From NCBI RefSeq assembly GCF_002813775.1, contig NZ_CP020370.1, positions 1,827,501-1,891,500 on the forward strand: a stretch of 64,000 nt of DNA, given 5' to 3'. Position 1 is the first letter of the stretch; every line of letters starts with the position of its first letter. This DNA comes from Candidatus Thiodictyon syntrophicum (GTDB lineage: Bacteria; Pseudomonadota; Gammaproteobacteria; Chromatiales; Chromatiaceae). This document shows, in pieces, positions 1 through 64,000 of this stretch. The notes under the pieces are model-generated. The model searched no databases and was not told the DNA's origin. It worked only from the letters and a program-made list of their open reading frames with translations. Both the position numbers and the translations under genes were made by a program.

Positions 1-809
1 CCGACATCGCCCAGGCCGCGACCCACGCCTTTACGGCTGGGCGCGAGGCCGGGCAGTTCTTCGGCCTCGATGCCGCCGCCTTCGCCGCCTGCCCCAGCGA
101 CTCGATCGACTATGCGGTGATGGAGCACATCGCCGGCGAGGCCCGCCGCGAGGCGCCGGCGACCATCGTCATCCCCCTGGACGCCGGCTGGTCCGACGTG
201 GGTGCCTGGTCCGCCCTGTGGGAGGTCCGGGCCCAGGACGCCGCCGGCAACGTGCTCGACGGCGACGCCTTCGTCCATGACGCCAACAACAACCTGCTGA
301 TCGCCCGCCATCGGATGGTGGCCGTGGTGGGGGTGGATGACCTGATCGTGGTCGAGACCCCGGACGCGGTGCTGGTGGTGAAAAAGGACCGCGCCCAGGA
401 CGTCAAGGTCGTCACGCAATTCCTGGAACACGCGGGGCGCCACGAGTTCCGCCACCACCAGCGGGTGCATCGCCCCTGGGGCGCCTATGAGTCCATCGGG
501 CATGGCGGACGCTATCAGGTCAAACGCCTGTCCGTGAAGCCCGGTGAGTCCCTGTCGCTGCAGATGCACCACCATCGGGCCGAGCACTGGGTCGTGGTCT
601 CCGGCACCGCCCGCGTGACCTGTGACGACAAGTCCTTCCTGATCACCGAGAACCAGTCGACCTACATCCCGGTCGGCAGTGCCCACCGGCTGGAGAACCC
701 GGGGACCATCCCGCTGGAGATCATCGAGGTCCAGTCCGGCAGCTACCTGGGCGAGGACGACATCGTCCGCTTCGAGGATGTCTACGCGCGGGGCAGCAAG
801 GACGGTTGA
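1..809 (+). CDS. manC: Mannose-1-phosphate guanylyltransferase / mannose-6-phosphate isomerase, 3' part
   Basis: The reading frame is already open at base 3, so the 5' end lies outside the window; about 269 codons remain of a family that is usually near 480 residues. The first part carries the end of the nucleotidyltransferase domain, with SIDYAVMEH. The second part is the cupin isomerase domain, with HRPWGAYESI, VKPGESLSLQMHHHRAEHW and VVSGTARV; the clustered histidines are the expected metal ligands. Bifunctional enzymes of this type make GDP-mannose for exopolysaccharide or LPS in the cytoplasm. An internal ATG at 117 is not a credible start because homology continues upstream of it. The gene ends 20 bases before a palindromic repeat that may mark the end of the transcript. 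Confidence 0.9.
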   Translation, partial: DIAQAATHAFTAGREAGQFFGLDAAAFAACPSDSIDYAVMEHIAGEARREAPATIVIPLDAGWSDVGAWSALWEVRAQDAAGNVLDGDAFVHDANNNLLIARHRMVAVVGVDDLIVVETPDAVLVVKKDRAQDVKVVTQFLEHAGRHEFRHHQRVHRPWGAYESIGHGGRYQVKRLSVKPGESLSLQMHHHRAEHWVVVSGTARVTCDDKSFLITENQSTYIPVGSAHRLENPGTIPLEIIEVQSGSYLGEDDIVRFEDVYARGSKDG

Positions 810-821
810 GCCGCGGGGCAC

Positions 822-966
822 AGATTTTGTCCGCAAATGAACGCAAATGAACGCAAATAGTCCGATTCTGCCAGCGTCGGCTTGATCTCCTCGCGTGGGT
901 TGCCGCGGGTTTCTCGCGATAAGTGATTTATTTGCGTTTATTTGTGTTCATTTGCGGACTAAGATT
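822..966. repeat. Family-A palindromic repeat, copy A1
   Basis: The left arm (829-859) is GTCCGCAAATGA followed by two ACGCAAAT words. The right arm (927-959) is its near-complement, ending TTCATTTGCGGAC. The centre between the arms does not match the core of the three full-length family-A copies elsewhere in the window. It lies between manC and ychF, which both read rightward. Its role is unknown; it could fold as a hairpin in RNA. Confidence 0.75.
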
Positions 967-993
967 AACGGTTTTGCCGTCCGGGACCTCACC

Positions 994-2085
994 ATGGGAT
1001 TCAAATGCGGGATCGTAGGTCTGCCCAACGTGGGCAAGTCCACGCTGTTCAATGCCCTGACCAGGGCCGCCATCGCGGCCGCGAACTACCCCTTCTGCAC
1101 CATCGACCCCAACGTGGGGGTCGTCCTGCTGCCCGACCCGCGGCTCGACGTCATCGCCGCCATCGCCAAGCCCCAGGCCATTCTCCCGACGACCATGCAG
1201 TTCGTGGACATTGCCGGACTGGTGGCCGGCGCCTCCAAGGGTGAGGGACTGGGCAACAAGTTCCTCGCCAACATCCGCGAGACCGACGCCATCGCGCATG
1301 TCGTGCGCTGCTTCGAGAACGACGACGTGATCCACGTCTCCGGCGGCGTCGACCCCCTGCGCGACATCGAGATCATCGACACCGAACTGGCCCTGGCGGA
1401 CCTCGAATCGGTGGAGAAGGCCCTGGACCGTGCCGGCCGCGCCGCCAAGGTCGGGGACAAGAAGGCCGCGGTGCGCCGCGACCTGCTGGAGCGGGTGCGC
1501 GTGCAGCTCGACCAGGCGCGGCCGGTGCGCACCCTGGATCTCAGCGACGAGGAGCGCGCCGAACTGCGCGACCTCTTCCTGCTGACCAACAAGCCCGCCA
1601 TGTACATCGCCAACGTCGCCGAGGACGGCTTCACCGCCAACCCCCTGCTGGACGCCGTGCGCGAGCACGCGCGCGCGGAGGGCGCCCTGGTGGTCCCGGT
1701 GTGCGCCGCCATCGAGGCCGAGATCGTGGAACTGCCCGATGAGGAGCGCGGCGAGTTCCTGGCCGAACTGGGGCTGGACGAGCCGGGCCTGAACCGGGTG
1801 GTGCGGGCCGGCTACGAACTGCTGGGGCTGGAGACCTATTTCACCGCCGGGCCCAAGGAGGTCCGCGCCTGGACCATTCCCGCCCGCTCGCGGGCGCCCC
1901 AGGCGGCCGGGGTCATCCACTCCGACTTCGAGCGCGGCTTCATCCGTGCCGAGGTCATCGCCTACGCCGACTTCGTTGCCTGCAAGGGTGAGCAGGGGGC
2001 AAAGGAGGCCGGCAAACTGCGTTCCGAGGGCAAGGAGTATGTGGTGAAGGACGGCGATATCATCCACTTCCGCTTCAACGTCTAG
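994..2085 (+). CDS. ychF: Redox-regulated ATPase / translation-associated GTPase-like protein YchF
   Basis: The protein has 363 residues, the normal length for YchF (Obg-related, OLA1 family). The ATG at 994 gives the canonical N-terminus [17 protein letters not shown]; an in-frame GTG at 895 would add 33 unrelated residues that fall inside the upstream repeat. Visible motifs are the P-loop GLPNVGKST, the switch region [10 protein letters not shown]3 [18 protein letters not shown], and NVAE in place of the usual NKxD G4 motif. That substitution is the hallmark of YchF and explains its preference for ATP. The C-terminal TGS domain ends FRFNV. It is a cytoplasmic, ribosome-associated protein implicated in oxidative stress control. 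It is followed after 10 bases by a small membrane protein gene. Confidence 0.96.
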
Positions 2086-2095
2086 ACCGTTCAGC

Positions 2096-2404
2096 ATGAC
2101 CGCCATCCCATTCGACACCCACAAGTTTATCCGCACCATCAAGGATTCCGGCATTCCGGAGAACCAGGCGGAGGCCATCGCCGAGGCCTTCAAGGCGGCC
2201 CAGTGCGAAGCGGACCCGGCAACCAAGGCTGAAGTTGCTCAACATGAGAACCACCTCCAGCACTCCATCGAGGTCCTGCGACTGGAATTGAAGCGCGATA
2301 TTGCCGAAAGCAAAGCCGAACTGACGCGCTGGGTCATTGGCGCCGGGATATTGCAAACGAGCATCATCATCGGCGTGTTGCTCAAGGTGGCAAGGCTGGT
2401 TTAG
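2096..2404 (+). CDS. Small coiled-coil membrane-anchored protein, DUF1640-like
   Basis: The product has 102 residues. The N-terminal half is helical and polar (FIRTIKDSGIPENQAEAIAEAF). A charged coiled-coil stretch follows (HSIEVLRLELKRDIAESKAEL), and there is a single C-terminal membrane helix (WVIGAGILQTSIIIGVLL). This layout matches the DUF1640/CCDC90-like group, which often forms oligomeric coiled-coil stalks on a membrane anchor; the precise function is unknown in bacteria. It starts 10 bases after ychF on the same strand, so it may be co-transcribed. The family call rests on architecture and motif resemblance only. Confidence 0.7.
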   Translation: MTAIPFDTHKFIRTIKDSGIPENQAEAIAEAFKAAQCEADPATKAEVAQHENHLQHSIEVLRLELKRDIAESKAELTRWVIGAGILQTSIIIGVLLKVARLV

Positions 2405-2732
2405 CAGGTTCGGTCGGGTCTAGTAGGGTAGCTCCCGCACGAGCAACACCTTCACCGCCCTGACCCAGCCCCCGTTTTGACGGATTGTGCTCGACGGTGG
2501 GCTCCATGGCGAACGACTGGAATGATTTGGTGCGCCACCAGGGCGTGCCCGTTCAGGCTGTCGAGGTTGACGACCGGTGCCGGTGCCGCTAGAATGCTGG
2601 GCTCTTGGCTATCTTGGCTTAAGTAGCCGAAAGCTGGTTTGAGCGATGCATTCCTGATGCCATAGCTCTGTTATTAAAATCAGGTTGTTGCGCTAGTCAG
2701 CGCGCGATCCTGCGCAGCTGCACTAATTTCTT
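2405..2732. other. Intergenic, no gene seen
   Basis: I see no convincing coding frame in these 328 bases. The last ~100 bases are comparatively AT-rich and would hold the promoter of the tRNA-Met gene, but I cannot fix a -10/-35 pair with confidence. Confidence 0.6.
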
Positions 2733-2809
2733 GGCGATGTAGCTCAGTTGGTTAGAGCGCCACACTCATAATGTGGATGTCCCCGGTTCGAATCCTGGCA
2801 TCGCCACCA
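2733..2809 (+). tRNA. tRNA-Met(CAT), elongator
   Basis: It forms a 77-nt cloverleaf with an encoded CCA end. The acceptor arms are GGCGATG and CATCGCC with discriminator A. The D-arm is GCTCAGTTGGTTAGAGC. The anticodon stem CCACA/TGTGG encloses the loop CTCATAA, giving anticodon CAT. The T-arm contains GGTTCGAATCC. A paired 1-72 position rules out an initiator. A CAT anticodon could also be tRNA-Ile2 (lysidine-modified); overall resemblance to elongator Met favours Met. Confidence 0.93.
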
Positions 2810-3021
2810 ACTCCCCCCTTTTTTCACTTGTTTCTCCCGCGCCGCCGCGGTTCCTGCGGCGATCCTCAGCGCGGCCCCGTCGGTCGCGTCAGCCGTATCG
2901 TCTTGGTGTCGTCTCGTTCCCACGCTCCTGAGACTGTCAAATTAATCGGCGTAGGTCGGGTTGGCACAGCGTAACCCGACTGATGGTACCGAAATCTCGG
3001 GTTATGGCGCGCGCTAACCAA

Positions 3022-3077
3022 CTGGAGTCCAAGGCTTCAGCCTTGGAGCGTGCCAAGGCTGAAGCCTTGGACTCCAG
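3022..3077. repeat. Long perfect inverted repeat between tRNA-Met and potI
   Basis: Two 25-base arms (3022-3046 and 3053-3077) are perfect reverse complements around a 6-base loop. Each arm contains a smaller hairpin, CCAAGGCTTCAGCCTTGG or its partner, so the unit is a palindrome of palindromes. The flanks from 2810 to 3158 hold no credible gene. It lies beyond the 3' end of the leftward pot operon and could terminate it. Confidence 0.85.
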
Positions 3078-3158
3078 GCAGAGGCGACGCGGTCGGCGAG
3101 TACGCCTTAACTTAAGGGCAGTGACGCGGCGCGTGGAAACGAACCATGACCTGGCCCC

Positions 3159-3965
3159 TCAGTCCTTGGCCGCCGGCCTTTGCCGCATGGAGAATCCGGC
3201 GATCAGGACCGCCGCGGAGACGATCAGCACGACGATCGATGCCAGGGCATTGATCTGCGGCGAAACCCCCATGCGCACGCTGGAATAGACCACCATGGGC
3301 AGCGTGGTGGCGCCGGGGCCGGCGACGAAGCTGGAAATCACGAGATCATCCAGTGACAGCGTGAAGGCGAGCAGCCAGCCGGACAGCAGGGCCGGGGCGA
3401 TCAGGGGCAGCGTAATGCTCATATAGACCCGCAGCGGGCGGGCGCCCAGGTCCATGGCCGCCTCTTCCAGTGAGCGGTCCATTTGCGACAGGCGTGAGCG
3501 CACCACGACGGCCACATAGGCCATGCTGAAGGTGATGTGGGCGATGGTGATGGTGGTGAAGCCGCGCCCGTCGGGCCAGCCGATGGTCTCCTCCATGGTC
3601 ACGAAGAGCAGCAGCAGCGACAGTCCGGTGATGACCTCGGGCATGACGAGCGGCGCCGTCAGCAGCAGTTGAAACCCGGCCCGCCCGCGGAATTTGCCGT
3701 GGCGCACCAAGGCGTTGGCCGCCAAGGTGCCGAAGACGACCGCAAAGCAGGCGTTGGTGGCGGCGATCCGCACGCTGAGCCAGGCGGCGTCGAGCAGTTG
3801 CCGGTTCTGCATCAGTTCCCCGTACCACTTGGTCGAGAATCCCGACCACACGGTGACCAGCCGCGATTCGTTGAACGAATAGATGATGAGCAGCAGGATC
3901 GGCACATACAGAAAGGCGAAGCCGAGGCCCAAGAAGGCATAGAGCTTCCAGCGTCCGCGGTTCAT
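3159..3965 (-). CDS. potI: Putrescine-type ABC transporter, permease PotI/PotC
   Basis: The protein has 268 residues starting MNRGRWKLYAFLGLGF; an ATG 102 bases further upstream would run through the end of the preceding gene. It has about six membrane segments and the EAA-type cytoplasmic loop EEAAMDLGARPLRVYMSITLP, which contacts the ATPase. The start overlaps the upstream permease stop as ATGA, so the two permeases are translationally coupled. It is the last gene of a leftward potF-G-H-I operon. In the family it forms a heterodimeric channel in the inner membrane for polyamine uptake. Substrate (putrescine versus spermidine) is inferred from the whole operon, not from this subunit. Confidence 0.92.
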   Translation of the reverse strand: MNRGRWKLYAFLGLGFAFLYVPILLLIIYSFNESRLVTVWSGFSTKWYGELMQNRQLLDAAWLSVRIAATNACFAVVFGTLAANALVRHGKFRGRAGFQLLLTAPLVMPEVITGLSLLLLFVTMEETIGWPDGRGFTTITIAHITFSMAYVAVVVRSRLSQMDRSLEEAAMDLGARPLRVYMSITLPLIAPALLSGWLLAFTLSLDDLVISSFVAGPGATTLPMVVYSSVRMGVSPQINALASIVVLIVSAAVLIAGFSMRQRPAAKD

Positions 3966-4882
3966 AGTTCGTCCCCCCCGATCCGGCTTTCCAGGCGCTG
4001 CATCAGCACGAAGGGCACCACCAGCAGCCCAAGCAGACAGATGGCAAGCGCCGCGGCGAGCGGCCAATCCTTATTGCTGAAGAACTCGGTCCAGAGCACC
4101 TTGCCGATCATGAGGCTGTCGGGGCCGCCCAGCAGGTCGGGGATCACGAACTCACCCACGACCGGGATGAAGACCAGCATGGAACCGGCGACGATGCCGG
4201 GCAGCGACAACGGCAGCGTGACCTTGAGGAAGGCCTTGAACGGGCGGCACCCCAGGTCCGCCGCCGCCTCCAGCAGGCTGAAGTCGAGCCGGGTCAGGTT
4301 GGCATACAGCGGCAGGATCATGAACGGCAGATAGGAATAGACCACCCCGATATAGATCGCGGTCTGGGTATGCAGAATGGTCAGCGGGGTATCGATGAGC
4401 CCGAGCCAAATCAGAAAGTTGTTGAGCAGCCCGCTGGGCCCCAGGATGCCGATCCAGGCATAGACCCGGATCAGGAAGGAGGTCCAGAACGGCAGGATGA
4501 TCAGCATCAACAGAACGATGCGGTGTCGCTCCGGTGCGGTGGCGATGGCATAGGCCATGGGGTAGCCGATCAGCAGGCATAAGACGGTGCAGACCAGTGC
4601 CACCCAGAGCGAATTGAGGAAGGCCGCCAGGTACAGCTCGTCAGTGAAGACGGTGATGAAGTTCGGCAGATTCAGCCGGACCTGCAGGATCCCATCGTCC
4701 ACCCATTGCCACAGGCTGGTATAGGGCGGCTGGGCCAGCGCGGTCTCCGCCAGGCTGATATGCAGGACGATGGCGAAGGGCAGCAGGAAGAAGAGCCCCA
4801 GCCACAGATAGGGAGTGCCGATATTCAGGACGCGCGACAGGTGCCGGTCGCGCAGGTGGAGCTTGGCGAGGAGTGCCTTCAT
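3962..4882 (-). CDS. potH: Putrescine-type ABC transporter, permease PotH/PotB
   Basis: The protein has 306 residues starting MKALLAKLHLRDRHLSRVL. A first membrane helix (YLWLGLFFLLPFAIVLHISL) precedes a periplasmic loop and five more helices. The EAA motif is EAAADLGCRPFKAFLKVTLPLSLPG. It pairs with PotI to form the membrane channel. It begins 9 bases after the potG stop and overlaps the potI start by 4 bases, so all three are one operon. Length and the long first periplasmic loop fit PotH better than the shorter PotB, but the distinction is by eye. Confidence 0.92.
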   Translation of the reverse strand: MKALLAKLHLRDRHLSRVLNIGTPYLWLGLFFLLPFAIVLHISLAETALAQPPYTSLWQWVDDGILQVRLNLPNFITVFTDELYLAAFLNSLWVALVCTVLCLLIGYPMAYAIATAPERHRIVLLMLIILPFWTSFLIRVYAWIGILGPSGLLNNFLIWLGLIDTPLTILHTQTAIYIGVVYSYLPFMILPLYANLTRLDFSLLEAAADLGCRPFKAFLKVTLPLSLPGIVAGSMLVFIPVVGEFVIPDLLGGPDSLMIGKVLWTEFFSNKDWPLAAALAICLLGLLVVPFVLMQRLESRIGGDEL

Positions 4883-4891
4883 GGTTATCGC

Positions 4892-6028
4892 CTATTCCGT
4901 CAGGACCACGCCGCTGGTCGGTGACCATTCCATCGCCACCTCTTGCCCCCAGGTCAGGGCCTGCTCGGTGCGGGGCGCGATGTTGGTCAGGGTCATCTCG
5001 ACCAGCAGTTCGGGGCTGACCCGCACCCGGTAGATCGACACGTCGCCCAGGTAGGCGATGTCCTCGACGATCCCCTTGACCTGATTGACCCCGTTCTCAT
5101 GGTAATTCTGACAGATCCGGAGCTTCTCGGGGCGGATCGCCACCGTGACCGGGGTGCCGACGGCGTGCGGGTGCGAGCAGCGCATGTGCAGCCGCCGCCC
5201 CAGCGTGGTCTCCACCAGCACCTGGTCGTCCTGCGTCTCCGCCACCCGGCCGTCGAACAGATTCACCAGGCCGATGAAGTCGGCGACGAAGCGGTACTCG
5301 GGGTATTCATAGATCGTCGTCGGGGTATCCACCTGCAGGATCTGGCCGGCGTTCATCACGGCGATGCGGGTGGACATGGTCATCGCCTCTTCCTGATCGT
5401 GGGTCACGGTCACGAAGGTGATACCGAGGCGCTCCTGGAGGTTGACCAGCTCGAATTGGGCACTCTCGCGCAGGCGCTTGTCGAGCGCCCCCAGCGGTTC
5501 GTCGAGCAACAGCAGCTTGGGGTGTTTGGCGAGCGTGCGCGCCAAGGCGGCGCGCTGGCGCTGACCGCCGGAGAGTTGGTCCGGTTTGCGCTTGCGCAGC
5601 TCCGAGATCTGCAAGAGGGCGAGCATCTCACCCACCCGCTCCGCGCGTTCCTTGCGCGGCATCTGGTCCTGTTTGAGGCCGAATTCCACGTTCTGCTCCA
5701 CCGTCATGTGGGGGAACAGGGCGTAGGACTGGAACATCATATTGACCGGGCGGGAATAGGCCGGGATGTCGGTGACATCCGTCCCATCGATCCAGATGCG
5801 CCCCTTGGTGGGGCGCTCCAACCCCGCGAGCATGCGCAGCAAGGTGGACTTGCCGCATCCGGAACTCCCCAGGAGCGAGAAGAACTCGCCCTGGAAGATG
5901 TCCAGCGACACATCATCGACCGCGTAGACGTCATCGAACTGCTTGGTGACGTGGTCGATACGCACATAGGGCGCCGCCTTGGGGTCCTGCCAGGGCTCCA
6001 GTCGGCGCCGTTCCGCGGGGTTGGTCAT
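4892..6028 (-). CDS. potG: Putrescine-type ABC transporter, ATP-binding protein PotG
   Basis: The 378-residue ATPase has Walker A GSSGCGKST near residue 55, Q-loop MMFQSYALFPHMTVEQN, signature LSGGQRQRAALAR near 150, Walker B LLLLDEPLGALD near 172, and the H-loop VTHDQEEAM. The C-terminal ~110 residues form the TOBE regulatory domain (VAIRPEKLRI). The N-terminal extension before YVRIDHVTKQF is typical of PotG. The protein couples ATP hydrolysis to import through PotH/PotI at the inner membrane. It lies between potF and potH with short gaps. Confidence 0.95.
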   Translation of the reverse strand: MTNPAERRRLEPWQDPKAAPYVRIDHVTKQFDDVYAVDDVSLDIFQGEFFSLLGSSGCGKSTLLRMLAGLERPTKGRIWIDGTDVTDIPAYSRPVNMMFQSYALFPHMTVEQNVEFGLKQDQMPRKERAERVGEMLALLQISELRKRKPDQLSGGQRQRAALARTLAKHPKLLLLDEPLGALDKRLRESAQFELVNLQERLGITFVTVTHDQEEAMTMSTRIAVMNAGQILQVDTPTTIYEYPEYRFVADFIGLVNLFDGRVAETQDDQVLVETTLGRRLHMRCSHPHAVGTPVTVAIRPEKLRICQNYHENGVNQVKGIVEDIAYLGDVSIYRVRVSPELLVEMTLTNIAPRTEQALTWGQEVAMEWSPTSGVVLTE

Positions 6029-6050
6029 GCTGCTTCCTGGTTCCTTGCGC

Positions 6051-7160
6051 TCAGCGGCCGGTCTTGATACGGGTCCACAGGCGATTGAGATTGCGCTGCT
6101 CCTTGTCTTTGGGGGTCTTGAGCACGATCAGCTTCTCCTTGACCGCCGCCGCGGGATAGATGCCGGGGTCGGTGCGCACACTCTCGGTGACCAAAGGGGT
6201 CGCCGCGGTATTGGCATTGGCATATTTCACATTGTCGGTGATCTCGGCGATCACGGCCGGTTGCAGGATGAAGGCGATAAAGGCATTGGCGGCGGCCGGA
6301 TTGGGGGCGTCCTTGGGGATGGCCATCACGTCGGTCGCGAGCACGGCGCCCTCCTTGGGGATGTTGAAGCCGACCGTCACGCCCTTGTTGGCCTCGGCCG
6401 CACGGCTCCTGGCCTGGAGGATGTCGCCGGAGTAGCCGTGGGCGACACAGAGGTCGCCGTTCGCCAGGTCGCCGATATATTGCGACGAGTGGAAGTAGCG
6501 GATGTTCTTGCGCGCCTCCTTGAGCAGCTTCTCCGCCGCCGCCAGGTCCGCCTCGGAGCGGCTGTTGGGGTCCTTGCCCAGGTAGGCCAGGGCCGCGGCG
6601 AAGGCCTCGGTCGCGTCGTCCAACATGCTGATACCGCAGCCCTTGAGCTTCGCGGCCTGCGCCGGGTCGAAGAGGATGGCCCAGGTATCGGTGGCGGCGC
6701 CCTCGCCCAGCGCCTCCTTGACCTTCGCCGTGTTGATGCCGAGCCCCGTGGTGCCCAGCAGATAGGGCACCAGATGGGCGTTGTCCGGGTCCAGTTCCTT
6801 GAGGCTCGCCATCACCGCCGGGTCCATTTTGTCCAGACCGGTGAGCTTCGCCTTGTCCAGGGGCTGGTAGAGCCCGGCCTGGATCTGGCGGGCGCCGAAG
6901 GGCCGCGAGGTGGGGAAGACCACGTCATAGCCGCTCTTGCCGGCGAACAACTTGGCCTCCAGGACATCATTGGTGTCATAGAGGTCCAAGACCGGGCGGA
7001 TGCCGGTCTGCTTCTGGAACTCCTGCAGGGTGTTCGGCGCGAAATAGTCGTTCCAGTTGTACAGGTGCACCGTCTCCTCGGCCTGGACGGGGCTGAGCAC
7101 GGACAGCATACCGGCACAAACGGCAGTCAGGGTAAGGCGCAGGGTGTTGAGCTTTGGCAC
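6051..7160 (-). CDS. potF: Putrescine-type ABC transporter, periplasmic binding protein PotF
   Basis: The start chosen is GTG at 7160, giving a 369-residue protein that begins V(M)PKLNTLRLTLTAV, with a GGAG ribosome site a few bases upstream. Longer in-frame starts would add an arginine-rich tail in front of the signal peptide. The signal peptide ends around SPVQA-EE. The mature protein begins VHLYNWNDYFAPNTL, the typical PotD/PotF opening; later blocks include GYDVVFPT, YLLGTTGLGIN and SGDILQA. It captures polyamine in the periplasm and delivers it to PotHI. It is the first gene of the leftward operon, with its promoter presumably in 7161-7378. Confidence 0.93.
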   Translation of the reverse strand: MPKLNTLRLTLTAVCAGMLSVLSPVQAEETVHLYNWNDYFAPNTLQEFQKQTGIRPVLDLYDTNDVLEAKLFAGKSGYDVVFPTSRPFGARQIQAGLYQPLDKAKLTGLDKMDPAVMASLKELDPDNAHLVPYLLGTTGLGINTAKVKEALGEGAATDTWAILFDPAQAAKLKGCGISMLDDATEAFAAALAYLGKDPNSRSEADLAAAEKLLKEARKNIRYFHSSQYIGDLANGDLCVAHGYSGDILQARSRAAEANKGVTVGFNIPKEGAVLATDVMAIPKDAPNPAAANAFIAFILQPAVIAEITDNVKYANANTAATPLVTESVRTDPGIYPAAAVKEKLIVLKTPKDKEQRNLNRLWTRIKTGR

Positions 7161-7377
7161 CGGGAGTCTCCCAAGGCGAGGGGTTGAACGGCTCTCACAT
7201 GGTGCGCGCGGCGGGGACCGTCGCCGGCCCCGCGGGCCGGTGCGCACCGGGGGCGATGCTACTGCAAAAGCGGGCGCGGGCATATCTCCGGGACGGACCC
7301 GGGTCCGTTTTCCGGGTCCGTACACTAGCTGGCGGGGGGCCGACGGGGCCGCGGACGACGCTGCCGCATCACCGGGC

Positions 7378-7482
7378 GTCGTTGTCGTTGTCGTAATCGT
7401 GGTCGGATTTTTCGATTACGACAACGACAACGGACCCGGGATCTCAGTCACCACATCAGTTCTGATCGCACCCTGGCCCAGG
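7378..7482. repeat. Family-B hexamer palindrome, copy B1, with shared flank
   Basis: The left arm (7380-7399) is a run of GTCGTT words ending GTAATCG. The right arm (7413-7432) is its perfect complement, leaving a 13-base centre. The adjoining flank 7433-7480 (CCCGGGATCTCAGTCACCAC onward) reappears in reverse orientation at 42013-42050 beside copy B3, so the repeat unit is larger than the hexamer arms. It lies in the gap between the divergent potF and hsdR genes. I see no gene in 7161-7678. Confidence 0.85.
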
Positions 7483-7678
7483 CGGCACGCGGATCAGGGT
7501 GTGACCATCTGGTAGACTTGCCCTCTTGCCGATCCGCCGCCGAGGCCGACTCAACCGGCCGCGCCCGGCCAGAGACCGCCCTGACCAAGGTGTCGAGGCG
7601 CGGTGGGCCCAGTTCGGCCCGTCCTGACCCTGGCGATCCGGCGGCGTCGCTCTGCTACGTTGGTGACAGGAGAGACCT

Positions 7679-10459
7679 ATGACCCCGGAAGCCAAGGCAC
7701 GCCAGGACATCGAACAGCGCCTGATCGAGGCCGGCTGGGTGATTCAGGACTACCAGGACATCGATCTGGGTGCCGCCCGCGGCGTGGCCGTGCGCGAGTA
7801 TCCGACCGCGACCGGCCCCGCGGACTATGTGCTCTTCATCGACCGCGCGCCGGTCGGCATCATCGAGGCCAAGCGCGCCGAGTCCGGCGAGAACATCACC
7901 GTCGCCGAAGACCAGACCCTGCGCTACGCCACCGCGCCCCTCAAGTGGCGCGGCCTGATGACCCCCTTGCCCTTCCTGTTCGAGAGCACCGGGGCCATCA
8001 TCCGTTTCACCGACGCCCGCGACCCGGCGCCGCGCTCGCGCGAGGTCTTCCACTTCTTCCGGCCCGAGCAACTGGCGCACTGGCTCGCCGCGCCCGACAC
8101 GTTGCGCCGCCGGTTGGCAAGCACCCTGCCGGCCCTGCCGACCGCCCGCTTGCGCGAGTGCCAGGTCGCCGCCGTCGGCGGGCTCGAGCGCTCGCTCGCC
8201 CACAACCGCCCCCGCGCCCTGGCCCACATGGCGACCGGCTCGGGCAAGACCTTCACCGCCATTACCGCCGTCTACCGCCTGCTCAAGTTCGCCCGCGCCC
8301 GGCGCATCCTGTTCCTGGTCGATACGCGCAACCTGGGAACCCAGGCGCATCAGGAGTTCATGGCCTATACCCCGCCGGATGACGCGCGCAAGTTCACCGA
8401 GCTTTACAACGTCCAGCGCCTGAGCAGCAGCACCATCGATCCCCAGGCGCAGGTGGTCATCAGCACCATCCAGCGTCTGTACTCGGTGCTGTCGGGCGAA
8501 CCGCTCGACGCCTCGGCCGAGGATATCTCACTCAACGAGCTGCAGCAGATGCCGCAGCAGGCCAAGCGGGTCCGCTACAACGCGGCCGTCCCGATCGAGA
8601 CCTTCGACTTCATCATCATCGATGAGTGCCATCGCTCCATCTACAACGTCTGGAAGCAGGTGCTCGACTATTTCGACGCCTTTCTCATCGGCCTGACCGC
8701 CACCCCGGACAAGCGCACCTTCGGTTTCTTCAACGAGAACATCGTCGCCGAGTACACCTATGAACAGTCGGTTGCCGACGGCGTGAACGTCGGCTACGAT
8801 GTTTATGAGATCGAGACCGAGGTGACCAAAAAGGGCGCCGAGTTGAAGGCGAAAGAATGGGTGGACCACCGCGAGCGCCAGACCCGCAAGCGGCGCTGGG
8901 CCCAAACCGAGGAGGACCAGGCCTATACGGGCAAGGAACTGGACCGCTCAGTCGTCAACCCAAGCCAGATCCGCCGGGTCATCGAGGCCATGAAGACCGC
9001 GGTGGAGACGCAGATCTTCCCCAACCGAAAGGAGACGCCCAAGACCCTGATCTTCGCCAAGACCGACAGCCATGCCGACGACATCATCCAATGTCTGCGC
9101 GAGGTCTATGCCCAGGGCAACGCCTTCTGCAAGAAGGTGACCTACAAGGCCGAGGACGATCCGGACAGTACGCTTGCGAGCTTTCGCAACGATCATTACC
9201 CACGGATCGCCGTCACGGTCGATATGATCGCCACCGGCACCGACGTGAAGCCCCTGGAGATCCTGCTCTTCATGCGCGACGTGCGCTCGCGCGGCTACTA
9301 CGAACAGATGAAGGGGCGCGGCGTGCGCAGCCTCGATTGCGATGGTCTCAAGCGCGTCAGCAACAGCGCCGACAGCGCCAAGACCCGCTTCGTACTGATC
9401 GACGCGGTGGGCGTGGAGCGCTCGCTCAAGACCGACAGCCGGCCGCTGGAGCGCAAGCCCGGCATCCCGCTCAAGGACCTGCTGCAAGGGGTCGCCATCG
9501 GGCACCGTGACGACGATACCTTGCTGAGCCTCGCCAACCGCCTGGTACGCCTGGCCAAGCAGTTGGACGACAAGGCGCGGGCGCGGGTAGAGACAGTCTC
9601 GGGCGGGGTGTCCGTGGCCGACCTGGGCAAGGGGCTCATCGCGGCCCTGAACCCGGACCGGATCATCGAGGACGCGCTCGCCACGGCCGAGGCCCGCGGT
9701 ATCACCAGGTCCGAAGACACCCTCACCGCCGGTGAGATCGCCGCCGCCCGCGCCGCGCGTGTCGCCGCCGCCTGTACCCCCTTCGACCGCCCTGAACTGC
9801 GCGAGGCGATCGAGTCCGCCCGCCGCGAGCATGAACAACTGATCGACCACATCAACCTCGATCAGGTCACCTTCGCCGGCTACGGGGAGCAGGCCGAAGC
9901 CCAGGCGCGCAAGGCCATCCAGGGCTTTGCCGACTATATCGCCCAACACAAGGACGAGATTGCCGCGCTCGCCTTCTTCTACCAGCAGCCCTACCAGCGG
10001 CGCGCACTCACCTTCGAGATGATCGAGGAACTGCACGACCGACTCGGCCGCCCGCCCCTGATGCTGACCACCGAGCGTCTCTGGAGTGCTTATGCGCGCG
10101 TCAAGACCTCCCAGGTCAAGGGCGCGGACGCGCGGCGCCAGTTGACCGACCTGATCGCCCTGGTGCGCTTCGCCATCGGGCTGGACAGCGAACTGCGCCC
10201 GTTTCGGGAGCAGGTCGACAAGCGCTTTCAGGAATGGATCTTTCGCCACAATGCCCAGCGGGCGACCGCCTTCACCCCGGAGCAGACCGACTGGCTGCGG
10301 CTGATGAAGGAGCATATCGCGGCGAGTTGCAGTATCGGGCGGGGGGACTTCGATTATGCGGAGTTTGCGGATAAGGGTGGGTTGCAGAAGGTGTGGGGGG
10401 TGTTTGGGCCGGCATTGGATGGGTTGATGGATGAGATGAATCGGGAGTTGGTGGCGTGA
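7679..10459 (+). CDS. hsdR: Type I restriction enzyme, R subunit (EcoEI-type)
   Basis: The protein has 926 residues, preceded by AGGAGAG. The N-terminal nuclease domain shows the PD-(D/E)xK pattern D49 ... E63-A-K65 in ADYVLFIDRAPVGIIEAKR. The SF2 motor follows: motif I ATGSGKT near 187, motif II DECH near 315, motif III GLTATPDKRT, and motif VI MKGRGVR. A C-terminal helical region of EcoEI type binds the methylase core. R subunits translocate and cut DNA after the HsdM2S complex meets an unmodified site. Here it heads a cluster R-S-(two accessory genes)-M, whereas textbook loci usually keep M next to S. Confidence 0.95.
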   Translation: MTPEAKARQDIEQRLIEAGWVIQDYQDIDLGAARGVAVREYPTATGPADYVLFIDRAPVGIIEAKRAESGENITVAEDQTLRYATAPLKWRGLMTPLPFLFESTGAIIRFTDARDPAPRSREVFHFFRPEQLAHWLAAPDTLRRRLASTLPALPTARLRECQVAAVGGLERSLAHNRPRALAHMATGSGKTFTAITAVYRLLKFARARRILFLVDTRNLGTQAHQEFMAYTPPDDARKFTELYNVQRLSSSTIDPQAQVVISTIQRLYSVLSGEPLDASAEDISLNELQQMPQQAKRVRYNAAVPIETFDFIIIDECHRSIYNVWKQVLDYFDAFLIGLTATPDKRTFGFFNENIVAEYTYEQSVADGVNVGYDVYEIETEVTKKGAELKAKEWVDHRERQTRKRRWAQTEEDQAYTGKELDRSVVNPSQIRRVIEAMKTAVETQIFPNRKETPKTLIFAKTDSHADDIIQCLREVYAQGNAFCKKVTYKAEDDPDSTLASFRNDHYPRIAVTVDMIATGTDVKPLEILLFMRDVRSRGYYEQMKGRGVRSLDCDGLKRVSNSADSAKTRFVLIDAVGVERSLKTDSRPLERKPGIPLKDLLQGVAIGHRDDDTLLSLANRLVRLAKQLDDKARARVETVSGGVSVADLGKGLIAALNPDRIIEDALATAEARGITRSEDTLTAGEIAAARAARVAAACTPFDRPELREAIESARREHEQLIDHINLDQVTFAGYGEQAEAQARKAIQGFADYIAQHKDEIAALAFFYQQPYQRRALTFEMIEELHDRLGRPPLMLTTERLWSAYARVKTSQVKGADARRQLTDLIALVRFAIGLDSELRPFREQVDKRFQEWIFRHNAQRATAFTPEQTDWLRLMKEHIAASCSIGRGDFDYAEFADKGGLQKVWGVFGPALDGLMDEMNRELVA

Positions 10460-10562
10460 ATGGCTTCAGTGTGCGATCTGGCTCCCACGCGGCAGCAGGG
10501 GAGCAAGTGCAGACGCTCCAGCGTCGCGTAGCGCCTCGGGCCGCTGGAGCGGCCGGACTGCA

Positions 10563-10584
10563 TTCCCACGCTGGAGCGTGGGAA
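10563..10584. repeat. Short hairpin TTCCCACGCT/AGCGTGGGAA
   Basis: Ten-base complementary arms flank GG just upstream of hsdS. Related text (CTCGTTCCCACGCTC) occurs near 2913-2927, so this is a small dispersed hairpin. It could attenuate read-through from hsdR into hsdS, but it lacks a T-run on the + strand. Confidence 0.6.
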
Positions 10585-10604
10585 CGAGACGAGCGCCCCG
10601 AACC

Positions 10605-12245
10605 ATGACCAAGGGCGCACCCAGCAGTTCTGACGGATACGATGAATCACCAGTTGGCGAGCAAAACGCTTCTGTGCCGCTGCCGGATTCGTGGGTTCTT
10701 ACCCCCTTGGCTTCTATCGCGGAAATAGATCCACGTTCGTTTTGTATCGTGCCGGCTGCCACGCTACTCCCGGTCCATTTCATTCCGATGAGTGCAGTGA
10801 CCCAGGAATTCGGCGGGATCGATGTCTCAGCTACTCGCCCATTGGCTGAGGTGCAAAAGGGCTACACATCCTTTCTCGCCAATGATGTCTTGTTCGCCAA
10901 GATTACGCCCTGCATGGAGAACGGGAAACTCGCCGTGGTGCCGCCGTTGCCGTATCACATCGCCTTCGGATCGACCGAGTTTCATGTTCTGAGAGCAACC
11001 CCTGCGGCGCACCCTGCCTGGCTTGCCTACTTCTTGTCGCAGACGAACTTCCGCAAGTTGGCGCGGCAGAACATGACGGGCAGTGCTGGTCAAATGCGTG
11101 TAGCCACCACTTGGCTGTCATCTGCCGCCATTCCTGTCCCGCCGGTTGCGGAGCAAGCCCGCATCCTGGAAAAGCTCGAAGAGTTACTCCCCGACCTCGA
11201 CGCCGGCATCGCAGAGTTGAATGTCGCGCAGAAGAAGCTGTCGCTATACCGACAGTCCCTGCTTAAAGCGGCAGTGGGCGGCACGCTGACTGCGCCATGG
11301 CGCGAAGTCCAAAGTCAGCAACCAGACGAGCCGAAAGAGACCGGCGCCCAGTTGCTCGAGCGCGTCCTCACTGAACGCCGTGCCCGCTGGGAGATCAAGC
11401 AACTCGCCAAGTTCAAAGATCAACGCAAGGCGCCGCCTAACGACTGGCGACTGAAATACTCCCAACCCGTACAGCCAAGAATTGCGAGTCTGCCCGACTT
11501 GCCGGCGCAGTGGGCCTGGGCTAGCGTTGAGCAAGTTGCGTCTGACGAATCGTATGCGCTTGCTATTGGACCATTTGGTAGCAATTTGAAAGTATCGGAC
11601 TATCGTGATGCCGGAGTGCCGCTGGTCTTTGTTCGCAATATTCGATCACGGAAATACGGCGGCGCAACTACCAGATACGTAACAGCAGAGAAAGCCGAAG
11701 AGCTTAAAGCCCATGGGATTGAAGGCGGGGATGTTCTTGTGACAAAGATGGGTGAGCCGCCCGGTGATTCCGATGTCTACCCGATTGGTCAGTCGCCAGC
11801 AATCATTACAGCCGATTGCATCAAGGTAAGATGTTGGCCGGGACTTATGGAACCTGCGTTTCTTTCCGCAATTATCAATTCTTACATTGGGCGGCAGCAA
11901 ATTGGGCCGATCACCCAAGGAGTCGCACAAAAGAAGGTTAGCCTTGGTCGCTTCTCGTTCATAGCTTTACCCCTTCCTCCCGTGGACGAGCAACGAAAGA
12001 TCCTCGAGTGGCTTGCTGCCGCAGAGGGTGAAATAGGAGCACAGGAGGTTGCCGTGCTTCTGGCGCTCAAGAAATCCGCCGCCCAACGCCAAAACATCCT
12101 CAAAGCCGCCTTCTCCGGCCAACTGGTCCCGCAAGACCCCAACGACGAACCCGCCGCCGTGCTGCTGGAGCGCATCCGCGCCGAGCGGGCCGCCGCGGGC
12201 ACCGGCAGCGGCAAGCGCGGGCGCAAGACCCGGGCGCTGTCATGA
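10605..12245 (+). CDS. hsdS: Type I restriction enzyme, specificity subunit
   Basis: The ATG at 10605 gives 546 residues; an ATG 27 bases earlier lies within the upstream hairpin region. There are two target-recognition domains, roughly residues 25-180 and 305-455. Each is followed by a conserved helical region: PPVAEQARILEKLEELLPDLD ... YRQSLLKAA in the centre, and PPVDEQRKILEWLAAAE ... QRQNILKAAFSGQLVPQDP at the end. This internal two-fold repeat is diagnostic of HsdS. TRD2 contains YALAIGPFGSNLK, a common HsdS block. It binds a bipartite DNA target and tethers two HsdM copies. Base composition of TRD2 (about 11520-12000) is lower in GC than the rest, as expected for exchanged specificity domains. 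Confidence 0.94.
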   Translation: MTKGAPSSSDGYDESPVGEQNASVPLPDSWVLTPLASIAEIDPRSFCIVPAATLLPVHFIPMSAVTQEFGGIDVSATRPLAEVQKGYTSFLANDVLFAKITPCMENGKLAVVPPLPYHIAFGSTEFHVLRATPAAHPAWLAYFLSQTNFRKLARQNMTGSAGQMRVATTWLSSAAIPVPPVAEQARILEKLEELLPDLDAGIAELNVAQKKLSLYRQSLLKAAVGGTLTAPWREVQSQQPDEPKETGAQLLERVLTERRARWEIKQLAKFKDQRKAPPNDWRLKYSQPVQPRIASLPDLPAQWAWASVEQVASDESYALAIGPFGSNLKVSDYRDAGVPLVFVRNIRSRKYGGATTRYVTAEKAEELKAHGIEGGDVLVTKMGEPPGDSDVYPIGQSPAIITADCIKVRCWPGLMEPAFLSAIINSYIGRQQIGPITQGVAQKKVSLGRFSFIALPLPPVDEQRKILEWLAAAEGEIGAQEVAVLLALKKSAAQRQNILKAAFSGQLVPQDPNDEPAAVLLERIRAERAAAGTGSGKRGRKTRALS

Positions 12246-12417
12246 ACGCAGCAAAGGAAAGTGCCGCAGCCGGTGGCACAAACTGATGGGGTCCTGTTGG
12301 CATTGGAGCGCGTCAAGGATATGGTGTGGCATGGCGCTGGTACACGATGGGTGCCGCGAGCTATGGTCGCCGCCGGCCCTGGCCATGATTCCGGCCGCTG
12401 AGCCGACCGCGAGGACG

Positions 12418-12478
12418 TTGGTCCGCACAGCGGACCCTACGGTCAAGCGCCGCGCCCGTAGGGTCCGCTGTGCGGACC
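12418..12478. repeat. Family-C palindrome, copy C1
   Basis: Arms 12421-12442 and 12456-12477 are perfect 22-base complements built on GGTCCGCACAGCGGACC plus CTACGG. The flanking text (CCATGATTCCGGCCGCTGAG) is related to that beside copies C3 and C5. The 323-base gap between hsdS and the AAA gene otherwise shows no gene, so the repeat marks the left border of the accessory cassette. Confidence 0.85.
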
Positions 12479-12568
12479 CAGCGCCGCCGGCGGGAATGAT
12501 GATCGAGGCCCCGCCTGCGGTGCCGCCAGCGGCCAGCAGTCATTCGGCGGTTTTCAGAGGATATTGAT

Positions 12569-13963
12569 ATGTTGACGCGCCTGGAAGTCGATGGCTTCAA
12601 GTCATTCGAGGATCTTGTCATCGATCTTGCCCCCCTGACGGTGATCGTCGGCAATAACGCCGCAGGTAAGAGCAATCTGTTCGACGTCATTCAACTGCTG
12701 GCAAATCTGGCTACCCGTGACGTGGCGGAGGCGGTCAAGGATATGCGCGGCGAGCCGTTGGAACTTTTTCGCCAGACGGCCGGCGGACGTTCCAGCCAGA
12801 TTCGCCTGGCGGCAGAAGTCCTGGTTGATCCTGTGGTGCGCGACCCCTGGGGAAGCGAGGTAAAGCTCAGCCACACCCGTTTGCGCTATGAGGTCACGTT
12901 GGAGCGTCGAACGATCAAGCCCGGGATCGAGCGTGTTCAGGTCGCGCATGAGGCGGCGCTCCCGATCATGCGCAAGGATGACAAATGGGCAGACTCCATG
13001 CGGCCCTCCAAGGCGTTTCGGGGTGCATTTCTCAAGTATGTACGCCAGAAGCCCTGGTTGACGACCGAAGGCTTGCCGGAAGGACTCACCTTCAGCGTTC
13101 ATCAGGACGGAAAGCAGGGCCGCAACCGCCCGGCCAGTGCGGCGGAAGCGACGGTGCTCTACAGCATTACGAATGCGGAGTTTCCGCACCTGTTCGCATT
13201 GCGAGAGGAAATGCGGTACTGGCGTCTGCTGCAACTCGATCCTGCCTTGCTACGTAAGCCGGTGCCGGCAACGGCGCCCGATGTATTGACGGCGGACGGC
13301 TCGAACCTGGCCGCGGTCTTGGCGCAACTCAAGGCTGAGACGGCAACAAAAATCCGCCCCGTCGGCGTTCTCAGTGATATTGCGGCTGAACTGAACAACC
13401 TGATTCCAGGGATCACGAAGCTTGATGCGCAATTGCATGAGGCGAGCCGCGAATACCGCATCGAACTTACGATGCGCGATGGTTTGCCGTTCAGTTCAAG
13501 GGTTATTTCGGACGGCACCCTGCGGGTGCTGACGCTGCTGACACTCCTGCACGATCCGCGACACCGGGGGTTGATCTGTTTCGAGGAGCCGGAAAACGGT
13601 GTTCACCCGGCCCGAATCAAGCAGTTGATTCAACGTCTCCGGGACATGGTGACTGATCCACAGGGGTTTGGCGACGATGACGTATCGACACCCTTGAGCC
13701 AATTATTGCTTAACAGCCACTCACCGGTCGTACTGTCCGCATTGATCAATAAGGAGTTGATGTCGGAACACCGATCGATCCTGTTCGCCGATACCGCCAC
13801 TGTCACCGATCCGCAGAAGCACGAGCAGCGCCGCAGAACCCGTTTGCGCCCGGTCCGTTTCAAGGTTCAAACGTCGCTTTTTGGTGACGACGATGTGCCG
13901 CAGGGTTTCGTCTCGGATCTTGAAGTCAAGCGCGTGCTGGAAACCGTGAGCACGGAGGGCTGA
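12569..13963 (+). CDS. AAA (OLD/RloA-like, ABC-type) ATPase inside the hsd locus
   Basis: The protein has 464 residues starting MLTRLEVDGFKSFEDLVIDL, the classic opening of SMC/RecF-like AAA_21 ATPases. Walker A is VGNNAAGKSN near 26-35. The late block LICFEEPENGVHPARIKQL carries Walker B and the D-loop, and LLLNSHSPVVLSAL supplies the switch histidine. No TOPRIM domain is fused; that role appears to be carried by the next gene 2 bases downstream. Such ATPase-plus-TOPRIM pairs occur in type I RM loci (RloA/RloB) and in PARIS and other OLD-type defence systems. The hsd location supports a defence-linked role, but that is inference. GC is slightly lower than in hsdR. Confidence 0.85.
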   Translation: MLTRLEVDGFKSFEDLVIDLAPLTVIVGNNAAGKSNLFDVIQLLANLATRDVAEAVKDMRGEPLELFRQTAGGRSSQIRLAAEVLVDPVVRDPWGSEVKLSHTRLRYEVTLERRTIKPGIERVQVAHEAALPIMRKDDKWADSMRPSKAFRGAFLKYVRQKPWLTTEGLPEGLTFSVHQDGKQGRNRPASAAEATVLYSITNAEFPHLFALREEMRYWRLLQLDPALLRKPVPATAPDVLTADGSNLAAVLAQLKAETATKIRPVGVLSDIAAELNNLIPGITKLDAQLHEASREYRIELTMRDGLPFSSRVISDGTLRVLTLLTLLHDPRHRGLICFEEPENGVHPARIKQLIQRLRDMVTDPQGFGDDDVSTPLSQLLLNSHSPVVLSALINKELMSEHRSILFADTATVTDPQKHEQRRRTRLRPVRFKVQTSLFGDDDVPQGFVSDLEVKRVLETVSTEG

Positions 13964-13965
13964 GC

Positions 13966-14631
13966 ATGCATTATCTGAGTCTCGCCCTTTATGCCGAAGG
14001 ACCTACTGACTACAGCTTTCTCTGTCCGGTGTTGGAGCGACTTTGCGAAGCGATTTGCCTGGGTGATGCGCCGCAGCCGGTCGAGATCAGTGAATGTCTG
14101 AGTTTGAATCACCCTGAGTCAGCGAATGATGCACCGCGCGAGCAGCGTATTTTTGAGGCAGCGCAAGGGGGGCGCGGTCATTGGGGGGTTCTCTTTATTC
14201 ATGCGGACGGTGCGGGAGACCCGGTGCGTGTGCGCAACCAGCAAGCGCAACCCGCTATCGATAGGCTGCGGCAGGCTTTCGCCAATGAAGGGGTGGGGGT
14301 CGCCGTGGTTCCAGTCCGTGAGACAGAGGCTTGGGCGATTGTCGATGGCGAGGCGCTACGCCAGGTCTTTGGCACCACATTGACTGATGACGAAATGGGC
14401 TTGCCGCCGTCGCCAGGCTCAGCGGAGGCGGCAGCCGATCCCAAGGCAACGCTGGCCGCCGCATTCAAGGCGACTCATCCCTCGGGACTGCGTAAGCGGC
14501 GTGGCGTCTCACCCATGCTGAATGCACTGGGCGAACAAGTCTCCCTACAACGACTGCGGCAGCTTGACGCCTTTGCGGCGCTGGATAGCGAGCTGAGGCT
14601 GGCACTGCGACAACTGCGGATATTGGAATGA
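13966..14631 (+). CDS. TOPRIM-fold accessory protein, DUF4276/RloB-like
   Basis: The product has 221 residues. The N-terminus LALYAEGPTDYSFLCPVLERL has the acidic EGxTD pattern that begins TOPRIM-like DUF4276/RloB proteins. A central acidic strand VLFIHADGAGD and the block VVPVRETEAWAIVDGEAL supply further acidic positions expected of a metal-binding site. It starts 2 bases after the AAA gene and overlaps hsdM as ATGA, so AAA, TOPRIM and hsdM are translationally linked. In OLD-type systems the TOPRIM component is the nuclease controlled by the ATPase. I cannot distinguish DUF4276 from RloB by eye. Confidence 0.75.
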   Translation: MHYLSLALYAEGPTDYSFLCPVLERLCEAICLGDAPQPVEISECLSLNHPESANDAPREQRIFEAAQGGRGHWGVLFIHADGAGDPVRVRNQQAQPAIDRLRQAFANEGVGVAVVPVRETEAWAIVDGEALRQVFGTTLTDDEMGLPPSPGSAEAAADPKATLAAAFKATHPSGLRKRRGVSPMLNALGEQVSLQRLRQLDAFAALDSELRLALRQLRILE

Positions 14632-16085
14632 ATGCATCGACCCTGATCCAGAAGATCTGGAACTTCTGCCACACCCTGCGCGACGACGGCGTCGGCTATG
14701 GCGACTACCTGGAGCAACTCACCTATCTGCTGTTCCTGAAGCTGGCGCACGAGTATGCCCAGGAGCCCTATGGCCGTGATACCCATATCCCCCGGGGCTA
14801 TGACTGGGCGAGCCTGAGGTCGAAGACCGGCGAGCCGCTGGAGGCGCATTATCTGGCCCTGCTGCACCGGCTGGGCCAGGGGACCGGGATGCTCGGGGCG
14901 ATTTTCTTCAAGGCACAGAACAAGATCCAGGACCCGGCCAAGCTCTCGCGGCTGGTGCAACTGATCGACGCGGAGGACTGGATCAGCCTGGATGCGGACA
15001 CCAAGGGCGATCTGTACGAGGGCCTGCTGCAGAAGAATGCGGAGGATACCAAGAGCGGCGCCGGTCAGTATTTCACGCCGCGTCCGCTGATCCAGGCGAT
15101 GGTGGAGTGCGTCCGCCCCGAGCCCATGCGGACCATCGCCGACCCCGCCTGCGGCACCGGCGGCTTCTTTCTCGGTGCCTATGCCTGGCTCACCCGCCCG
15201 GGGCAGACGCTGGACCGGCGCCAAAAGGAGTTTCTGAGCCGCAAGACCTTCTCCGGGAATGAGATAGTGGCGAGCGCGCGCCGCCTCTGTCTGATGAATC
15301 TGTTCTTGCACAGTATCGGCGATTTGGACGATGAACCGATGGTCGACCGTGCCGACGCACTGGTCGGCGATCCCGGTTGGCGGTATGACTATGTGCTGGC
15401 CAATCCGCCCTTCGGCAAGAAGAGCAGCATGACCATCACCAATGCGGAGGGTGAGGAGGACCGCGACGCACTGACCTATGAGCGTCAGGACTTCTGGGAG
15501 ACCACCTCGAACAAGCAGCTCAATTTTCTCCAACACATTGTTACCATCCTCAAGGCCAGCGGCAAGGCGGCCGTGGTGCTGCCCGACAATGTCCTGTTCG
15601 AGGGGGGCGCGGGTGAGCGCATCCGCCGCAAGCTGTTGGAGACCTGCGAGGTCCATACGCTGCTGCGCTTGCCGACCGGGATCTTTTATGCCAACGGGGT
15701 GAAGGCCAATGTGCTGTTCTTCGACAATCGCCTGAAGGACGGGCAGGTCCATACCCAGGGCCTGTGGATCTATGACCTGCGCACCAACCGGCACTTCACG
15801 CTCAAGACCCGGCCGCTGAAGTTCGACGATCTGCGCGATTTCATCACCTGCTATAACCCCGAGAATCGTTTTGAGCGCAAGGAGACTGAGCGCTTCAAGT
15901 ATTACCCCTATGCCGAGCTGGTCGCCCGCGACAAGGCGAGCCTGGACCTCTTCTGGCTCAAGGATGACGCGCTGGACAATCTGGATGACCTGCCGCCCCC
16001 GCAGATCCTGCAGCAGGAGATCATCGAGCACCTGGAGGCCGCCCTGATGGCGTTTCGGGACGTGGCCGCGGGGCTGGCGAAGTGA
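14628..16085 (+). CDS. hsdM: Type I restriction enzyme, DNA adenine methylase subunit
   Basis: The protein has 485 residues, beginning MNASTLIQKIWNFCHTLRDDG (HsdM N-terminal helical domain). The SAM-binding motif I is DPACGTGGFF near residue 170, and the catalytic motif IV is NPPFGKK near 258, as in N6-adenine methylases. The block SGAGQYFTPRPLIQAMVE is also characteristic. It methylates the site recognised by HsdS and forms the core of the restriction complex. The start overlaps the TOPRIM gene stop by 4 bases. Being downstream of the accessory pair, its expression probably depends on translation of that pair. Confidence 0.95.
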   Translation: MNASTLIQKIWNFCHTLRDDGVGYGDYLEQLTYLLFLKLAHEYAQEPYGRDTHIPRGYDWASLRSKTGEPLEAHYLALLHRLGQGTGMLGAIFFKAQNKIQDPAKLSRLVQLIDAEDWISLDADTKGDLYEGLLQKNAEDTKSGAGQYFTPRPLIQAMVECVRPEPMRTIADPACGTGGFFLGAYAWLTRPGQTLDRRQKEFLSRKTFSGNEIVASARRLCLMNLFLHSIGDLDDEPMVDRADALVGDPGWRYDYVLANPPFGKKSSMTITNAEGEEDRDALTYERQDFWETTSNKQLNFLQHIVTILKASGKAAVVLPDNVLFEGGAGERIRRKLLETCEVHTLLRLPTGIFYANGVKANVLFFDNRLKDGQVHTQGLWIYDLRTNRHFTLKTRPLKFDDLRDFITCYNPENRFERKETERFKYYPYAELVARDKASLDLFWLKDDALDNLDDLPPPQILQQEIIEHLEAALMAFRDVAAGLAK

Positions 16086-16123
16086 CAAGCCTAGACCAGT
16101 CCCTCGCCCTCAACTTCAAAGAG

Positions 16124-16320
16124 ATGTCACGCAAAGACGCAAAGACGCAAAGAAGAATGATCCAATTGGGATTAGGGGCGCGGCGATGATCTGGCCCTGG
16201 TCTGGGTCGGTTGCGCCTCACCGGGGTGATCGCGCTGGGTGCCTCATTGGTATGCTCCAGTTTTTCGAGAGGTTGTTGAGTTCTTCTTCCCTTTGCGTCT
16301 TTGCGTCTTTGCGTGAGATT
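16124..16320. repeat. Family-D palindrome with CGCAAAGA words
   Basis: The left arm 16127-16156 contains TCACGCAAAGACGCAAAGA and a third CGCAAAG word. The right arm 16281-16315 is the complementary TTTGCGTC series ending TTTGCGTGA. The ~125-base centre has no gene. It occupies the gap between hsdM and hisA. The arms are periodic (9 bases), like the A, E and F families, though the words differ. Confidence 0.85.
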
Positions 16321-16478
16321 CGTTCTTCTTCAGAGAGGCATGGGTAACGTTCGGGCGCCGGGCCCGTCGCGTCGGGCCCACACGGCCTGTAGGGCGAGGC
16401 CCCGTCCCTGTGGTTAAATAGCGCCCTGACGCGCGCCCCGCGACCGGCCTTTGGCCATCATTCTGAGGTAGCTTGCCT

Positions 16479-17237
16479 GTGCTCCTGATTCCCGCCATCG
16501 ATCTCAAGGACGGCCGCTGTGTACGCTTGCGCCAAGGGCGCATGGAGGACGAGACCGTGTTTTCCGACGACCCGGTGGAGATGGCCGGGCGCTGGGTGGG
16601 GCAGGGCGCCCGGCGACTGCACCTGGTGGATCTCAACGGCGCCTTCGCCGGTGAGCCGGTCAACGGCGCGGCCATCCGCGCCATCGCCGCCCGCTATCCG
16701 GACCTGCCGCTGCAGGTCGGCGGCGGCATCCGTGACGAGGCGACCATCGCCGCCTATCTCGCGGCCGGGGTGAGCTTCTGCATCATCGGCACCCAGGCCG
16801 TGACCGAGCCCGCCTTCGTCGCCCGAGCCTGCCGCGCCTTCCCCGGCCACCTCATCGTCGGGCTGGACGCCAAGGACGGACAGGTCGCCATCCGCGGTTG
16901 GGCCGAGGTCACCGAACACCGGGTCGAGGAACTCTCCAAACGCTTCGAGGGCGACGGCGTCGCGGCCATCGTGTACACCGACATCGGCCGTGACGGCATG
17001 ATGACCGGTCCCAACATCGCGGCGACCCGGGCGCTCGCCGCGGCGGTCGCGCTCCCGATCATCGCCTCCGGCGGCATCACCGACCTGGCGGACATCCGCG
17101 CCCTGGCCCAGGCCGCGCGGGTGCCCGACCGGCCGGGCATCACCGGCGCCATCACCGGCCGCGCCATCTACGAGGGCACGCTCGACTTCGCCGCCGGGCA
17201 GCGTCTCGCCGATGACCTGGCCGCCACCCCTTCCTGA
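16479..17237 (+). CDS. hisA: ProFAR isomerase (HisA)
   Basis: The GTG at 16479 gives [20 protein letters not shown], the canonical HisA start, with a TGAGGTAG ribosome site at proper spacing; the TTG at 16473 is too close to that site. The (beta/alpha)8 barrel has the two phosphate-binding halves ([20 protein letters not shown]) and catalytic aspartates in PAIDL and VYTDIGRDG. It isomerises ProFAR to PRFAR, fourth step of histidine synthesis, in the cytoplasm. At about 252 residues it is normal length. In most gammaproteobacteria hisF follows immediately; here hisI comes next after 12 bases. Confidence 0.95.
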
Positions 17238-17249
17238 GGAGCAAGACCC

Positions 17250-17642
17250 ATGAGCGACACCTGGCTCGACACCATCAAGTGGGACGCGGACGGCCTGGTG
17301 CCGGCCATCGCCCAAGAGACCGGCACCGGCACCATCCTGATGATGGCCTGGATGAACCGCGAGGCGCTCGCCCTGACGCGGGAGACCGGCCATGCCGTCT
17401 ACTGGTCGCGCTCGCGCCGCAAGCTCTGGCACAAGGGCGAGGAGTCCGGCCATCAGCAGGTGGTGCGGGCCCTACGCATCGATTGCGACGCCGACGTGGT
17501 GCTGATGGAGGTGGAGCAGAGGGGCGGCATCGCTTGCCACACGGGTCGCCACCACTGCTTTTTCCGGGAACTGGACGGCGTCGGCAACTGGGTCGAGATC
17601 GCCCCGGTGCTCAAGGACCCGGACGCCATTTACCACCGATGA
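17250..17642 (+). CDS. hisI: Phosphoribosyl-AMP cyclohydrolase
   Basis: The product has 130 residues with [15 protein letters not shown], the substrate block [18 protein letters not shown], and the metal-binding cysteine/histidine segment [10 protein letters not shown]. It opens the adenine ring of PR-AMP in histidine synthesis. It is the stand-alone form; the PR-ATP pyrophosphatase activity is encoded separately by hisE at 18319. A GAGGAGCAAG ribosome site precedes the ATG. The stop codon overlaps the start of the Uma2 gene. Confidence 0.95.
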
Positions 17643-18208
17643 GTGCCACCGCCCAATCGCTAGCCCGTGTCCACCGCCTCAGCGTGGCCGACTACCATCG
17701 CATGGGCGAGACCGGCATCCTCGGGCCGGAGTTGCGTACCGAGTTGATCGATGGGGAGATTATCGAGATGCCGCCGATCGGCCACCCCCATGCCGGGACC
17801 GTCAAGCTCCTTGCCAACCTCCTGAAAGAGGCCGTCGGGAGCGCCGCGGTCCTGGCCGTCCAAGACCCGGTTTGGCTCGACGACCATTCCGAACCCCTAC
17901 CCGACATCGCCCTGCTGCGCCCCCGCTCGGACTACTACCGCAGCGGTCATCCCGGCCCGGACGAGGTGTTGCTGCTGATCGAGGTCGCCGACAGCAGCCT
18001 GCGCTACGATCGCGAGGTGAAGATCCCGCGCTACGCCCGGGCCGGTATCCCCGAGGTCTGGCTGGTCGATCTGGGCGGCAGTGCGCTCAGCATCTACCGG
18101 GAACCGGGCGCGAGCGGCTATGCGCAGGTCAGCAAAGCCGCCGACCTCGCGGCCGTGCCGCTGCCCCTTGCCGGTCCGGTGGTCTGCGACCTCTCCGCCC
18201 TCTTCTGA
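17639..18208 (+). CDS. Uma2-family (DUF820) putative PD-(D/E)xK endonuclease
   Basis: The protein has 189 residues. The start ATG overlaps the hisI stop as ATGA. Motifs are [68 protein letters not shown]. The pattern with acidic [12 protein letters not shown] and a lysine in REVKIPRYA is the DUF820/Uma2 nuclease-fold signature. Such genes are abundant in cyanobacteria and purple sulfur bacteria and their biological role is not established. Its insertion between hisI and hisE is unusual and looks like a later arrival translated by coupling with hisI. Confidence 0.88.
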
Positions 18209-18318
18209 AACCGTAGCCAAGCCTGATCCGGGACGCAACCGCGGGGGTCGGGTTTCAGCACGCCTCTGCGTCAGGTTAGACTAGCCGCACGCCCCACTGC
18301 CTACTCGCGACCGGAAAC

Positions 18319-18657
18319 ATGACCGACATACTCGAACGCCTGGCCGACGTCCTGGAAACCCGCAAGCAGGCGGACCCGGAGTCTTCCTATGTCGCCCGGC
18401 TCTATGCCAAGGGGCTGGACGCGATCCTGAAAAAGATCGGGGAGGAGGCGACCGAGACGGTCATGGCGGCCAAGGACGGGGAGGCGGACAAGATTGTCTA
18501 CGAGGTGGCGGACCTATGGTTTCACACCCTGGTGCTGCTGGCGCACCAAGGCCTGCGCCCAGCGCGGGTGTTGGCGGAACTGGATCGGCGCTACGGCCTC
18601 TCGGGTATTGCGGAGAAGGCGGCGCGCGGCGAGCAGGGGGCCGTGAAGGAATCGTAA
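18319..18657 (+). CDS. hisE: Phosphoribosyl-ATP pyrophosphatase
   Basis: The product has 112 residues, [32 protein letters not shown], followed by the MazG-like catalytic helices [38 protein letters not shown], with the EExxE acidic cluster and the EVAD metal site. It hydrolyses PR-ATP to PR-AMP, the step before HisI. Usually it directly follows hisI; here the Uma2 gene and 110 bases intervene. The tat genes follow, as in many gammaproteobacteria. Confidence 0.95.
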
Positions 18658-18914
18658 CTTGCAATCCCCAAGCGACGCGCCGAGCGCGGCTGTCTTGCCA
18701 AGACGGCATGATAAAATAAGTAGATAGGCGTGCTGTCCGGGGTCGGCAGGCCCGCAATCAGCGCGCGCCGAGGGGGGGCGGGCGGCCCCCTGCGCGTACC
18801 TGAACCGGGGTGATTGGAGTATGATTGAGGATCTGCGGCGGCGCGGGCGGTGCCCGGTCCGTCGGCCAAATCAACCTGAATTCAGACCGCTTGCGAGCGG
18901 TGGCGGAGAAGACC

Positions 18915-19196
18915 ATGGGCCTTGGTGGTTTGCATGTCTGGCACCTGTTGATCCTGTTGGTGGTCGTGCTGCTGGTGTTCGGCACCAAGAAGCTGAAGAA
19001 CATCGGCCAGGACTTGGGCGATGCGGTCAAGGGCTTTCGCAGCGCCATGGGGTCCGGTGAGAAGGGCGAGGAGCCCAAGCAGATCGATGAGTCCGCGCCG
19101 CGGCGCGTGGCCGATCCGGCGCCGACGGCCGCGCGGTCCAAGGTCGGGGCGACGCCCGCGGCCGGGGACCCGCGCTCCGATTGGCCGAACTCCTGA
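18915..19196 (+). CDS. tatA: Sec-independent translocase subunit TatA
   Basis: The ATG at 18915 gives 93 residues, [21 protein letters not shown], after GGCGGAGAAG. One short N-terminal membrane helix ends at the FGTKKL hinge. An amphipathic helix follows ([19 protein letters not shown]) and then a charged, disordered tail. TatA oligomers form the transport conduit for folded twin-arginine substrates in the inner membrane. It is the first of tatA-tatB-tatC downstream of hisE. Confidence 0.95.
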
Positions 19197-19242
19197 TCCC
19201 GTTGCGATCCGCATCTTGAACAGGCGTTCATAGGGCCTCGCG

Positions 19243-19575
19243 ATGTTCGATATCGGCTTTTGGGAACTGATGGTGGTCGGGGTGGTCGCCCTGGTGGTGA
19301 TCGGCCCCAAGGACCTGCCCAGGGTGGCGCGTCTGGCCGGACTCTGGCTGGGGCGGGCGCGCCGCACCCTGGCCACGGTCAAGGATGAGATCGACCGTGA
19401 GTTCAAGGCCCAGGAACTTCAGGACATCCTGAAAAAGCAGGCGCAGGGCAACCCGCTGCAGCGCATCCTGGAGGAGCCGGTGGTGCCGCCGCCCGCTGCC
19501 TCCCGCCCCGATGCGGACGCCGAACCGGGGCGACACCTGTCCGAGCCGCCCGAGCGAATCGCCACGAAATCCTAA
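19243..19575 (+). CDS. tatB: Sec-independent translocase subunit TatB
   Basis: The protein has 110 residues starting MFDIGFWELMVVGVVALVVIGPKDLP. The acidic residue in the first membrane helix and the GPKDLP hinge are typical of TatB. The long amphipathic helix continues ARLAGLWLGRARRTLATVKDEIDREFKAQELQDILKKQ, and the tail is Pro/Ala rich. With TatC it forms the twin-arginine signal receptor. It lies 46 bases after tatA and 112 before tatC. Confidence 0.95.
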   Translation: MFDIGFWELMVVGVVALVVIGPKDLPRVARLAGLWLGRARRTLATVKDEIDREFKAQELQDILKKQAQGNPLQRILEEPVVPPPAASRPDADAEPGRHLSEPPERIATKS

Positions 19576-19687
19576 TCCGGCCCCCGAAGGCGCCTGACCC
19601 GCGAACCAGCCGGTTCGCGTTTTTCGCGTTTTTCGCGGACCCATTCCGGTCCCCGCGGACGCGCGGATTGCCCCCCGAGATCTCCTC

Positions 19688-20851
19688 ATGGCCCCGTCCA
19701 CCGAACCCGATGACCCGGGCGCCGAACAGCCCTTTCTCTCCCACCTGGTCGAACTGCGCGATCGGCTGATCTGGATGCTGGTCGGGATCGGCGTGGCCTT
19801 GGTGGTGACCTTCCCCTTCGCCAACAGCCTCTATACCTATGTCGCCGCCCCGCTGATCGCCAAGCTCCCGCAGGGCGGCCACATGATCGCCACCCAGGTG
19901 ATCTCGCCCTTCCTCGCACCCTTCAGGCTGGCGCTGATGGCGGCCGTGTTCCTGGCCATGCCCTGGCTGCTCTATCAGCTCTGGGCCTTCGTCGCGCCGG
20001 GGCTCTACCGCCACGAAAAGCGCCTGGCGATCCCACTCCTGGCCTCCAGCGTGGTGCTCTTCTACCTGGGTATGCTGTTCGCCTACTATCTGGTGTTTCC
20101 GCTCATCTTCGGCTTCATGGCCGCGACGACCCCGGAAGGTGTGGCGATGATGACGGACATCACGGCCTACCTGGACTTCGTGCTCGCCCTGTTCTTTGCC
20201 TTCGGTGTGGCCTTCGAGGTCCCGGTCGCGACCATCCTCCTGGTTGCCATCGGGGTCACGACCCCCGATGCCCTGGCCGCCAAGCGCCCGTATATCATCG
20301 TCGGGGCCTTTGTGGTCGGCATGGTGCTGACGCCGCCCGATGTCTTCTCCCAGACCATGCTCGCGATCCCGATGTGGCTACTGTTCGAGCTGGGGGTCTT
20401 CTTCTCCCGCATCCTGGTCCGTGACCGGGCCGCCCGGGAGGCCGCGGAGGCGGCCCAGGCCGCGGGTCCCGGTCCGCTCCCGCCCCCCGCACCGCCGCCC
20501 GGGCGGCCAGGCGGCGGTAGTCAGCCGTCCTTCCCGTCCGTGATGGGGGACGAGCTGGAGCCCGATGATCCCGGCCCCCCCCCGGACTGGCGTCCGCTGA
20601 CCGACGAGGAGATGGAGTCCGAGTTGGACCGCGCCGATGCCGAACACGCGGCCAACCGGCCGGCGTCCGCGCCAACATCCGCGCCGGCCCCGCTCGATCG
20701 GGTCGAGGAAAAGATCCGGCGGGCCAACCGGCTGCGCGAACTGGAGAACCACTTCGCCGCCCGGCAGGTGCTCTACGAGGTGTTGGAGGAGGGCGACGAA
20801 TCCCAGCGCCGCACGGCGCGCAACATCCTCAACTCACTCAACGGGTCCTGA
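19688..20851 (+). CDS. tatC: Sec-independent translocase TatC with long C-terminal extension
   Basis: The protein has 387 residues against about 250 for ordinary TatC. The first ~245 residues hold six membrane helices and TatC blocks: SHLVELRDRLIWML, AMPWLLYQLWAFVAPGLYRHEKR, FEVPVATILL, and VGMVLTPPDVFSQTMLAIPMWLLFELGVF. The tail from about residue 250 is cytoplasmic. It has a proline-rich linker, then an acidic stretch (PLTDEEMESELDRADAEHA), and ends with a helical segment ENHFAARQVLYEVLEEGDE ... RNILNSL. That final segment resembles the C-terminal helix motif of FimV-type proteins. Whether the tail acts in transport or is an anchor for another function is unknown. Confidence 0.93.
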   Translation: MAPSTEPDDPGAEQPFLSHLVELRDRLIWMLVGIGVALVVTFPFANSLYTYVAAPLIAKLPQGGHMIATQVISPFLAPFRLALMAAVFLAMPWLLYQLWAFVAPGLYRHEKRLAIPLLASSVVLFYLGMLFAYYLVFPLIFGFMAATTPEGVAMMTDITAYLDFVLALFFAFGVAFEVPVATILLVAIGVTTPDALAAKRPYIIVGAFVVGMVLTPPDVFSQTMLAIPMWLLFELGVFFSRILVRDRAAREAAEAAQAAGPGPLPPPAPPPGRPGGGSQPSFPSVMGDELEPDDPGPPPDWRPLTDEEMESELDRADAEHAANRPASAPTSAPAPLDRVEEKIRRANRLRELENHFAARQVLYEVLEEGDESQRRTARNILNSLNGS

Positions 20852-21003
20852 GCCGGGGGCGGGCAGGCAGCCCGCACGCCGGGCGTCAGGGTTGGGTGAG
20901 GCCCGTGCGGGCCTGTCGAAGCGGAATCTTAACGTATTGCTTTTCTCAATGGATGCTATGGGCTAGTATCGGGTCCTTTACTACGGACCGAGCGTGACCG
21001 ACC

Positions 21004-21984
21004 ATGGCCTCTGGATCCCAGATCCACTACAAACAGAATCGATTGAAGCAATTGCGGGCCTTTTGCCATGCGGCGCGCACCGGCAGCGTCAGTGCCGCCG
21101 CCGACAAGATCTTCCTCAGCCAGCCGACCGTGTCACTCCAGATCCAGGCCCTGGAGCGGGAGTTCGACACGGTGCTCTTCGAGCGGCGCGGCCCCAAGAT
21201 CCGTCTCACACCCGAGGGTCAGCTCCTCTTCGAGATGGCCGCCCCCCTGGTGGAGGGCATGGACCGGCTCCACGACGCCTTCGCCGTCCAGTGCGGGCGG
21301 GTCGATCAGGGCGCGCTCAATATCGCCGCCGGTGAGTCGACGATCCTCTATATCCTGCCGGAGCCGGTGCGCAGCTTTGTCCAGCAGTATCCCGGCATCG
21401 AACTGAAGCTGCATAACGTGACCGGCCGCGACGGGCTTGCCATGTTGCGCGCGGACGAGGCGGATCTGGCCGTGGGCTCCCTGATGGAGGTCCCCGACGA
21501 CATCAACTACCGCCCCTTCGTCACCTACCGCCCGACCCTGATCACCCCGAAGGACCACCCCTTGGCCGGGCGGGAGTCCGTCACCCTGGCGGAGATCGCA
21601 CCCTTCGAGATGATCCTGCCGCCCCGGCACTTGAGTACCTGGCGGATGGTGGATCTCGTGTTCAAACAGCACAATCTGGCCTACCGGGTGACCCTGGAGG
21701 CGGGCGGCTGGGAGGTCATCAAGAAGTATGTGGAGTTGGGGCTGGGCATCTCCATCGTCACCGACGTGTGCCTGACCGGCGAGGAGAATCTGGCCCGGGT
21801 ACCGTTGGATCAGTATTTCCCCAAGCGCAGCTACGGCATCGTGCAGCGGCGCGGCAAGTTCCTCTCACCTCAGACCAAGTGCTTCGTCAAGATCCTGGAC
21901 CGCGCCTTCGCCGACCGCGTCGTGGAGGCGGTGCCGGAGCAGGTGGGCGAAGAGCCCCGTTGGGATGACGCGATGCTGGGGTGA
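21004..21984 (+). CDS. cysB: LysR-type regulator of the CysB/Cbl family
   Basis: The protein has 326 residues. The N-terminal winged helix (NRLKQLRAFCHAARTGSVSAAADKIFLSQPTVSLQIQALE) is standard LysR. The effector domain has GALNIAAGESTILYILP, PLAGRESVTLAEIAPFEMILPPRHLSTWRMVD and GLGISIVTDVCLTGEENL, the last a CysB-family block. CysB-type proteins control sulfate assimilation genes in response to acetylserine or sulfur compounds. No target genes are adjacent, so the regulon cannot be read from context. Symbol assigned by family resemblance. Confidence 0.8.
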   Translation: MASGSQIHYKQNRLKQLRAFCHAARTGSVSAAADKIFLSQPTVSLQIQALEREFDTVLFERRGPKIRLTPEGQLLFEMAAPLVEGMDRLHDAFAVQCGRVDQGALNIAAGESTILYILPEPVRSFVQQYPGIELKLHNVTGRDGLAMLRADEADLAVGSLMEVPDDINYRPFVTYRPTLITPKDHPLAGRESVTLAEIAPFEMILPPRHLSTWRMVDLVFKQHNLAYRVTLEAGGWEVIKKYVELGLGISIVTDVCLTGEENLARVPLDQYFPKRSYGIVQRRGKFLSPQTKCFVKILDRAFADRVVEAVPEQVGEEPRWDDAMLG

Positions 21985-22008
21985 GCGGTCGACCATCAGT
22001 AGACCCAA

Positions 22009-22155
22009 GAAGAGTATTTGGCCGCAAATGAACGCAAAAAAACGCAAATAAATCTGGTGGTCAGCATCGTCGCGGGCGTCTGGGCGGTGAACGTGCAGCA
22101 AAAGCCAAGTCTCTGATTATTTGCGTCAATTCGCGTTCATTTGCGGCTAAATTTT
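22009..22155. repeat. Family-A element, full copy A2 (reverse orientation)
   Basis: Arms 22021-22050 and 22118-22147 are near-complementary (GCCGCAAATGAACGCAAA and further CGCAAAT words). The 67-base core is the reverse complement of the core in copies A3 and A5 (AATCAGAGACTTGGC ... CGCGACGATGCTRACCA). The outer flank AAGAGTATTTGGCC is shared too. It sits between the convergent cysB and antiporter genes, a place where a bidirectional terminator would be useful. Confidence 0.88.
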
Positions 22156-22164
22156 CTTCCAGGG

Positions 22165-23334
22165 TCAATCCCGCCGCAGGGCGTCGGAGATGGCGATGGG
22201 GGTCGGAAAGCGCAGGACCACCAGATAAGACGAAGCGAGGAAGGTCAGGACGGTGGCGAACTGGAGGCTGTAGGCGGCCCGCTCGCCCAAGGCGCCGGTG
22301 GTCAGGGCCAGGCCGGCGATGAGGAGCGAGAATTCGCTCAGTTGTCCCAACCGGAACCCGATTTCCCAGGCCCGCGCCGGGGGCTCGCCGGTGTGGACCA
22401 GGAGCAGGCGGAAGATCGCCGGCTTGAGCGTCAGCGCGGCGGCGGCCAGCAACAGGGCGGGGGTCAAGACGTCAGCCGCCATCCCCAGGTTGAATTGCGC
22501 CCCCACCCCGAAGAAAAAGAGCACCAGGAAAAAGTCCCGCAACGGTCGCAGGCTCTCGGCGATGTAGAGCGCGATGGGGCTCGACGCCATCGCGACCCCG
22601 GCGATGAAGGCCCCGATTTCAGGGGAGAGCCCCAGCAACCCCGCCAACTCTGCCATCCCCAGGCACCAGCCGATGGCGATCAGGAAGATGTATTCGCGAA
22701 AGCGGTCGTAGCGGCGGATGAGCGGGATCAGGACGAAACGCGCGGCAAGCCCCGCGAAGACCACCAGCCCGGGGAGCGTGAGCACCAGCAAGGCGATCTG
22801 CAGCCAGGGGGTGGCGCCCGCGGCCAAGCCCTTGAGCAACAGGAGCAGGGCGATCGCGAACAGGTCCTGCAACAGCAGGATGCTGATGATGATCTCGCCG
22901 ATGCGCTGATGGTGGAGTGCGGTGGTCGGGAGCAGTTTGAGTCCGATGATGGTGCTGGAGAAGCCCATGGCGGCACCGACGATCAGGGCCTCGACCGGCG
23001 TGAAACCGGCCAGCAGTCCGATCCCCCCCCCGATGATCAGGAGCAGCACCGCGCTGCCTACGGTCACCAGCGTGGTGCGGCGCAGGCTGCGGGCCAGGTC
23101 CTGCGGGGTGAGATCGAGCCCCAGCAGGAACAGCAGGAACATGATGCCCACCTCGGCCGACTGGGAGACCAGGGTGGCGTCGCCCACCAGGGCCAGCCCC
23201 CAGGGACCGAACAGCATGCCGAGCCCGATATAGGCGACCAGGAGCGACTGGCGCGCGGCCAGGGCGGCGGTGGCCAGGATCGCGGCGCCGGTGAAGACCA
23301 GGAAAAAGGTAAAGACGATCGGGTTTTGGGTCAT
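22165..23334 (-). CDS. Cation/proton antiporter, CPA2 (KefC-like) membrane domain
   Basis: The ATG at 23334 gives 389 residues, MTQNPIVFTFFLVFTGAAILATAALAARQS; an ATG 39 bases further up adds a polar tail ahead of the first helix. There are about 12-13 membrane helices. Family blocks are YIGLGMLFGPWGLAL, VGIMFLLFLLGLDL, GAAMGFSSTIIGLKLL and GLSPEIGAFIAGVAMASSPIA. KefB/KefC proteins carry a C-terminal RCK nucleotide-binding domain, which is absent here, so this is the short membrane-only form (Na+/H+ or K+/H+ exchanger). The ion specificity cannot be read. It converges on cysB. Confidence 0.88.
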   Translation of the reverse strand: MTQNPIVFTFFLVFTGAAILATAALAARQSLLVAYIGLGMLFGPWGLALVGDATLVSQSAEVGIMFLLFLLGLDLTPQDLARSLRRTTLVTVGSAVLLLIIGGGIGLLAGFTPVEALIVGAAMGFSSTIIGLKLLPTTALHHQRIGEIIISILLLQDLFAIALLLLLKGLAAGATPWLQIALLVLTLPGLVVFAGLAARFVLIPLIRRYDRFREYIFLIAIGWCLGMAELAGLLGLSPEIGAFIAGVAMASSPIALYIAESLRPLRDFFLVLFFFGVGAQFNLGMAADVLTPALLLAAAALTLKPAIFRLLLVHTGEPPARAWEIGFRLGQLSEFSLLIAGLALTTGALGERAAYSLQFATVLTFLASSYLVVLRFPTPIAISDALRRD

Positions 23335-23775
23335 GGTTGCCCCTGGGGTCTGCCTGGGGCCGGTCCGGTCCACGCGGGTGCGTGGATTTTGCCATGACTG
23401 GGGCCAGGGAAAACACCTGTTCCTGACGTGTTCGAGCGGACCGTTCAGGGGGCATCAATGCCCGTCGGTCGGCTGCACCTCGGCGGTCGGCGGCTGCCGG
23501 GCCTGTTTCGATACACAAAAGCGGCTGGACTCAAGGGCGGCGGCGGCGGCCCCGGCCCGGGCTGGCAGGTATAATCGTGTACCAATTGACGAACCTGCTT
23601 GTTTATCCTTTAGGGCCGCACCCGTGAGCGCTGGATGGGGCAGGAACTCATTGAAGTCTGCGTGCAATGGACTGCCGAGCCGCCAAGGCGTGGTGGCTTG
23701 CCCGACCTGCCGCTCTGGGGCCTCACGACCCGCTCGTGGGCCACGAACAGCACCCGATTGTGTAACCCATCATCC
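23335..23775. other. Divergent intergenic region
   Basis: These 441 bases separate the leftward antiporter gene from the rightward XRE regulator gene. I see no credible small gene. A GC-rich stretch CGGTCGGCTG ... GGCGGTCGGCGGCTG around 23463-23497 is internally repetitive. The lower-GC stretch near 23578-23610 (GTGTACCAATTGACG) is the best candidate promoter zone for the regulator. Confidence 0.5.
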
Positions 23776-24165
23776 ATGGACCTAACGAAGAGAATCGGCC
23801 AACGCCTGCGCGCTGCACGCCAAGCGCAGGGCCTAAGCCTTTCCGACCTGTCGGGCCGTACCGGCTCCTTGTCCAAGTCACGCATCAGTAACTATGAACA
23901 GGGCATCCGCCGCATGGGACTCGAAGAGGCCCAGGAGTTGGCGGTTGCCCTGGGCACCGTGACGGCCACCTATCTGCTGTGCCTGGACGACAAGGACCCC
24001 CTGTCCCAGGACGAGCGCCACCTGGTGGATCGCTACCGCGATACCGATTCCCGTGGCCGGGAAACGATCCTCAAGGTCGCCGAAACCCAGGCCATCTACC
24101 GGGTGGAAACCCCCCCGAAACCGCCGGACAGCGAGGGCGGAGAAGGGATACCCGTGGGGAATTAG
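23776..24165 (+). CDS. XRE-family helix-turn-helix regulator
   Basis: The ATG at 23776 gives 129 residues, MDLTKRIGQRLRAARQAQGLSLSDLSGRTGSLSKSRISNYEQG. Residues ~5-62 form a Cro/CI-type HTH with a recognition helix SKSRISNYEQG. The remainder is a short effector or dimerisation tail (LSQDERHLVDRYRDTDSRGRETILKVAE) like the tails of phage-repressor-derived regulators lacking the peptidase domain. The frame is open further upstream, but the added residues are Arg/Pro/Cys-rich and lack a ribosome site. Target genes are unknown. Confidence 0.85.
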   Translation: MDLTKRIGQRLRAARQAQGLSLSDLSGRTGSLSKSRISNYEQGIRRMGLEEAQELAVALGTVTATYLLCLDDKDPLSQDERHLVDRYRDTDSRGRETILKVAETQAIYRVETPPKPPDSEGGEGIPVGN

Positions 24166-24447
24166 TGGGGGCTTACACAAAAAGTCCTGAGGCGGGGTCA
24201 CTTGATGTGTGCTCAGCGGGGCGAGAGGACACTGCCGCCGCGGCGCAACGGGGCGCCGCCGGTGAGTGGGTGCTGGTTGACACCGCCGCTGGCGTGTCGG
24301 TTGGGTGGGCGCAGCGTGGATGGGTTGGGTCGGTGGCGACGACACTCCCGACCGAGGAGTGGGGGCGTCCCGCCCCCGCGGCATAGCGGCGCGTCCGCGG
24401 CGCCGTCATCGTCCCGCCCCGACACGAGGTCGGGGCTGCGAAGGGCG
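24166..24447. other. Convergent intergenic region, GC-rich hairpins
   Basis: No gene is seen. It contains GC-rich short inverted repeats, such as GGGGGCGTCCCGCCCCC near 24360-24377 and GCCGCCGGTGAG-type stretches, between the convergent XRE and Cache genes. Confidence 0.5.
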
Positions 24448-24900
24448 CTATTTGTAGGCGCCGACCCCGCAGAAGAAGCCGTCCTTGTTGGCCATCACGT
24501 AGCTGGTCTTGGCCTTGATCTCTTCCGTGCCCGGGTAGGGCCACTTGTAGTCCACCCAGCCCTCCTTGGAGGTCTTGACCTTCGCGATCATGTTCTTGAA
24601 CAACTCGTCGCCGTACTTTTTGAAGTCGAGCAGATTCTTGCCGACCAGTTCCGGCTTGAGCGGGTGGGAGAGCATCTTCCCGTCCATGTCCATGCAGAAA
24701 ACATAGAGGTCTTTCGGCTTGAACTCCGCCGTGGAGAAGGCGGCGAAGGCCTTATCCTTGCCTAGCGTGTCGACGGTGGTCTGGGCCTTCTGGGACAGGG
24801 CCTTGGCCTCGTCCGGGGTGCCAGTGTCGGCGGCCAGGGCAACGCCGCTCAGCAGCGCGGCGCAGCCGACGACGGCGCAGGCGATCAGGGTCTTCTTCAT
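24448..24900 (-). CDS. Periplasmic single-Cache-domain protein
   Basis: The ATG at 24900 follows GGAGACATCC and yields 150 residues. The signal peptide is MKKTLIACAVVGCAALLSG, with probable cleavage after VALA. The mature part is one Cache fold: KDLYVFCMDMDGKMLSHPL, then PELVGKNLLDFKKYGDELF and KEGWVDYKWPYPGTEEIKAK ending FFCGVGAYK. This is the soluble, stand-alone sCache type that resembles the sensing domain of chemoreceptors. It has no transmembrane anchor or signalling domain, so it may bind a small ligand in the periplasm; the partner is unknown. Confidence 0.86.
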   Translation of the reverse strand: MKKTLIACAVVGCAALLSGVALAADTGTPDEAKALSQKAQTTVDTLGKDKAFAAFSTAEFKPKDLYVFCMDMDGKMLSHPLKPELVGKNLLDFKKYGDELFKNMIAKVKTSKEGWVDYKWPYPGTEEIKAKTSYVMANKDGFFCGVGAYK

Positions 24901-25211
24901 CGGATGTCTCCTCGTTTCGTTGTGGTGGTGGAACGGGGCGACGATAGCCCAACCTTGGGCGCCGCGCCAGACCCTATGCACCAAAAATCCGGCGATAGCC
25001 GACGCCAAGGCGCCACGGGGTCGCGTCGGATGCCTGCCACTGCCCCGCATCGGCCCATTTCCGGGCGTGAGGCTTGGGCAAATGCACCAAGATAGAGCGA
25101 TAGCGCTCGCGCTCCCCGATCATTTGCGCCGGAAACGCACCCCCAGACGCTGGCCCGTTACTTGCGTCGTAACCTCGGCGCGGGCGCTAGTGCGTCTCTG
25201 GTGAACCAGAA

Positions 25212-25368
25212 AAAACCAGTTGAGCCGCAAATGAACGCAAATTGACGCAAATAATCAGAGACTTGGCCTTTCCTGCATGTTCATCGTCCGGGTGACGCTC
25301 GCGACGATGCTAACCAGTAGGTTTATTTGCGCTTATTTGCGTTCATTTGCGGCCAAATACTCTTTTTG
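25212..25368. repeat. Family-A element, full copy A3
   Basis: Arms are 25224-25253 and 25324-25353, with GCCGCAAATGAACGCAAAT and further words. The core 25252-25322 (AATCAGAGACTTGGCCTTTC onward, with GTCCGGGTGACGC and CGCGACGATG) closely matches copy A5 at 36701-36770. The right flank AAATACTCTT is also shared. It lies ~125 bases upstream of urtA within an otherwise gene-free 590-base gap (24901-25492), so it may sit inside the urt control region. Confidence 0.9.
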
Positions 25369-25492
25369 GGGTGAACGCCACCGGAGCCCCCGCCCCTGAC
25401 GCTGCCTGCCGGCTGGCCGCGCCCAGCCGCGGACCACGCCCTTTCTTCCTCCATCTTTTTCCTTCATCGCCACATCTCGGGGAGTTACATCG

Positions 25493-26797
25493 ATGCGCAA
25501 ACGCGACATGATCAAGCGGCTGGTACTGGGGGCGGGCCTGGCCTTGGGGCTCACGGCGGCCATGGCGCCGGTAGCGGCGGACGACCCTATCAAGGTCGGG
25601 GTGCTGCACTCACTCTCGGGCACCATGGCCATCAGTGAAACCACGCTCAAGGACACCGTGCTGATGCTGGTCGACGCGCAAAACAAGAAGGGCGGCCTGC
25701 TCGGCCGGCAGTTGGAGGCGGTGGTGGTCGACCCGGCCTCGAACTGGCCCTTGTTCGCCGAAAAGGCGCGCGAACTATTGGCGAAGGACAAGGTGGCCGT
25801 GGTGTTCGGCTGCTGGACCTCGGTTTCACGCAAGTCCGTCCTGCCGGTCTTCGAGGAGCTCAATGGGCTCCTCTTCTACCCGGTGCAATACGAGGGCGAG
25901 GAATCGTCCAAGAACGTGTTCTACACCGGTGCCGCGCCCAACCAGCAGGCGATCCCGGCGGTGGATTATCTGATGAACGAGTTGGGGGTGCAGCGCTGGG
26001 TCCTGGCCGGCACTGACTATGTCTACCCGCGCACCACCAACAAGATCCTCGAGGCCTATCTCAAGCAAAAGGGGGTGGCCAAGGAGGACATCATGATCAA
26101 CTACACCCCCTTCGGCCACTCCGACTGGCAGTCGATCGTCGCCGACATCAAGAAGTTCGGTGCCACCGGCAAGAAGACCGCCGTGGTCTCCACCATCAAC
26201 GGCGACGCCAATGTGCCCTTCTACAAGGAATTGGGTAATCAGGGCGTCTCCGCCGAGACCATCCCGGTCGTCGCCTTCTCGGTGGGCGAGGAGGAACTCT
26301 CCGGCATCGATACCAAGCCACTGGTCGGGCACCTCGCCGCCTGGAACTATTTCATGAGTGTGGAGGCCCCGGAGAATGCCGCCTTCATCACCAAGTGGCA
26401 CGACTTCATCAAGAACCCCAAGCGCGTCACCAATGACCCCATGGAGGCGACCAAGATCGGCTTCGACCTGTGGGTGAAGGCGGTGGAGAAGGCCGGCAGT
26501 ACCGACACCAATAAGGTCGCGGCCGCCATCATCGGTCTGGAGACCCCGAACCTGACCGGCGGGATCGCCAGGATGCTGCCCAACCACCATATCACCAAGC
26601 CGGTGCTGATCGGTGAGATCCAGGACGACGGCCAGTTCGCCGTGGTCTGGCAGACCGCGGGCACCGTCCCCGGCGACGCCTGGTCCGATTTCCTGCCCGG
26701 TTCCAAGGACCTGGAGGCGGACTGGACCGCGCCCGTCAAGTGCGGCAACTACAACACCAAGACCAAGAAGTGTCTGGGTGCCCAGGCGGCGAAATAG
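25493..26797 (+). CDS. urtA: Urea ABC transporter, periplasmic urea-binding protein
   Basis: The protein has 434 residues. After the signal peptide (MIKRLVLGAGLALGLTAAMAPVAA) the mature protein begins DDPIKVGVLHSLSGTMAISE. Family blocks include VDPASNWPLFAEKARELL, VVFGCWTSVSRKSVLPVFEE, GLLFYPVQYEGEESSKN and YVYPRTTNKILEAYL, which separate UrtA from general branched-chain amino-acid binding proteins. It delivers urea (or short amides) to the UrtBC channel. A GGGGAG ribosome site precedes the ATG. No urease genes are present in the window. Confidence 0.95.
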   Translation: MRKRDMIKRLVLGAGLALGLTAAMAPVAADDPIKVGVLHSLSGTMAISETTLKDTVLMLVDAQNKKGGLLGRQLEAVVVDPASNWPLFAEKARELLAKDKVAVVFGCWTSVSRKSVLPVFEELNGLLFYPVQYEGEESSKNVFYTGAAPNQQAIPAVDYLMNELGVQRWVLAGTDYVYPRTTNKILEAYLKQKGVAKEDIMINYTPFGHSDWQSIVADIKKFGATGKKTAVVSTINGDANVPFYKELGNQGVSAETIPVVAFSVGEEELSGIDTKPLVGHLAAWNYFMSVEAPENAAFITKWHDFIKNPKRVTNDPMEATKIGFDLWVKAVEKAGSTDTNKVAAAIIGLETPNLTGGIARMLPNHHITKPVLIGEIQDDGQFAVVWQTAGTVPGDAWSDFLPGSKDLEADWTAPVKCGNYNTKTKKCLGAQAAK

Positions 26798-26861
26798 GGC
26801 TCTGCCGGGGCGGGGCTGCGCAGCGGCCCGCCCATCGTCGCGCTCATACCACGAGAAAGAA

Positions 26862-27110
26862 ATTCTCTCACGGAGACACAAAGACACGGAGAAAGGAGCT
26901 TTGTTAAGTAACGAGCCAAGAACAAGTTAAACATAATCGTTGTCGTTGTCGTTGTCGTTGTCGTAATCGTAATCGTAATCGGAGAAGCGATGTACTTTGG
27001 GGTGCGAGAGAATCCGGGATGCTACGATAACCTCGATTACGACAACGACAACGACAACGACCTGACTCATTACTTAACTATTTCTTCTCTGTGTCTCCGT
27101 GAGAGATATA
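26862..27110. repeat. Nested palindrome: family-E arms enclosing family-B hexamer arms (B2)
   Basis: The outer arms 26865-26894 and 27080-27108 are complementary (CACGGAGACACAAAGACACG). They continue inward through a GTTAAGTAA/TTACTTAAC pair. Inside, 26938-26969 is (CGTTGT)n ending CGTAATCG, and 27034-27060 is its complement. The centre is ~65 bases. The stretch 26909-26939 (AACGAGCCAAGAACAAGTTA) has a diverged relative at 45785-45815. It separates urtA from urtB. Confidence 0.88.
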
Positions 27111-27144
27111 GGTCACTGTCTGTTCCAGGGCCATAGGTCACTCC

Positions 27145-28773
27145 ATGCTAAGTCACGAATCGCCGCTGCGTTGCGCCCTGCCCATACTCGCTGCCCTGTG
27201 GCTGCTGTCGGCGGCGCTGCTGTGGTCGGGTGCGACGCTGGCCGATCCCCTGGAGGACGCCCTGCCGGGGCTGGGCGACCGGGCACTCCCGGTCAGACAG
27301 CAGGCGGTCGCCGCGCTCGTCGCCGCCGGTGACGCCCGCGCCCTGCCGATCCTCGAAGGGCTGCTTGCGGGCGACCTCTACACGCGCGAGGGTGACCCCG
27401 CGGTGGTGCTGGCGAGCCCGGTCGGCACCAGCCTGCGCCTCACCCATCCCATCACCGGGGCGGACCTGGGTGAGGCAGACCGGTCCGCGGTCAAGAAGAT
27501 CACCGTGACCAATGCACTGCGCACCACGCTGCGCGGCGCTATCGCCGCGCTAAGCCTCGGCAGTCCGGACCCGGCCGTGCGCCTGCGCTCCGCCCGCGCG
27601 GTGATGCAGGACCCGAGCCCGGAGGCGGTCGCGACCTTGCGGGCGCGCCTGGGGCAGGAGCAGGACGCGCGGGTGCGTGCGACCCTGGACCTGGCCCTGG
27701 CGGTGGCGGCGCTACGGGTCGGGACGGCCGAGGAACGGCTCGCGGCCATCACCACCCTGAACGGCAGCCTCTACCCCGAGGCGCGCAACGCCCTGGCGGC
27801 CATGCTTGCGTCCGAACCGGACCCGGCGGTGCGGGCCGCGGCGCAGCAGTGTCTCGATGAGATCGATGCGCGGGTAGCCTGGAACGCCCGTGCCGAGACC
27901 CTCTTCTTCGGGCTCAGCCTGGGCTCTGTCCTGGTCCTGGCGGCCATCGGGCTGGCCATCACCTTCGGGGTCATGGGGGTCATCAATATGGCCCATGGCG
28001 AGTTGATGATGCTCGGGGCCTATACCACCTACCTGGTGCAGCAGGCGATGCCCGGACTGCTCGATTACTCGCTGTTCGTGGCCATCCCCGCGGCCTTTGT
28101 CGTCGCCGGGCTCTTCGGCATCGCCATTGAGCGCACCGTCATCCGCTTCCTGTACGGGCGCCCACTGGAGACCCTGCTGGCCACCTTCGGCATCAGCCTG
28201 ATACTGCAACAATTGGTGCGCACCGTCATCTCGGCCCAGAACGTGACGGTGGAGAACCCGTCCTGGATGAGCGGCTCACTGCAGGTCAACCCGGGGCTCG
28301 CCCTGACCTACAACCGGCTCTATATCCTGGCCTTCGCCGGCGCGGTTTTCCTCGCCCTGCTGCTGATCCTCAAGCGCACGGCGCTCGGGCTGCAGGTGCG
28401 CGCCGTGGCGCAGAACCGCGCCATGGCCCGGGCCATGGGGGTGCGCTCGCAGCGCGTCGATGCACTGACCTTCGGGCTCGGGGCCGGGGTCGCGGGGGTT
28501 GCCGGTGTGGCCCTGTCCCAACTCACCAACGTGGGACCCAACATGGGGCAGGCCTACATCATCGACTCCTTCATGGTGGTGGTGTTCGGCGGGGTCGGGA
28601 ACCTGTGGGGGACCCTGATCGGCGGCACCGTGCTGGGGGTGGCCAATAAGCTCATGGAACCCTGGGCGGGGGCGGTATTGGCCAAGATCCTGGTGCTGGT
28701 CTTTATCATTCTCTTCATCCAGAAGCGCCCGCGCGGTCTGTTTCCCCAGCGTGGCCGGGCGGCGGAGGGGTGA
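27145..28773 (+). CDS. urtB: Urea ABC transporter, permease UrtB
   Basis: The protein has 542 residues, much longer than LivH because UrtB carries an N-terminal domain. Here that domain spans about residues 35-245 after a signal-like helix, with helical-repeat segments such as SPDPAVRLRSARAVMQD and EPDPAVRAAAQQCLDEID. The C-terminal half is the LivH-type permease with 7-8 helices, including AIGLAITFGVMGVINMAHGELMMLGAY and FMVVVFGGVGNLWGTLIGGTVLG. With UrtC it forms the inner-membrane urea channel. It is separated from urtA by nested palindromes and from urtC by 606 bases of repeats. Confidence 0.94.
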   Translation: MLSHESPLRCALPILAALWLLSAALLWSGATLADPLEDALPGLGDRALPVRQQAVAALVAAGDARALPILEGLLAGDLYTREGDPAVVLASPVGTSLRLTHPITGADLGEADRSAVKKITVTNALRTTLRGAIAALSLGSPDPAVRLRSARAVMQDPSPEAVATLRARLGQEQDARVRATLDLALAVAALRVGTAEERLAAITTLNGSLYPEARNALAAMLASEPDPAVRAAAQQCLDEIDARVAWNARAETLFFGLSLGSVLVLAAIGLAITFGVMGVINMAHGELMMLGAYTTYLVQQAMPGLLDYSLFVAIPAAFVVAGLFGIAIERTVIRFLYGRPLETLLATFGISLILQQLVRTVISAQNVTVENPSWMSGSLQVNPGLALTYNRLYILAFAGAVFLALLLILKRTALGLQVRAVAQNRAMARAMGVRSQRVDALTFGLGAGVAGVAGVALSQLTNVGPNMGQAYIIDSFMVVVFGGVGNLWGTLIGGTVLGVANKLMEPWAGAVLAKILVLVFIILFIQKRPRGLFPQRGRAAEG

Positions 28774-28783
28774 GGCGATGAAA

Positions 28784-29352
28784 GCGAAGATTATTTGTCC
28801 GCAAATGAACGCAAAGACGGTTTGTCCGCAAATGAACGCAAATGAACGCAAATGGCAGACGGCCGTTCGCGCTGCCGGACCGGGCATTCGCCCCGTCCGG
28901 ACCGTTCTGCTGCCGTTACCGGGACCGCGGACCCTGGGTTGCGGTGAAATCGTAAACGCTCGGGACGGGGTGAATACCCCGTCCCGTCCGGGAATGTGGC
29001 CGATAAGCGCGGCCGGACCGGGCATTCGCCCCGTCCGGAACGTTTTGCTGCCGTCACCGGGACTGCGGACCCTGGGTTGCGGTGAAATCGTAAACGCGCG
29101 GGACGGGGTGAATACCCCGTCCCGCCCGGGAATGTGGCCAATAGGCGCGGCCGGACGGGGCATTCGCCCCGTCCGGAACGTTTTGCTGCCGTCACCGGGA
29201 CCGCCGACCCTGGGTTGCGGTGAAATCGTAAACGTTCGGGACCGGGTGAATACCCCGTCCCGCCCAGCCCGCTCAGTCTGCGCAACCCGCTCAATGTCCC
29301 GCGCCATTCCTCTTATTTGCGTTCATTCGCGTTCATTTGCGGCTAAAATTCT
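28784..29352. repeat. Family-A arms (A4) enclosing three 138-bp tandem hairpin repeats
   Basis: The left side has two family-A arms (28797-28815 and 28824-28853) and the right side one (29314-29343). Between them a 138-base unit occurs three times; the landmark CATTCGCCCCGTCCGG recurs at 28885, 29023 and 29161. Each unit has two hairpins: CCGGACSGGGCATTCGCCCCGTCCGG-like and CGGGACGGGGT-GAAT-ACCCCGTCCCG, as in BIME/REP clusters. 138 is divisible by 3, so frames stay open on both strands; I regard those as non-coding. Confidence 0.88.
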
Positions 29353-29379
29353 TCCTTCCGCCAAGTCGGTCACGCCAGC

Positions 29380-30465
29380 ATGAGGATAGCACGCGCATTG
29401 ACGGGCGATACCGGCGGTCAGCTCATGCTGACGGTGCTGCTGGTGGTGACCGTGCTGGTGCCGGTCTTGAACCTGGCAGTGCCGCAGACGAGTGCCTGGC
29501 ATGTCTCCACCTTTACGGTGACCCTGCTCGGCAAGTATCTGACCTATGCCCTGCTGGCCGTGGCCGTGGACCTGGTGTGGGGCTATCTCGGTATCCTGAG
29601 CCTGGGGCACGGGGCCTTTTTCGCGCTCGGCGGCTATGCGATGGGGATGTATCTGATGCGCCAGGTGGGCGACCGCGGGGTCTACGGCAACCCGGACCTG
29701 CCGGACTTCATGGTCTTTCTGAATTGGCAGGAATTGCCCTGGTTCTGGCACGGCTTCGATCTCTTCTGGTTCGCCGCGCTGATGGCGGTGCTGGTCCCCG
29801 GGGTGCTGGCCTATCTGTTCGGCTGGGCGGCCTTTCGCTCCCGCGTGACCGGGGTCTATCTCTCCATCATCACCCAGGCGCTGACCTATGCCCTGATGCT
29901 CGCCTTCTTCCGCAATGAGATGGGCTTCGGCGGTAATAATGGGCTCACCGACTTCAAGGACCTGCTGGGCTTCGACCTGCAGCGCGATGCCACCCGCGTG
30001 GGGCTCTTCATCGCCTCGGCGGCGGCGCTCGCACTGGGCTATCTCGCGACCCGCATCATCGTCAATTCCCGTCTGGGGCGGGTGGCCGTGGCGATCCGCG
30101 ATGCCGAGTCGCGTACCCGCTTCATCGGCTATCGGGTGGAGCGGGTCAAGGCCGCCCTCTTTGCCTTCTCCGCCATGCTGGCGGGGGTGGCCGGCGCACT
30201 CTATGTCCCACAGGTCGGCATCATCAATCCCGGTGAATTCTCGCCGCTCAACTCCATCGAACTGGTGATCTGGGTGGCCGTGGGCGGGCGCGCCACGCTC
30301 TATGGGGCGGTGGTGGGGGCCATCCTGGTCAACTATGGCAAGACCGTCTTCACCGGGGTCTTCCCGGAGGCCTGGCTCTTCGCCCTGGGCGCGCTCTTTG
30401 TACTGGTCACGCTCTTCCTGCCCCGCGGTATCGCGGGTCTGCGCCTCCCGGGGAGGGCCGGCTGA
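29380..30465 (+). CDS. urtC: Urea ABC transporter, permease UrtC
   Basis: The protein has 361 residues with about ten membrane helices, LivM type. Blocks include VAVDLVWGYLGILSLGHGAFFALGGYAMGMYLM, FRNEMGFGGNNGLTDFKDLLGFDL, VAIRDAESRTRFIGYRVERVKAALFAFSAMLAGVAGALYVPQVG, and NSIELVIWVAVGGRATLYGAVVGA. It partners UrtB. Its TGA overlaps the urtD ATG (TGATG), showing translational coupling. Confidence 0.95.
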   Translation: MRIARALTGDTGGQLMLTVLLVVTVLVPVLNLAVPQTSAWHVSTFTVTLLGKYLTYALLAVAVDLVWGYLGILSLGHGAFFALGGYAMGMYLMRQVGDRGVYGNPDLPDFMVFLNWQELPWFWHGFDLFWFAALMAVLVPGVLAYLFGWAAFRSRVTGVYLSIITQALTYALMLAFFRNEMGFGGNNGLTDFKDLLGFDLQRDATRVGLFIASAAALALGYLATRIIVNSRLGRVAVAIRDAESRTRFIGYRVERVKAALFAFSAMLAGVAGALYVPQVGIINPGEFSPLNSIELVIWVAVGGRATLYGAVVGAILVNYGKTVFTGVFPEAWLFALGALFVLVTLFLPRGIAGLRLPGRAG

Positions 30466-31274
30466 TGGGCGGACAGGTTGAACGCTGGCAGTATCTCAAT
30501 CCGGGCAAGACGCTCGCCGAGACCCTGGATATCTCCCATAAGACCCTCCTCTATGTGGAGGGGGTGACGGTGAGCTTCGACGGCTTCCGCGCCTTGAATG
30601 ACCTGTCCTTCTATGTCGATATCGGTGAATTGCGCTGTGTCATCGGGCCCAATGGGGCGGGCAAGACCACCATGATGGATGTCGTCACCGGCAAGACGCG
30701 CCCGGATCAGGGCTTCGTGTTCTTCGGCCAGAGTATCAATCTGCTGGAACTCGATGAGCCGCGCATCGCCCAGGCCGGGATCGGCCGCAAGTTCCAGAAG
30801 CCCACGGTCTTCGAGCAGCATGCGGTGGCCGAGAACCTGGAACTGGCCATGGCCGGCGACAAGCGCGTCTGGCCCACCTTCACCGCCCGACTCTCCGGTG
30901 AGCAGCGCGACCGCATCGACGAGGTCCTGACCATCATCGGTCTCACGGAGCAGGCCCGGCGTCCGGCCGGGGCACTCTCCCACGGCCAGAAGCAATGGCT
31001 GGAGATCGGCATGTTGCTGATGCAGAACCCGCTCCTGCTCCTGGTCGACGAGCCGGTGGCCGGCATGACCCACCAGGAGATGGACCGCACCGCGGAACTG
31101 CTGCTGTCGCTGGAGGGCAAGCACTCGGTGGTGGTGGTGGAGCACGACATGGACTTCGTGCGCTCCATCGCCAAGCGGGTCACGGTGCTGCACCAGGGGT
31201 CGGTGCTGGCCGAGGGGTCCATGGACGAGGTCCAGCGTGACCCGCGGGTGGTGGAGGTCTATTTGGGGGAGTGA
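30465..31274 (+). CDS. urtD: Urea ABC transporter, ATP-binding protein UrtD
   Basis: The 269-residue LivG-type ATPase has Walker A GPNGAGKTT, Q-loop region GIGRKFQKPTVFEQHAVAENLELAM, signature LSHGQKQWLEIGMLL, Walker B LLLLVDEPVAGMTHQE and H-loop VVVVEHDMDFV. The N-terminal extension before LLYVEGVTVSFDGF is normal for UrtD. The start overlaps urtC by one base. In the usual order urtE follows at once; here about 4.7 kb with an opposite-strand gene intervenes. Confidence 0.95.
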   Translation: MGGQVERWQYLNPGKTLAETLDISHKTLLYVEGVTVSFDGFRALNDLSFYVDIGELRCVIGPNGAGKTTMMDVVTGKTRPDQGFVFFGQSINLLELDEPRIAQAGIGRKFQKPTVFEQHAVAENLELAMAGDKRVWPTFTARLSGEQRDRIDEVLTIIGLTEQARRPAGALSHGQKQWLEIGMLLMQNPLLLLVDEPVAGMTHQEMDRTAELLLSLEGKHSVVVVEHDMDFVRSIAKRVTVLHQGSVLAEGSMDEVQRDPRVVEVYLGE

Positions 31275-31291
31275 ATCAGTGTTTCCTTATG

Positions 31292-31380
31292 TCCCGCCCT
31301 TTCAGGGCTAGGCCGAATAAATAACGCTATCCCAGGGCGTTGCCCTGGGCTGGTATATCACGCCCCTTCGGGGCTTGAGC
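31292..31380. repeat. Triple-hairpin intergenic repeat after urtD
   Basis: Three small hairpins follow one another: GCCCTTTCAGGGC (from 31296), CCCAGGGCGTTGCCCTGGG (31331-31349) and GCCCCTTCGGGGC (31362-31374). The spacing resembles REP-like clusters found in several phyla. It lies just 3' of urtD and could terminate or stabilise the urtABCD message. Confidence 0.75.
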
Positions 31381-31452
31381 AGGCGCAGGAATAGCTGGAA
31401 CGCAGTACTGGTACCGCACGATGGAAATGCTCGGGCCATTGCCCGCACCGCG

Positions 31453-31476
31453 CCCGTAGGGTCCGCTGTGCGGACC
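31453..31476. repeat. Family-C repeat, single arm C2
   Basis: One copy of CCCGTAGGGTCCGCTGTGCG-type arm, followed by GACC. The arm contains its own GTCCGC-TGT-GCGGAC hairpin. The left arm present in C1, C3 and C5 is absent. Nearby, 31496-31512 (CTTGGCGAACTTGGCACC) is a further word repeat with a relative at 37361-37383. Confidence 0.75.
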
Positions 31477-31529
31477 GAGCGCCGCTCAAGAACCTTGGCG
31501 AACTTGGCACCTTGGTATGGCGTCACTCT

Positions 31530-34500
31530 TCAGGCCAGCGCCCGCTCGATCAAGCCCCTGACCATGGCGAACCCGTCCCGCGACAGGGTCGGGCGGTCGC
31601 GGGCGAGCAGGACATCGTTGGCCAGGGCCAGCATGTCGCCCACCTGGCGGTAGAAGTCGCCGATCAGCTTAAAGCGGGCAAAGTCCGCTGCGCCCAGGAC
31701 CTCCGCGCCGTGCTCGCGCAGCAGTGCCGCGAGCCCGTCATGCTCCTGCTTCCAGTAGGCCGCGTGTTCGACACGCTCCCGAATGGTGCCGATGCGCGCA
31801 TCGTCCTGCACCAGGGGCACGATGTGTCCCAGGAACGCGTCCTCCCGCTGACGCGCATTGGTGTAGATCCGGTACAACTCGGTCATGCAGGACTCGGAGC
31901 GCAGATAGGCGGCGCTCAAGACCACGACCACGCAGCGGCCCGCGCTCAGGCGCTCCATGAACCGCGAGATCCGGTCGCCCGGCTGTAACCCGGTGGTGTC
32001 CCGGCGGATGTGCAGGCCCTGTCCGGCCAGGGAATCGCAGAGCGCCCCGACTAGCGGGTCCGTGCGCTCCCGTGCCCAGCCGTAGGAGACATAGACCTCC
32101 GGCTCGGCGGGCGCGATGGCGGGGGGCGCGGCCGGCACGATGGTGGGCGGGATCGGATCGCGGGGTCTCGGCATTTCGCCCTCCAGCAGACGGTTGGACC
32201 ATCCGGAACGCTCGTTCAACTTTGCGATCCGCTCCACCAGGCCGCGCAACAGGGTCTCGGCCCCGGCGCCCCGGGTCTGGATGCGGACCTGGCCGCCGTA
32301 GCCTTGCGCGTCCGGTAGCTCCTCGACGATGGCGCTCGCGCGGCTCGTCGCGTCATAGAGACAGAGGCCGTAGCGCCAGTAGAGCGCGGTGGCACCGGCC
32401 AACTGGCCGATGTTTGATAGAACCGCCCGGGCGATGGACGGCGACAGGAAGGGATAGGCGAAGGCCGCCGCCAACGGCTCGCCGGGCAGCGGGTCCCAGC
32501 GGGCCGCGATCTCCTCGGCCAGGGCCGATCGGCCGGCGGGGAGCAGGTCCGGGGCGACATACTCGGTCGCGTCGTCGTCATTGGTCCGGCGATGGACGAA
32601 GCAGACCCCGCTCGACACCATCATTTCGAGCAGTGATTCCTGGTCGGCCGCCGAGAGCCCGCGCCCGCGCCACAGCAGGTCGTCGAGGTCGAACCGCGTG
32701 AAGCGCCCGCCAAGTCGGCGCAGGGTGCGATGGACCCCGCCCTCGCGGGTGAAGAGCGCATAGACCGCGTTCAGTGCCCAGGACTGGTCCAGCACGAGTT
32801 GGTCGCCGAAGAGGCCGCGCCGAAAGAAGACCATGCCCGCGTTGTGCAGGACCTCGGCGAAGGTCTCGGGGCTATGAACACCCGCGGTCCGGCACAGCGA
32901 CTCGAAGTCAGGGTAGGGCAGCAGCCGGTGTCGGCGCCCGGCGGCGTCCGGACAGGCCGCATCGGCGTCGCGCCAGGCCCGCAACTGGTCCCAGACCGCG
33001 AGCCGGTTGCGCCCGATCAGCGGCCGACCCTGCACCTCCCGCAGCCCGGTCACCGCCTGTTGCAGCGCGTCCATCAGGCGTGCCCGGCCGCTGTCGTCCC
33101 GGGCGCTGTAGGCGAGCCGGGTGAAGAGCCGGCCGTCCTCCTCGAACGGTTGCAGTTGCTCCGCGTCCACCGGCAGGTTCGCCCGCTCGCCCCGGCCGCC
33201 GTCGCATTGGTTTTGGACCAGGACCACCGGGCTCGCCTCACCGCCCAGGTGGCGGATGTATTCCAGCCAGTAGGGCAGCGGCCGATTCCTGAACACCTGG
33301 CCGCCGTGCTCGTGCTCGCCGCACTCGCTGCCCGGCGTCCAGACCAGCAGGAAGACCGCCCGGGTGCGCATGAAGAGCGCATGGGTCCCGTGGTAGAGGT
33401 CCTGGCCGCCGAAGTCCCAGAGGTTCAGGGTTGCCGGCTCCTGGCCCGCGGGCATCGCCAACTCCACCGAGGTCACGCTGATCCCGTGGGTCGAGTCGGC
33501 GTCCGGCTCGAACGGCTCGCCGCGCAGCCGGCGACAGATCTGGGTCTTGCCGATACGGCCGTTGCCCAGGATGATGACCTTCAGGTCACGCAGGGGCAGG
33601 GCGCCGGTGCGCAGGTCGGCGAGGTGGGCGCGGAGGCGGGGGAGGCAGTTGTCCTTGTGGTCCTGGGATAGGACCTCGGCCGGGATCGCGGCGAGGCCAG
33701 GGCCGGCGCTGAGGATCAGATCTTCCAAAGCGGCCGATTCAATCAGGGCCTCGGGCAGGTCGGAAACGGGCGCTCCCCAGCAATCGAGTTTGCGGAGTGC
33801 CGGGAGTGCGGTCAGCGGGGCGAGGTCGGCGACCTGGGTGTGCGAGCAGTCGAGCGATTCGAGCGCCGTGAGTCCGGCCAGCGGGGCGAGGTCGGCGACC
33901 TGGGTGTCCGAGCAGTTGAGCGATTGGAGCGCCGTGAGCCCGGCCAGCGGGGCAAGGTCGGCGCCCCGGGTTTGCGCGCAGTCGAGCGCTTGGAGCGCCG
34001 TGAGCCCGGCCAGCGGAGTGAGGTCAGCGATCTGGGTGAACGAGCACTTGAGCGATTGGAGCGCCGAGAGCCCGGCCAGCGGAGTGAGGTCAGCGACCTG
34101 GGTGAACGAGCATTCGAGCGATTGGAGCGCCGAGAGCCCGGCCAGAGGGGCGAGGTCGGCGACCTGGGTGCCCCAGCAGGTGAGCGATTGGAGCGCCCTT
34201 AGCCCGGCCAGCGGGGCGAGGTCGGCGACCTGCGTGCGCGAGCAGGTGAGCGATTGGAGCGCCCTTAGCCCGGCCAGCGGGGCGAGATCGGCGACCGGGG
34301 TGTACGAGCAGTCGAGCAATTGGAGTGCCGCGAGCCCGGCCAGCGGGGCGAGGTCGGCGACCCGGGTGCCCACGCAGGTGAGCGATTGGAGCGCCCTGAG
34401 CCCGGCCAGCGGGGCGAAGTCGGCGACTTGCGTGCCCGAGCAGTCGAGCGATTGGAGCGACATGAGCCCGGCCAGCGCGCCGAGGTCGGCGGCCTGGGTG

Positions 34501-34817
34501 CGCGAGCAGTCGAGCGATCGGAGCGCTGCGAGTCCGGCCAGCGCGGTGAGGTCGGGAAGATCGGTGTAGGAGCAGTCCAGGACACGCAAATGAGGGAGGC
34601 GGGGAAGAAGCGGCGGGAGCGCCGCGAGGCTGTTGCGCTTATCCGGCTCGAACCACCAGCCGCTGCCGCCTAACACCAACACTTCCAGCCACTCCAGTTG
34701 GAACAGATCATCCGGCAGACGCTCAAGCCCCAGACCGCTGATATCCAACCGCCCGGTTCGCGCCGCCCGTTCGGCCGCGATCCGCTCCAGTGCAATCTGT
34801 CGTTGTTCCTTGCTCAT
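31530..34817 (-). CDS. LRR-Roc-COR-TIR (ROCO family) multidomain protein
   Basis: The product has 1095 residues. Residues ~40-390 are leucine-rich repeats of 22 residues (LQSLDCSxTQVADLAPLAGL). A Roc GTPase follows: P-loop ILGNGRIGKT near 416-425, DFGGQD near 466, and NQCD near 531 as the base-recognition motif. The COR dimerisation domain covers ~580-850. The C-terminal TIR domain starts at EVYVSYGW near 904 and includes GLQPGDRISRFMERL and CMTELYRIY; the glutamate in CMTEL (about E980) is where the NADase glutamate sits in catalytic TIRs. It is cytoplasmic with no signal peptide. Roc-COR switches by GTP and dimerisation; a TIR effector suggests an NLR-like immune sensor, which is inference. 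It lies antisense between urtD and urtE. Confidence 0.92.
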   Translation of the reverse strand: MSKEQRQIALERIAAERAARTGRLDISGLGLERLPDDLFQLEWLEVLVLGGSGWWFEPDKRNSLAALPPLLPRLPHLRVLDCSYTDLPDLTALAGLAALRSLDCSRTQAADLGALAGLMSLQSLDCSGTQVADFAPLAGLRALQSLTCVGTRVADLAPLAGLAALQLLDCSYTPVADLAPLAGLRALQSLTCSRTQVADLAPLAGLRALQSLTCWGTQVADLAPLAGLSALQSLECSFTQVADLTPLAGLSALQSLKCSFTQIADLTPLAGLTALQALDCAQTRGADLAPLAGLTALQSLNCSDTQVADLAPLAGLTALESLDCSHTQVADLAPLTALPALRKLDCWGAPVSDLPEALIESAALEDLILSAGPGLAAIPAEVLSQDHKDNCLPRLRAHLADLRTGALPLRDLKVIILGNGRIGKTQICRRLRGEPFEPDADSTHGISVTSVELAMPAGQEPATLNLWDFGGQDLYHGTHALFMRTRAVFLLVWTPGSECGEHEHGGQVFRNRPLPYWLEYIRHLGGEASPVVLVQNQCDGGRGERANLPVDAEQLQPFEEDGRLFTRLAYSARDDSGRARLMDALQQAVTGLREVQGRPLIGRNRLAVWDQLRAWRDADAACPDAAGRRHRLLPYPDFESLCRTAGVHSPETFAEVLHNAGMVFFRRGLFGDQLVLDQSWALNAVYALFTREGGVHRTLRRLGGRFTRFDLDDLLWRGRGLSAADQESLLEMMVSSGVCFVHRRTNDDDATEYVAPDLLPAGRSALAEEIAARWDPLPGEPLAAAFAYPFLSPSIARAVLSNIGQLAGATALYWRYGLCLYDATSRASAIVEELPDAQGYGGQVRIQTRGAGAETLLRGLVERIAKLNERSGWSNRLLEGEMPRPRDPIPPTIVPAAPPAIAPAEPEVYVSYGWARERTDPLVGALCDSLAGQGLHIRRDTTGLQPGDRISRFMERLSAGRCVVVVLSAAYLRSESCMTELYRIYTNARQREDAFLGHIVPLVQDDARIGTIRERVEHAAYWKQEHDGLAALLREHGAEVLGAADFARFKLIGDFYRQVGDMLALANDVLLARDRPTLSRDGFAMVRGLIERALA
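33800..34530 (-). repeat. 66-bp tandem coding repeats in the LRR region
   Basis: About eleven 66-base units encode the 22-residue LRRs. The units are highly alike at DNA level, for example the recurrent GAGCGATTGGAGCGCC and CCGGCCAGCGGGGCGAGGTC. Variation is concentrated in a few codons such as the xxT position (TQ, TR, TP). This uniformity indicates recent unit duplication or gene conversion. Confidence 0.85.
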
Positions 34818-34993
34818 GGCCCTGGATTCTAGCTCAGTCGCCGCCTCCCGTTCGACCGCTTGCGCCCGATCGACCAGGCCCGGCGCCCGGCAGCACCTCG
34901 GCGGGCCCAGGCGGGCCGGGATGGATTTGCCGTTGCGTCGCCTCGACCGGCCTTGGTCATGGTCCCGGCCGCCGGGCTCACCGCGAGGTCGCT

Positions 34994-35041
34994 GGTCCGC
35001 ACAGCGGACCCTACGGGCCCGTAGGGTCCGCTGTGCGGACC
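34994..35041. repeat. Family-C repeat, copy C3: 48-bp perfect palindrome
   Basis: The two 24-base halves (34994-35017 and 35018-35041) are exact reverse complements with no spacer, each containing GGTCCGC, AGCGGACC or their partners. It is upstream of the ROCO gene and of the small gene at 35142, in a 324-base gap without other features. Confidence 0.9.
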
Positions 35042-35141
35042 GAGCGCCGCCGGAATCGTGACCAAGGCCGCATCGACCCGCGGCCCCGCCTGGGCTAGAC
35101 TTAGGTCAAGGCGGCTTAGGCTTGATCCCGGGGGATGGTGC

Positions 35142-35327
35142 ATGATGACCGAAAAGACTGAAAACCTGGTGCTGGAACTGCTCCGCACCATTGGCTCCGA
35201 TATTTCGGACATCAAGCAGGACCTCCGCGAGATGGCCTTGATCGTCGTTGCGGCCAGCATCGGCAAGAATGAGGTCTTACAGGGGTGGTCCCGAACCGCA
35301 CGGCGAGCGCGAAACCAAGACATTTAG
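35142..35327 (+). CDS. Small helical protein, paralogue of the 45577 gene, perhaps truncated
   Basis: The product has 61 residues, MMTEKTENLVLELLRTIGSDISDIKQDLREM, then ALIVVAASIGKNEVLQGWSRT. The first ~30 residues match the gene at 45577 (MTAEIENLVLEQLRAIRGELSDIKERM). That family continues with a coiled coil; here the coil is replaced by a different tail running into a palindrome at 35327, so the gene may be a decayed copy. The start has GGGGGATGG upstream. Function unknown; small proteins of this kind often accompany toxin or nuclease genes, but no partner is clear. Confidence 0.55.
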   Translation: MMTEKTENLVLELLRTIGSDISDIKQDLREMALIVVAASIGKNEVLQGWSRTARRARNQDI

Positions 35328-35395
35328 ACAGGATTAACAAGATTTACAAGATGTTATTTTTTAATCCTGTAAATCTTGTTAATCCTGTCAAGAAA
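35319..35395. repeat. Family-G palindrome with GGATTAACAAGATTTACA words
   Basis: Arms 35327-35352 and 35364-35389 are complementary with one mismatch (GACAGGATTAACAAGATTTA onward). The centre is AT-rich and only ~11 bases. It is much lower in GC than the surroundings. The left arm begins at the stop region of the small gene 35142-35327. Confidence 0.85.
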
Positions 35396-35510
35396 TTTCG
35401 GAACCGGTCAGGGTCGCGGCCGTAACCATGATCAAGGCCCGCGAGATGAAGGGCCAGTTGATCGCCATCCGCCAACAGGCTTCTCTGCGTCTCTTGAGGT
35501 CCCCCTGACG

Positions 35511-35978
35511 ATGAATGCCGACTACGACCACGACCTGACCGCCTGGTCCCGCGAGCAGGCGCACCTGCTGCGGGCCGGTGCCTTTTCACAACTCGATATC
35601 ACCCATCTGGCCGAGGAGATCGAGGATTTGGGTAAGCTCGAGCGCCGCGCCCTGGAGAGTCGCCTGGCGGTGCTCCTGGGTCATCTGCTCAAATGGCAGT
35701 TTCAGCCGGATTATCCGAACCGCAAGTCCTGGCGCGCGACCATCAATGTGCAGCGGCGCTCCATCGGCAAGCTCCTCAATGAAAACCCGAGCCTGCGCCC
35801 CCAGGTCGAACGGATGATCGCGGATGCCTATCCGGAGGCGATCGACCTGGCGGTCGCGGAAACGCCCTTCGATTACGGTCACTTCCCCGCCGATTGCCCC
35901 TGGGACCAGTTGCAGGTACTCAGTGACAATTGGCCTTCAACGTCGGAGCCTCCTGCATGCTCACTATCCAAGGATTGA
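35511..35978 (+). CDS. DUF29-family protein
   Basis: The protein has 155 residues from ATG 35511, after TTGAGGTCCCCC. It shows the DUF29 pattern: DLTAWSREQAHLLRAGAFSQLDITHLAEEIEDLGKLERRALESRLAVLLGHLLKWQFQP, then SWRATINVQRRSIGKLLNENPSLRP and YPEAIDLAVAETPF. The family is all-helical, common in cyanobacteria and purple bacteria, with no established function. Its last 22 bases overlap the start of urtE in another frame, so urtE may be translated by coupling from this gene. Confidence 0.88.
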   Translation: MNADYDHDLTAWSREQAHLLRAGAFSQLDITHLAEEIEDLGKLERRALESRLAVLLGHLLKWQFQPDYPNRKSWRATINVQRRSIGKLLNENPSLRPQVERMIADAYPEAIDLAVAETPFDYGHFPADCPWDQLQVLSDNWPSTSEPPACSLSKD

Positions 35979-36652
35979 ACCAGTTCTACGGCGAGAGCCA
36001 CACCCTCTGGGACCTGGATATCGAAGTCCCGACGGGTCAATGCACCTGTGTCATGGGCCGCAACGGCGTCGGCAAGACCACGCTGATGCAGTGCATCATG
36101 GGCCTGCTGCCGCTGCGCTCCGGTACCATGCAGTATCAGGGGCAGGACCTGGCCCGCCTCCCCGCCGAACGGCGCGCCGACCTGGGCCTGGGCTATGTGC
36201 CCCAGGGCCGGCAGATCTTTCCGTTGCTGACGGTGGAGGAGAATCTGCGCATCGGGCTGCCCGCCCGGCACGACGGGCTGCGGCAGGTCCCGGACTTCAT
36301 CTACGAGCTATTCCCGGTGTTGAAACAAATGCTGGGGCGGCGCGGCGGCGACCTGTCGGGCGGTCAGCAGCAGCAACTCGCCATCGGGCGGGCCCTGGTG
36401 ATCGACCCCAAGCTGCTGATCCTGGATGAGCCGACCGAGGGCATACAGCCGAACATCGTCCATGAGATCGGCAGCATCATCCGCCGCCTGATCGCCGAGT
36501 TCGGCCTCACCGTGATCCTGGTGGAGCAGAAGCTGCCCTTTGCCCGCCGGGTCGCCGACGGCTTCGTGATCCTGGACCGGGGGCGGCTGGCGGCGCGCGG
36601 GGCCATGAGCGAATTGGGCGATGACCTGGTGCGGCAGTATCTCAACGTGTGA
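35957..36652 (+). CDS. urtE: Urea ABC transporter, ATP-binding protein UrtE
   Basis: The 231-residue LivF-type ATPase starts MLTIQGLNQFYGESHTLWDLD; an ATG 27 bases upstream adds an atypical tail. Walker A is GRNGVGKTT, then GYVPQGRQIFPLLTVEENL, signature LSGGQQQQLAIGRAL, Walker B LLILDEPTEGIQPNI and VEQKLPFAR. The IQPNIV and VPQGRQIFP forms are typical of UrtE. It forms a heterodimer with UrtD. It is stranded 4.7 kb from urtD but keeps the orientation of the operon. Confidence 0.95.
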   Translation: MLTIQGLNQFYGESHTLWDLDIEVPTGQCTCVMGRNGVGKTTLMQCIMGLLPLRSGTMQYQGQDLARLPAERRADLGLGYVPQGRQIFPLLTVEENLRIGLPARHDGLRQVPDFIYELFPVLKQMLGRRGGDLSGGQQQQLAIGRALVIDPKLLILDEPTEGIQPNIVHEIGSIIRRLIAEFGLTVILVEQKLPFARRVADGFVILDRGRLAARGAMSELGDDLVRQYLNV

Positions 36653-36657
36653 GCCCA

Positions 36658-36812
36658 GAAAAAGCAGTTTAGCCGCAAATGAACGCAAATGAACGCAAAT
36701 CATCAGATACTTGGCCTTTACTGCATCTTCGCCGTCCGGGTGACGCCCGCGACGATCCCAACCAGCCGATCTATTTGCGCTTATTCGCGTTCATTTGCGG
36801 CAAAATACTCTT
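36658..36812. repeat. Family-A element, full copy A5
   Basis: Arms are 36672-36700 and 36772-36801, with the same words as A3. The core 36701-36770 (CATCAGATACTTGGCCTTTA onward) and right flank AAATACTCTT match A3. It lies between the convergent urtE and DUF2845 genes. Confidence 0.9.
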
Positions 36813-36823
36813 CCTAGGGGAAG

Positions 36824-37171
36824 CTATTTGCCGGCGCCGGTCACTTCGATCCTGGCGATGGTGCCGTTCTTGATGCTGATGCGCGCCACCGGTCGGTCGG
36901 GTCCGTCGTTGTAGACCCAGATCTCGTAGGGCTGGGGTATTGACTGGATCACATAGTGGCCCAGGTTCGTGTCATAGACCGGGGTGGCGATGGGGCGGTC
37001 CTGCGCCTGTTCCACGGCGGTGGGTTGGCCGCAGCGCTGCGTCAGGTCGAAGCTGCTGTCGCCCTCGGTGACGCTAGGGGTCCCGCAATATAGGATTTGG
37101 GCCGGTTCCGGAGTGCAGCCGCCGAGCAACAGGGCGCCGGCGGCAAGCAACGGCAGTAGTGGGTAATGCAT
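36824..37171 (-). CDS. DUF2845-like lipoprotein
   Basis: The protein has 115 residues. The signal peptide ends with a lipobox, LLGGC (MHYPLLPLLAAGALLLGGCTPEPA). The mature part contains GDSSFDLTQRCGQPTAVE, then YEIWVYNDGPDRPVARISIKNGTIARIEVTGAG. The RCGxP motif and the trailing beta-strand pair fit DUF2845/SmpA-like small lipoproteins. It is likely anchored to the outer membrane; role unknown. Confidence 0.78.
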   Translation of the reverse strand: MHYPLLPLLAAGALLLGGCTPEPAQILYCGTPSVTEGDSSFDLTQRCGQPTAVEQAQDRPIATPVYDTNLGHYVIQSIPQPYEIWVYNDGPDRPVARISIKNGTIARIEVTGAGK

Positions 37172-37241
37172 GGCGGGTCTCCGCTGATTTGGTGACTTTT
37201 CCGGCCTAACTCATTATTCCGGCTACCTCTGGGGTGAGATC

Positions 37242-37296
37242 CGTCGCGGCCGGGGGGCCGCTCCTACGCCGTAGGAGCGGCCCCCCGGCCGCGACG
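37242..37296. repeat. Family-H perfect palindrome
   Basis: Two 27-base arms (37242-37268, 37270-37296) are perfect complements around one base, containing GTCGCGGCCGGGGGGCCGCT. A diverged relative with GCCGTAGGAGCGACCCC lies at 49630-49680 inside the IS66 element. The gap 37172-37406 has no gene; it also holds CTTGGCGAGCTTGGCGCC near 37361, related to 31496. Confidence 0.88.
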
Positions 37297-37406
37297 GGTT
37301 GCCGCAAGGGCGCGTGGCCGGAGATACGATCAAGGCTAATTTTTCTACCCTATTGTATTTCTTGGCGAGCTTGGCGCCTTGGCGTGAGTATCCGCCGCAC
37401 TTGGGG

Positions 37407-39551
37407 TCAATGCCGGGCCTCCACCAGACTCGCCCGCGGCACCGGCGCCAGCGCCGGACGCGTGTCGCCGAACCAGCGCACCAGGGCCGAGTCACCGGGC
37501 GGCCACTGGCCCTTGGTCCGGTTGTCCGGGGCCGCACCGGTGAAGGCCAGATAGCCGTATTTGCCGTAGTGCGGGAGCTTGCGGGCGAGCCCGGGTAGGG
37601 CGGCGGGGTCGCCGGCCGCGATCCAGCCCAGGGCCTGGCCGTCGCGCTCGCGGGTGAGGACCAGGCTGGCCCCCAGGGGATCTACATCCGCCCCGGCAAT
37701 GCGCAGGGTCCGCCCCTGCGGGTCCAGGCTGAAGTCCCGGCTGTCGGCGGCAAAGGCCGGGCTGAAGCGGTTTTCCCAGCCCAGCAGCCAGACCGGACGG
37801 TCCTTCGGCAGTTCCGCCTGATCGCTGTCCAGCGCGACCTGCCAGCCCGGCTGGCCCGCGGTCCAGGCGGTCGCCAGGTCGCGGTAGCCGGCGAGCAGCG
37901 CGGGTTCCGCGCCGCTTGGGAGCAGGATCAGCCCCTGGGCGGCGCCGAAGAGCGCGCCTAAGGACACCGCCGCCTCGCCCGGCTCCAGGGTGCGGAAGCC
38001 GTCGAACTCCGGGTCCAGGGCCAGGCGGAGCGGTGCCGCGGGCAGGTCGATGGCGAAGCGCCCCTCGCGCCCATCGAGGTTCACCATCACCCGTTGCGGC
38101 GCGCCCGCCACCGGGTGGACCACCACCGGCACCACCAGCGGGAAGGGTGCCTCGCGCTGGGTCTGCATGATCCGGCCGCTCACCCGATACCCGGTCTTGG
38201 TCGGCTCGGTCTTGACCTCGGTCAGGGCCAGGCGCACCGCCCCGGTGCGGGTGGTCCAGGCGGTGAAATAGTCCTTCAGGTCCCGGCCGCTGACCGCCTC
38301 GAAGGCGCGGCGCAGATCCGCGTAGCCGGCGGCGCGGAAGCGGTTGTCGGCGTAGAAGCGTTGCAGCCCCTCGATGAACTGGGCGTCACCCAGTTGGAGG
38401 CGCAGGTTGTGAAAGAACATGGCCGCCTTGCCATAGCCGATGGCCTGGCTCGCCTCGCCGTGGCGCCCGCGGAACGCGGTGAGGGCAAAGTCCTGGTCGG
38501 TGCTCACATAGTCCGCGTAGGCCTGGAGGCTGTCGCGGCGGTAGGCGGCCCCCTGGCCGTCGCGCTCCTTCATCAGGTGGTCGGCCAGATAGGCGGTCAG
38601 GCCCTCGCTCCAGTTACCGGTGCGCTGCTCGACATAGACACCGTTGCCCCACCAGTTGTGCAGGACCTCATGGGGGTAGGATGAACCGATGATGAAGGGC
38701 ATGCGGATGACCCGGGGGCCGAGCAGGGTGAAGGAGGGCATGCCCAGACCGCTCTCCCAGGAGTTCTCGACCAGGGCGAACTTGGCATAGGCGTAGGGGC
38801 CGATCAGGCGGCTGTAGAGGTCCAGATACTCACGGGTGGCCGCCAGATAGCTCGTCGCCAGGGGCTCGTCGGGGGTGCGCAGCCACACCTGCGCCTCGGC
38901 CCCCCCCTGGTTCCCGGGTTCGCGATAGAGGGTGAAGGGGGCGGCGATGAGATAGATGTCGTCCTGGGGCTGGGTCTCGGTCCAGGCGGAGCCCGCGAAC
39001 CCCGCGCGTTCGGGCCCCGCCCCCTGGGACAGTGCCTGCCAACCCGGCGGCAGCGTCACCCGCAGGTCGAAGCGTTGCAGGGTACCGGGCACGCGCGGAT
39101 ACCAGCCGCTGCCCCCGTCCAGGAAGACCCCGTCCGGGGCGATGGTCCCGGTGCTCTCCTGGCGCTCCCGGCCCATGCCCTCCGGCACCGCGGTCAGCCC
39201 ATGGCGGATCTGGCCGCCATAGGCCAGGGTGACGGCACCCTTGGCCGCGGGCGACAGATGCAGCCGCAGGGCCTCCAGGTGTTCATCCCGACCCAGTGGC
39301 TCCAGGGTCGCGTCCCCGGACAGGACACGCGGGGCCAGGCCGGTATGCAGGACCAGGTCGACGCTGTCGCGCCCCGGCGGCAGGGTCAGCTGGTCGACCA
39401 CGGTGATCTCCCCGGCCGCGGGGTCGAGCCGGACCTCCATGCGGTGTCCGACGACCGGTGTCTCGGCCGGCAGGGCGCGGGGCATAAACAGGGCCAGCGG
39501 CAGGGCGGCGATCAGGGCCAGGACGGGGGCGGGCTTCAGAAAGTGGTGCAT
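37407..39551 (-). CDS. M1-type zinc aminopeptidase-like exported protein
   Basis: The protein has 714 residues. The signal peptide is MHHFLKPAPVLALIAALPLALF, ending near PRALPA. The zinc site is HEVLHNWWGN near residue 293, with the third ligand in WSEGLTAYLADHLM about 18 residues on, the gluzincin arrangement. GYGKAAMFFHNLRLQLGD and the C-terminal helical half also fit M1 peptidases. The N-terminal beta domain and the lack of a clear GAMEN motif (ESGLGMPSFTLLGP instead) place it among the divergent bacterial exported M1-like proteins. It is probably periplasmic. Substrate unknown. Confidence 0.85.
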   Translation of the reverse strand: MHHFLKPAPVLALIAALPLALFMPRALPAETPVVGHRMEVRLDPAAGEITVVDQLTLPPGRDSVDLVLHTGLAPRVLSGDATLEPLGRDEHLEALRLHLSPAAKGAVTLAYGGQIRHGLTAVPEGMGRERQESTGTIAPDGVFLDGGSGWYPRVPGTLQRFDLRVTLPPGWQALSQGAGPERAGFAGSAWTETQPQDDIYLIAAPFTLYREPGNQGGAEAQVWLRTPDEPLATSYLAATREYLDLYSRLIGPYAYAKFALVENSWESGLGMPSFTLLGPRVIRMPFIIGSSYPHEVLHNWWGNGVYVEQRTGNWSEGLTAYLADHLMKERDGQGAAYRRDSLQAYADYVSTDQDFALTAFRGRHGEASQAIGYGKAAMFFHNLRLQLGDAQFIEGLQRFYADNRFRAAGYADLRRAFEAVSGRDLKDYFTAWTTRTGAVRLALTEVKTEPTKTGYRVSGRIMQTQREAPFPLVVPVVVHPVAGAPQRVMVNLDGREGRFAIDLPAAPLRLALDPEFDGFRTLEPGEAAVSLGALFGAAQGLILLPSGAEPALLAGYRDLATAWTAGQPGWQVALDSDQAELPKDRPVWLLGWENRFSPAFAADSRDFSLDPQGRTLRIAGADVDPLGASLVLTRERDGQALGWIAAGDPAALPGLARKLPHYGKYGYLAFTGAAPDNRTKGQWPPGDSALVRWFGDTRPALAPVPRASLVEARH

Positions 39552-39624
39552 GGGGGTCGGTTCGGCGCTTGCTTGGGTTGGCGGTAATCGGCCGCATTAG
39601 GCCATAATCCTGGAAAGAGCAGTT

Positions 39625-39778
39625 ATCCACAGATGAACACAGATGAACACAGATTATTCATTGATTTACGCTTGGCTGGAGGGCTCACCTTGCCGGTGAT
39701 TGTGACAATATCAATAAGCGTATGATAATTAAAATAAAATATGTCGTCATCTGTGTTCATCTGTGTTCATCTGTGGAT
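39625..39778. repeat. Family-F perfect 30-bp inverted repeat with AT-rich centre
   Basis: Arms 39625-39654 and 39749-39778 are perfect complements: ATCCACAG followed by ATGAACACAG words. The 94-base centre is AT-rich (AATAAGCGTATGATAATTAA), unlike the surroundings. It separates the divergent M1 peptidase and chaN genes and may hold their promoters. Confidence 0.9.
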
Positions 39779-39873
39779 TTTAGGATAATCCGACGGGGTT
39801 GACCCACGTGGTTGTCGAATAATGCGGCCCGGCGCGGGCCAACACCAGCCAGACGCCGGCAGCGAGGGCTACC

Positions 39874-41052
39874 GTGACCTTTGATCGTTTCCTTTTCCCT
39901 ACCGTCCTGGCCGTCTCGCTGGGTCTCCTATCCGCGGCGGCGCTGCCGGAGGCCGGCGGGCCCGCCGCCGCCCCGCCCCCACCCGCGGACTCGCTACCCA
40001 TCGAAACCCCCGGGACTCCTGATGGCCGCGTCGTCACGGACCTGGAGCAGGTCCTGGATGCCATCGCGCAGCACCGGGTCGTCTTTGTCGGCGAGAACCA
40101 CGATCGCTACGCGGACCACCTGAACCAACTCAAGGTGATCGAGGGCCTGCGCCGCCGCGGTAAGGACCTCGCCATCGGCGTCGAATTCTTCCAGCAACCC
40201 TATCAGGCGGCGCTGGACGATTACATCGCGGGCGCGATCGAGGAACCCGAGTTCCTGCGCCGCAGCCAATACTTCGACCGCTGGCGCTTCGACTACCGGC
40301 TCTATCGCCCCATCCTGCGCTACGCCCGCGAGCATCGGATCCCGGTCATCGCACTCAACCTGGAGTCCGAGCTGACCCGCCGGGTGGGGGAGGTCGGCAT
40401 CGCGGGCCTGACCGAGGCCGAGCGTGGGCGCCTGCCGGAGCGAATCGACCGCTCGGACCCCGCCTATGAGGCGCGGATCAAAGGGGTCTTCGCCCAGCAC
40501 CCCGGGGCGGACAAAAAGTCATTCGAGCACTTTATCGAGGTCCAACTGCTGTGGGACGAGGGCATGGCCGAGCGCGCCGCCGTCTATCTGCGCGCGCACC
40601 CGGACCGGACCCTGGTGGTCCTGGCCGGCGGCGGGCACGTCGAATACGGTCAGGGCATCCCCCAGCGGCTGTTACGGCGCGTGAAGGTAACCTCTACCAC
40701 CCTGTTGAACGTCGGCGATCAGGAACTGGACCCGGCGGCGGCCGACTATCTGCTCGACCCGCAACCCGTGGAACTGCCCCCCGGCGGACTGCTTGGCGTC
40801 CAACTCGCGGAGCGCGGCGAGGGCCGCGGGGCCCAGGTGCAGGGTTTCGGTGCGGGCAGCGGCGCCAAGGCGGCCGGGCTCCAGGAGGGCGACTTCATCG
40901 TGCGGATCGGCGAGCAGCCGGTCGAGGGCTACGCGGACATCCGCATCGCCCTGCTCGACCGCCGGCCCGGGGAGCGCCTCCCCGTCGAGGTGCGGCGCAA
41001 GGGCGGCGGCGGGGAGGACAAGAGGCTCAGCTTCGAGGTGGAACTGCATTGA
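39874..41052 (+). CDS. ChaN-like (DUF399) protein with C-terminal PDZ domain
   Basis: The GTG at 39874 gives 392 residues with a signal-like N-terminus (FLFPTVLAVSLGLLSAAALPEAGG). The DUF399/ChaN domain covers ~50-290: VVFVGENHDRYADHLNQLKVIEGLRRRGKDLAIGVEFFQQPYQAALDDY and TLVVLAGGGHVEYGQGIPQRL. A PDZ domain follows at ~305-390 (GLLGVQLAERGEG ... GLQEGDFIVRIGEQPVEGYADI). ChaN binds haem in Campylobacter; here no lipobox is evident. The family members with PDZ are presumed envelope proteins of unknown function. Confidence 0.86.
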   Translation: MTFDRFLFPTVLAVSLGLLSAAALPEAGGPAAAPPPPADSLPIETPGTPDGRVVTDLEQVLDAIAQHRVVFVGENHDRYADHLNQLKVIEGLRRRGKDLAIGVEFFQQPYQAALDDYIAGAIEEPEFLRRSQYFDRWRFDYRLYRPILRYAREHRIPVIALNLESELTRRVGEVGIAGLTEAERGRLPERIDRSDPAYEARIKGVFAQHPGADKKSFEHFIEVQLLWDEGMAERAAVYLRAHPDRTLVVLAGGGHVEYGQGIPQRLLRRVKVTSTTLLNVGDQELDPAAADYLLDPQPVELPPGGLLGVQLAERGEGRGAQVQGFGAGSGAKAAGLQEGDFIVRIGEQPVEGYADIRIALLDRRPGERLPVEVRRKGGGGEDKRLSFEVELH

Positions 41053-41961
<909 letters not shown>

Positions 41962-42009
41962 GCGTGGTGAGTGGCTAGTGGTCAGTGGGGCCTGAGTCCG
42001 ACGGGTCGA

Positions 42010-42225
42010 CCGGGTGCGATCAGAACTGATGTGGTGACCGAGATCCCGGGTACGCTATCGTTGTCGTTGTCGTACTCGAATAATCCGACCACGATTACGA
42101 CAACGACAACGACAACGACAACGACGCCCGGTTCGTGACGACGTCCGGCAGCTGGATCTGTAGGGTACGCGATGCGTACCCTACGACATCTGGGTTAACA
42201 CCTCAGTTCTGATCGCACCTGGGCC
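42010..42225. repeat. Nested palindrome with family-B hexamer arms (B3)
   Basis: The outer arms 42013-42035 and 42198-42219 share GATCAGAACTGA and its complement. Inner arms are 42057-42074, (ATCGTTGTCGTTGTCGTA), and 42092-42124, GATTACG followed by ACAACG repeats. A separate perfect hairpin GTAGGGTACGC-GAT-GCGTACCCTAC lies at 42160-42184. The left flank is the reverse of the flank of B1 at 7433-7480. It fills the gap between the convergent dapB and DUF3775 genes. Confidence 0.88.
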
Positions 42226-42237
42226 GACCCGTCCCCG

Positions 42238-42624
42238 TCAGTCCTCGCAGGAGTAGCCGTGGGCGATCAGGCCCTCCTCCAGGTCGTCGGAGACCATCGG
42301 GTGGGCGATCAGGTACTGGGCCGCGCGCACCGAGTAGTCGCCGATGGCCTCGTCCACCGCCTCCTCCCAATCCTCCATGCTGTAGTCGCCGCGCCCGACC
42401 CACATCAGGGCGATCAACTCGGCACGCTGGCGCTGGTTCATCTCCCCGATGCACTCCACGAGTTCGGTGAGGGTGTAGTCCCCGCTATGGTCGGCCAGGA
42501 TCTGGAGTGCCCAGTCCTCTGACGGGCTCGACGGGGTCTCGGGGATGACCACCTCTTCCTTGGACTGGAACTCGCGGGCCTTGGCGATGATGTAACAGAT
42601 GGTGTCCAGTGGGATATGCAGCAT
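42238..42624 (-). CDS. DUF3775-family small acidic protein
   Basis: The 128-residue product begins MLHIPLDTICYIIAKAREFQSKEEVV and continues WALQILADHSGDYTLTELVECIGEMNQRQRAELIALMWVGRGDYSMEDWEEAVDEA, ending YLIAHPMVSDDLEEGLIAHGYSC. This is the DUF3775 pattern: a helical, acidic cytoplasmic protein of unknown function found in proteobacteria. It is divergent from the M48 peptidase gene. Confidence 0.82.
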   Translation of the reverse strand: MLHIPLDTICYIIAKAREFQSKEEVVIPETPSSPSEDWALQILADHSGDYTLTELVECIGEMNQRQRAELIALMWVGRGDYSMEDWEEAVDEAIGDYSVRAAQYLIAHPMVSDDLEEGLIAHGYSCED

Positions 42625-42842
42625 GGGCGGGGCTCCGGGTCGAGGCCGGGGAACCGACCGGCGTGACGCCGTCGCGGACCCGTGGTCTTGTTTGGGTACG
42701 AAGTGTACTACGCGGACCGCGGGTTTCGGGGCGGGGGATTGCGGACCGCCGCGAACCTTTTGTGAGTTGGGGGGTGAATCCGGGACGATTGGGGCGCACT
42801 TGGCTCCTGATCGGTACCCCCCTGGCCCTTGGAGTTAGCGCC

Positions 42843-43646
42843 ATGTCCATGTCCAACCCTTTGCGCGGCGCCGCTCTGCTGCTGGCGATGTGCGCCCTTG
42901 CGGCCTGCGCCACGGCCCCTGAGACCGGGCGCAGCCAGTTGTTGTTGGTTGATGCCGGCCAAGAGGCCCAAATGGGTTTCAGCGCCTTCGAGCGGAAGAA
43001 GCAGCAGACGCCCAGGGCCGGCGATCGGGCCGCGAACCAGCAGCTTCAGACGGTTGGCGGGCGCATCGCGCGGGTGGCGGGGTTGCCCGATGCCCGCTGG
43101 GAGTTCGTCCTCTTCGCGGACCCGGAGCCCAACGCCTTCGCCCTGCCCGGGGGCAAGGTCGGGGTCAATACCGGCATCCTGCCCATCACCAAGGACGAGG
43201 CGGGGCTCGCCGCCGTGGTCGCTCACGAGATCGCCCATGTCAGTGCCCGCCACGGGGCGGAGCGGATGTCCCAGGGAATCGCCGCGCAGGTGGGCGGGGT
43301 CATTCTGTCCGTGGCCCTGGAGGCCTCCGGCTACGGCGGCGCGACGCGCAGTCTGGCGACGCAGGCCTATGGAATGGGCACCCAGTATGGGGTGCTGATG
43401 CCCTACTCGCGCCTCCAGGAGGCGGAGGCGGACCGCATCGGGCTCCTCTATATGGCGCGCGCCGGCTATGACCCGCGGGAGGCGATCGCCTTCTGGCGAC
43501 GCTTCCAGTCCTATAACGCCGGTCGCGGCGGCCAGGTGCCCGAATTCCTGAGCACCCATCCGCTGGACGAAACCCGCATCGCCGAGCTGCAGAAATTCCT
43601 TCCCCAGGCCATGGCCGAGTATCAGCGGGCGGGGGGGCGTGGCTGA
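42843..43646 (+). CDS. M48-family metallopeptidase lipoprotein
   Basis: The ATG at 42843 follows GGAGTTAGCG and gives 267 residues; the frame is open further up but the added residues carry no signal. The lipobox is LAAC (MCALAACATAPE). The peptidase site is HEIAHVSARHGAER near residues 128-141 with the third ligand in EAEADRIGLLYMARAGYDP, the M48 pattern seen in LoiP/YcaL/BepA-type outer-membrane proteases. It presumably degrades misassembled envelope proteins in the periplasm. It lies next to a cytochrome gene on the same strand. Confidence 0.92.
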   Translation: MSMSNPLRGAALLLAMCALAACATAPETGRSQLLLVDAGQEAQMGFSAFERKKQQTPRAGDRAANQQLQTVGGRIARVAGLPDARWEFVLFADPEPNAFALPGGKVGVNTGILPITKDEAGLAAVVAHEIAHVSARHGAERMSQGIAAQVGGVILSVALEASGYGGATRSLATQAYGMGTQYGVLMPYSRLQEAEADRIGLLYMARAGYDPREAIAFWRRFQSYNAGRGGQVPEFLSTHPLDETRIAELQKFLPQAMAEYQRAGGRG

Positions 43647-43689
43647 GAAGCGGTGTCCGGCCGCCGCTCGGACCACTGACCAGGCCGCG

Positions 43690-43713
43690 CCCGTAGGGTG
43701 CGCCGTGCGCACC
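43690..43713. repeat. Family-C repeat, variant single arm C4
   Basis: The sequence CCCGTAGGGTGCGCCGTGCG plus CACC is a variant of the family-C arm in which compensating changes keep the hairpin GGTGCGC-CGT-GCGCACC. It ends directly at the ATG chosen for the cytochrome gene. Confidence 0.75.
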
Positions 43714-45234
43714 ATGGCGCCGACCGGGACCCTGGCCGCAGTACTCAACCGCGGCTTCTCAAGGTGCGGCTGGAGCACCCGACGCCGCTGGTCCGGGCAA
43801 TGGCGTCTGGTGGTCCTCGTCTTGCCGCTCCTGGCCGGGTGCGGGCCCGGCGACCAGGGGGGCGCGGACGCCGACCGGCGCACCGCCAAGGCGCAGCCGG
43901 GTAGGGTCCCCGCCTATTCCCAGCGCCCCGGCGATCCCGGCCGCGGTTATGACGCGCTGCTCAACCGCGCGTCAGACACCTGCGGCCTGCCCTACCGCGC
44001 CTATGCCGCGGCGGCGGCGCCGTCCGGGGGCAAGGCGGGGCCGGACGCGGGGCCCCAGTTCCCGGGGCGCACCGGGCGCAACGCGCGGCTACCCTACCCG
44101 CTGACCGCCTACCAGACGGACTCCGGGGTGGAACTGGTCACCACCAATTGTCTCGCCTGCCACGCCGCGATCCTCGATGGCCAACTCATCTTGGGTCTGG
44201 GAAACGCCTTCCTGGACATGACCCAAGACCCACTGCTCGCGGTCGTCTCCACCGGCGCCCGGGTGACGGCGCCGGCCGAGCGGGCACAGTGGCAGCGTTG
44301 GGCGGACCGGGTCGCGGTGCTCTCCAGTTACATGATGACCGATACCCTCGGCGTGAACAGTGCCGGCAACCTGACCCTGGCCCTGATGGCCCATCGCGAT
44401 CCCAAGACGCTCGCCTGGTCCGCCCGGCCGCTCCTGGAGCCCCCGCCGCAGCGGCCCCTGCCGGTGGCCGTGCCGCCCTGGTGGAACCTGCGCAAGAAGC
44501 ACGCCCTGTTCTACAGCGCCCAGGGGCGCGGCGATCAGGCCCGCCACCTGCTGATCGCCGCTGCCACCTGTACCGACACGATCGCCCAGGCCCAGGCGCT
44601 CGACGCCTGGTTCGTCGATGTGCGCGCCTACCTGGCCACCCTGGCGCCGCCCAAGTACCCCTACGCCATCGACCAGGCCCAGGCGGCGCGCGGCGAGGCG
44701 CTCTTTGGGTCCCACTGCAAAGGTTGCCACGGCACCTACGGCGAGGACTGGCGCTACCCCAACCGGGTCCTGGCCCTGAGCGAGGTGGGGACTGACCCGG
44801 CACTGGCGCGCGCCGGCTACAGCGATCAGGACCGCTTCCGCGCCTGGTTTGCGCAGTCCTTCTATGGCGAACTGTCGCAGATCACCCCGGCCATGGGCTA
44901 TCTGGCTCCGCCCCTGGACGGGGTCTGGGCGAGCGCCCCCTACCTGCACAACGACGCCGTGCCGACCCTGGCCGCGCTGCTGGAGCCGGCGGCGCGACCG
45001 ACCTGGTGGCGCCTGCGCCGCAGCGCGGACGGGCAGCCCGTCTATGACCGCGACGCGCTCGGTTGGGCCTACGAGACCCTGCCCGCGGGCAAGTCCGCCG
45101 CCATGAGCTGGGACGAGCGCAACCGCCTCTACGACACCACTGGCAAGGGTTACGGCAACGGCGGCCACCGCTTCGGTGACCGGCTGTCGGCGGCCGAGCG
45201 GCGTGCCCTGATCGAGTACCTCAAGACCCTCTAG
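43714..45234 (+). CDS. Exported di-haem c-type cytochrome (RoxA/peroxidase-like)
   Basis: Two haem-binding motifs are visible, CLACH near residue 148 and CKGCH near 335. The N-terminus has a lipobox-like LLAGC after WRLVVLVLPLLAG, so it is probably a lipoprotein facing the periplasm. Late blocks ITPAMGYLAPPLDGVWASAPYLHNDAVPTLAALL and GYGNGGHRFGDRLSAAERRALIEYLKTL resemble the RoxA/MauG/di-haem peroxidase superfamily. The frame is open to ATG 43639, overlapping the peptidase stop, but that stretch contains repeat C4; 43714 is a compromise and the true start may be later. The partner and substrate are unknown. Confidence 0.82.
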   Translation: MAPTGTLAAVLNRGFSRCGWSTRRRWSGQWRLVVLVLPLLAGCGPGDQGGADADRRTAKAQPGRVPAYSQRPGDPGRGYDALLNRASDTCGLPYRAYAAAAAPSGGKAGPDAGPQFPGRTGRNARLPYPLTAYQTDSGVELVTTNCLACHAAILDGQLILGLGNAFLDMTQDPLLAVVSTGARVTAPAERAQWQRWADRVAVLSSYMMTDTLGVNSAGNLTLALMAHRDPKTLAWSARPLLEPPPQRPLPVAVPPWWNLRKKHALFYSAQGRGDQARHLLIAAATCTDTIAQAQALDAWFVDVRAYLATLAPPKYPYAIDQAQAARGEALFGSHCKGCHGTYGEDWRYPNRVLALSEVGTDPALARAGYSDQDRFRAWFAQSFYGELSQITPAMGYLAPPLDGVWASAPYLHNDAVPTLAALLEPAARPTWWRLRRSADGQPVYDRDALGWAYETLPAGKSAAMSWDERNRLYDTTGKGYGNGGHRFGDRLSAAERRALIEYLKTL

Positions 45235-45308
45235 AACCGCTGTTCTTCTGATCGGCCCAAATAGTGCTTGCGCCGACAGGCAGTGGTCTGTATACTTGTT
45301 AAATCAGA

Positions 45309-45385
<77 letters not shown>

Positions 45386-45394
45386 ATCAGAAGT

Positions 45395-45428
45395 AAGGGC
45401 TTATCGGCGATTCCGGTAAGCCCTTTTT
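45395..45428 (+). terminator. Rho-independent terminator after tRNA-fMet
   Basis: The stem AAGGGCTTA (45395-45403) pairs with TAAGCCCTT (45417-45425) around a 13-base loop that can pair further. It is followed by a T-rich tail TTTTTCTTT. The position directly after the tRNA supports the call. Confidence 0.88.
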
Positions 45429-45576
45429 CTTTGCCCGGCGTTCAGGCAAGCGCTGGTCCAGGTCAGTTTCGGCAATGCGCGCGCAGCGGGTGGGGCAGAA
45501 ATGCCTGGGGGTGACCGTTCGTCGGCCCCGTCAGCGGCATGGGCGGCAGCGCACAACAGCAAGGGGTAAACAGGTT

Positions 45577-45783
45577 ATGACCGCAGAGATTGAAAATCTC
45601 GTTTTGGAGCAACTGCGCGCGATCCGGGGGGAGCTCTCCGATATCAAGGAGCGCATGGGGCGCGTCGAGCTTCGCCTGTCCGGCATCGAGCAGACCTTGG
45701 ATGGTGCCCTGGCCGACACCGACCGTGAAGCCGGCCAATGGTTCATCAAGCGCATGGAGCACATCAACGGCGCTTGGGGCTGA
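45577..45783 (+). CDS. Small coiled-coil protein, paralogue of 35142 gene
   Basis: The ATG at 45577 after AAGGGGTAAACAGG gives 68 residues: MTAEIENLVLEQLRAIRGEL then SDIKERMGRVELRLSGIEQTL and a tail EAGQWFIKRMEHINGAWG. A heptad-like coiled coil covers residues 12-45. The first 30 residues match the product of the gene at 35142. No function is known. It lies between tRNA-fMet and the 3' end of the convergent orphan hsdR. Confidence 0.65.
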   Translation: MTAEIENLVLEQLRAIRGELSDIKERMGRVELRLSGIEQTLDGALADTDREAGQWFIKRMEHINGAWG

Positions 45784-45815
45784 GCAACGAGTCAAGATCA
45801 CGTCAAACACAATCG

Positions 45816-48800
45816 TCAGTCCGGTTCTGGGCCGCGCGGTACCGGGCACTCGTCACTGCCGCCGCGCAACCGCCCATAGACCTGATCCAGCATCCAGTTC
45901 CGGAAGAAGGCACCCAGGGCCTCGTCCTGGAAGAGCGTGTTGATGAAATCGCCGTGTTTCTCGTGGCGGGTCACCAGCGCATCGTCCAGGGCCTCGCGGA
46001 ACGGGACCCCGAAGTTGCCCTTGTCATTGACGCGGGCGGCCTGTTGGAGTTCGGCATTGGCTACCAGTTGCGCAGTCACACCATCCACCAGGTCTTGGGC
46101 ATCGAAGTCGGTGCCGAAGCGCGTATTGATGACCTCGATGATGGTGGAGAGCCGCTCCTGCGGCGGCTTCGCGGTGCCGGTCCCGGTGTATTCGGGGCCC
46201 GGCAACTCGCCGGAGCCGCCGGCCTTCAGGGTCAGTTCGCCCTCGGCGTCCAGCTTCAGCTTGTAGGAGGCCAGCACCACATCGTCGCCCAAGTCCACCG
46301 GCGCACCGCCGGCGGGCGGCGGCAGCTTGCGCAGCAGCAGGCGGCCGAAGGTGTAGAGCTTCTCCAGGTCCGGGTCCGCAAAGGGCACGATCTGACCGAG
46401 AAAGGCATAGAGGTTCTTGAAGGCGTTGAGCTTGGCGCGGAAGGCCTCTTGGCGCTGCGTGCCTTCAGCATCCTTATCGTCTCTTTTCAGCGCCTTGAAG
46501 CGATCCACGGCCGGGTCTAACCAGGCGTTGAGCCTGGCATTGTCGGTGAGCTTCCGGTCGCCCTTGAATTTGAAGAGCACGGCCGCGAAGCCGTCCAGCT
46601 CCGAGGGCGTGTAGAGTTGGAACTCCCCCACTGCGTGCTGCAATTCGTACAGGCGCTGCGGGTCGACCTCATCCAGGGTCGTCGTCGTCTCGTAATAGTC
46701 CTGGAAGCTGGCCAGGATCGCATCGCGCTCGTTGACGAAGTCGAGTACGAAGGTCGCCTCCTTGCCCGGACAGGTGCGGTTGAGCCGTGAGAGTGTCTGC
46801 ACCGCCTGGATACCGTCCAGGCGCTTGTCCACATACATCGCGCACAGGAGCGGTTGGTCGAAGCCGGTCTGGTACTTGTTGGCGACGATGAGCACCTGAT
46901 AGACACTGGAGGCGAAGCGGGCGGGCAGTTCGGTCTCCTTGATGGACTTGCCGTCGCTGCCGCGGTTCATCTGCGGCTCGGTATAGGTGACACCCCTCAC
47001 CTGGTCGTCCTGAACCTCGCCGGAGAAGGCCACCAGACAGCGAATAGCGCTATAGCCCGGGTCCTTGCCTTTGTCGATCAGGTAGGCGTCGCAGGACTGC
47101 TTGTACTTCACCGCCATCAGCCGCGAACTGGTCACCAGCATCGCCTTGGCGCGGCCCTGGAGCTGGTGCATCACGCAGGCGCGAAAATGCTCCAGGATGA
47201 TCTGTGTCTTCTGCGCGATATTGGTCGGGTGCAGGCTGACGAAGCGGGCCAGTGCCACCGCGGCCTTCTTCTTGTCCAACACCGGGTCGCCCGCGACCTT
47301 CTTGGCGAGTTGGAAGAAGCGCTGGTAGGTCATGTAGCCCTTGAGCACGTCGAGGATGAAACCCTCCTCGATGGCCTGGCGCATGGAATAGAGGTGAAAG
47401 GGCGCGGGCCGGCCGTCCGGCCCCCGATGTCCGAACAGTTCCAGGGTCTTGTGCTTGGGCGTCGCCGTGAAGGCGAAGAAGCTCATGTTGGGCTGAGGCC
47501 CACGGAACAGGGCCGCGCGCAGCGCGAGCTGATCCGGCGCCGACAGGTCCTCACCTTCAGCCGCGAGCCTGGCGGCGAGCGCGCTGTCGGACAGCAATTC
47601 CTTGAGGGTGACCGCCATGTCGCCGGTCTGCGATGAATGGGCCTCATCGACGATGATGGCATAGCGCCGGTCCGGCAGGGCCTGAATCTTGTCCTGAATG
47701 AAGCCGAACTTGTGGATGGTGGAGATAATGATCGGCACCCCGGCGCTCAGGGCCCGGGCAAGTTGGGCGGAGTCGGTGTCGATCTTCTCCACGACACCGC
47801 TCTTGTGCTCGAATTGATAGACGGTATTCTGCAACTGCTGGTCGAGCACCTTGCGGTCGGTCAGCACCACGACCGCGTCATAGACCTTGCGATCCTGGTC
47901 GTCGTGCAGCGAGGCCAGCCGGTGGGCGACCCAGGCGATGGTGTTGGACTTGCCCGAGCCCGCCGAGTGCTGGGACAGGAAGTTCGTGCCGGCGCCCGTC
48001 TCCCTGGCCGCCGCCACCAGACGCCGCACGCAATCCCATTGGTGATAGCGCGGGAAGACCATCGTCTCCTTGACCGTTACCTGATCGGTGTCGGCGTCCT
48101 TCTCCTCCTCGGTCTGCAAATGCAGGAACCGCCCTACCAGATCCAACAGGTTGTCGCGCTGCCAGACTTCCTCCCACAGATAGCAACTGCGGTGCCTGCC
48201 CTCCACCGGCGGGTTGCCGGCGCCGCCGTCATGTCCGCGATTGAAGGGCAGAAAGCGGGTGGAGGACCCATTCAGGCGGGTGGTCATCCAGACCTCGTCC
48301 GCATCCAGGGCGAAGTGAACCAAGGCGCGGGCCTTGAAGCGGAACAGGGGTGCATGGGGGTCGCGGTCCTGCCGGTACTGCTGCTTGGCCGCCGTCGCCT
48401 GCTGGCCGGTCATCGCGTTCTTCAACTCGCCGGTGGCGATAGGCAGGCCGTTGACGAACAGCGCCAGGTCCAGTTCGTCGTCGGTCTTGGGGTCGTAGCG
48501 CAGTTGGCGCAACACGCGCAGGCGGTTCTGGTCGTACAGGTCCCAGACCTCTGGATTCAGGTTGTTGCCGGGTTTGAAGTACGCCAGGAGGATCTTCTGG
48601 CCATGGAACTTGAAGCCCCGGCGCAGCACCGACAGCAGGCCGAAGCTGTCCAGGGCCTTGCAAAGGGCTTCTATGAAGATGTCCGCAAGCGAGGCGCCGT
48701 GGATCGCCTGGAGCCTGGCCCAAGGCTTGGGCTGGGTGTCCGCGACGAAGGCGAGCACATCCGCCGGGATCAGCGCCCGCTGCGCGTCGAAGCCCGCGTG

Positions 48801-48917
48801 GATGGCCAGGGCCTCGTCCGGGTCGAACGCCGTCCGGTCGCGGGGCTCGTAGCCGCCGTGCAGTACCAGGTGCTCGACGATCAGGCGCTCGAAGGCGTCT
48901 TCGGTGTGGATTTTCAT
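45816..48917 (-). CDS. hsdR: Type I restriction enzyme R subunit (second, orphan)
   Basis: The protein has 1033 residues, the EcoR124/StySJI-like class. The nuclease motif is LDLALFVNGLPIATGELKNAMTGQ near 150-170 (D ... ELK). The motor has HSAGSGKSNT near 317, DEAH in IIVDEAHSSQTGDM near 421, FAFTATPKHKTLELFG, and SRLNRTCPGKE near 706. The helical C-terminal region is full length, so the gene itself looks intact. No hsdM or hsdS is adjacent: the next upstream gene is a truncated fic and then an IS66 element. Type I operons often read hsdM-(fic)-hsdS-hsdR or similar, so the partners seem to have been lost or moved. It is only distantly similar to the R subunit at 7679. Confidence 0.94.
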   Translation of the reverse strand: MKIHTEDAFERLIVEHLVLHGGYEPRDRTAFDPDEALAIHAGFDAQRALIPADVLAFVADTQPKPWARLQAIHGASLADIFIEALCKALDSFGLLSVLRRGFKFHGQKILLAYFKPGNNLNPEVWDLYDQNRLRVLRQLRYDPKTDDELDLALFVNGLPIATGELKNAMTGQQATAAKQQYRQDRDPHAPLFRFKARALVHFALDADEVWMTTRLNGSSTRFLPFNRGHDGGAGNPPVEGRHRSCYLWEEVWQRDNLLDLVGRFLHLQTEEEKDADTDQVTVKETMVFPRYHQWDCVRRLVAAARETGAGTNFLSQHSAGSGKSNTIAWVAHRLASLHDDQDRKVYDAVVVLTDRKVLDQQLQNTVYQFEHKSGVVEKIDTDSAQLARALSAGVPIIISTIHKFGFIQDKIQALPDRRYAIIVDEAHSSQTGDMAVTLKELLSDSALAARLAAEGEDLSAPDQLALRAALFRGPQPNMSFFAFTATPKHKTLELFGHRGPDGRPAPFHLYSMRQAIEEGFILDVLKGYMTYQRFFQLAKKVAGDPVLDKKKAAVALARFVSLHPTNIAQKTQIILEHFRACVMHQLQGRAKAMLVTSSRLMAVKYKQSCDAYLIDKGKDPGYSAIRCLVAFSGEVQDDQVRGVTYTEPQMNRGSDGKSIKETELPARFASSVYQVLIVANKYQTGFDQPLLCAMYVDKRLDGIQAVQTLSRLNRTCPGKEATFVLDFVNERDAILASFQDYYETTTTLDEVDPQRLYELQHAVGEFQLYTPSELDGFAAVLFKFKGDRKLTDNARLNAWLDPAVDRFKALKRDDKDAEGTQRQEAFRAKLNAFKNLYAFLGQIVPFADPDLEKLYTFGRLLLRKLPPPAGGAPVDLGDDVVLASYKLKLDAEGELTLKAGGSGELPGPEYTGTGTAKPPQERLSTIIEVINTRFGTDFDAQDLVDGVTAQLVANAELQQAARVNDKGNFGVPFREALDDALVTRHEKHGDFINTLFQDEALGAFFRNWMLDQVYGRLRGGSDECPVPRGPEPD

Positions 48918-49019
48918 CGTCCGTCTCCCGGGCTTGTGTCCCGTCTGCTCAACGCTAGCGAGTTTGTGTCAAGCAAAAGTCGATTTGCTTTACACAAAGG
49001 CGCTTGTGTCCCGTAGGCT

Positions 49020-49530
49020 TTACACTACCTTTCGCCCCTCCGCCAGGTTCATGAGATCCGCAAAGCACAGCCGCGCTGCGCGCCGGCCGCTACCCGGCTG
49101 GAGCACTCGAAGAATGCCGGCCTGCTGTAACTGCCGCAGCAGTCCCAGGGCCGTCGTGCGAGTGGGGATGCCGGAGCGTTCGCAAAAATCGCTGCTCAGG
49201 AAGATCGGCCGCGCAAAGATCGCGTCCAGGGCGTGGATCGCATACTGGGAGTGTGTGATCCCGACGATCCGGGCCTTCATGTCCTCGTACAGGCGCAGTA
49301 TGTCCTGAACCTTTGCCGCATTCTCGCGGGCCTGGGCCGTCACGGCCTCCAGGAAGAAACCGACCCAGCCCGACCAGTCGCCGTCGCGGGAGATCGCCCG
49401 CAGCCGCGCGTAGTAGGTCTCACGGTGGGACTCGAGATAGGCCGACAGATAGAACATCGGCTGGCTCAGCACACCGCACTGAGTCAGAAACAGCGGGATC
49501 AGCAGCCGTCCGATACGCCCGTTGCCGTCC
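49020..49530 (-). pseudogene. Fic-domain protein, 5' part removed at IS66 junction
   Basis: The frame continues upstream of the ATG at 49472 to base 49530, where the IS66 end begins. The first residues left are DGNGRIGRLLIPLFL, the second half of the Fic active motif HPFxDGNGR; the catalytic histidine and everything before it are gone. The remaining 170 residues match the C-terminal part of Fic proteins (LSQPMFYLSAYLESHRETYYARL, then a winged-helix tail). Fic proteins AMPylate targets and are common passengers of type I RM operons. The fragment has no obvious function. Reading continues into the IS as TVT then a stop. Confidence 0.88.
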
Positions 49531-49734
49531 GTAACCGTTTAGCCCCCCCTGGGTGCTGGGTGCCAAGGAGTCCCGGCGGGTCGCGGCGGCCTTGATCATA
49601 AATCCGGCCATCAGCCCTTGCGGCGGCCCGTCGCGGCCGGGAACCGCTCCGACGCCGTAGGAGCGACCCCGGCTGCGACGCGTGCCAGCCGCGGCCGGGC
49701 CGCAATTATGATCACGGCCGGTCGCGGCGATCGG

Positions 49735-51348
49735 TCAGATGGCAGGTAAGGGCAACGGCGGGGCCTGAAGCCCTTGGCGGCGCTGGCGGACTACCTCGGC
49801 CAGATACGGCCAGGGCGAGACGGCGCGTTTGCGACAGGTCTCGATGACGCTGGCCAGGTGGGCGAAGGCGCGGGTGCCCTGCGCGGTGCGGGTCCCCATG
49901 CCGATGCGGCGGGCGATGACCCAGTGGCGCAGGGCGCGCTCGGCTTCGTTGTTGGTCAACGGCAACTCCGGATGGTCGAGTACCACCCAGAAGGTGTCCC
50001 AGTCGTTGAACAACTCGCGCGCCAGCGCGCGCATCTTCTCATGCGGCGCATCGACCTGACGCAGGCACTCGTCGAGCAGGGCGTTGAGCATCCGCGCATG
50101 CCGTGCGCGCAACACCCCGACGGGGGGCGGGGCGCCGCGGGCGTCGTAAACGGCGGCCATCACCGTCGCGATGACCGTCAGGATCTCGCTGCCAAAGCGC
50201 TGGGCCGCCGGTTCCAAGCCATCTTCCAGCGCCTGGGCCTTGCGGATCAGGTGGGCCAGGCAGCGCAGCCGTTGGTCCAGGTCGCGATAGGCCCAGAAGC
50301 CGTCGCTCATCAACCAGCCGTTGAAGGTCTCGCCGAGCACCTGGCGCACGACCTCCACCGAGCGCTTGCCAACGACGAACAGCGTGGCGGTGGCACAGGT
50401 GAACACCCACAGCCACCGCAGCCGACCATGCTCCTTCCAACTGGTTTCATCGGCATAGCGCAGTTCGACATTGCGCACCGCCGCGTAGAGTTCCGCCTCG
50501 ACCACCGGGGCCACCGCCCGTCCGGCTTCGTGAAGGCACTGGTTGATGGTCGCGCTCGACAACTCCAGACCCAGCCAATCGGACAGAAACTCACGGACCC
50601 GCGCCCGCGACAACCGCATGCGCTGGCTCAAGGCGCAGATGAAGGACACTAGCAACGGTCCGGCCAAATGCCACTCGGTCAGGGCCACCGTCCACTCGAC
50701 CTCGCCCGCCGCGCGCCCCGGCTGCGCCTGCGTCCAGTGGCCGCAATCGCAGCAGCATTCAAAATAGATGTGCTTGGTCTGGCGCAGGAGCAGTCCGGTC
50801 GCGCCGGCACCGGGCTGGATCAGCTCGATTTCGTAGCGGGCGTTGTGTGCCCGCGCCACATGAGCATCCGTCAACGCCTGGCCGCACCCCGCACAGCAGG
50901 TTGGCCGGTGAGGCTGCTCGGCGTCCACCGGCAGGTGCTGGGTGCGGCTGTGCCCCGGGCTGCCCGGGCGCCGACCGGGGGGCTGGCCGGTGACCGTCCG
51001 GTGCGAGCCCTGACGGCGCGGCCGGGGCGCCGCCGGCCCCGCCGGCTCAGCGTCGCCGGGGGTGTCTGCCGCAGCGGCCCCGTCCTGCGACCCCGCGGGG
51101 ACGTCGGGCTGGCCAGCGGGCGTGTCCTGACCGCCCGTGCCCTCCCACGGCAGCCGCGTGCTCGGTGGCCGCGAACTGTTGGAGGGGTTCTGCCCCAGCC
51201 GCTCGCGCGCCGCCTTCAGGTCCGCCAGCGCCTTGCCCAACAGCACCCGCGCCTGCGCCGACGTGAGCGTCTGCAGGTAGGCGTCGTCGAATTGTCTGAG
51301 GTCGTGATCGCTCAGGTGCATGGCGGGGGCGTGGCGGCGCTGGCGCAC
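49735..51348 (-). CDS. IS66-family transposase
   Basis: The 537-residue protein has the IS66 layout. The N-terminal helical region has ARVLLGKALADLKAARERLGQNPSNSSRPPS. A zinc-finger region follows (PTCCAGCGQALTDAHVARAHNARYEIE and a CCCDCG cluster), then the DDE domain with YADETSWKEHGRLRWLWVF, LMSDGFWAYRDLDQRLRCLAHLIRKA and LPLTNNEAERALRHWVIARR. Start could be 51348 or the internal ATG at 51321. It looks intact, so the element may still move. The linker is rich in proline and glycine. Confidence 0.94.
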   Translation of the reverse strand: MRQRRHAPAMHLSDHDLRQFDDAYLQTLTSAQARVLLGKALADLKAARERLGQNPSNSSRPPSTRLPWEGTGGQDTPAGQPDVPAGSQDGAAAADTPGDAEPAGPAAPRPRRQGSHRTVTGQPPGRRPGSPGHSRTQHLPVDAEQPHRPTCCAGCGQALTDAHVARAHNARYEIELIQPGAGATGLLLRQTKHIYFECCCDCGHWTQAQPGRAAGEVEWTVALTEWHLAGPLLVSFICALSQRMRLSRARVREFLSDWLGLELSSATINQCLHEAGRAVAPVVEAELYAAVRNVELRYADETSWKEHGRLRWLWVFTCATATLFVVGKRSVEVVRQVLGETFNGWLMSDGFWAYRDLDQRLRCLAHLIRKAQALEDGLEPAAQRFGSEILTVIATVMAAVYDARGAPPPVGVLRARHARMLNALLDECLRQVDAPHEKMRALARELFNDWDTFWVVLDHPELPLTNNEAERALRHWVIARRIGMGTRTAQGTRAFAHLASVIETCRKRAVSPWPYLAEVVRQRRQGLQAPPLPLPAI

Positions 51349-51467
51349 TCTCGTATAGAAGCTTGGGCCATAGTTTGCCAGGACCGTCGAGCTTTGTCGC
51401 GTAGGCTTATGATCGTCGGCGAGGCATTCATCCGACTCCCGGCCATCCCGCTGGCCGCGCGGTCGCT

Positions 51468-51526
51468 GGTCCGCACAGCGGACCCTACGGGCGCGCAGCC
51501 TCCCCGTAGGGTCCGCTGTGCGGACC
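51468..51526. repeat. Family-C palindrome, copy C5, inside the IS66 element
   Basis: Arms 51468-51490 and 51504-51526 are perfect 23-base complements with the same GGTCCGCACAGCGGACC core as C1 and C3. Being inside the IS, it shows how such repeats could be carried around the genome. Confidence 0.88.
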
Positions 51527-51630
51527 GGGCGTGGCTGGCCGAAACTACGTCACGCCGTCCGCGAGGGGGCTAAGAACAGGGGGGGCTAAACGGTTACTCG
51601 CCACCTCGGTCCCGGCGATCCGTAGGCGGC

Positions 51631-54139
51631 GCTTCAATGAGGCCGCGGCGAATTCGCCGCGGAAACGGCATCAGTAGAGTCCTCGGCGGTCGTCATCATC
51701 GTCAGGCTTCAATGAGGCCGCGGCGAATTCGCCGCGGAAACTTCCATTGATCGCGTTCCAATTGCTCGCAATGGCCGGCTTCAATGAGGCCGCGGCGAAT
51801 TCGCCGCGGAAACACCAAGAAACCGAAAGCGAAACCCCGCGCCGAACTCGGCTTCAATGAGGCCGCGGCGAATTCGCCGCGGAAACCGGTGCGGTCGCAG
51901 GTATACCCGGATGGGCGGACGGGCTTCAATGAGGCCGCGGCGAATTCGCCGCGGAAACCACTCGCTGCCCCGCGTCCGCCCATGGTCTGTGCCCCGGCTT
52001 CAATGAGGCCGCGGCGAATTCGCCGCGGAAACACGCTCCGCCGCGCTCTGAAGCCCGGGGCGCCACTCGCTTCAATGAGGCCGCGGCGAATTCGCCGCGG
52101 AAACGCGAGACACCGCGGCAGGCCCTCAGGCGGATCGCCATAGCTTCAATGAGGCCGCGGCGAATTCGCCGCGGAAACCATGTCGCTCGAACTGCTCGCC
52201 GCCGCGAGTGGCAGCGCTTCAATGAGGCCGCGGCGAATTCGCCGCGGAAACCTTGAGACGATCCACGAACCACGACAGCGGTTCCCAAGCTTCAATGAGG
52301 CCGCGGCGAATTCGCCGCGGAAACCCAGGCGCTGGACCTGCTGACCGGATCGCCCCCGGCGCTTCAATGAGGCCGCGGCGAATTCGCCGCGGAAACGTCG
52401 TAGAGGGTCGGGGTGGAATCGTAGGGGACCCAGCTTCAATGAGGCCGCGGCGAATTCGCCGCGGAAACCGCATCGTTGTAGGCAACATAACAGCCAGCCG
52501 CGCCGCTTCAATGAGGCCGCGGCGAATTCGCCGCGGAAACCGCACCACGGTCCTGATCCGCCATGACGATGTGTTGGCTTCAATGAGGCCGCGGCGAATT
52601 CGCCGCGGAAACCTCGGAGAGATTGCGATGGTGTTGATGCTACAAGAGCTTCAATGAGGCCGCGGCGAATTCGCCGCGGAAACATCGCGGGCGGGTGACC
52701 TTCGTGTCTGCGCTGCCGAAGCTTCAATGAGGCCGCGGCGAATTCGCCGCGGAAACCGTCGAGCGCACGGCCGCCTACTATCTGTCAGGGGAAGCTTCAA
52801 TGAGGCCGCGGCGAATTCGCCGCGGAAACCGCTCGCGGCCAAGTGGCAGAAGACGATGTCGGTGGGGCTTCAATGAGGCCGCGGCGAATTCGCCGCGGAA
52901 ACGACACCCCCACCAGCCAGCGCGACCGCCTCAGCACCGCTTCAATGAGGCCGCGGCGAATTCGCCGCGGAAACGGTGCCCTCCGCGTCATCATCGGTCG
53001 ATGCCGAAACGCTTCAATGAGGCCGCGGCGAATTCGCCGCGGAAACCTCCTAGGAGGTCTTATGGCCCTCACCGACGCCGAAGCTTCAATGAGGCCGCGG
53101 CGAATTCGCCGCGGAAACCGCCGTCCTGGCAGTATCCCGGGCTGGCGCGGTTGCTGCTTCAATGAGGCCGCGGCGAATTCGCCGCGGAAACCCGAAGATT
53201 TTGATCAGCACAACGCCACCCCCAAGGCTTCAATGAGGCCGCGGCGAATTCGCCGCGGAAACGGCGCGGCGATAGCAGTTCTCCCGCGCCGATCATTATG
53301 CTTCAATGAGGCCGCGGCGAATTCGCCGCGGAAACCCAGTGCGGCTGCCAGTGGCCAGTCAGGCGCGCCGACGCTTCAATGAGGCCGCGGCGAATTCGCC
53401 GCGGAAACGCCGACCACACCCGCGGGCCGGGATCGAGCGGGAACGCTTCAATGAGGCCGCGGCGAATTCGCCGCGGAAACCCAGGACCTACCGATGCCAC
53501 GGCCACGGCCGCGGGCTCGCTTCAATGAGGCCGCGGCGAATTCGCCGCGGAAACCCGACGGCGCCGGCCAGGCCCCATTGGGCCCAGTCGGGCTTCAATG
53601 AGGCCGCGGCGAATTCGCCGCGGAAACCCTTCGAGGCGAAGGATTTCTCCTTCGGCTTCCAGGGCTTCAATGAGGCCGCGGCGAATTCGCCGCGGAAACA
53701 TCCGTCAGCGATAAGCATATGGCGGGCAAGCCGGCCGCTTCAATGAGGCCGCGGCGAATTCGCCGCGGAAACTCGAGGCGGTCGGCGGCGCGCAGACCGC
53801 GTGCGCCGTGGCTTCAATGAGGCCGCGGCGAATTCGCCGCGGAAACCTATGACGCGCTGGCGAGCATCCACGGCGAGCAGGCGGGGCTTCAATGAGGCCG
53901 CGGCGAATTCGCCGCGGAAACCGCCCGGTATCCACCAGATCCAGCAACATACTAACCGGCTTCAATGAGGCCGCGGCGAATTCGCCGCGGAAACTGGGCA
54001 AGAGCTATGACCGCCTGTGCCAACTCGCCGAGCTTCAATGAGGCCGCGGCGAATTCGCCGCGGAAACATTGCGCGAGACCAGATACCAGAACTGCCCCTC
54101 GCTGCTTCAATGAGGCCGCGGCGAATTCGCCGCGGAAAC
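51631..54139 (-). CRISPR. CRISPR array, left block (35 repeats)
   Basis: I count 35 repeats of 36 bases, starting at 51631 and ending at 54139, with spacers of about 35-39 bases (period 71-75). Each repeat has 5' GCTTCAATGAGG, the 20-base palindromic core CCGCGGCGAATTCGCCGCGG, and 3' AAAC. On the minus strand the repeat ends ATTGAAGC, close to the ATTGAAAC handle of type I and III crRNAs, so I infer transcription leftward with the leader beyond 64000. All repeats in this block look identical. The 33 bases between the IS66 end and the first repeat look like the remnant of a spacer. Confidence 0.97.
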
Positions 54140-54155
54140 GCGATCTCGCGGGAGG

Positions 54156-56114
54156 TAGGATGTTCAATCTGACCCAAAAAGGCGCTGAAAAGCCCATGCA
54201 AGAAGCGTGTTGCCGGGAAGGCCCGGCTGTCGGTTCTGTGCTCGGGTGGGTACGATGACGGTGCGACACTAGCTCATGCCCAGCCCTTGACAAACGGCGA
54301 ACGGTTGGCCAGCCTACTGGCGCGGTGATCTGACCGCCTTGCCGGAGCGCGCACGACGTGATGAACGCATTCAAGAGCCCAGTGAGCCGTCTGGCCAACC
54401 TGTTCCAGCGGTCACGTGATGCCTGGAAGGCGAAAGCGTTGGAGCGGCAGCAGCGCCTGCGGGCCGCGGAGGTCAAGATTCGGGATCTGGAGCACAGCCG
54501 CGCGCAGTGGAAGGCGCGTGCGCTAAAGGCGGAGCGTGGGCGAACGGGCGCCGAAGAGGCCGCGGCGCCGGCGGCTGACGAACCAGTGGATGAGCCACCA
54601 CAGCTTGCGCTGTCCCCGCCGGTCGGCCATCACTATTCGGTCATGGTCATGCAGTTGACCATGCGGCTGTATCTGCACGCGGGGCTTGGCAGTCGCGGCG
54701 TGGCGCGGGTCTTGAATCTGTTCGGCGCGACATTCCCGGTGGCGGCGCCAGCCCACACCACGGTGCTGAACTGGATCTATCGCTGCGGTCTCGCGATCCT
54801 CAATCGCCAACCGGAATGGCGCACGGATTGGATCTACGTCGCTGATCATACCATCGCCTTGGGGGCATCCAAGTGCCTGGTAATCCTGGGTATTCCGGTG
54901 AATGCACTGGCTCGGAGCGGTTACAGTCCGGGTCACGGCGCCATGCAGGTGCTGGCCGTGGAGATCACCACACACAGCACGGGGGCGTGGGTCGCGAACG
55001 TGCTCAGGCGCGTTGCGCAACGCACCGGTCCCCCGGTCCAGATCGTTGCCGACCACGGCAGCGACCTGCGCAAGGGCATCGCCTTGTTTCAGGAGCACGC
55101 CACTGCCTGCGTCTATACTTATGATATTTCTCATCTGATCGCGACGCTGCTCAAGGCCGAGATGGGCCGGGACGCGCGCTGGGAGTCCTTGCTGGCGCAC
55201 TGTCGCAACGCCTGGTCAGCCTTGCAGCAGACCGATCTGGCCTTCTTGCTGCCGCCTCGGCAGCGCCTCAAGGCGCGTTTCATGAATCTGGATGTCCAGG
55301 TGCGGTGGGCACAACGGCTCCTCGCCTACCATGATCGCGGCGACTTCAGCGCGATCCGCGCGCAATACGTCCTGAAGTGGCCGGCATGGGAGCACCTGTG
55401 CGCGCGGTTCGGCGCCGCCCGGGCGCACCCATTGCGGGCCATCGTCGGCATTCGCTATCCCGACCGGGCGGCTTTTTGCCAGGCACTGCAGACACACTCA
55501 GACCTCGAGAGTGATACGCTCGACGATGTGTTCTGGCAGCAAGCGGACGCTGGGTACAGCCGCTTCCTTGACGGCTTTGCCTGGCTACTGTCCTACCGGG
55601 ATGACCTGGTGGATTACGCGCAAATGATGGCGCAATCCAAGCTGATTCAGTCGCACCTCAAATCCAAGGGCCTCCAGCGGGGCTCCCAGGAATCACTCCA
55701 GGCCACGCTGCCACCGCAGTCAACGCTCACCCCACGCACGGCGGCCTTTACCCAACAGATGCTCGCGAAGGTGGCAGTGGAAGCCGCCAAGATCCCGACT
55801 GATAATGTCTGGCTGGCATCCTCCGATATCATCGAATCGGTCTTCGGGAAATACAAATGCTTCACCGCCAGGGGGCCACTCAAGGAGATCGGCAAGCTGC
55901 TGCTTGCGATTCCTGCCTTCATCGCCGACCTGGCGACTCCGTTGATTCGGGAGGCGATGGAATCGGTGCGTACGATTGATGTCGAGCACTGGGCGCAAGC
56001 GCATATCGGTGCGTCGATGCTGGCCCGGCGTCGGCATGCTCTCATTGATTCGTTATCAAACACTAAAACTGTATGAAGATAATTTGTGAAATAGGTCCGA
56101 TATTGAACACCCTA
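54156..56114 (+). mobile_element. Insertion sequence inside a CRISPR spacer, with 9-bp target duplication
   Basis: The element is 1959 bases. Its ends are imperfect inverted repeats: TAGGATGTTCAATCT (54156) and, on the other strand, TAGGGTGTTCAATAT (from 56114), 13 of 15 matching. It is flanked by CGCGGGAGG at 54147-54155 and 56115-56123. Removing the element and one copy gives a 38-base spacer (54140-54155 plus 56124-56145), the normal length. One transposase gene fills it. Family not assigned with confidence. Confidence 0.92.
54358..56076 (+). CDS. DDE-type transposase, family unassigned
   Basis: The protein has 572 residues. The N-terminus is a basic coiled coil (RDAWKAKALERQQRLRAAEVKIRDLEHSRAQWKARAL), followed by an HTH-like region (MRLYLHAGLGSRGVARVLNLFGATFPVAAPAHTTVLNWI). 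Candidate DDE residues are D in IYVADHTIALG, D in QIVADHGSDLRKGI and E in SSDIIESVFGKYK. The C-terminus is helical. It fills an element with a 9-base duplication. I do not recognise the IS family; IS66 and ISLre2 were considered and neither fits well. It appears intact. Confidence 0.85.
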   Translation: MMNAFKSPVSRLANLFQRSRDAWKAKALERQQRLRAAEVKIRDLEHSRAQWKARALKAERGRTGAEEAAAPAADEPVDEPPQLALSPPVGHHYSVMVMQLTMRLYLHAGLGSRGVARVLNLFGATFPVAAPAHTTVLNWIYRCGLAILNRQPEWRTDWIYVADHTIALGASKCLVILGIPVNALARSGYSPGHGAMQVLAVEITTHSTGAWVANVLRRVAQRTGPPVQIVADHGSDLRKGIALFQEHATACVYTYDISHLIATLLKAEMGRDARWESLLAHCRNAWSALQQTDLAFLLPPRQRLKARFMNLDVQVRWAQRLLAYHDRGDFSAIRAQYVLKWPAWEHLCARFGAARAHPLRAIVGIRYPDRAAFCQALQTHSDLESDTLDDVFWQQADAGYSRFLDGFAWLLSYRDDLVDYAQMMAQSKLIQSHLKSKGLQRGSQESLQATLPPQSTLTPRTAAFTQQMLAKVAVEAAKIPTDNVWLASSDIIESVFGKYKCFTARGPLKEIGKLLLAIPAFIADLATPLIREAMESVRTIDVEHWAQAHIGASMLARRRHALIDSLSNTKTV

Positions 56115-56145
56115 CGCGGGAGGTCATCGTGGGCGATGACGCGGA

Positions 56146-59100
56146 GCTTCAATGAGGCCGCGGCGAATTCGCCGCGGAAACAACCAACCACGCCGCAAAC
56201 GCCTGAGAGAACGTAAAGCTTCAATGAGGCCGCGGCGAATTCGCCGCGGAAACAGCCGAACTTCAAAAGCCGCGCACCAACGATAACCGGCTTCAATGAG
56301 GCCGCGGCGAATTCGCCGCGGAAACGCGCATCACGCCCACCGCCGTTGATTTGAGAGGGTCAGCTTCAATGAGGCCGCGGCGAATTCGCCGCGGAAACAT
56401 GCCAAGCATCCCCAGGTGCCCCATCTCCAATTCCGCGCTTCAATGAGGCCGCGGCGAATTCGCCGCGGAAACGTCGTTTTCTGTCGGTTTCAGATCCTTC
56501 TGTGTCCGGCTTCAATGAGGCCGCGGCGAATTCGCCGCGGAAACATGATGCAGGGCTGCAGGGTGTCCTGCATCGCCTCGCTTCAATGAGGCCGCGGCGA
56601 ATTCGCCGCGGAAACCGCATCGCCCGGTTGCGGTGTCTGGTCGATTGCGCCGGGCTTCAATGAGGCCGCGGCGAATTCGCCGCGGAAACTGCAGTGGGAT
56701 GGGCCGCCGCCCCGGTGGGCCGCATGCTTCAATGAGGCCGCGGCGAATTCGCCGCGGAAACGGCGCCGTTGCCGGTGGCATCGCCCTTGGCCCTGGCGCT
56801 TCAATGAGGCCGCGGCGAATTCGCCGCGGAAACGAGCCGGTACGCACAGACCTGTGGGGTCGGTGCGAGGCTTCAATGAGGCCGCGGCGAATTCGCCGCG
56901 GAAACCCGGACATCTGGACACCACTACCAGGCCAGCACCGGACGCTTCAATGAGGCCGCGGCGAATTCGCCGCGGAAACTTGCTCCCGCCGTGACCGCTC
57001 GCCCTGGACGACATCGCTTCAATGAGGCCGCGGCGAATTCGCCGCGGAAACCTGCCCGCCGGCACCATCATCCCTTTCGCCGGTGCGCTTCAATGAGGCC
57101 GCGGCGAATTCGCCGCGGAAACAAGAGCATCTGGGACTCGCTGACCGGCACCATCACGCTTCAATGAGGCCGCGGCGAATTCGCCGCGGAAACCGGAGGG
57201 CTCGACCGCCTGGGTCGCGGGCGCCGTCTGGCTTCAATGAGGCCGCGGCGAATTCGCCGCGGAAACCCGAGAAGCGCCAGATGCAAGACGGCATCCGGAT
57301 GCTGGCTTCAATGAGGCCGCGGCGAATTCGCCGCGGAAACGCGCCTCACACAGGGCCGCCAGCCCCGCATAGCCCCTGCTTCAATGAGGCCGCGGCGAAT
57401 TCGCCGCGGAAACGCCCGCGGCGTGCGCCGCCCGGTCCGCATCGGACATGCTTCAATGAGGCCGCGGCGAATTCGCCGCGGAAACCCAGCGCCATGCCCC
57501 GGCGTGTCATCGAGCCGAAGGTGCTTCAATGAGGCCGCGGCGAATTCGCCGCGGAAACGTGGGGCGACCTGACCGCCTTGAGCGACGGCATCGCGCTTCA
57601 ATGAGGCCGCGGCGAATTCGCCGCGGAAACGACCAAATAGTTGAAGTCGAATCAGCCTTTAATTCTTGCTTCAATGAGGCCGCGGCGAATTCGCCGCGGA
57701 AACGTGGGCACTGCGGCGGGCTACTTCGCGCCAAGCCGCGGCTTCAATGAGGCCGCGGCGAATTCGCCGCGGAAACACCCGACGGACACTCGCACGCACC
57801 CGGGACCCCCGACGCTTCAATGAGGCCGCGGCGAATTCGCCGCGGAAACCTTTGTGCAACAGCTCGTTGCACAAATTCCCTGGGGCCAGCTTCAATGAGG
57901 CCGCGGCGAATTCGCCGCGGAAACGACGCTGGGGGCGGCGCCGGTCGCCGCTCCGGGCGCGGCTTCAATGAGGCCGCGGCGAATTCGCCGCGGAAACGCG
58001 AAAGGCCGCGATCCTCGCCGGCCTGGCGGCCGGGGCTTCAATGAGGCCGCGGCGAATTCGCCGCGGAAACACCGGCTACGGCAAGACGACGGCGACCACC
58101 TGGTTCGTGCTTCAATGAGGCCGCGGCGAATTCGCCGCGGAAACCGGAATACACCGTCGAGGATCTCCTGGCAGCCCTGGAGCTTCAATGAGGCCGCGGC
58201 GAATTCGCCGCGGAAACAGCGACCTCGGTATAGAACACGTCTTCGCGTTTGACCGCTTCAATGAGGCCGCGGCGAATTCGCCGCGGAAACCGCAGGCGAC
58301 GCTGGACACCATCGCCGGCTGCTACCGGGCTTCAATGAGGCCGCGGCGAATTCGCCGCGGAAACGATCGCCACCCTCACCGAGCGGGCGGCCGTTGTCGG
58401 TGCTTCAATGAGGCCGCGGCGAATTCGCCGCGGAAACCGAGCCGCGCGAGTGGACGCGAGCGACGACCCGACCGGAGCTTCAATGAGGCCGCGGCGAATT
58501 CGCCGCGGAAACCACCCGCCCGGTCGACGGCCTCGCCAAGCTGCTGCTGCTTCAATGAGGCCGCGGCGAATTCGCCGCGGAAACCTGCGCGACCTGAGCA
58601 TTTACCGGGCGTTCAACGGGCGGCTTCAATGAGGCCGCGGCGAATTCGCCGCGGAAACATAAAGTGACTCGCGGTGCGTTGTGGGTCGGTATCGATGCTT
58701 CAATGAGGCCGCGGCGAATTCGCCGCGGAAACCGGCGGAGATGTCTTGACCCCACTGCATCAGGCTCATGAGCTTCAATGAGGCCGCGGCGAATTCGCCG
58801 CGGAAACCCGACCGCGCGTTCCGGCGGTCGCGCAAGAGCGGTGCTTCAATGAGGCCGCGGCGAATTCGCCGCGGAAACCTTGTCGTGTGAAGGTTTGCCC
58901 GGTTGGTTCGTCGTTGCTTCAATGAGGCCGCGGCGAATTCGCCGCGGAAACCTCAGAAAGCGCGGAATACTCAACGACCACACGAGCAGCTTCAATGAGG
59001 CCGCGGCGAATTCGCCGCGGAAACGCGGCAGGCGCGGATTGTTGTGACTAATCTCGCGCTTGCTTCAATGAGGCCGCGGCGAATTCGCCGCGGAAACTGG

Positions 59101-62100
59101 AGACGCTCACCGAATCACTGCTGCGCCGGGACGAGCTTCAATGAGGCCGCGGCGAATTCGCCGCGGAAACCGCGGGCTCTGCAGACTGCTGGAACTCACT
59201 GCGGTAGCTTCAATGAGGCCGCGGCGAATTCGCCGCGGAAACCGCTCAGCCAGTTGGCCGAAGCGCTCCGGCCGATCGAGCTTCAATGAGGCCGCGGCGA
59301 ATTCGCCGCGGAAACTGTTCAACGGGCGGCCGCCGCGAACACGGGGTTATCGCTTCAATGAGGCCGCGGCGAATTCGCCGCGGAAACGTGAACATGCGCC
59401 GCGCCGCCCGCTTTGGACGATGGCTTCAATGAGGCCGCGGCGAATTCGCCGCGGAAACGTGCTGATCATCGCCAAGGCCTACATAGAGGCCGGGGCTTCA
59501 ATGAGGCCGCGGCGAATTCGCCGCGGAAACCCCGCGCCAGTCCTCGAAATGCCCATGCTCCGAAAGCTTCAATGAGGCCGCGGCGAATTCGCCGCGGAAA
59601 CCTGTTACCTGGCGCTCGACCATGGGCTCTATTCGGGCGCTTCAATGAGGCCGCGGCGAATTCGCCGCGGAAACCTGCTGGCGCCAGCGGCCCCGGCCGA
59701 CCTGGCCGGCGCTTCAATGAGGCCGCGGCGAATTCGCCGCGGAAACGATGCCGGACCCCGACACCCTCCTGCAGCAGGCCGGGGGCTTCAATGAGGCCGC
59801 GGCGAATTCGCCGCGGAAACCTCAGCACGTCGTCGATCGTCAACGACGCCGTGCTGAAGCTTCAATGAGGCCGCGGCGAATTCGCCGCGGAAACGACCCA
59901 AGCCGGCCGGGCAACCTCTGTGAGGTCTTGCTTCAATGAGGCCGCGGCGAATTCGCCGCGGAAACGCCCCATCACCAGCGAGGACCCCACCCCATGACAG
60001 ACGCTTCAATGAGGCCGCGGCGAATTCGCCGCGGAAACCCGCGGAGAGAGCTTACCTCGACGGGCGCACGATCGCTTCAATGAGGCCGCGGCGAATTCGC
60101 CGCGGAAACCTACATGTACGTCTGGGCCGATGCCGAGGGCACCGACGCTTCAATGAGGCCGCGGTGAATTCGCCGCGGAAACACCCCGACGGGTTTGGAC
60201 TTGATCAGATAGCGCGCCAGGCTTCAATGAGGCCGCGGCGAATTCGCCGCGGAAACTACGCAACTACACAGGTACATCAATGACACAGGACGTAGCTTCA
60301 ATGAGGCCGCGGCGAATTCGCCGCGGAAACGATCCCGAATCTGCTGGTGCTCGGCCGGGGTGAGCGGGCTTCAATGAGGCCGCGGCGAATTCGCCGCGGA
60401 AACGCCCGCCCCACGGACCGGCAGCTACAAGGCCCGCTGGCTTCAATGAGGCCGCGGCGAATTCGCCGCGGAAACGCGGGTGTCGCTGTTGGAACACATG
60501 GCCCAAGAAGGGCTTCAATGAGGCCGCGGCGAATTCGCCGCGGAAACCAAGCAATTGGATGATACTACGGATGGAGGTTGGTTGGCTTCAATGAGGCCGC
60601 GGCGAATTCGCCGCGGAAACGAACTCGAAAGCTGGTTCGAGTAGTGGACCCCAAAGGCTTCAATGAGGCCGCGGCGAATTCGCCGCGGAAACCACAGCGG
60701 GGGCCGAAGGCGCGACCGCGCCGCGGCCCGCTTCAATGAGGCCGCGGCGAATTCGCCGCGGAAACGCCGGGGCGGGCGCGCAGGCGCTGGACGTCCTCGA
60801 TGGCTTCAATGAGGCCGCGGCGAATTCGCCGCGGAAACGACCGCCCGGCGGTCGACAGCGTCAACCGCTATGCGCAGCTTCAATGAGGCCGCGGCGAATT
60901 CGCCGCGGAAACACGAGCAACCGGAGGACATCATGTTGCTGAGGGGACAGCTTCAATGAGGCCGCGGCGAATTCGCCGCGGAAACGGTATGAAAAAGAGA
61001 TTGACCCAACGGGTATGGTTAGCTTCAATGAGGCCGCGGCGAATTCGCCGCGGAAACGTCCAGGCCGGGGCATCGCGAGCACCCTGGTTGTTCCCGCTTC
61101 AATGAGGCCGCGGCGAATTCGCCGCGGAAACAGTCATTTGGCGCCACACAGGCTGAGGCTTCGCACCTGCTTCAATGAGGCCGCGGCGAATTCGCCGCGG
61201 AAACACCGCATAGAGGATCGCGTCACGCCGCCCGCCATCGTGCTTCAATGAGGCCGCGGCGAATTCGCCGCGGAAACAGCGGCAATGCGCGTATGGCAAC
61301 ACGATAACAGCGCAGCTTCAATGAGGCCGCGGCGAATTCGCCGCGGAAACGCTTCCGGCCGCAAACGGACCCTTCACGACCGACCCCGGCTTCAATGAGG
61401 CCGCGGCGAATTCGCCGCGGAAACCCGCGGTCGGTTCGGTGGGCTCGCTGGGGTGCTGGCGCTTCAATGAGGCCGCGGCGAATTCGCCGCGGAAACAGTG
61501 GGGCCGGATGAACCTGTTACCTCGGGGGGCACGCTTCAATGAGGCCGCGGCGAATTCGCCGCGGAAACCTGTACACCGTCACCGGCTTGCCCAGGTCCGC
61601 CGGGTCGCTTCAATGAGGCCGCGGCGAATTTGCCGCGGAAACGACGACGCGCCCGGCACCGGACGCTTTGACGGCGAAGCTTCAATGAGGCCGCGGCGAA
61701 TTCGCCGCGGAAACCGCAGGGGCGGCGGGGGTACATAGTCGCCGCGGGTCCAGCTTCAATGAGGCCGCGGCGAATTCGCCGCGGAAACCATCCCCGACGC
61801 CCACACCCGCGGCCCGCCTTGCACGTGCTTCAATGAGGCCGCGGCGAATTCGCCGCGGAAACTCCGAGGGACATCCGCATCAACCTGTATTCCTGGGCCG
61901 CTTCAATGAGGCCGCGGCGAATTCGCCGCGGAAACAAGACCGATGCGGACGAACTCAAGCAGGTCAATGACAAGCTGCTTCAATGAGGCCGCGGCGAATT
62001 CGCCGCGGAAACAACGGCGCCAAATCCACCCGGGGCTAACCCCACCACCGCTTCAATGAGGCCGCGGCGAATTCGCCGCGGAAACGCGGCGCACAGGCTA

Positions 62101-64000
62101 CGCACAGGCTGCCTTTCCGCGGGCTTCAATGAGGCCGCGGCGAATTCGCCGCGGAAACACCTCGCGGCACGCCGCGGCCTCGCACAGTGACCCGGGCTTC
62201 AATGAGGCCGCGGCGAATTCGCCGCGGAAACAGCGCGACGACGCGGAGCCGATCCTGCCGCTGCTGGCGCTTCAATGAGGCCGCGGCGAATTCGCCGCGG
62301 AAACCTGCCACCTCCCAGGACCCGACGCCAGAGCCCGAGAGGGCTTCAATGAGGCCGCGGCGAATTCGCCGCGGAAACCGGCGAGCAGCGTCGCGTCCTC
62401 CATGTCCAACCCCTCGCTTCAATGAGGCCGCGGCGAATTCGCCGCGGAAACTGGGCTCTATTCGGGCCAAGTCAAGGGCTATTCGTTGCTTCAATGAGGC
62501 CGCGGCGAATTCGCCGCGGAAACGCGCTGGAACCGTGTGGAACTGATAGAGGAACCCGTCAGGCTTCAATGAGGCCGCGGCGAATTCGCCGCGGAAACGT
62601 CGTCAAGGCGCGTGATAGCGCCCCCGACACCGCGGGCTTCAATGAGGCCGCGGCGAATTCGCCGCGGAAACGGCGTCATGGCGCACGCGAAATGCGCGCG
62701 CCGAAATGGCTTCAATGAGGCCGCGGCGAATTCGCCGCGGAAACCTCGTAGACATGGGCGGGCTCCCATCCGGTATCGCTGCTTCAATGAGGCCGCGGCG
62801 AATTCGCCGCGGAAACCCCCGAGCCCCGCATAGCGCGCCATCAGTGCCCCCCCCGCTTCAATGAGGCCGCGGCGAATTCGCCGCGGAAACCAGGTAACCC
62901 CAGTCTTCGACGAAGCCAGCGGGAAGGCTTCAATGAGGCCGCGGCGAATTCGCCGCGGAAACTCCAAATGGTCTGGGACAGCGGCGACGAGAGCTTCGAG
63001 CTTCAATGAGGCCGCGGCGAATTCGCCGCGGAAACAATTCAGGGTGGAAACAAGGTTGAGCAAATAGCGAGCTTCAATGAGGCCGCGGCGAATTCGCCGC
63101 GGAAACGGTCAGGGGTCATATCGAGGACCTTGTAGAGGTCATCGCTTCAATGAGGCCGCGGCGAATTCGCCGCGGAAACCGGAGCCCAGCGCCCCCGCCG
63201 GGGCGGGGCTCGATGAGCTTCAATGAGGCCGCGGCGAATTCGCCGCGGAAACTTGACGCTCAGCGGGACGGTGGGGGCGTTGGGGTCCGTGCTTCAATGA
63301 GGCCGCGGCGAATTCGCCGCGGAAACGGGGAGCAGACCGAGCTACCCCTCGACGACATCTCCGCTTCAATGAGGCCGCGGCGAATTCGCCGCGGAAACCA
63401 CCCCAAATCTATAGAGCGAGCACATGACCGACACGCTTCAATGAGGCCGCGGCGAATTCGCCGCGGAAACGCCCCTGACCAAGACCACGGAGACCCACGA
63501 TGCCGACGCTTCAATGAGGCCGCGGCGAATTCGCCGCGGAAACACGGACTTCTGAGCCGTCTATTCTGCACACGGCTCGGGCTTCAATGAGGCCGCGGCG
63601 AATTCGCCGCGGAAACGGCACCTGCGCTCGGCCAAGTCGCAACGCGAATCCGCGCTTCAATGAGGCCGCGGCGAATTCGCCGCGGAAACTGGCGACTGCG
63701 ACGTCCTGGGCGAAGGTGTACGCGGAGCTTCAATGAGGCCGCGGCGAATTCGCCGCGGAAACGAGTGGACGGCATGGGGCGGGGCCTTGATCGATGGGTT
63801 GCTTCAATGAGGCCGCGGCGAATTCGCCGCGGAAACCTCGATTGCGGGGCGCGCGCGCCACTGGGGGGCGCCGGTGCTTCAATGAGGCCGCGGCGAATTC
63901 GCCGCGGAAACCAGCGGAACAGCGCGCGGCGCAACGGCTTGCCAACTTGCTTCAATGAGGCCGCGGCGAATTCGCCGCGGAAACAGTGACCATTGGGGCG
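56146..64000 (-). CRISPR. CRISPR array, right block (108 repeats, runs off the window)
   Basis: By my count 108 further repeats begin at 56146 and the last full one is 63949-63984; 16 bases of the next spacer remain, so the array continues. With the left block this makes 143 repeats. Two repeats vary by a single C to T change inside the palindromic core: 60147-60182 (at 60165) and 61607-61642 (at 61631). All others look identical. Spacers are 34-40 bases. Long open frames here are artefacts of the repeat having no stop codon in several frames. No cas gene is seen. Cas genes and leader would be expected to the right of the window if transcription is leftward as inferred. Confidence 0.97.

Follow-up and report, generated by a model that had tools for sequence, protein, structure and literature searches.

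Crossed flanks of two IS66-family copies point to an inversion that divided a CRISPR array and a restriction operon in Thiodictyon syntrophicum Cad16T

Inversions produced by recombination between inverted copies of an insertion sequence (IS) form a textbook class of chromosomal rearrangement. Insertion sequences are also known from CRISPR loci. In the Mycobacterium tuberculosis complex, IS6110 resides in the CRISPR (direct repeat) locus, and its presence within the array is linked to rearrangement of the array, mainly to deletions and local changes. Further, DeBoy et al. reportedly dealt in 2006 with large-scale inversions and CRISPR sequences in Thermotogales; judged by the title, the likeness to our case consists in large inversions in genomes that carry CRISPR arrays.

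The locus presented here has features of all these systems. With the textbook IS inversions it shares identical inverted copies, exchanged target duplications and near-symmetry about the terminus, but in Cad16T both breakpoints lie in defence loci, so that a CRISPR array and a restriction operon would have been severed together. As in the M. tuberculosis complex, an IS within a CRISPR array is tied to rearrangement; unlike there, the proposed event is an inversion of 3.2 Mb, after which some 100 repeats are left without a leader. IS-mediated inversions are of an already known kind, and a severed CRISPR array paired with the break of a restriction operon is an unusual and useful case of them.

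Strain Cad16T is a purple sulfur bacterium from a lake, and its genome has been published (PMC5944118). Among the CRISPR regions listed there, CRR1 (34 spacers), CRR2 (146 spacers) and CRR4 (98 spacers, no cas genes) appear as separate regions. The published CRR4 is the same array as the one discussed below, with the same number of spacers, the same repeat and no cas genes, whereas we regard it as the displaced old end of CRR1/CRR2, a relationship that the CRISPR section of that paper does not describe. The text of the paper assigns the lowest repeat count (19) to CRR4, while its table gives 19 spacers for CRR5 and 98 for CRR4; the count in the text is probably a slip. No description of a split among these regions was found in the open-licence literature on the strain, or in that on CRISPR arrays with IS or chromosomal inversions, as far as its accessible text goes, and a term search of the main text of the proteome paper on the strain (PMC6413534) gave no match.

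The stretch of chromosome that we analysed, 64,000 nucleotides in length, is referred to as the window. Its features are collected in Table 1, and positions are those of the window unless a prefix is given.

Table 1. Features of the window around the IS66-family element
Feature	Position	Strand	Remarks
hsdR, type I restriction subunit	45816..48917	-	open frame, 1,033 aa; now 3.2 Mb from hsdM/hsdS
fic 3' part, DGNGR of Fic motif onward	49020..49530	-	ORF as listed 49020-49472; relatives
Left 8-mer TGCCGTCC, half of fic target duplication	49523..49530		partner beside distant copy
IS66-family element	49531..51597	-	2,067 bp; identical to copy at C1:5075954-5078020; inverted ends and copy comparison
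Transposase ORF	49735..51348	-	537 aa; starts at first GTG (ATG a few codons in); ORF list and Pfam
Right 8-mer TCGCCACC, half of spacer target duplication	51598..51605		partner beside distant copy
Split-spacer remnant	51598..51630	-	33 nt including the 8-mer; other 13 nt beside distant copy
Leader-bearing part of type I-G array (CRR1 + CRR2)	51631..64000, on to C1:1894325	-	182 repeats in all
Second insertion element, in spacer between CRR1 and CRR2	54156..56114	+	1,959 bp; matched 9-bp duplication CGCGGGAGG

Two IS66 copies with crossed flanks

The element in the window ends in terminal inverted repeats of 16 bases that match exactly (GTAACCGTTTAGCCCC and its reverse complement); its transposase is of the IS66 type, with a match to PF03050 (DDE_Tnp_IS66; E 2.6e-34, 119.4 bits against a cut-off of 23.1). 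A target duplication of 8 bp is typical of the IS66 family, and such a duplication is present at six of the seven copies outside the crossed pair described below, the remaining one being 9 bp long. One subgroup of the family has three genes (tnpA, tnpB and tnpC). Here a single 537-aa reading frame occupies most of the 2,067 bp, and because a single-gene subgroup (ISBst12 type) exists as well, we do not place the element in the three-gene subgroup. As a separate observation, the non-coding ends of the element (window 49585-49721 and 51437-51545) have matches of about 77-97% identity at dozens of short sites scattered over the genome, as if the element carried palindromic dispersed repeats.

A search of the three contigs of the genome returned eight full-length, near-identical copies and one 92% relative, a 1,920-bp element with both ends. 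Six copies, namely that of the window, a distant one and four others, are identical across the full 2,067 bp. The distant copy (C1:5075954-5078020) lies 3.2 Mb apart on the same chromosome and on the opposite strand, with 0 mismatches to the window copy. Matched duplications flank all seven other full-length copies; they measure 8 bp in six, the 92% relative among them, and 9 bp in one, where the duplication was read by eye. Unequal flanks are thus confined to two of the nine, the window copy and the distant copy, and these flanks are crossed. The window copy is bordered by TGCCGTCC / TCGCCACC, the distant copy, if read in the same sense, by TCGCCACC / TGCCGTCC. For one given pair of copies, the probability that both crossed 8-mers match by chance is 4^-16, or about 2e-10. 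Both signs of an inversion between inverted IS copies, namely identical, oppositely oriented copies on one chromosome and exchanged target duplications, are therefore present. A simple insertion with a decayed duplication was also considered, and is ruled out by the exact match of the crossed 8-mers.

A preliminary description, made from the letters of the window alone, had stated that the element starts inside the Fic motif and ends 33 bases before the first CRISPR repeat, within what looked like a spacer remnant, and that its 8-base flanks are unequal. All of this holds. The left flank TGCCGTCC falls within the motif, of which the minus strand of the window retains DGNGR onward, the first repeat begins at 51631, and the inequality of the flanks stands out against the seven matched copies. 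The same description had proposed to look for the other half of fic and for repeats of the array next to further IS66 copies, and both were found at C1:5075954-5078020, on opposite sides of that copy.

The interrupted loci and their displaced parts

At the distant copy, the 5' part of fic adjoins one side of the element, and the match to the Fic family ends there; the 3' fragment in the window has no Pfam match by itself. If each duplication is counted once and a second IS copy within fic is omitted, our model predicts 252 bp from residue 134 of the 5' part to residue 1 of the 3' part. Relative fic loci, 31 in number, were gathered by a search with the 3' part alone. Both parts are present, in order and on the same strand, in 30 of them, with a spacing of 252 bp in 28 and of 255 bp in two. 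The second IS66 copy sits in the 5' part (C1:5073829-5075748, L035:5830-7749; 1,920 bp, with 92% identity in the matched part) and has its own matched duplication GGGCGGTT; fic has been struck twice by one IS family. Two more Fic-family matches, near C1:2083801 (L043) and C3:163555 (L044), each cover only a short part of the 93-position profile (66-90 and 71-93) and are possibly other broken fic genes.

Upstream of the 5' part of fic, the distant side carries hsdM, an Abi-like gene and hsdS, in that order; the Abi-like gene (L035:3356-4027) matches PF07751 (Abi_2) with E 5.5e-28. These genes are located at C1:5.07 Mb, and hsdR at C1:1.87 Mb. The reading frames of hsdM, hsdS and hsdR are all open, and the M, S and R subunits of a type I restriction-modification system are encoded (HsdM_N and N6_Mtase; Methylase_S; HSDR_N and helicase domains). 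They do not form the single cluster that is usual, not essential, for such systems. An hsdR match occurs in 34 of 116 genomes, and in all 12 relatives compared, chosen among the best-scoring of these 34, hsdM-hsdS-hsdR are contiguous, in that order and on one strand. No fic gene occurs in these 12 hsd loci. The 31 relative fic loci, many of them short, contain no match to hsdS or hsdR and weak hsdM-like matches in four, and hsdS-fic-hsdR in one piece was found in no relative among both sets of loci.

On its other side, the distant copy borders repeats of the same array, 99 regular ones and 1 lone in the 19.9-kb stretch covered. Exact repeats make up 97 of the 99 regular ones in CRR4 and 180 of the 182 on the window side. 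Rejoined across the two copies, the split spacer measures 38 nt (25+8+5), and the 278 intact spacers range from 34 to 41 nt. Only the window-side part has a neighbouring leader, cas2 and type I-G cas genes; they lie from C1:1894326 onwards. Assignment to type I-G (formerly I-U) follows from Cas3g, Cas8g2, Cas7g/Csb1, Csb2, Cas4g/Cas1g and Cas2, six ORFs above the NCBIfam cut-offs. Because leader and cas genes adjoin the window-side part and none are present at CRR4, CRR4 is the old end of the type I-G array CRR1/CRR2, leaderless and comprising its older third.

CRR1, CRR2 and CRR4 are one array of 280 spacers, two split spacers included; CRR1 and CRR2 are parted by a second insertion element, CRR1 and CRR4 by the inversion. 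The second element ends in TAGGATGTTCAAT / TAGGGTGTTCAAT and splits a spacer of 38 nt (7+9+22). Neither Pfam nor NCBIfam gave a match for its 572-aa ORF. In contrast to the IS66 junction, it is a simple insertion.

Beyond the old end of CRR4 (C1:5085200-5088445, L045:2201-5446) there are three lone repeats with 0, 2 and 3 mismatches, spaced by 1,554, 1,239 and 345 bp. The 1,554-bp piece is located between two perfect repeats, and its minus strand contains sequence of the phage virion-morphogenesis (PF05069) and PBECR2 nuclease-like kinds; the 1,239-bp piece contains a fragment of a phage head-morphogenesis gene on the plus strand. Neither piece has another copy in the genome, except for the repeats and a short dispersed sequence at the far end. 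They resemble the plasmid 'pseudo-spacer' SiL-E1 of about 2 kb in Sulfolobus islandicus LAL14/1, as it is presented in PMC3718332; alternatively, they may represent a prophage remnant inside the array.

Proposed inversion and its alternatives

We suggest the following course of events, the order of which we infer from the present arrangement. An IS66-family element would have inserted in two places, in fic of an operon hsdM - Abi-like gene - hsdS - fic - hsdR and in one of the roughly 280 spacers of a type I-G array, generating an 8-bp duplication in both cases. The two insertions, inverted relative to each other, would have lain on opposite chromosome arms. Homologous recombination between them would then have inverted the roughly 3.2 Mb in between, about half of the chromosome, with exchange of the duplications. 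As a result, hsdR would have been parted from hsdM and hsdS, and the array cut into the leader-bearing CRR2 + CRR1 and the leaderless CRR4. We put the probability of this model as a whole at about 0.87. Homologous recombination is its most likely route, preferred rather than proven. The inversion looks recent, because the two copies, like four more, have not diverged over 2,067 bp and nearly all repeats are exact on both sides.

Another way to the same structure is intramolecular replicative transposition in one step, in which the IS copy in fic attacked the spacer on the same chromosome and strand transfer itself produced the inversion and left a copy at both ends. Such transposition yields an inversion bordered by two element copies with crossed duplications, that is, the same flanks and the same scar, which here look no different from the products of recombination; the identity of the two copies fits it as well. 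Against it, the seven other full-length copies are simple and matched, which indicates that the element usually moves without rearrangement, and identical inverted 2-kb copies are good substrates for homologous recombination anyway. We therefore consider this route unlikely. Neither it, as a source of an equal scar, nor the second IS66 copy in fic had been part of the preliminary description.

The structure might also be an error of assembly, with both insertions simple in the cell and the wrong flanks joined across identical 2-kb copies. A misjoin of this kind would mimic crossed flanks, and six copies identical over 2,067 bp give occasion for it. It is, however, very improbable, because the library details given for the genome (10-kb PacBio, 200x; PMC5944118) imply a library longer than the element and because an independent later PacBio HiFi assembly is reported to have 'closely matched' and also to have five CRISPR arrays (PMC13116554). 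Finally, recombination with deletion of everything between two copies would likewise leave the window copy with unequal flanks, but it can be dismissed with near certainty, because the 5' part of fic, hsdM, hsdS and the array end adjoin an identical inverted copy with complementary flanks on the same chromosome. The preliminary description had proposed an exchange between IS66 copies in fic and in a spacer, with 'deletion or inversion' of the intervening DNA. The identical inverted copy with crossed 8-mers supports the exchange, and inversion stands where deletion falls: the pieces have moved and are still on the chromosome.

The position of the breakpoints is in agreement with the proposed inversion. 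The dnaA gene begins at chromosome base 1, and among 44 sampled stretches GC skew is positive in 19 of 23 up to 3.44 Mb and, from 3.59 Mb on, negative in 19 of 21. With one breakpoint 1,878 kb and the other 1,760 kb from dnaA, a 3.2-Mb inversion between them is near-symmetric about the terminus. Because about 7% of pairs on opposite arms would show such near-symmetry by chance, we count it as weak support.

Gene order in relatives, the comparison proposed in the preliminary description, bears out a part of the ancestral arrangement, namely the contiguity of hsdM, hsdS and hsdR (12/12); the full order, with hsdS-fic-hsdR and the chromosomal flanks, was not recovered. In eight genomes of the genus (13 stretches compared, matches below 250 bp dropped), the chromosomal sequences that flank the two halves do not lie side by side, and in one relative (G035) their neighbours are regions located at 3.15 and 0.68 Mb in the Cad16T genome. 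Because the outer flanks are rearranged in relatives too, the ancestral chromosome order is seen in no relative examined. In the closest relative (G107), the final 330 bp of hsdR lie beside the same downstream genes, and a different contig carries a partial hsdM and then hsdS, with no fic after hsdS. As regards shared spacers, the whole genome of this relative contains only 1 matching repeat.

Consequences for defence and transcription

New spacers are likely added only at the leader of CRR2, while CRR4 is likely frozen and dependent on read-through for its transcription. Restriction can likely continue after the split of the operon, because HsdR acts in trans, provided that hsdR is still transcribed. 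With the proposed inversion, an orphan CRISPR array is explained as a traceable break from a leader-bearing array, and not as a separate or decayed system. CRR4 can also serve as a natural test of what CRISPR memory needs, with about 98 spacers, near-intact repeats and all Cas proteins in the cell, and without a leader or nearby cas genes. Further, counts of arrays can mislead, since CRR1, CRR2 and CRR4 are a single array in three pieces. Exchanged target duplications offer a simple and general test for breaks at orphan arrays in other genomes.

The inversion placed genes of the two loci in codirectional units: hsdM-hsdS-fic 5' part-transposase-CRR4 (in crRNA direction) on the distant side, and leader-CRR2-CRR1-transposase-fic 3' part-hsdR on the window side. 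One may speculate, although we rather doubt it, that the tails of two defence operons were exchanged, so that about 98 old spacers would be kept alive by transcription from the restriction operon or the transposase and the CRISPR leader would drive hsdR. As part of the same idea, the identity of the two copies could allow the segment to flip back, and a culture could contain both orders. Scans for promoters and terminators in and around the element gave nothing above shuffled sequences. Between the transposase gene and CRR4 there is a very stable hairpin (z -6.35), which may hinder read-through into CRR4 and would then speak against such an exchange of operon tails.
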